A stretch of DNA of 20,357 nucleotides, taken from IMG/VR virus record IMGVR_UViG_3300021389_000205, positions 1 through 20,357 of that record. One strand, given 5' to 3'. Under the pieces are notes generated by a model. The model was not told the origin of the DNA. It saw only the letters and a program-made list of their open reading frames with translations, and made no database searches. Position 1 is the stretch's first letter. Each line of letters opens with the position of its first letter. The stretch is from a virus. Shown piece after piece: positions 1 to 20,357 of this stretch. Position numbers and translations under genes: made by a program.

Positions 1-1
1 G

Positions 2-3000
2 GACATGCGTACAGCAGCTCAGGGCGGTACCATCACAAGCCGAGTGTTGGATGACATCTCGAGAGCCACGCAGAACCTTTTGGGGGTCACCCCAGACAGC
101 TCAATGACTTCGGACCTGACCCAAGGCATATTCAAAGCTCTGGCAGCCAATGCGCTGGATACGATGACCACAAGGGATGCAAACGGAAAGCTCGTCGAGG
201 GATCGTCGATCATCGACATGCGCTTAACTGACATCATGGTTCCAGCAACCAAGACTAAGGCTGCTTTCCCAACCAAGCACCTGACGATCAAGCTGAATGA
301 AAAGAATGCTTATCCCGACATATTCAACAATCTGAAGAGCCTTCCGGACGTATTCACCCGAACCTTTACATCGAGCACAGAGAAGGCACGTTATGTGGGT
401 AAACCACCTGCGGCCGTGCGTGAGAACCAGTGGAAGAACCTAGCTGCGGCTGTTTCCAATCGCGTACAGGCAGTAATTGAGCGGTTCCAGAAGACACCCT
501 ATCTGTTGAACCAACCCTTTAATGACTTCGTGGAAGCCTTTGGGGATGATAATTTCAACCTGGTTAAAGGATATGTTGACACGTCGGAGGGGACATTTGG
601 TTCCATCCACAAAGTCAGCATGGATGGCAAGAACGCCTCTCTGGTGTCGAGCTTGTCCAGTGTGCGGGCTTATATCGCTGATGCCAAAGCATTTGCTGAA
701 GTGAGCAATACCAAGTTTCAGGATGTACCTCACTTCTTTGAGTGGGTCATGACCAAGGTAGGGCGCCTGCAACAGCAAGGACTGATCACCCCACAGGGTG
801 ACAAGTTTATGCGGGAGATGATCTCAACCACCAATTCGACAGTGGATATGAGCAACCCAGACCACGAGAAATTCTTGTGGCTGGCTATCGCACAGTCTCT
901 GGATGTGAGTGTCTCCAAAGCACGACATGATGCTGCGATCTCAGAAGCCAAGGCTTTGCTGGCAGATCCTAAGAAGCTCCGTCCGGCAGCCAACCTTATC
1001 AAGGAGTGGGTGAAGAACGGGACTGAAAAGCCATTGTCCAAAACTGCACGCAAAGACCTGAACAAGCACCTGATGAATTCAGGTGTGAAGGTCACGGACA
1101 AGATGATCCACGCTCTGATCACACATGCAAGGCTCGAGCATGAGATCTCCTTGGCTCCAGATGGTATCCCGCGGGAGTTTAAGACAGCTCTGGCTCTCGA
1201 GTCTGATGGTGTCACAGATGGTATCATCAACGCGCTAATGCACATGGGCGTAGGGGAGTTTGACGAGACCTTCTTCAAGCTGGTGGCTAAAGGCGGGGTG
1301 TTCTTCTCGAAGGACCCAATGCAGAAGATCACACTGAACGAGTTTATCTCCATCCACAAAGATGAGGGCGGTACCTACAACGACATCTACATGGATGTGG
1401 CACAACACTTTGCGGCGCTCATGAAGACCAAACAGAAAAAAATGACCCCAGAGGAAAAGGCTGCAAGCCAAGCCCTTAACCGGTTGGTGGGAGCTTTCGT
1501 TGCTGGCTTTGAAGAGGTCGATGGTGAGTTCAATATCGGCCGGAGCTTTGTAAAGAACCCATCTACGGTGTTCATCTATGGTTCCAGTGCCGGTGGTATT
1601 GCGAGCAAGATCACTGGGGAGTTGATGAGCGGCTTCCATTCAATGCTGAATGATATTGCTCAAAGTGGTTCTTGGAAAGATCACCCTTTGCTCAAAGCAA
1701 AAGACGGTATGCCCAGTTTGCTGAGTGATCTGCAAATGGTTGCCAACATGGGGGAAAACCCAAAAGAGCGTGCAGCTTTGATCAAAGCTCTTACAGACCC
1801 TTCTGCGGACAACGCCACATTGCTCAGTGCGTCTATCGACAAGATTACTGATGCTATCGAAGAAGGTATCACCAAAGATCTGATCATCTCGATCGACGTG
1901 ACCACAGGTGGTCTTCAAAAGCAGATGGAGTTCACTCAGCAAATCGCCAGCATACAAGCAACTTTGTTCAAGAATGCTTACGACACAGCTTATGCAGACT
2001 TGGTGTCCAAACGGGAGACTACCTTGAGAAAAGGTGAGACTCCCTCTGAAGACGAGCTTCAGGCAGCTTTCCAAGAGGCTATGAAAATTGCCCCTATCTA
2101 TGAGGCAGCTGACACAGAGTTCCACATCTCAACTGGATCCAAGGTAGACAGTGACACCGAGATCTCGCGCAGCTTTGCAAACCGTATTCCTGGTAACGTG
2201 GTTCGCCCTGATGCGACAGAGGCCAGTGTGAAAGTATCACCTTACATGACCATTGGTGTAGGTGATGGTGGTATGATCGTTGAGATCTACGCTGATGGCT
2301 CAACCGCGGTAAACAACACGCTGGCTGTTTATGATGGCGTAGAGCAGGGGCTAGATAACCTGATCGAGAGTTCCCGCAAGATCAACCAAGGCGCCTATGA
2401 CGCTTGGATGGGAGGGGACATCTACAGCCCGATCCACAAAAGTTTTGCCCAGACCATGAGCTTCATGGACCAAAAGCAGTTTGAAGCCCTTCCGGTTGAC
2501 GTCAAAGCAAACCTGCACAAAAGCTTGGGTCTTGGGAAAAAAGTTCCGGTGACTTATGGACACCTGCTCGCTCATCTGAATGAGGCTGAGAAGTTTGCCC
2601 TGCAAGGCAAGGCCCGTAAGGCAGCCATGAAACGTATGGGGATCCATGCAGACCACATGGCAGCAGCAGAAGCAGCTTACCAAGCGTCAGGCGAGGGTAT
2701 TGAGAGCGGGGATCCAAGAGACTATGCGGGCATCAAAGATCTGGCCAACAAGCTCTACAAAGAAGAGCTGACCAAGATCAACGCAGACCGGACAGCATCT
2801 CGTAAGAAACCAGCGATTGAGAAGCCTACGCCTGCCATGGAAAAGATCGTGGCATCTGTAGGGACCGCGGTCGATGGTTTCCCTGGGGTGACCCAAGTCA
2901 AAGGTGATGCTTTGATGAGCAAGCTGGTGTCTGATCTTGGCGCCAATATCCAACAAGTGCTCATGCTGCGGGACATTCTCCAGAAAAGCCCAAAATTCTT

Positions 3001-6000
3001 GGGGACCACATTCTACTTTGGGAACACCACAGATCTGAACGATGTGCTGGACAAGCGGTATCCTAACTTGGTCCAAGCAGGCAGCCCGATTGAAGCTGGT
3101 CGGATGTACTCGAAAGCTGATGTGGCCTTCATTTCTAACTTGGCTCCAGAGACGTTGCTCCACGAGATGCTGCACAGGCAGACGGCCTCTGTTCTTCAGA
3201 GAGCTGAAGCCAAGGCAGATGATGTGCCGGCACACGCGACAGAAGCTTATGGTCGCCTTAAGGCAATGGTGAAGCACGTCCAGAAAATGAGTACGGACTC
3301 TATGCCCACAAACCAGAAAGCCCCTATGCAGGCTTTGCTCAATGAGCTGAGCAACTATGAAGGGGACCCAGTGGCTCAAGTATCGGAGCTGATCTCTTGG
3401 GGTCTGACCAACCAGAACATAGTCGAGCAGTTCAAGAACCAGCGGGTAAACAACCCATTGATCAAGATTGCCAACAAAGTGCTCCAGTTGTTGAGCAACC
3501 TGTTGGGCATCAAGCTGCACAGCAACGATCTCTATGCCAACCTGAAGTTCAACACAGAAGTGTTGTTGGCTCCAGAACCTGACACAGATACGCAGGTATC
3601 TGATAATAGCCTCAAAACCGAAATGGTTCTGAACCAAGTCTTTGGTGAGGACCGGTCTCTTTCGACGATCGAGAAGCGTTTCTTGAGTAAGCTGCAAAGC
3701 GAGATTGCTGAATATTCAGATGCTAAGACAGAGTATGAAAACGATGTTCGAGATCAACTCACCGCCTCCTTAAGCAATGCCATTGATGCAGCGAATTACT
3801 TTGATGGGCAAGGTCTGAACCTGAACAGTCGTGAACACTTGGCCTTCCAGTCAGTGCATGCTGTCATGACCGGCGTCTTTAAGATGGATGCAGGGGCAAT
3901 GTCCCAAGCCTCGAAGATGTACGCCCACTTCCTCAAGACTGTGACGGAGAAAGACTTCCACATCGCCAACGGAGCTGATCTGGATAACCTCACTGCAACA
4001 GATATTCAGCTGGCAAAGAGCCAGTATGACGCTGTGGTGGGTAAAGATGGGATCCGTCAACAAGCAGGCGGCAAAGCAGAACTCCTGGCAGGCTTTATGG
4101 CCTTGGCTCAAGTGCAACCGGCTATGCGCTCGATCGTTGAAGAGATGACTCCTCCTAAGATTACTGAGGTCAAGTACGAGACCTTCGATGATCTGGTGAA
4201 CAGCACCGCTTCATCGGCTATCTCTTTGATCACCCGCTACACCACATCTTTGGACAAGCCCAAAGGTAATGTGGCTCAAGAGCTGGCAGTGATTGCAGGG
4301 GCTTTGACAGAGATCCGTAAAGACCATGAAGTGTTGGCTCAGCTGGCCAAGATCCAACCAATGGAAAAAGCCAACGTCTATGTGTCGGACATGATCAGCA
4401 AAGGCAGTAGTGCTGCCTCTTTGAAGCTGGCTCAGGTGCGTGCAGATGCAGAAGCTAAAGGCGCCAACAAGTGGATCAAAGGATCTCTCCTGGCAGCCCA
4501 CATGGTGACCTCTCTTGGTTCCAAGACTGCGTCGGCCGACATTGGTAAAACGCTGACCTCCATGATGAACCGAGTAGAAGGGTTTAACACCCTAAGATCT
4601 TTAATGACAGATATTCAGGGTCAAACCGGAGATACCAAAGGCTTGTATAAGCTCTTGAACCAAGCCAAGTCAGTGATTGACCGGCTACGTCAGGATTTCC
4701 GTGAGGAAGTTCCTGCCAATCTGGCGAGCTATTTCAAGACCAAACCGACGAAGCAGCAACAAGCTCACATGAACACAGCCATCGCAAAGACTGACATCAT
4801 GGCTATTGGGCGTGCTGAGGGGCTGGCTATGCTCAAGGACATGTCTCAGCTCACATTGGCCACCCAGAAGCAAGAAGAGGCTGTGAGAGCCCTTGGAGGC
4901 AATCTGACGAACCGTTACATGGATAAGGCCAAGGCTTTGGCTCACCACATGATGACCGGCGAAACAAACTCTGCAAACTTGCTGATGAATACTTATGCGA
5001 TCTCACACTTGGTGGGGGAGCAGGTCAACGTAGCTGCAAGAGCCAAGGCTAACTCCTCGGTGGATCTGTTCCTAGCGATCGACAAGCTGACCAGCCTGTA
5101 CGCTCTGGGTATGCTGGATGCAGAGACCAAAGCATCCATAGAAAATCTGGCCAAGAATGAGACAGAAGGTCTGGAGATTATGGCTGGGTATCACGATACG
5201 ATGACCAAGCTCGAGAAAGAGAAGCTCGGAGCCAATAACATCACTGATCCTCAAGATGTTGGCCGCCTGTATAATGGCCATAAAGGCTTCATTCCTAGTA
5301 CGCCTTCAAGAGGGGCTTCAGTGATGATTGCTGATGACCTAGATCATAAAGAGATGATCCGCAAAGGCTACACCCGTATCCGGAAATACACAGGAGATGC
5401 TTCTGAAAACTTCAAAGGCACTCGGAGCTATTATTACTCTGCGGTGGCAGGGCGTAACAGCTACCGCCAAGGCGCTGCTCAGACAATCCATGCCTCCTAC
5501 TTGGGGACGGATATGAAGACAGGCTTGAGCCAAGATGGGACTACGGCAGGAGCTATCTTGGGTCGTCCGGTAGAGGCTATCCGTCGTCGTATCCAGACCA
5601 AGTATGCAAACCGCTCGATGGATAACATCGGTGTTGGTGAGCACTTGGTTCCAAGGTTTGATGCCAATGGTGTCGTGTCTGCTTATGAACGCCCAGTAGC
5701 ACCAGATATGGCGGCTAAGCTGAGCAAAGACCAGAACATGGGTCGGATGCTTGGTGTTTGGTCTGGTAGGATCTTTGAAGAGACCCATGCTCGTGAGATC
5801 AATGAAAACCTCTTCAAGCTGATCAAAGACAACTACGACAAAGACTATGCCCAAAATCCTAGTGAATACACCAACGTAGCGGACCCAAACCAAAAAGATC
5901 CAGTGATCAGAGATGCTTGGAGAACCTTAGGACCAGAGGGTAAAGCTTTGGCTGAGAAGCACTTTGGTGCCAAAGATGAGATGTGGATCCGTAAAGACAT

Positions 6001-7060
6001 GGTGGATAATGCTATTGGGTATCGGTCAGCCGGTGTGACAGACCCATGGACTGGTGTGTCCAGATGGTCTCCCGAGACCCAAGAAAACATAAAGAATACA
6101 GCGATCGCTCTGATGGGTAACAAGGCTTACACCTACATGGTGACCGGTCAGACGGGTGTGCAGGACTTTGTGTCCTACGCCAAGACCACGATCATTGTGA
6201 GATCTCTGGTGGTGACATTTGATAACTTCTTCTCAAACAAACTTCATTTGATGACTTGGGGTATCAGCCCTGCAACCATGCTTAGAGGAACTAGAGAGAA
6301 GTTTCTGGAGACCGCTGAGTATAGCAAGAACATCAAAAAGATTGGTTCCCTGAACACAGAGTTGGCTGGGAAGATTGATAATCTGAGCGCCAAGCGTATT
6401 GAGCAAATCAAAGCAGAGGTATCTGCACTTGAGGCAGCCAACGCCAAGATGTCGATTGCTGTACTGATTGAGGCTGGTGAATTCTCCACCGTGGCAGAAG
6501 GTCTAGATGAAGCAGATCAGCAAATCTTGGAAGGCAAGTTTGGGGAGTATCTGGAGAAAGCAGCTGATAAGCTCCCGAGTAAAGGCAAAACCATCTTGAA
6601 GAATGTGGTTCTGACAAAAGACACGGCTCTGTTCCAAGGCATGAACCGGATGGTCCAGTATGGTGACTTCATCGACAAGGCAATCTTGTATGACCACCTG
6701 ACCCAGAAGAAGGGCATGACCAAAGACGAGGCTCTGGATGTTATTCGGGATGAGTTCGTGGCCTACAACCTGGTTCCAGGGAGGGTACGAGACTTCTTTG
6801 AGACCAACGGCATGCTGTGGTTCTACAACTACAAGCTCCGTATCATGAAAGTGGCTATGCGGACTATGCGGGATAGGCCGGTATCGGCTCTGCTATTTGG
6901 TGGTATTGTGGGACCTGAGACAGGCATTGAGTCAGTACATTCAGGAACTCTGGTGGGAGCTGGGCTAGAAGGAAAGCTGCCATACAGTATAGGTCCAGGG
7001 ATGGGGATTAACTCTCTGACCATGAACCCAGTAGGAGAAGTGCTTACATCTTCGTTTTGA
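2..7060 (+). CDS. N4-like virion RNA polymerase (vRNAP), 5'-truncated, with zincin-like motif
   Basis: Giant virion-packaged single-subunit RNA polymerase; in N4 it is injected with the genome and transcribes early genes. The frame is open at the window edge, so the first Met (base 5) is probably internal. Counting from that Met: T250-K-V-G-R254 is the TxxGR motif that marks N4-type vRNAPs, followed by TPQGDK as in T7-family polymerases. Motif A is D401-G-V-T-D-G406; motif B is R513-S-F-V-K517 followed by Y525-G526; motif C is Y776-D777-G, with Tyr where HD is usual. Spacing between motifs resembles the N4/T7 family. Downstream, H1053-E-M-L-H1057, with E1128 in VSELISWGLTN as possible third ligand, looks like a zinc metallopeptidase of the kind found in large polyvalent phage proteins. 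The rest is helical; the extreme C-terminus is WFYNYKLR (from about 2272) plus a Gly-rich tail. It is alone on the + strand, convergent with the replication cluster. N4's protein is about 3500 aa, so roughly 1100 residues may lie upstream. The polymerase call is strong; protease activity is inferred. Confidence 0.88.
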   Translation, partial: DMRTAAQGGTITSRVLDDISRATQNLLGVTPDSSMTSDLTQGIFKALAANALDTMTTRDANGKLVEGSSIIDMRLTDIMVPATKTKAAFPTKHLTIKLNEKNAYPDIFNNLKSLPDVFTRTFTSSTEKARYVGKPPAAVRENQWKNLAAAVSNRVQAVIERFQKTPYLLNQPFNDFVEAFGDDNFNLVKGYVDTSEGTFGSIHKVSMDGKNASLVSSLSSVRAYIADAKAFAEVSNTKFQDVPHFFEWVMTKVGRLQQQGLITPQGDKFMREMISTTNSTVDMSNPDHEKFLWLAIAQSLDVSVSKARHDAAISEAKALLADPKKLRPAANLIKEWVKNGTEKPLSKTARKDLNKHLMNSGVKVTDKMIHALITHARLEHEISLAPDGIPREFKTALALESDGVTDGIINALMHMGVGEFDETFFKLVAKGGVFFSKDPMQKITLNEFISIHKDEGGTYNDIYMDVAQHFAALMKTKQKKMTPEEKAASQALNRLVGAFVAGFEEVDGEFNIGRSFVKNPSTVFIYGSSAGGIASKITGELMSGFHSMLNDIAQSGSWKDHPLLKAKDGMPSLLSDLQMVANMGENPKERAALIKALTDPSADNATLLSASIDKITDAIEEGITKDLIISIDVTTGGLQKQMEFTQQIASIQATLFKNAYDTAYADLVSKRETTLRKGETPSEDELQAAFQEAMKIAPIYEAADTEFHISTGSKVDSDTEISRSFANRIPGNVVRPDATEASVKVSPYMTIGVGDGGMIVEIYADGSTAVNNTLAVYDGVEQGLDNLIESSRKINQGAYDAWMGGDIYSPIHKSFAQTMSFMDQKQFEALPVDVKANLHKSLGLGKKVPVTYGHLLAHLNEAEKFALQGKARKAAMKRMGIHADHMAAAEAAYQASGEGIESGDPRDYAGIKDLANKLYKEELTKINADRTASRKKPAIEKPTPAMEKIVASVGTAVDGFPGVTQVKGDALMSKLVSDLGANIQQVLMLRDILQKSPKFLGTTFYFGNTTDLNDVLDKRYPNLVQAGSPIEAGRMYSKADVAFISNLAPETLLHEMLHRQTASVLQRAEAKADDVPAHATEAYGRLKAMVKHVQKMSTDSMPTNQKAPMQALLNELSNYEGDPVAQVSELISWGLTNQNIVEQFKNQRVNNPLIKIANKVLQLLSNLLGIKLHSNDLYANLKFNTEVLLAPEPDTDTQVSDNSLKTEMVLNQVFGEDRSLSTIEKRFLSKLQSEIAEYSDAKTEYENDVRDQLTASLSNAIDAANYFDGQGLNLNSREHLAFQSVHAVMTGVFKMDAGAMSQASKMYAHFLKTVTEKDFHIANGADLDNLTATDIQLAKSQYDAVVGKDGIRQQAGGKAELLAGFMALAQVQPAMRSIVEEMTPPKITEVKYETFDDLVNSTASSAISLITRYTTSLDKPKGNVAQELAVIAGALTEIRKDHEVLAQLAKIQPMEKANVYVSDMISKGSSAASLKLAQVRADAEAKGANKWIKGSLLAAHMVTSLGSKTASADIGKTLTSMMNRVEGFNTLRSLMTDIQGQTGDTKGLYKLLNQAKSVIDRLRQDFREEVPANLASYFKTKPTKQQQAHMNTAIAKTDIMAIGRAEGLAMLKDMSQLTLATQKQEEAVRALGGNLTNRYMDKAKALAHHMMTGETNSANLLMNTYAISHLVGEQVNVAARAKANSSVDLFLAIDKLTSLYALGMLDAETKASIENLAKNETEGLEIMAGYHDTMTKLEKEKLGANNITDPQDVGRLYNGHKGFIPSTPSRGASVMIADDLDHKEMIRKGYTRIRKYTGDASENFKGTRSYYYSAVAGRNSYRQGAAQTIHASYLGTDMKTGLSQDGTTAGAILGRPVEAIRRRIQTKYANRSMDNIGVGEHLVPRFDANGVVSAYERPVAPDMAAKLSKDQNMGRMLGVWSGRIFEETHAREINENLFKLIKDNYDKDYAQNPSEYTNVADPNQKDPVIRDAWRTLGPEGKALAEKHFGAKDEMWIRKDMVDNAIGYRSAGVTDPWTGVSRWSPETQENIKNTAIALMGNKAYTYMVTGQTGVQDFVSYAKTTIIVRSLVVTFDNFFSNKLHLMTWGISPATMLRGTREKFLETAEYSKNIKKIGSLNTELAGKIDNLSAKRIEQIKAEVSALEAANAKMSIAVLIEAGEFSTVAEGLDEADQQILEGKFGEYLEKAADKLPSKGKTILKNVVLTKDTALFQGMNRMVQYGDFIDKAILYDHLTQKKGMTKDEALDVIRDEFVAYNLVPGRVRDFFETNGMLWFYNYKLRIMKVAMRTMRDRPVSALLFGGIVGPETGIESVHSGTLVGAGLEGKLPYSIGPGMGINSLTMNPVGEVLTSSF

Positions 7061-7080
7061 TGCGCAAATCGCGCAGAGAT

Positions 7081-7100
7081 TGTAAAAGAAGAGTTTTACA
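7081..7100. other. Short inverted repeat downstream of the vRNAP gene
   Basis: TGTAAAA and TTTTACA form a perfect 7-bp stem around a 6-nt loop (GAAGAG), 20 bases after the vRNAP stop. No T-run follows immediately on either strand, so it is not a standard terminator. It may stabilise the 3' end of the vRNAP mRNA or be chance in AT-rich DNA. The rest of the 7061-7205 spacer shows no gene. Confidence 0.4.
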
Positions 7101-7205
7101 TATTGAATTAATTTTGGGTAGTTTGGGTTATCCGTAGTGGCTCAGTTTCCCAAAACATGCCCTGCTTTGAACTGCCTGACGACACTGCTCCTCCCTGTTG
7201 TCACT

Positions 7206-7237
7206 GGCCCCCCCACGAAAGTGGGAGGGTCTTTTTT
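7206..7237 (+). terminator. Intrinsic terminator of the vRNAP gene
   Basis: A GC-rich hairpin with a GAAA tetraloop (7217-7220) is formed by 7206-7216 pairing with 7221-7231, with one C/A mismatch inside the stem. TTTTTT (7232-7237) follows at once on the + strand. This is a classic rho-independent terminator for the long + strand transcript. On the - strand no U-tract follows the hairpin, so it should not stop the converging replication transcript by the same mechanism. Confidence 0.88.
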
Positions 7238-7247
7238 GTAGGGTCAG

Positions 7248-7397
7248 TCATTCTTGGTTCAATGGCAGATTGGTGATTGGTCCATGAACAACTTCAAACT
7301 TTATCTGCTTGCGAATTTGGGGCCAGAGCGCACGAATGGATGTAACATCCCCACGTTGTACAGCTGTCTCAAACTGTTTGAGAGCATAGTGCGTCAC
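7248..7397 (-). CDS. Small unknown protein, 49 aa, GTG start
   Basis: A 49-codon frame (V/M-THYALKQFETAVQRGDV... ending NLPLNQE) starts with GTG at 7397 and stops at 7248-7250. The start overlaps the stop of the upstream 61-aa gene as GTGA (7394-7397), and a strong Shine-Dalgarno AGGAGGG lies about 5 bases before it, inside the preceding gene. The same coupled overlap is used by its upstream neighbours. The product is soluble and mostly helical at the start (ALKQFETAVQRGD... IRALWPQIRKQIKF). It is the last gene of the - strand cluster. No family is recognised. Composition reads as coding; the main doubt is its small size. Confidence 0.62.
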   Translation of the reverse strand: MTHYALKQFETAVQRGDVTSIRALWPQIRKQIKFEVVHGPITNLPLNQE

Positions 7398-7579
7398 CAG
7401 TCCCTCCTCTTACGATTCCTGATTTCGTCACTCTTGGATTTTAGAGCGCCAATTCCAAACATGATCAAAATAGCGATTAATCCGATGTGAAGGACAACGA
7501 CCCACATCAAACTGATCAGGTTTAGAACCATGAATAGTAGAAGTGCGAGATACGCTACGCCTCCGAAGAACCAATTCAT
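7394..7579 (-). CDS. Small membrane protein, 61 aa, probably two transmembrane helices
   Basis: Residues 4-46 are almost wholly hydrophobic (FFGGVAYLALLLFMVLNL then WVVVLHIGLIAILIMFGIG), most easily read as a hairpin of two membrane helices. The C-terminal tail is strongly basic (KSKSDEIRNRKRRDW), which predicts a cytoplasmic C-terminus by the positive-inside rule. The ATG at 7579 overlaps the upstream stop as ATGA and has GGAGGATCC as ribosome binding site. Size and topology would suit a holin-like or superinfection-exclusion protein, but its place in the replication cluster rather than in a lysis cassette gives no support for a specific role. Confidence 0.75.
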   Translation of the reverse strand: MNWFFGGVAYLALLLFMVLNLISLMWVVVLHIGLIAILIMFGIGALKSKSDEIRNRKRRDW

Positions 7580-7767
7580 GATGGATCCTCCACTTCATCC
7601 CAAGTGACGCTAAGGGTTGCGGCAGGGGCGTCTTCTACTTTGGCAGCCCACACGTCTATAATGATCCCCTCATCGGTTACATTGATGCAGACAGACGCTC
7701 TACTCAGAATGTCGATATACATCCGCTCATCGTCGCTGCTTGCCTCGTCTACTTGAAACGTCTTCAC
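7576..7767 (-). CDS. Unknown acidic protein, 63 aa, GTG start
   Basis: It starts with GTG at 7767 behind AGGGGATCCAA and ends with a 4-base ATGA overlap into the membrane protein gene. The product is acidic. From about residue 22 to 56 it can be aligned with the N-terminal part of the 167-aa protein encoded just upstream (SR...IN.TD...I.I....A......AATL), suggesting a shared small beta-rich fold and a local duplication. No known family is recognised. It is separated from the upstream gene by a 73-bp spacer that holds a perfect 11-bp inverted repeat. Confidence 0.7.
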   Translation of the reverse strand: MKTFQVDEASSDDERMYIDILSRASVCINVTDEGIIIDVWAAKVEDAPAATLSVTWDEVEDPS

Positions 7768-7798
7768 TTGGATCCCCTTTCATGGGTCAATGATGGTC

Positions 7799-7833
7799 AG
7801 CCTTATGTGAGGATATTCCCCCCACATAAGGCT
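7799..7833 (-). other. Intercistronic hairpin, perfect 11-bp stem
   Basis: AGCCTTATGTG (7799-7809) and CACATAAGGCT (7823-7833) are exact reverse complements around a 13-nt loop. The element fills the gap between the 167-aa gene and the downstream 63-aa gene on the - strand transcript. There is no T-run after the stem, so a simple intrinsic terminator is unlikely. An mRNA processing or stability element, or a protein-binding operator, are possible. Confidence 0.65.
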
Positions 7834-7840
7834 AATCAGA

Positions 7841-8344
7841 TCACCCAGCTTTTGCTTTGGAGAAGATCGAACGAGGTGGTGGAGCATCAGATGTCTTCAC
7901 CGTTTCATTCATAGGTGGTTCCTCATCACGCGAAGAGGAAGCCATGGTGTTTTCAACTTCATCATCAGCACCATCATCTTCGCCTGTGTAGGCTTGAGTT
8001 GGTTCAGCTTCAGAGGCTTCTTCTGGCTCAGCTTCAGCTTCAGACTGTGCTTTCAACAGCAGGCCTTTGGCTTTCGGTGCAATACCAAGAGTTGCTTTGG
8101 TGATTGGCTTTGGCTCAGCAGCCTTGGCTTCTGGTTCCTTCTCAGGAGTGCCTTTGTCCTCAGCAGGCGTAGGAGCGCCACCAACACGAGGCATGATGCC
8201 AAGAGTGGCTGTGTAACCATTGGCACCACGAGTGGCTTGCAGCTCGATGGTGATCTCCTGGTCAGTGGAGATGTTGATCTGGCGGGATACAAAATCCGTG
8301 ATCGCCGTCTCAATTTCAACTTGGTTCATAATGATTTGCATCAT
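7841..8344 (-). CDS. Unknown protein, 167 aa, small N-terminal domain plus disordered acidic A/E/P-rich tail
   Basis: Residues 1-50 look folded (MNQVEIETAITDFVSRQINI...ITIELQATR). From about residue 55 the chain is rich in Ala, Glu, Pro and Lys and looks disordered, with an acidic stretch near 102-142 and a short basic C-terminus (SIFSKAKAG). An eight-residue motif is repeated: ATLGIMPR at 46-53 and ATLGIAPK at 84-91. I chose ATG 8344 because AAGGAG sits 5 bases upstream; the GTG at 8347 is too close to it and ATG 8341 is an alternative. The leader (8350-8370) shares AAACCAACCCCA with that of the SSB gene. No family is recognised; the tail suggests a scaffold or protein-interaction role. Confidence 0.72.
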   Translation of the reverse strand: MMQIIMNQVEIETAITDFVSRQINISTDQEITIELQATRGANGYTATLGIMPRVGGAPTPAEDKGTPEKEPEAKAAEPKPITKATLGIAPKAKGLLLKAQSEAEAEPEEASEAEPTQAYTGEDDGADDEVENTMASSSRDEEPPMNETVKTSDAPPPRSIFSKAKAG

Positions 8345-8368
8345 CACTTCTCCTTCTTTGGGGTTGGT

Positions 8369-8566
8369 TTATAGGGTTTGCGTTTTGGGGGTGAGGATTC
8401 CGATAAGCTCTGTGATGCGATCCAATGGGACCTCAATTCCACAATTATCGGTAAGATCACCCATAGCAGACTCAAAATTTTCATCCGGGATCCATGCTGT
8501 TAAAGCCTCAATAACGGCCATTAAGTCGTCTGCTTGGGCTTGTGTTAGAATGATCAATCCTTCCAT
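8369..8566 (-). CDS. Unknown small acidic protein, 65 aa
   Basis: The product MEGLIILTQAQADDLMAV... is acidic and predicted mostly helical, with a heptad-like pattern (LTQAQADDLMAVIEAL) and a C-terminal helix (LDRITELIGIL). Its ATG at 8566 has AAGGAGATCCT before it and overlaps the end of the resolvase gene by 13 bp, so translation is probably coupled. It has a single Cys. No family is recognised. A small accessory or inhibitor protein is plausible but not shown. Confidence 0.72.
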   Translation of the reverse strand: MEGLIILTQAQADDLMAVIEALTAWIPDENFESAMGDLTDNCGIEVPLDRITELIGILTPKTQTL

Positions 8567-9054
8567 AGGATCTCCTTGGCGTAGAGAGCGATCAAAGCAG
8601 CCTCAGCTCTCCCGTCATCCTTCTGTCGTGCAAACAAATGTGAATATGCAGGGAACAGTCGGGTAGCCGCGGAGAGGCTTTGTTTCTTGAATTGAGCCTT
8701 CGTGTCACCCTTCTTCCTGACCAGTTTGAAATGCTTCTTCCATTGGCTCGGAGTAGCATCCTTGGTTGGGATAGAGTGACCGGCCAGAGCCATAAGGATA
8801 GCCCCATAGCCTGTACCAAAGTTGAAAGCTGAAGCTATGCCTTGACCTTGAAAGGCGTGAACATGCTCGAGAGCTGCCTTAGTGATACCATCTTCAGGAG
8901 GCATCAATAGGTTGCACAGTTCAGGCATGTTCACCACGGTTCGCCCTTTCTGATTGGCGAAGACAGGGATGTCATGGATAACCAATTCATGTGTCTTGCC
9001 ATTCAGGAAAGCGATTGCTCCAGATATTCCTGGATCAATACCTAAGAAATACAT
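8554..9054 (-). CDS. RuvC-like Holliday junction resolvase, 166 aa
   Basis: RNase H-fold endonuclease expected to cut four-way or branched DNA made by replication and recombination before packaging. The N-terminus FLGIDPGISGAIAF carries the first catalytic Asp (D7) in the RuvC signature. E63 in AALEHVHA is the second acidic residue. The C-terminal K145-D-D-G-R-A-E-A-A-L-I-A supplies D147 and E151, as in phage RuvC-like proteins. The middle FNFGTGYGAILMAL and TPSQWKKHF are also typical. The length matches cellular RuvC (about 170 aa). It begins 8 bases after the SSB gene with only a weak ribosome site, so it is probably coupled to it. Confidence 0.88.
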   Translation of the reverse strand: MYFLGIDPGISGAIAFLNGKTHELVIHDIPVFANQKGRTVVNMPELCNLLMPPEDGITKAALEHVHAFQGQGIASAFNFGTGYGAILMALAGHSIPTKDATPSQWKKHFKLVRKKGDTKAQFKKQSLSAATRLFPAYSHLFARQKDDGRAEAALIALYAKEILWKD

Positions 9055-9062
9055 CCTTAGGC

Positions 9063-9806
9063 TTACTTCTTACCGAAGAGCTTCTTCTTTGGAGCTCCAT
9101 CGTCGTCAGATCCAGGACGGCCGGAACCAGAGCTACCAGCTCCAGCGCCTTTACCTGTGGTCTTGTCGAGGTCTTTGCCCTGATGGGTCTTGAGCCAAGC
9201 AGGCATAAACTCAGCTGGATCAATCTCGTGAAGATACTCGTTCACAGTACGGCCTGTTTCCGAGTGCATGACCTGTTTGATCTCGTTGACCGTGCGGGTA
9301 TTTTTGGTGTTTTCATACTCACCGGCATCGTTTTTGGCTTGCTTGAATTCCACAATCCGTTTGATGGCCAGTTTGATTTCCCCACCGGTCAGGCTGGTAA
9401 TCACAGGCACTGTCGTGTTGACTTCTTTGCCTGCGGTAAAGTCGTAGATCTTCACGACTTTGTCTTCCACATGAGCGTCTTGCTCATTCAAGGCTTCGCC
9501 GGTGACCAACAAACAAATGTCGTTTAGCAGCGTAAACCCTGGCAATGGGTGCAGCTTCTTTGGGTCCTGTTTGTCGGGGTACGAAATGTCTCCGTTACGG
9601 TTGGTGAAATAGATGGCCTCTTTGTACTCTTGCCCGCCGATCGTTGCGATCAGGTTGAATGCTTTGGCGCCACTTCTAGCCTCGGTGATGTAAAGCATAC
9701 CAATCTTCGCATCATGGATGTCGGACGGAACAGAAAAGTTGCCTCCACCAACGCGGTCTTCAGTTTTCTCAAGATTCTCGGTATTTATTTTAGCGAACAT
9801 GCCCAT
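9063..9806 (-). CDS. N4-SSB-like single-stranded DNA-binding protein, 247 aa
   Basis: Predicted single-strand binding protein coating replication and recombination intermediates. Residues about 1-205 are beta-rich and OB-fold compatible, with aromatic and basic residues (YFTNRNGDISYP, 66-77). A Gly/Ser/Asp linker follows (about 215-237), then a basic end, PKKKLFGKK. Bacterial and T7 SSBs end in an acidic tip; N4 SSB instead uses basic C-terminal residues to activate host RNA polymerase at late promoters, so this tail supports an N4-type dual role. ATG 9806 is preceded by AGAGGAGATAACC; an internal ATG at 9800 is less well placed. Position between the Sak4-like ATPase and the RuvC-like gene supports the call. 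I assign it by size, tail and context more than by a sharp motif. Confidence 0.72.
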   Translation of the reverse strand: MGMFAKINTENLEKTEDRVGGGNFSVPSDIHDAKIGMLYITEARSGAKAFNLIATIGGQEYKEAIYFTNRNGDISYPDKQDPKKLHPLPGFTLLNDICLLVTGEALNEQDAHVEDKVVKIYDFTAGKEVNTTVPVITSLTGGEIKLAIKRIVEFKQAKNDAGEYENTKNTRTVNEIKQVMHSETGRTVNEYLHEIDPAEFMPAWLKTHQGKDLDKTTGKGAGAGSSGSGRPGSDDDGAPKKKLFGKK

Positions 9807-9856
9807 GGTTATCTCCTCTGGGGTTGGTTTGGTTGGATTTGGTGTGGTGTGACTGC
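9807..9856 (-). promoter_or_regulatory. CA-rich leader with shared motif upstream of the SSB gene
   Basis: The 50-bp spacer between the Sak4-like gene and the SSB gene is almost G-free on the - strand until the ribosome site. It contains TCACACCACACCA (9840-9852) and then AAACCAACCCCAGAGGAG. The same 13-mer (TCACACCAMACCA) recurs in two other intergenic spaces at 13870-13882 and 19153-19165. It could be a phage RNA polymerase promoter element, a protein-binding site, or an unstructured leader that promotes ribosome loading. Confidence 0.5.
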
Positions 9857-10606
9857 TTAGTCGTAGTAGGCTTTCAAGTGATCCAGAAGCAGCTGAGCAT
9901 CGTTGTTGATGAACGTCTGCGCAACAGTGAACATTCCCATAGGAGAACGAATACGCTCTCCCACAGTGTCTTTGGTCAGCTGGGTCTGGAACACATATTT
10001 GAAGCCCAGTGCCTCATCTTCTGGAGTGATGGTCAAAAGCTCATTTTCGTATTTGGCCAAAGCCTTCAACGTCATGCGCTTGGTTGAAACAACAGTCGAG
10101 AAATAGGACTCGATACCGTTGTTTTGCAAAGCCCCTTTGACAGGGATCTTTGTGTGCATGGTTCCAGTAGCTTCATCCAAATCAGTCCGAGTGTGGGCTG
10201 TAAAGATGACCCACTTGTCAGACCGAGCTACCTTGTTTTGCATCAGTTTTTTGAAAAACTGAGCATACTCGCCCCAAGCTTGCATGGTCTTAGAGGACCC
10301 AACAACGTGGACGGACTCGTACATGTCCATCAAAAAGGTTTGGGTGTCCACGATGATGCCTTCAAAGTCAGGGTTGTCCTGAGCATGATCAAAGGCGTCA
10401 TGCACTTCATATGGATCCGTGATGACATAGGTATCAAACTTGTTTCTGAAGGGAAGGCGCTTACCAGCCTCACAATTTAGGTACATAACCTTTTTGCCAC
10501 CTTTGAGATTGCGCAAGCTGGCAGACTTACCAGTCGCGCTTTGACCGGAGATCATGACCAAGTGGTCATTGAGCTGAACTCCAGCATCGTCTGTTTCATC
10601 TGTCAT
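9857..10606 (-). CDS. Sak4-like RecA-fold ATPase (AAA_24 type), 249 aa
   Basis: Phage RecA/RadA-related ATPase of the Sak4 family, which helps single-strand annealing or strand exchange and is usually encoded next to an SSB. Walker A is G21-Q-S-A-T-G-K27-S28; strand and Walker B are FEGIIVDTQTF with D87; T136-A-H138 matches the sensor position. KKVMYLNCEAG (38-48) after the first helix is typical of this group. ATG 10606 follows GAGGTACTT. The gene sits downstream of a - strand terminator-like hairpin (10640-10685) and just upstream of the SSB gene, the usual functional pair. It corresponds in position to the N4 gp44 gene. Confidence 0.82.
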   Translation of the reverse strand: MTDETDDAGVQLNDHLVMISGQSATGKSASLRNLKGGKKVMYLNCEAGKRLPFRNKFDTYVITDPYEVHDAFDHAQDNPDFEGIIVDTQTFLMDMYESVHVVGSSKTMQAWGEYAQFFKKLMQNKVARSDKWVIFTAHTRTDLDEATGTMHTKIPVKGALQNNGIESYFSTVVSTKRMTLKALAKYENELLTITPEDEALGFKYVFQTQLTKDTVGERIRSPMGMFTVAQTFINNDAQLLLDHLKAYYD

Positions 10607-10639
10607 AAGTACCTCGCAGTTGGGTCATGGAAGACCAAG

Positions 10640-10685
10640 AAAAAATTGGTAGGGAGCCCAGCTATTTAGTGTCACCGGGCTCCCT
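10640..10685 (-). terminator. Terminator-like hairpin between helicase-primase and Sak4-like genes
   Basis: On the - strand AGGGAGCCC (10685-10677) pairs perfectly with GGGCTCCCT (10659-10651) around a 17-nt loop. After ACCAA comes TTTTTT (10645-10640). The five-base gap before the U-run makes it less than ideal, so partial termination or attenuation is as likely as a full stop. It would set the level of Sak4-like, SSB and downstream genes relative to the replication genes. The rest of the 10607-10729 spacer shows no gene and no convincing sigma-70 promoter. Confidence 0.68.
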
Positions 10686-10729
10686 GAAAGCAGCTCTACT
10701 TAGAGTGGGGAAATGGAACTAACCCTGTT

Positions 10730-12880
10730 CTAAGGAGCCGCTTGCAGTTTGCGTGCAACCGTCACGAGGACAGTCTTACGCAATTCTTCATCTGAAAGTT
10801 TGTTGGAGAGCTTCTTGTTAAAGCCCAAGACCTTATCTTCAACTTCAGCGTAACCCATACCGGCATCGACCAGAGCCAAGGCAAACTTGATAAACTGGTT
10901 GTTACGATTGCCGTCACCGATACGCTGAGCGAACCAACGCTCCAGATTATCCAAGGATTTAAGGTCGGCATTCTCTTTTTGGTACTCTTCGTTTTTGGTG
11001 GTCTTTGGGACGAAGGGTAAAATGTCGAGCAACTTGGTTCCCTGGCTGTAGTGATACGAGCCTTTGTGATTAGTCATCCACTTCTTGGCTCGCTGATTGG
11101 AAGTGTCGTCTGTGTCAAACGGCAACCATTGCATGAAGTTATTCATGAATTGACGATACTCATCCTCATCGAGCTTGAGCTCATAGTTCATGGGGATGAT
11201 GAGGCGGAACCGGTTAGAATCCGGTGTGTGTCTCTTTGTTGTATAGGTCATGAAGACAAACTCTGCGAGCAGCTCATGAACCAATTTAAGGGAAGCAGTC
11301 CCATCCACGTCGATGACAATCATATTGAATGTCGGGATGATGTTCTCGCCCAAACGATGGTTGTGTTTAAAATGGTGGTTGCACCAGTGCATATCCTCAG
11401 CTTGTGTGAGGTTGTGCATCTCTGAAAAGCTCACCCTCTCTGGCTCATAACCTTGTGCGAAGTGATCTGAATAAGAGACAACGATCTCTTCCAGACTTGT
11501 TTCTTTCAAGGTTTCCCCCAAGAAAAACTCGATGTTATTTTCAAAGCGTTTCTTGATCACGATATGCTGTTTGTAGCCCCAAGCTGTGGCCATGGAGAGC
11601 ATTTCGTTCCGTGCTGTCTGTCCTGATTTGTAAAATGGCAATGCCTCAAACAAGTCCGAGTGCGTTACCTCAGTATCCACAGCTGCGATGTAGCGTGCTA
11701 GTTTCATATAAGATTTCTCTCGTGCTAGGATTTTTTGGAAAGCAGTGCCGCTTTCCTCCACCAGCTTGATGGCTGGTAGCAGTTGGCTCATGTCCATGGT
11801 GATTGCCTCATCAGAGAAGGCCAAAGCTCCTGCGAGCTTCAGTGCTTTGAAATAACGGTGACGCATTTCATTACGGCGAATTTCTTCATGCTCCGGCATC
11901 TTGTTTGCCAAAGCCTCACAGTCGATCCGGTATTGGATAAGTGCGATCGCTACGTCGTCTGTAACCTCGATGTTCCATTTAAACTTCGATGGATCTGCCA
12001 AGGTCTCAAAGTGGGTCTCCCACTTGTTTTCCATGTTCAGGGTTGTGACATCAATGAGCTCGTTAAAGATCTCTGTTGCCGTTAGACCTTCCCATGCAGG
12101 CTGAAGCTCACCCAAAGCAAAGAGGCACCGACGAGCGTAGCCGGTATCCAGCATTGTGTAGAACTTATCCTCAGTAGAAGCCCCGTCCAAAAGCTTGGTT
12201 GGTGTACCAAACATTAGGAGGTTTGCTGGGGTCTTACCCTCGATCTCCTTGGTTCGTTTGTTCTCATGGGAGTTCTTGGTGATCTTGTTCCTAACAAAAC
12301 CTTGGTCATAGAGTTCCAAGTATGTGGTCAGGGCTTCGATAGATCCTTCAAGGTTGAGACCGATTTCATCAATAAACAGGTTGAGGGAACCACATCCTGC
12401 AATCAATGACTTCTGCCGGATCTGTTTGATAGCAGCCGATGAGCCCCCATCAAAAGAGAAAGGATACTCACCAGTGGACTCATACTCTTTGACAAGCAGA
12501 TCCACTTCAAACTGATCTTCTGTGCCTTTTTGGGCAGCCCGCTGAATAGCAATCTTCCAGATATTGGTTTCAGCCAAGACAGGGAGAGTGTGTTCCAGAA
12601 AGGTTTTACGGAAGCTACGGGTGAAGAGGTTTTCCATCATACTCACTGACCGACCTTTGTTGGATCCAGATGGACCCAAGGCAATGGTGTAGGAGTTGAC
12701 AGGGATGTCCCCCATATCTGGGGTGCTCATAGTAGCCCGCATAGAAGAGGCCATCATAGCGAGGTAGTAGGCCACGATGACGCGATAGAAACCCCGATCG
12801 ACATTCTGCGTCTTTTTGCAGATGACATCGGTGATCTCTTCGATTGCTGGGTGGTGTGATACGTTGCTGAGATCAACCAT
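10730..12880 (-). CDS. Replicative helicase-primase (DUF3987-like ATPase plus primase-polymerase-like domain), 716 aa
   Basis: Two-domain replication protein. The N-terminal half is a P-loop ATPase: G69-P-S-G-S-N-K75-G-R-S as a variant Walker A, LNLFIDEIG with D171-E172 as Walker B, and NLLMFGTPTKLL as a likely sensor segment, resembling DUF3987/YfjI-type helicases. The C-terminal part has I-D524-V-D526-G, then T-K-R-H551 and R557-F-R559-L-I-I-P, the DxD, H and RxR pattern of archaeo-eukaryotic primase/Prim-pol catalytic centres. Helicase first and primase second is the reverse of the usual order. I chose ATG 12880, overlapping the nuclease stop by 8 bp, with AGAAGG upstream; a GTG at 12931 would add 17 residues but deepen the overlap. 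It is the probable counterpart of N4 gp42. Primase assignment is by motif only. Confidence 0.75.
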   Translation of the reverse strand: MVDLSNVSHHPAIEEITDVICKKTQNVDRGFYRVIVAYYLAMMASSMRATMSTPDMGDIPVNSYTIALGPSGSNKGRSVSMMENLFTRSFRKTFLEHTLPVLAETNIWKIAIQRAAQKGTEDQFEVDLLVKEYESTGEYPFSFDGGSSAAIKQIRQKSLIAGCGSLNLFIDEIGLNLEGSIEALTTYLELYDQGFVRNKITKNSHENKRTKEIEGKTPANLLMFGTPTKLLDGASTEDKFYTMLDTGYARRCLFALGELQPAWEGLTATEIFNELIDVTTLNMENKWETHFETLADPSKFKWNIEVTDDVAIALIQYRIDCEALANKMPEHEEIRRNEMRHRYFKALKLAGALAFSDEAITMDMSQLLPAIKLVEESGTAFQKILAREKSYMKLARYIAAVDTEVTHSDLFEALPFYKSGQTARNEMLSMATAWGYKQHIVIKKRFENNIEFFLGETLKETSLEEIVVSYSDHFAQGYEPERVSFSEMHNLTQAEDMHWCNHHFKHNHRLGENIIPTFNMIVIDVDGTASLKLVHELLAEFVFMTYTTKRHTPDSNRFRLIIPMNYELKLDEDEYRQFMNNFMQWLPFDTDDTSNQRAKKWMTNHKGSYHYSQGTKLLDILPFVPKTTKNEEYQKENADLKSLDNLERWFAQRIGDGNRNNQFIKFALALVDAGMGYAEVEDKVLGFNKKLSNKLSDEELRKTVLVTVARKLQAAP

Positions 12881-13832
12881 GTTCGTAAAGATCCTTCTGA
12901 GTGCAAATTGCAAATGCTGGGCAATACCCACAGGCTTTAACTTTGCCAGGAGTAGTGATGACTACTCCCTTGCCAGCACTTACCTGAAAGGCAGTTGCAT
13001 CAGAGAGAGCAGAGAAGTTACGGGTGGATCGACCATCCGTCTTGGCTGGATTGGAGTAATATTTGTAAGAAGTTTCGCCTCTCCACAGGTCTTCGTCTGT
13101 GCAGAAGGGCAGGGCAGACTCAGGCAGGTCAGCATGAGCTTCCAGCACACGCAGCTTGCCTTTGATCCATGCCGAGGTCTCCTCAACAGACATAAGCTCC
13201 ACACGGTGCTCTTTGACGCGCTGTTGGGGGTAGGCCGAGTTCTGTTTGGCCATAGCCTTTGACCAATCCGTAAAGATGAATTGGATATTCATGTGATCGG
13301 CTACGATCTTGTCAGGATTCAGCCACTTATAGATGCTGCCCTGAAGACGGTAGTTTTCATCATTGGATCCATAGACCGCGGTATAGGCCGAGGTGCTCTT
13401 GAAGTCTTGGAGGACGCCTTCCAGGACCATGTCAAACTTACCAGAGATGGTGTATCCGGCAATCTCACGGCTAGAGCGCTGCTCTAACCAGACTTGGATA
13501 TTCTCTGGATTTGGGTCTTTGGGATTGATCTCGATCATGTCGATGATCTTCTGGGGGTAGCCCAGTTTTGCCATGGAGGATTTGTAATCCTTTTTCCAGG
13601 CTTGCTCGATGCCGTCATGGATCGTGTGACCCAAGCGAGATGCGATATAGTCTGTGACATCTGGTGTCTCTTGAACAACTTCAGTGAGCCGCTCCTTCAG
13701 GAGGATCTGGCGTACTGGTTTCAAGATAGCTGTGGCGGAAATGGATCGACCCATCGCCGTGAAGTCATACCCATCAGCTGCCAGCCATACGGCAATAGGC
13801 AAGCTAACGCCGGTTACATTGGTGAGGCGCAT
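12873..13832 (-). CDS. RecB/Cas4-like PD-(D/E)XK nuclease with probable Fe-S cluster, 319 aa
   Basis: Predicted DNA exonuclease of the RecB/AddB/Cas4 group acting in phage recombination or end processing. G68-H69-T-I-H-D is the conserved His motif. ISGKFD134-MVLEGVLQD143-F-K145 is the GxxD...DxK active site. Four Cys can hold a 4Fe-4S cluster: C244 in LPFCTDEDLW, and C301-x2-C304-x5-C310 at the C-terminus (CGYCPAFAIC). ATG 13832 is chosen because AAGGGGATCATC lies directly upstream; an in-frame TTG at 13853 is less likely. It is coupled to the helicase-primase gene by an 8-bp overlap, so the two are probably made together. Position matches N4 gp43. Confidence 0.85.
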   Translation of the reverse strand: MRLTNVTGVSLPIAVWLAADGYDFTAMGRSISATAILKPVRQILLKERLTEVVQETPDVTDYIASRLGHTIHDGIEQAWKKDYKSSMAKLGYPQKIIDMIEINPKDPNPENIQVWLEQRSSREIAGYTISGKFDMVLEGVLQDFKSTSAYTAVYGSNDENYRLQGSIYKWLNPDKIVADHMNIQFIFTDWSKAMAKQNSAYPQQRVKEHRVELMSVEETSAWIKGKLRVLEAHADLPESALPFCTDEDLWRGETSYKYYSNPAKTDGRSTRNFSALSDATAFQVSAGKGVVITTPGKVKACGYCPAFAICTQKDLYEHG

Positions 13833-13912
13833 GATGATCCCCTTTGGGTCCAAATGGTGTGATTTGAGGTGGTGTGGTGTGATACCGGAAAATTACTCTA
13901 CCGGTACCACAC
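13833..13912 (-). promoter_or_regulatory. Strong intercistronic hairpin followed by CA-rich leader
   Basis: GTGTGATACCGG (13877-13888) and CCGGTACCACAC (13901-13912) form a 12-bp stem with one G-T wobble around a 12-nt AT-rich loop. On the - strand transcript the hairpin lies between the 107-aa gene and the nuclease gene. The 3' arm runs into the shared TCACACCACACCA motif (13870-13882), followed by a second ATCACACCA (13854-13863 region) and the ribosome site. There is no U-run, so it is not an intrinsic terminator. It could be a processing site, an operator or a phage-polymerase promoter. Confidence 0.55.
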
Positions 13913-13950
13913 ACCAAAGAAAACAAAACTATTTTTGAAGGTAGCTTTGG

Positions 13951-14274
13951 TTACACGCTTTCGCGTGAAAACTCTTCTGGGGTCATATAACCCATAGTAG
14001 AAATGTTGAGAATTACGGCATCTTTTACCATATCTGGGTCAACATCATTTTCTGCCTTGATGCGCTGCATTCCTGCTTTTTGCATCTGAGACAAGTGCCG
14101 TTTGCCAATATCCATGGTGGGGGTTTCCATCAGGATATTGATCGTCCGTTCTTTGACAGCCTCTTCCTTGAGATAAACCATCTTCAGGGTGGCCAGGTGG
14201 TAGACTTTCTTGGCTCCCTCGGTAGGTACCGGCGCCAGTTTTGGTTTGATAGAGCCTTTGGGTTTAACAGTCAT
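13951..14274 (-). CDS. Unknown protein, 107 aa
   Basis: Small protein between DNA polymerase and nuclease genes. Residues 1-20 are Lys/Pro-rich and probably disordered (MTVKPKGSIKPKLAPVP); residues 22-107 look mostly helical, with MDIGKRHLSQMQKAGMQRIKAE and TPEEFSRESV near the end. The ATG at 14274 overlaps the polymerase stop by ATGA, so translation is coupled and the protein may act with the polymerase. No family is recognised. Confidence 0.75.
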   Translation of the reverse strand: MTVKPKGSIKPKLAPVPTEGAKKVYHLATLKMVYLKEEAVKERTINILMETPTMDIGKRHLSQMQKAGMQRIKAENDVDPDMVKDAVILNISTMGYMTPEEFSRESV

Positions 14275-16835
14275 GCTGCCTCCAGTTCTTGAACGTGTTC
14301 AGCGATAATATCCAGGATTTGATCCTTATTAGCGCCATTGGGGATCTCTGCATCTTCAGCCCAAGAAGGGTAGAAGACAGAGAGTTCACCGCCAAGCTTG
14401 ACGGTGTCGTGGGCAATATCAGGATGCTCCTGCCATTGCACGGCTTTAACCAGATGCTCGTTGACCCAGAGGACCACGTCCATATCATCAGGGGTCATGA
14501 GGTACTGTGCATCGTGGATGTGTGCCGATGGTTTGATCACAAGACGGTACTTGCTCTTGCGTACCTTCCTCATGAACTCAATGCTGGCTCTGGTGTTCAA
14601 GAGACACCATGATTGCCCAAGGGCGTTACCAGCAGTCCTGCCTTCAGCTTGTGCCTCGTAAGGAGTTTTACTGTTCCCACGAACCACCTGATGAAGCAGG
14701 GGTGTTCTAACACGCAGACCAAAAGCCGCTGTGATAAAGCCAGTTTGGGCAGCCTCATCAAGTTTCTTTTGGATCCAAATATCACTTTCTTTATAGAGTT
14801 CGTGGTAGCGTGCTTCGATCACCTTGGCTTGAGGCAAGTCAAAGCTGGTCTTGGCAACCAAGCCGATATGGGTCCCGCCGTAAGTAAGCAGGAATGTCGG
14901 TACTTTTGAATCGTCCCGCAATACCGGATAGGCTTTCTTGATTGAGTTGATGCTATCAACCGTATCAACAATGCCGGTCATTTGCTCAGGGAAATAAGAG
15001 AATGCCCTGAGACAGTGGCCGTCGTAGCCGTCGAGATAGACCTTTAGCTTGTTGGTGTCTTTGGTGGTCAGAGCTGAGATCCGATCTTCCAAGGAAGAGA
15101 AATCCAAGCCCATAAAAAGACCTTGCTTCATGCGGAAACACTTCTTGATAGCCTTTCCGTATGCACCTTTGACCGGTAGGTTTTGGAGGTTGGGTCCCGA
15201 TGAGCTCAGGCGCCCAGAGACTGTCCCTCCCAGGTTGAAGCTACCAAAGAGGTAATACTGACCATCCGGAGCCAATTGAGCTCCTTCTAAGGCAGGGATG
15301 AAAGTAGAGTAGATCTTATCCACCGCGGCATACTCAAGGAATGCACGCAGTAGAGCATGCACTTCTGGATCCTCTGTGTGAGCAAAAAGCTTCTCCAATA
15401 CGTCAGCACCCGTTGCCGGTAGCTTTGTCTTGGTTCGCTCGATGATTGGAAGACCTATCAGCTCATAGAGAAGCCGCTGCATTTGCGGTGGGGAGTTTGG
15501 ATTAAACTCTTCCACCGAGTCCGCATAGGTAACCCGTTTGACCTTCAGAGTGGTGTTTTTGAACTGAACCCACTCTTCTTTAATCTGATGGGTGAACTCT
15601 TGGACAAAGCGATGCCCCTGAATCGAGAACAGGGCATCATTACGGTATCCCTCCAATTCAGCCTTCGTCTTGACCACTTGATACATATCAACTGGCATGC
15701 CTGAAAGTTGCATCTGAACAATGTCCACCAAAGCAGGGTGGAACAACTCTTCGTAGGTCTTTAGCTGGTTGTCTTCCACCATCTTATCCCAGTATTTCTC
15801 TTTGACATGCCAAGTGGAGAGGCAGTCAACGAGATTGTATTCTAGGAGCTGGGGTAGGGGGATCTTGGTGATGTCCTTGATCTCGTCCACCGCATAGTTA
15901 CCAGCGAATTCTTGAGCCAAGTCTTTGAGGCCAAGGGTATTGCCGGCACAAGTGTTGGTTGCCAGATATGAGATGATCTTGGTGCAGTCGTAGTTGCCCA
16001 AGATAATTTCAAGACCATCCAGAAGACCTGCTTGGTCAATGAGGTTATCCATGAACAATTGGTAGACCAGGATCGTCGCATCAAAGGAGATGTTGTGGTA
16101 AGCCATCTTGTGTTTGTAGGCTTTAAAGAACCTGATCAGAAGTTTACGCACAGCCGCTGGGTTCTCTGAGAGATCCACCGGAAAGGCGATGCCTTCATGC
16201 TTGTTCCACGCAAATCCGATCGTACCGAGACCTGCCTCATAGAACTTGAGGCTGAAGGTCTCAGTGTCACAAGTCAGATCACAATCCATGTCGAGCAGCT
16301 TTTGGAGCCACACAGCGATGTCAGTGACCGTCATAGGGTAGGCGCTGAAGTGGATGATGGAGTGGCCAGGATCATGGTAGATACCGTTCTGATGGCTCCA
16401 TAGAGCCTCCATGGCCTGCTTAATCTTATCCCGTGTAGGGATAGGATTGTAGAAGACCTGCCGATAATTCGGGCAGAAGATCACATAGAACTCACCAACT
16501 TGATCCAATGGGTAAGTGTTGGGAAGGACGTAGCCTAGATAAGCATCTGCTTTGTTTACGCCGGTGAGGGTTTTGAAATAATCTCCATCACTGACCATCA
16601 CATACTTGGTTCCAATATCGGAGAGTACCGGCATCAGATCATCCAGGTATTCCCGCATGATAGCGACTTTGGTTTTCTTCGCTGGAAGGTGCAACGTGTA
16701 GGCAATCACACTCTCTGGATCCAGCTCGTGAGGTGTTAGGTATTCCCTAGACATATCCATCTCAGAGAGCTTGGGAACCAAGAATGCAATTGGGTACTCT
16801 TTATGGGTTGTTGCACTGAAAGTTTGATATTGCAT
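14271..16835 (-). CDS. Family A DNA polymerase with 3'-5' proofreading exonuclease, 854 aa
   Basis: The phage replicative DNA polymerase. Exonuclease motifs: Exo I D190-T-E192, Exo II HNISFD with D252, Exo III Y333-N-L-V-D337. Polymerase: SGRLSSSGPNLQNLP (540-554); motif A L-D578-F-S-S-L-E583-D-R585; motif B R640-x3-K644-x3-F648-x3-Y652-G653, with Phe at the position of E. coli Pol I F762; motif C H774-D775-A776, where family members usually have His-Asp-Glu. There is no 5'-3' exonuclease domain; the first 165 or so residues are an extension I cannot assign. ATG 16835 follows GCAGGAGCTTAACC. It is flanked by two unknown genes and downstream of the helicase, as N4 gp39 is. Lack of the motif C Glu is unusual but other residues are intact, so I expect an active enzyme. 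Confidence 0.95.
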   Translation of the reverse strand: MQYQTFSATTHKEYPIAFLVPKLSEMDMSREYLTPHELDPESVIAYTLHLPAKKTKVAIMREYLDDLMPVLSDIGTKYVMVSDGDYFKTLTGVNKADAYLGYVLPNTYPLDQVGEFYVIFCPNYRQVFYNPIPTRDKIKQAMEALWSHQNGIYHDPGHSIIHFSAYPMTVTDIAVWLQKLLDMDCDLTCDTETFSLKFYEAGLGTIGFAWNKHEGIAFPVDLSENPAAVRKLLIRFFKAYKHKMAYHNISFDATILVYQLFMDNLIDQAGLLDGLEIILGNYDCTKIISYLATNTCAGNTLGLKDLAQEFAGNYAVDEIKDITKIPLPQLLEYNLVDCLSTWHVKEKYWDKMVEDNQLKTYEELFHPALVDIVQMQLSGMPVDMYQVVKTKAELEGYRNDALFSIQGHRFVQEFTHQIKEEWVQFKNTTLKVKRVTYADSVEEFNPNSPPQMQRLLYELIGLPIIERTKTKLPATGADVLEKLFAHTEDPEVHALLRAFLEYAAVDKIYSTFIPALEGAQLAPDGQYYLFGSFNLGGTVSGRLSSSGPNLQNLPVKGAYGKAIKKCFRMKQGLFMGLDFSSLEDRISALTTKDTNKLKVYLDGYDGHCLRAFSYFPEQMTGIVDTVDSINSIKKAYPVLRDDSKVPTFLLTYGGTHIGLVAKTSFDLPQAKVIEARYHELYKESDIWIQKKLDEAAQTGFITAAFGLRVRTPLLHQVVRGNSKTPYEAQAEGRTAGNALGQSWCLLNTRASIEFMRKVRKSKYRLVIKPSAHIHDAQYLMTPDDMDVVLWVNEHLVKAVQWQEHPDIAHDTVKLGGELSVFYPSWAEDAEIPNGANKDQILDIIAEHVQELEAA

Positions 16836-16870
16836 GGTTAAGCTCCTGCTTCTCTTGGGTCGGAGGTGGA

Positions 16871-17386
16871 TTAGTAACGCATTTCAGTGGTCAAAAAATA
16901 AAGAATTTTGATCTTGGTACTTTCATACTGAAACTTATGAAGAGGCTTATCCTCGATAGACCATGCTTCGGGCCGTTCTCGGGTCAGCATTCGCATGGTG
17001 GGCATCAATCGGACAATGTCCTCAGGCAGAGCATCCCTACAATCCTGGTCTGTTTTGCAGGGCCAAAGGAGAAGGGATATGCCTTGTTTGATAGCTTGGG
17101 TTTCTTGATTGATGTACTTTTGCTCAGCCATGTAAGCCGTTATGGCAGGATACATGGAAGGTTCAGGGGCTTTTTTAATAGCCCGGTTATGTTTATTTCT
17201 TGAAAGCAGGGTTTGGAATTTACCTTGAAACATGAAGCCATGGTAAGACCCCCCCAACTCAGCATTTTCTCTGATTAGCGCTTTGAGAACACCCTCTTGG
17301 TGGGAAGCTTCTTTACTCACCAACGTGCCTACGATCGCATCAATCAAAAGGTGTTTGTTGGAGTAGGTTGGGGGAGTATTGACCAT
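16871..17386 (-). CDS. Unknown protein, 171 aa
   Basis: Basic protein between the helicase and DNA polymerase genes, 11 bases after the helicase stop, with AAGGAAAGGTC before ATG 17386. It appears mostly helical, with a basic patch (LLSRNKHNRAIKKAPEP, about 60-76) and two Cys in WPCKTDQDCRDALP (about 108-121). Its place equals that of N4 gp38, also of unknown role. No family or motif is recognised. A polymerase or helicase accessory role is a guess from position. Confidence 0.8.
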   Translation of the reverse strand: MVNTPPTYSNKHLLIDAIVGTLVSKEASHQEGVLKALIRENAELGGSYHGFMFQGKFQTLLSRNKHNRAIKKAPEPSMYPAITAYMAEQKYINQETQAIKQGISLLLWPCKTDQDCRDALPEDIVRLMPTMRMLTRERPEAWSIEDKPLHKFQYESTKIKILYFLTTEMRY

Positions 17387-17397
17387 GACCTTTCCTT

Positions 17398-18765
17398 TCA
17401 GGTGTATCTGTGAGGGAGTCTACCATAGAAGTAGATTTTGGAACTGGCTCGAGACACAGCCACAAAAAGCAAACGTGCCACTTGCTTCGCATCCCAAGAT
17501 GTACCGATGTTACCTAAATCAATGAAGACTGTTTCGTAGGTACTGCCTTGAGACTTGTAGACCGTACAGGCCGACTTATCCCTCAAATCAGCGCAAGTGC
17601 CTTTGACTGTGAAGTATTCACTCCAGGCTTTCTGACGCTTGAGCTCTTTGATGGCAGCATCCCAGCGAGGCTTATCCAAAGCATAGTTGACGTAAAATGT
17701 GTTGCTTTCATCAGGCGTAGCTGTCGCTCTGCCACTCAAGGTCCGCATAACTTGCATGCTGCAATATTGAAGGGAGATCCCATCATCGAACAACTCTCCA
17801 TACCCAAAATCAGTTACATTGCTGTAATTGACGCTGATGATTTTGAGTTCACGTTCTACGCTGATGGATGTCTTGCCCATAACATAGGCTGAAGCCACCA
17901 CCACAACGTCTCCTGCTGTTGGTTCCTCAGGGAGGTTACGAAGACCGCGGATACCTTCATTGAAGAAATTTACCCGCTGGTTGGTGTAGCAGAGGATACG
18001 GGCTGATGGATCTATGTCATTGGAAAAGATCTCGTTGAGCTTGTCTTCCATCTCCTCGTCATCCAGATACTCGATGGTTCCTGGCACAGCCTTGATGGGC
18101 TTGAACTTACCGGTCTGTACGGTCACCCGCAGCTGAGCACATAGAGCCATGAGGGCTTGGCTATGAGCATTGCGTACTGGTTGATCCAAGAAGACCATGT
18201 TGTCTGTGGCCATGTTGAGATAGACCAAAGAGAGTTCTTCATCTACCGGCGCCAACTGATCGCAATCACCCACGAAGATCACCTTGGATCCCTCGAAGGC
18301 TTCCAAGATTATTTCGTATAAGGTTTTGTCGATCATTGAAGACTCGTCGATGAAAACAATTTTACGAGGCTTCTTGCAGTAATTGTTGGTTTTGGTGATG
18401 TCAGTATTGCCGGTCTTGAAGTTCTCTTGAACTTTCAATGCCAGATAAGAGTGGATGGTTTGAACCATGCCACGAGTGCCTGGAATGTTGAGAGAGCTTT
18501 CCAAGACTTCGGCTGCCTTGTTGGTGGTCGCTGTGAATACAACTTCGTCGTATTCAGGCTTGAGCCCAAGCATAGCACAGGCATCATGGTACTCTTGCAT
18601 AACACTGTTGGCGAGGTGACCCATCAAAAAGGTCTTACCGGTCCCAGGGCCGCCAGAGATACCAAAGGTAGTATCCTCAGACATCAAGAAAGCAAAGAAC
18701 GAGTCTGAACCTTCTTGCTGGCCTGGAGTGAGGGTGGGGGTTGTGATTGGGGTCTGGGCTGTCAT
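17398..18765 (-). CDS. Dda/RecD2-like SF1B DNA helicase, 455 aa
   Basis: 5'-3' type superfamily 1 helicase, probably for origin opening or fork progress. Motif I G38-G-P-G-T-G-K-T45; Ia TATTNKAAEVL (78-88); II VFID140-E141-SSMID; III IFVGDCDQLAPV (163-174); V TVYKSQGSTYE (401-411); VI LLFVAVSRASSKI (432-444). Size is close to T4 Dda (439 aa). The frame is open back to a possible start at 18972, but that stretch is Ser/Pro/Lys-rich and lies over the 93-aa gene. ATG 18765 with AAGGAAAATCCC before it is the right start. It corresponds to N4 gp37. Confidence 0.93.
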   Translation of the reverse strand: MTAQTPITTPTLTPGQQEGSDSFFAFLMSEDTTFGISGGPGTGKTFLMGHLANSVMQEYHDACAMLGLKPEYDEVVFTATTNKAAEVLESSLNIPGTRGMVQTIHSYLALKVQENFKTGNTDITKTNNYCKKPRKIVFIDESSMIDKTLYEIILEAFEGSKVIFVGDCDQLAPVDEELSLVYLNMATDNMVFLDQPVRNAHSQALMALCAQLRVTVQTGKFKPIKAVPGTIEYLDDEEMEDKLNEIFSNDIDPSARILCYTNQRVNFFNEGIRGLRNLPEEPTAGDVVVVASAYVMGKTSISVERELKIISVNYSNVTDFGYGELFDDGISLQYCSMQVMRTLSGRATATPDESNTFYVNYALDKPRWDAAIKELKRQKAWSEYFTVKGTCADLRDKSACTVYKSQGSTYETVFIDLGNIGTSWDAKQVARLLFVAVSRASSKIYFYGRLPHRYT

Positions 18766-18787
18766 GGGATTTTCCTTACTGGTTCCC

Positions 18788-19069
18788 TCAGAAAGCAAGG
18801 TCGTTGTTGACCGAGGTGAGGGTTTTTTTGGATTGCTTGGGGAGCCAAAGGAATTTCTCTTGGCGTGTGCCAATGACGCCTTCTGGAATGTGAAGGGCTT
18901 TCCAGTAAGTGCTCTTGGCTGTGGTGCCGCGATTGGAGTGCAGCTTGATGTAAGCTTTGCCTTTCTTGGCATAGATCTCTTGGTTCATGTGGAAGAGATC
19001 AACTTCTTCATAGGTCCCGCTGCGGTGAATGAGGGCTTTGGCGTCTGGTATTGCAGTAAAGAATTCCAT
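18788..19069 (-). CDS. Unknown protein, 93 aa, first gene of the replication cluster
   Basis: Basic, beta-rich small protein (MEFFTAIPDAKALIHRSGTY... KAYIKLHSNRGTTAKSTYWKALHIPE...). The frame extends upstream to 19186, but ATG 19069 has a clear AGGAGAACAAAC ribosome site and the upstream residues read as translated spacer. It ends 22 bases before the helicase start. It is the first gene of the - strand cluster and faces parA, so a DNA-binding or regulatory role is possible. No family is recognised. Confidence 0.75.
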   Translation of the reverse strand: MEFFTAIPDAKALIHRSGTYEEVDLFHMNQEIYAKKGKAYIKLHSNRGTTAKSTYWKALHIPEGVIGTRQEKFLWLPKQSKKTLTSVNNDLAF

Positions 19070-19243
19070 GTTTGTTCTCCTGAACGATTGTAGCCAATAA
19101 AGAAAAAGTAAGTTTTTAGAGGCTATAACTACCAATTTGATTGGGTTTGGTCTGGTTTGGTGTGATATTTTGATTGCTTTATTCACAGTTGTGTAAAACA
19201 GTAGGGGTGGGAAACTGAAACACTACTGAGGAGATTAACGAAT
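19070..19243. promoter_or_regulatory. Divergent control region between replication cluster and parA
   Basis: This spacer must start transcription both ways. For parA (+), TTGATT (19170-19175) and TAAAAC (19194-19199) with an 18-bp spacer form a weak sigma-70-like candidate; GAGGAG (19227-19232) is the ribosome site. CAGTAG (19199-19204) and CTACTG (19223-19228) form an inverted repeat just before parA, a possible partition-protein operator. For the - strand I see no convincing sigma-70 promoter. There is the shared CA-rich motif (19153-19165) and a 5-bp stem with 3-nt loop CCAAT-TTG-ATTGG (19132-19144), a shape like vRNAP promoter hairpins. Functions are inferred. Confidence 0.5.
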
Positions 19244-19978
19244 ATGTCTGTCATTACCTTCGCCTCCACTAAGGGGGGTGCGGGCAAGACAACGTCAGCA
19301 ATCATACTGGCTTCTGTACTATCCAAGCACCATGATGTGACTGTGATAGATACAGATCCGGCTAAAAGATTGATGTCTTGGTCCGAAAAAGCAAATCTAC
19401 CAATGCGACTAAATGTCATCGCATCAGGCGGTGAGCGGGAGATCCATGATGAGATCGAACTCGCTCACAAAGTCTCTGATTATGTGATCATTGATCTGGA
19501 GGGTGCTGCTACCCGTCTTAACGCATTTGCCATGGGGGAGAGTGATCTGGTGATCGTTCCCATGGGGGATGAGCAACCGGATGCTGAAGGCGCCATTGAG
19601 ACGCTCGCACAGCTGGCTCTGGAGGCTAGGAACATGCGTCGGGAGATACCCGTCCGGATCTTGTTCACACGCACTCAGGCGGCCGTCAAATCTCGTATGG
19701 CAAAGTCTTTGAACCAACAGGTCCGAGACAAGATCGGGAGCTTCTCTACTGAGCTGCATGCCCGAACAGCTTTCTCTTCGCTGCACAACATGGGAGGCAC
19801 CCTGTATGACATGGATCCTCTGTTGGTTGGTGGTCTCGAGAAGGCTTTAGGGAATGCAGAGCTCTTCGCTGAAGAACTCAAAATGGTCATGAGATGTGTT
19901 CACCAGCTGCGGGAGCAGGGTGGGAAGAGAACATCATTGAAAGAAAAGTTAGGAGCACGCCATGTCACGAAAGCTTGA
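19244..19978 (+). CDS. parA: ParA-family partition ATPase, 244 aa (VirC1/pTAR-like)
   Basis: Deviant Walker A ATPase that segregates low-copy replicons. STK10-G-G-A-G-K15-T-T holds the signature Lys; A' motif VIDTDP (34-39); Walker B VIID84-LEG. There is no N-terminal helix-turn-helix domain, so it is the small (type Ib) kind in which the partner protein, not ParA, represses the operon. The sequence VIDTDPAKRLMSW and the LNAFAMGESDLVIVPM segment recall VirC1/pTAR-type ParA of alphaproteobacterial plasmids. Start ATG 19244 has GAGGAG upstream. It overlaps the ribbon-helix-helix gene by 17 bp. Its presence argues for stable extrachromosomal maintenance of this phage genome. Confidence 0.92.
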   Translation: MSVITFASTKGGAGKTTSAIILASVLSKHHDVTVIDTDPAKRLMSWSEKANLPMRLNVIASGGEREIHDEIELAHKVSDYVIIDLEGAATRLNAFAMGESDLVIVPMGDEQPDAEGAIETLAQLALEARNMRREIPVRILFTRTQAAVKSRMAKSLNQQVRDKIGSFSTELHARTAFSSLHNMGGTLYDMDPLLVGGLEKALGNAELFAEELKMVMRCVHQLREQGGKRTSLKEKLGARHVTKA

Positions 19979-20189
19979 TTTTGCCCCATTGGAAGAAGCA
20001 GAAAAAGACATGGGGACTCGTCGTCGGTGGAAGAGCCGTGATACCAACCCTACGGTCCAGATGTCTCTGCGCATGCCTGAAGCAACCTATGAGAAGTTTC
20101 GGGATCAATGCCTCAAAGAACGGTACACAAACGGTGAGATGCTCGAAGAGATGATGAAGGTCTATCTGGCCAGTAAAATTAAGCCTTAA
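19962..20189 (+). CDS. Ribbon-helix-helix partition partner (ParG/ParB-like), 75 aa
   Basis: Small DNA-binding protein. Residues 31-70 fit the ribbon-helix-helix fold: strand TVQMSLRMP (31-39), helix ATYEKFRDQCLKER (41-54), turn YTNGEM, helix LEEMMKVYLA. A mobile basic N-terminal tail (1-29, with GTRRRWKSR) may hold the Arg finger that stimulates the ParA ATPase, as in ParG, which is about the same size. It starts at ATG 19962 after TTAGGAGCACGCC and overlaps parA, as usual for partition operons. Likely targets are the repeats at 20236-20347 or the operator before parA. The fold is confident; the partition role is inferred from the neighbour. Confidence 0.85.
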   Translation: MSRKLDFAPLEEAEKDMGTRRRWKSRDTNPTVQMSLRMPEATYEKFRDQCLKERYTNGEMLEEMMKVYLASKIKP

Positions 20190-20222
20190 AACTTTTCTTT
20201 TTATATTCTAATTTCTAAGATT
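20190..20222. other. AT-rich stretch next to repeats
   Basis: The 33 bases after the ribbon-helix-helix gene are almost all A/T (ACTTTTCTTTTTATATTC and so on). They could be an easily melted element of a replication origin beside the repeat array, or merely a gene end with a weak U-rich terminator-like tail. No gene is seen. Confidence 0.4.
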
Positions 20223-20235
20223 CAGAGCCAGAATC

Positions 20236-20347
20236 CCCCAATTATCTCAATAGTTTACAGACCCAACTATCATGTAATTGGGGGGAACCATCAGGTAATT
20301 GGGGAATACTGTCAGGGATTTGGGGGTGAAGTATCAGGTTTTTGGGG
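20236..20347. repeat. Iteron-like repeat array (possible origin and/or centromere)
   Basis: Four direct repeats of a 14-bp core start at 20270 (TCATGTAATTGGGG), 20291 (TCAGGTAATTGGGG), 20312 (TCAGGGATTTGGGG) and 20334 (TCAGGTTTTTGGGG), so spacing is 21, 21 and 22 bp, two helical turns. One inverted copy is at 20236-20249 (TGAGATAATTGGGG on the - strand). The array reaches within 10 bases of the window end and may continue. Position directly after parA and an RHH gene fits a centromere; even spacing and the neighbouring AT-rich DNA also fit an iteron origin with a Rep gene beyond the window. Confidence 0.82.
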
Positions 20348-20357
20348 ATCAAAATCC

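Follow-up and report, generated by a model that had tools for sequence, protein, structure and literature searches.

Phage-plasmids such as P1, N15 and VP882 are phages whose genomes also hold genes for plasmid replication and partition. Plasmids with a Rep_3 (RepE/pi-type) origin are named in several Alphaproteobacteria, among them Pukyongiella p4 (NZ_CP043622), Paracoccus sanguinis pPspOM44 (NZ_CP051544) and Thioclava p5 (NZ_CP149930). In the literature, N4-like isolates are called strictly lytic, apart from recent exceptions that carry integrases (PMC10654107). The recent evidence for lysogeny in this group consists of integrases and integrated proviruses, and the word "plasmid" is absent from the main text of that paper (PMC10654107); likewise, no report of N4-like plasmid prophages was found in the open-access literature searched. 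The origin type considered here is already known, and an N4-like lineage carrying one appears, judging from open-access papers, to be undescribed. The locus lies at the end of a 20,357-base stretch of viral DNA, hereafter the window, and comprises a partition operon followed by a repeat array.

The iteron array and the genome that carries it

The features of the locus, in window coordinates, are:

19244..19978, + strand: ParA-type partition ATPase (VirC1/ParA, phrog_164; 244 aa; dN/dS 0.037 against the relative L014)
19962..20189, + strand: small ribbon-helix-helix (RHH) partner (75 aa; overlaps parA by 17 bp), a probable ParG/CopG-like centromere-binding protein
20192..20231, + strand: AT-rich candidate unwinding element, containing TTCTAAGATTCAG at 20213-20225
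20236..20254, - strand: single inverted iteron-like copy, ACTATTGAGATAATTGGGG (weak iteron-profile match, 7.3 bits; also in L014 and L015)
20248..20257, + strand: spacer element CAATAGNTTA, common to several relatives and plasmids
20265..20285, + strand: iteron 1, direct copy, AACTATCATGTAATTGGGGGG
20286..20306, + strand: iteron 2, direct copy, AACCATCAGGTAATTGGGGAA
20307..20327, + strand: iteron 3, direct copy, TACTGTCAGGGATTTGGGGGT
20329..20349, + strand: iteron 4, AAGTATCAGGTTTTTGGGGAT, the final copy in relatives as well

The direct repeats are tandem and in helical phase, with spacings of 21, 21 and 22 bp, and the core TATCAGGTAATTGGGG has four matches when up to three mismatches are allowed; shuffled sequences average 0.11 matches, and none reached four. 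The first-pass annotation had described four direct copies with a 21-22 bp period and one inverted copy, next to AT-rich DNA and partition genes, and all of these are present, the last as the ParA and RHH genes; the period is compatible with cooperative binding on one face of the helix. Its expectation that the array is probably longer than seen proved wrong, as the arrays of L002/L014 (ParA identity 97-98%) and L003/L015 (about 95-96%) stop after the same four direct copies and one inverted copy, placing the array end ~8 bp before the end of the window. The next strong iteron copies in L014 are kilobases away, inside and upstream of rep. No match of the array to known plasmids or phages was found at the DNA level.

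The AT-rich region beside the iterons contains short repeats, with TTCTAAGATTCAG at a fixed distance from the array. An AAGATTC or GATTC element precedes the first iteron by 45-47 bp in 14 of the 18 phage and plasmid origins compared (a set that includes a few near-duplicates), and in some it forms tandem AAGATTCT repeats. DnaA boxes (TTATCCACA) are found near the arrays of plasmids and of L021 and L141, and no exact box lies near the array in the window lineage. One perfect DnaA box (TTATTCACA) occurs at 19179-19187, where the helicase and parA operons diverge, and is not conserved in L014 or L015. The non-coding origin region is much more conserved than nearby synonymous sites, since only 5 of 164 bases (~3%) differ between the window and L014 while parA has a dS of 0.39.

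The gene content marks the window as part of an N4-like phage genome (Schitoviridae): it encodes an open-ended virion RNA polymerase of 2352 aa (phrog_2206, E=0; Pfam vRNAP domains), an N4-type primase (sharing ~60% identity with primases from N4-like phages of Escherichia), a family A DNA polymerase (PolA) and a Dda-type helicase; Sak4 is encoded as well. Relatives of 61-74 kb hold the complete virion RNA polymerase. The relative G005, an N4-like contig of 70,741 bp, contains the N4 portal, TerL and the two N4 RNA polymerase genes and ends in a 118-bp terminal direct repeat, as expected of a circular assembly. The order primase, PolA, Dda, parA, RHH gene, array, rep is kept in contigs from independent metagenomes, which argues against chimeric assembly; N4 replication genes followed by parA, the RHH gene and rep are seen in about ten distinct contigs. 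In the relatives' contigs phage genes and plasmid rep/par genes share one molecule.

Several other features of these genomes were observed. The DNA polymerase gene, uninterrupted in the window, is interrupted around residues 602-626 in L018 (4747-5600), L021 (3313-5687), L024 (5002-5874) and L030 (5255-5924). The inserted segments measure about 0.7-0.9 kb or more and may be inteins or introns. Motifs of the GGTTTGGTGTGGTGTGA type (TCACACCACACCAAACC on the opposite strand) occur in the window (9836-9857, 13871-13887 and 19144-19170) and in the relatives G005, G007 and G016. Each large contig has 11-15 sites, where shuffled sequences have about 1.5. Many are intergenic, and often a gene starts 20-80 bp downstream of the site, so that the motif is less likely to be a dispersed centromere and is possibly a phage promoter or operator. 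Among the small open reading frames of G005 and G007 (L117-L124), one matches the Acb2/Tad1 hairpin domain (an anti-CBASS family) and one the NADAR domain.

The Rep_3 initiator and its promoter

The window fragment stops before rep, and no rep gene lies within its 20,357 bases. A Rep gene, which the first-pass annotation advised looking for, is present downstream in relatives that extend past the window end: 1-5 kb beyond parA and the RHH gene they encode a protein of 280-300 aa in which both Pfam domains, Rep3_N and Rep3_C, score above cut-offs (L002, L004 and L005). A profile built from the Rep alignment matches the RepE and pi initiators in the PDB. No relative of this Rep was found among 50,697 phage records, 471 of which hold an N4-type portal. 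Homologues are found on plasmids of Rhodobacterales and other Alphaproteobacteria, with up to 65% identity, and the five closest plasmids (Rep about 60-65% identical) carry arrays of 21-bp period, with the core TGTGAGGAATTCGGGG or TGTGAGGTTTTCGGGG, beside rep. The iteron core of the window, TCAGGTAATTGGGG, is a variant of this plasmid core, and other N4-like relatives have the variants TGTAAGAGATTCGGGG, TATAACCAATCTGGGG, TATGATAGATCCGGGG, GGTGAGGTATCTGGGG and TGTGAGGAAATCAGAG.

In each phage, the variant of its own array recurs just upstream of the rep start. The rep promoter contains an iteron-like operator in L014 (at 15749) and in seven further phage contigs, and the L014 copy (AACTATCAGGTTTTTGGGG), 40 bp upstream of rep, is the same variant as the window array. 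When operators were scored with array-derived profiles, the true pairing of the six array types with rep promoters was the best of 720 possible (permutation 1/720), a test that rests on the pairing and not on the presence of sites. This recurrence ties the array to Rep despite the gap of 3.5 kb between array and rep in L014. The phages thus hold a natural set of co-varying Rep, iteron and operator variants, useful for learning how Rep_3 proteins read their sites.

A single branch of the unrooted Rep tree (support 88/87) splits the N4-like sequences from those of plasmids and other phages, which is compatible with one acquisition. The same Rep and iteron family also occurs in other phages or phage-like elements, namely L144 (tape measure protein), L151 (helicase and polymerase) and L149/L152 (DNA ligase), and the replicon is therefore shared across phage types. 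A candidate ThyX-type thymidylate synthase gene, judged from its sequence, lies near rep in most relatives (L002 13957-14772).

Three findings support the origin reading offered by the first-pass annotation: the closest relative has a Rep_3 gene downstream, homologous plasmids bear these iterons next to rep, and the AT-rich element keeps its position. On comparative grounds the array is best classed as a Rep_3 iteron origin and probably not a centromere. Comparison shows iteron identity, co-variation of array and operator, conservation and genome context, and from the Rep_3 family we infer binding, melting and autoregulation; the plasmid-prophage state is less certain than these. The array would supply the iterons of a theta-type origin (oriV) at which a Rep_3 initiator acts, and the initiator gene is predicted a few kb past the window end in the same phage genome. 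Rep monomers would fill the four in-phase iterons of 21-22 bp and, aided by host factors, would open the AT-rich TTCTAAGATTCAG element that lies about 45 bp upstream, after which the helicase would be loaded. Rep dimers at sites of the same type in the rep promoter would repress rep and so limit its own expression. The adjacent ParA-RHH operon would segregate the copies and, with both origin and partition functions, the phage could persist as a low-copy circular plasmid prophage. The whole account, from the Rep_3 oriV and the initiator beyond the window to the par operon and the plasmid prophage, is assigned a probability of about 0.8.

Plasmid prophage, lytic origin, centromere or titration site

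The RHH partner is modelled as strand-helix-helix (AlphaFold2; moderate confidence, pLDDT 70), and nearly all Foldseek matches are RHH proteins, with ParG first, but at E-values above 2, so that only the fold consensus was used. No Pfam match was found for this protein, which is a probable ParG/CopG-like centromere-binding protein on the strength of its predicted fold. No close ParA was found in the 50,697 phage records, the best being 34% identical. In related pairs the dN/dS ratio of parA is about 0.04, that of the RHH gene 0.05-0.11 (0.03-0.11 for the two together) and that of rep 0.02-0.08; these ratios place rep and the par genes under purifying selection.

Plasmid prophages are the most likely state for phages of this lineage because no tyrosine integrase was found in 17 contigs, because rep and par are under purifying selection, and because synteny holds across independent metagenomes; the presence of ParA-RHH together with the lack of a tyrosine integrase makes a low-copy plasmid prophage the simplest life style. 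It is judged probable that a whole lineage of N4-like phages lives on in its hosts in the form of low-copy plasmids, using a Rep_3/iteron origin and a ParA-RHH system that are related to their counterparts on Rhodobacteraceae plasmids. Such a conserved replicon would represent a second route to lysogeny besides integrases, one that a small cloned fragment would suffice to test directly, and it links the Rhodobacteraceae plasmid pool to a major marine phage group.

Alternatively, the same Rep_3 iteron origin may serve only as a start of lytic replication in a phage that never becomes a plasmid, with ParA-RHH positioning replicating genomes or persisting as a relic. This is rather unlikely, but it retains some weight because no host genome was found, no CI-like repressor was recognised and one relative lacks Rep_3. 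Among 397 Rhodobacteraceae genomes, a search for the N4 primase turned up no lysogen and only two matches, both partial and weak, and the best ParA matches in GTDB contigs, among the matches listed, came without N4 genes. Pfam recognised no CI-like repressor among 94 small open reading frames of two near-complete relatives. ParA-RHH is present in the relative G013 (L026; 73.9 kb, probably near complete), in which neither Rep_3 nor such an iteron array was found; this phage may use a different initiator. The strictly lytic habit described for isolated N4-like phages would also agree with a purely lytic use. Against it, the 471 isolate records with an N4-type portal manage without such a Rep, ParA and its RHH partner are under strong purifying selection, and the same module is found on real plasmids. 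Two observations concern possible carrier states elsewhere. The portal family phrog_1216 has matches in 18 of 385 Alphaproteobacteria, the 12 strongest of which lack a virion RNA polymerase match and are probably other phages. The only N4-like record in PLSDB, A. baumannii pRBH2-3 (L112, NZ_CP110465), is a 75-kb circular "plasmid" of a bacterial assembly that consists of an N4-like phage genome without Rep_3, and it is possibly another N4-like carrier state.

A centromere (parS/parC) bound by the RHH protein, the other function proposed in the first-pass annotation, is a highly improbable reading of the array. The array directly follows the parA-RHH operon in the window, and tandem sites are typical of RHH centromeres. 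However, about 300 bp separate the RHH gene from the array in L014, and the array abuts rep in L018 and L022, among others. The array goes with rep, and not with the par genes, in plasmids and in most relatives, and its variants match those of the rep promoter, which makes it unlikely that it serves as the centromere. Least probable of all, the array could be a locus for incompatibility or copy control, titrating Rep while the true origin lies elsewhere near rep. This reading would suit the distance to rep in L014 and the extra iteron-like sites in and upstream of rep, but it is opposed by the AAGATTC element conserved at a fixed distance beside the array and by the failure to find a second array near rep in L002.

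Comparison with described systems

The ParA-RHH operon resembles ParF-ParG/ParA-RHH (type Ib) systems in that a short ParA (244 aa) is followed by an overlapping small RHH gene, but it differs in that its RHH sequence lacks a Pfam match and in that no centromere could be named. The alphaproteobacterial plasmids named above, whose Rep is about 60-65% identical, share with the phage origin 21-bp iterons with the same core and a similar AAGATTC element with similar spacing, and on them, too, ParA and a small partner gene accompany the Rep_3 origin. Unlike theirs, the phage origin sits in an N4-like phage, its iterons are of the variant TCAGG/ATTTGGGG and not TGAGG/ATTCGGGG, rep lies away from the array in the nearest phage relative, and a DnaA box is not evident near the array.

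As in N4-like phages (Schitoviridae), the genome is about 70 kb and encodes a virion RNA polymerase, an N4 primase, a family A polymerase and a Dda-type helicase, with the N4-type RNA polymerase pair, portal and terminase seen in relatives; beyond this gene set, the present lineage has rep with its iterons, parA and the RHH gene. It resembles P1, N15 and VP882 in carrying plasmid replication and partition genes in a phage genome in which no integrase was found, and differs from them in being an N4-like podovirus with a virion RNA polymerase, in which no repressor was recognised and for which the plasmid state is a proposal. To our knowledge, this virion type is not among the known phage-plasmids. 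If the proposed account is true, these are phage-plasmids that carry a virion RNA polymerase.
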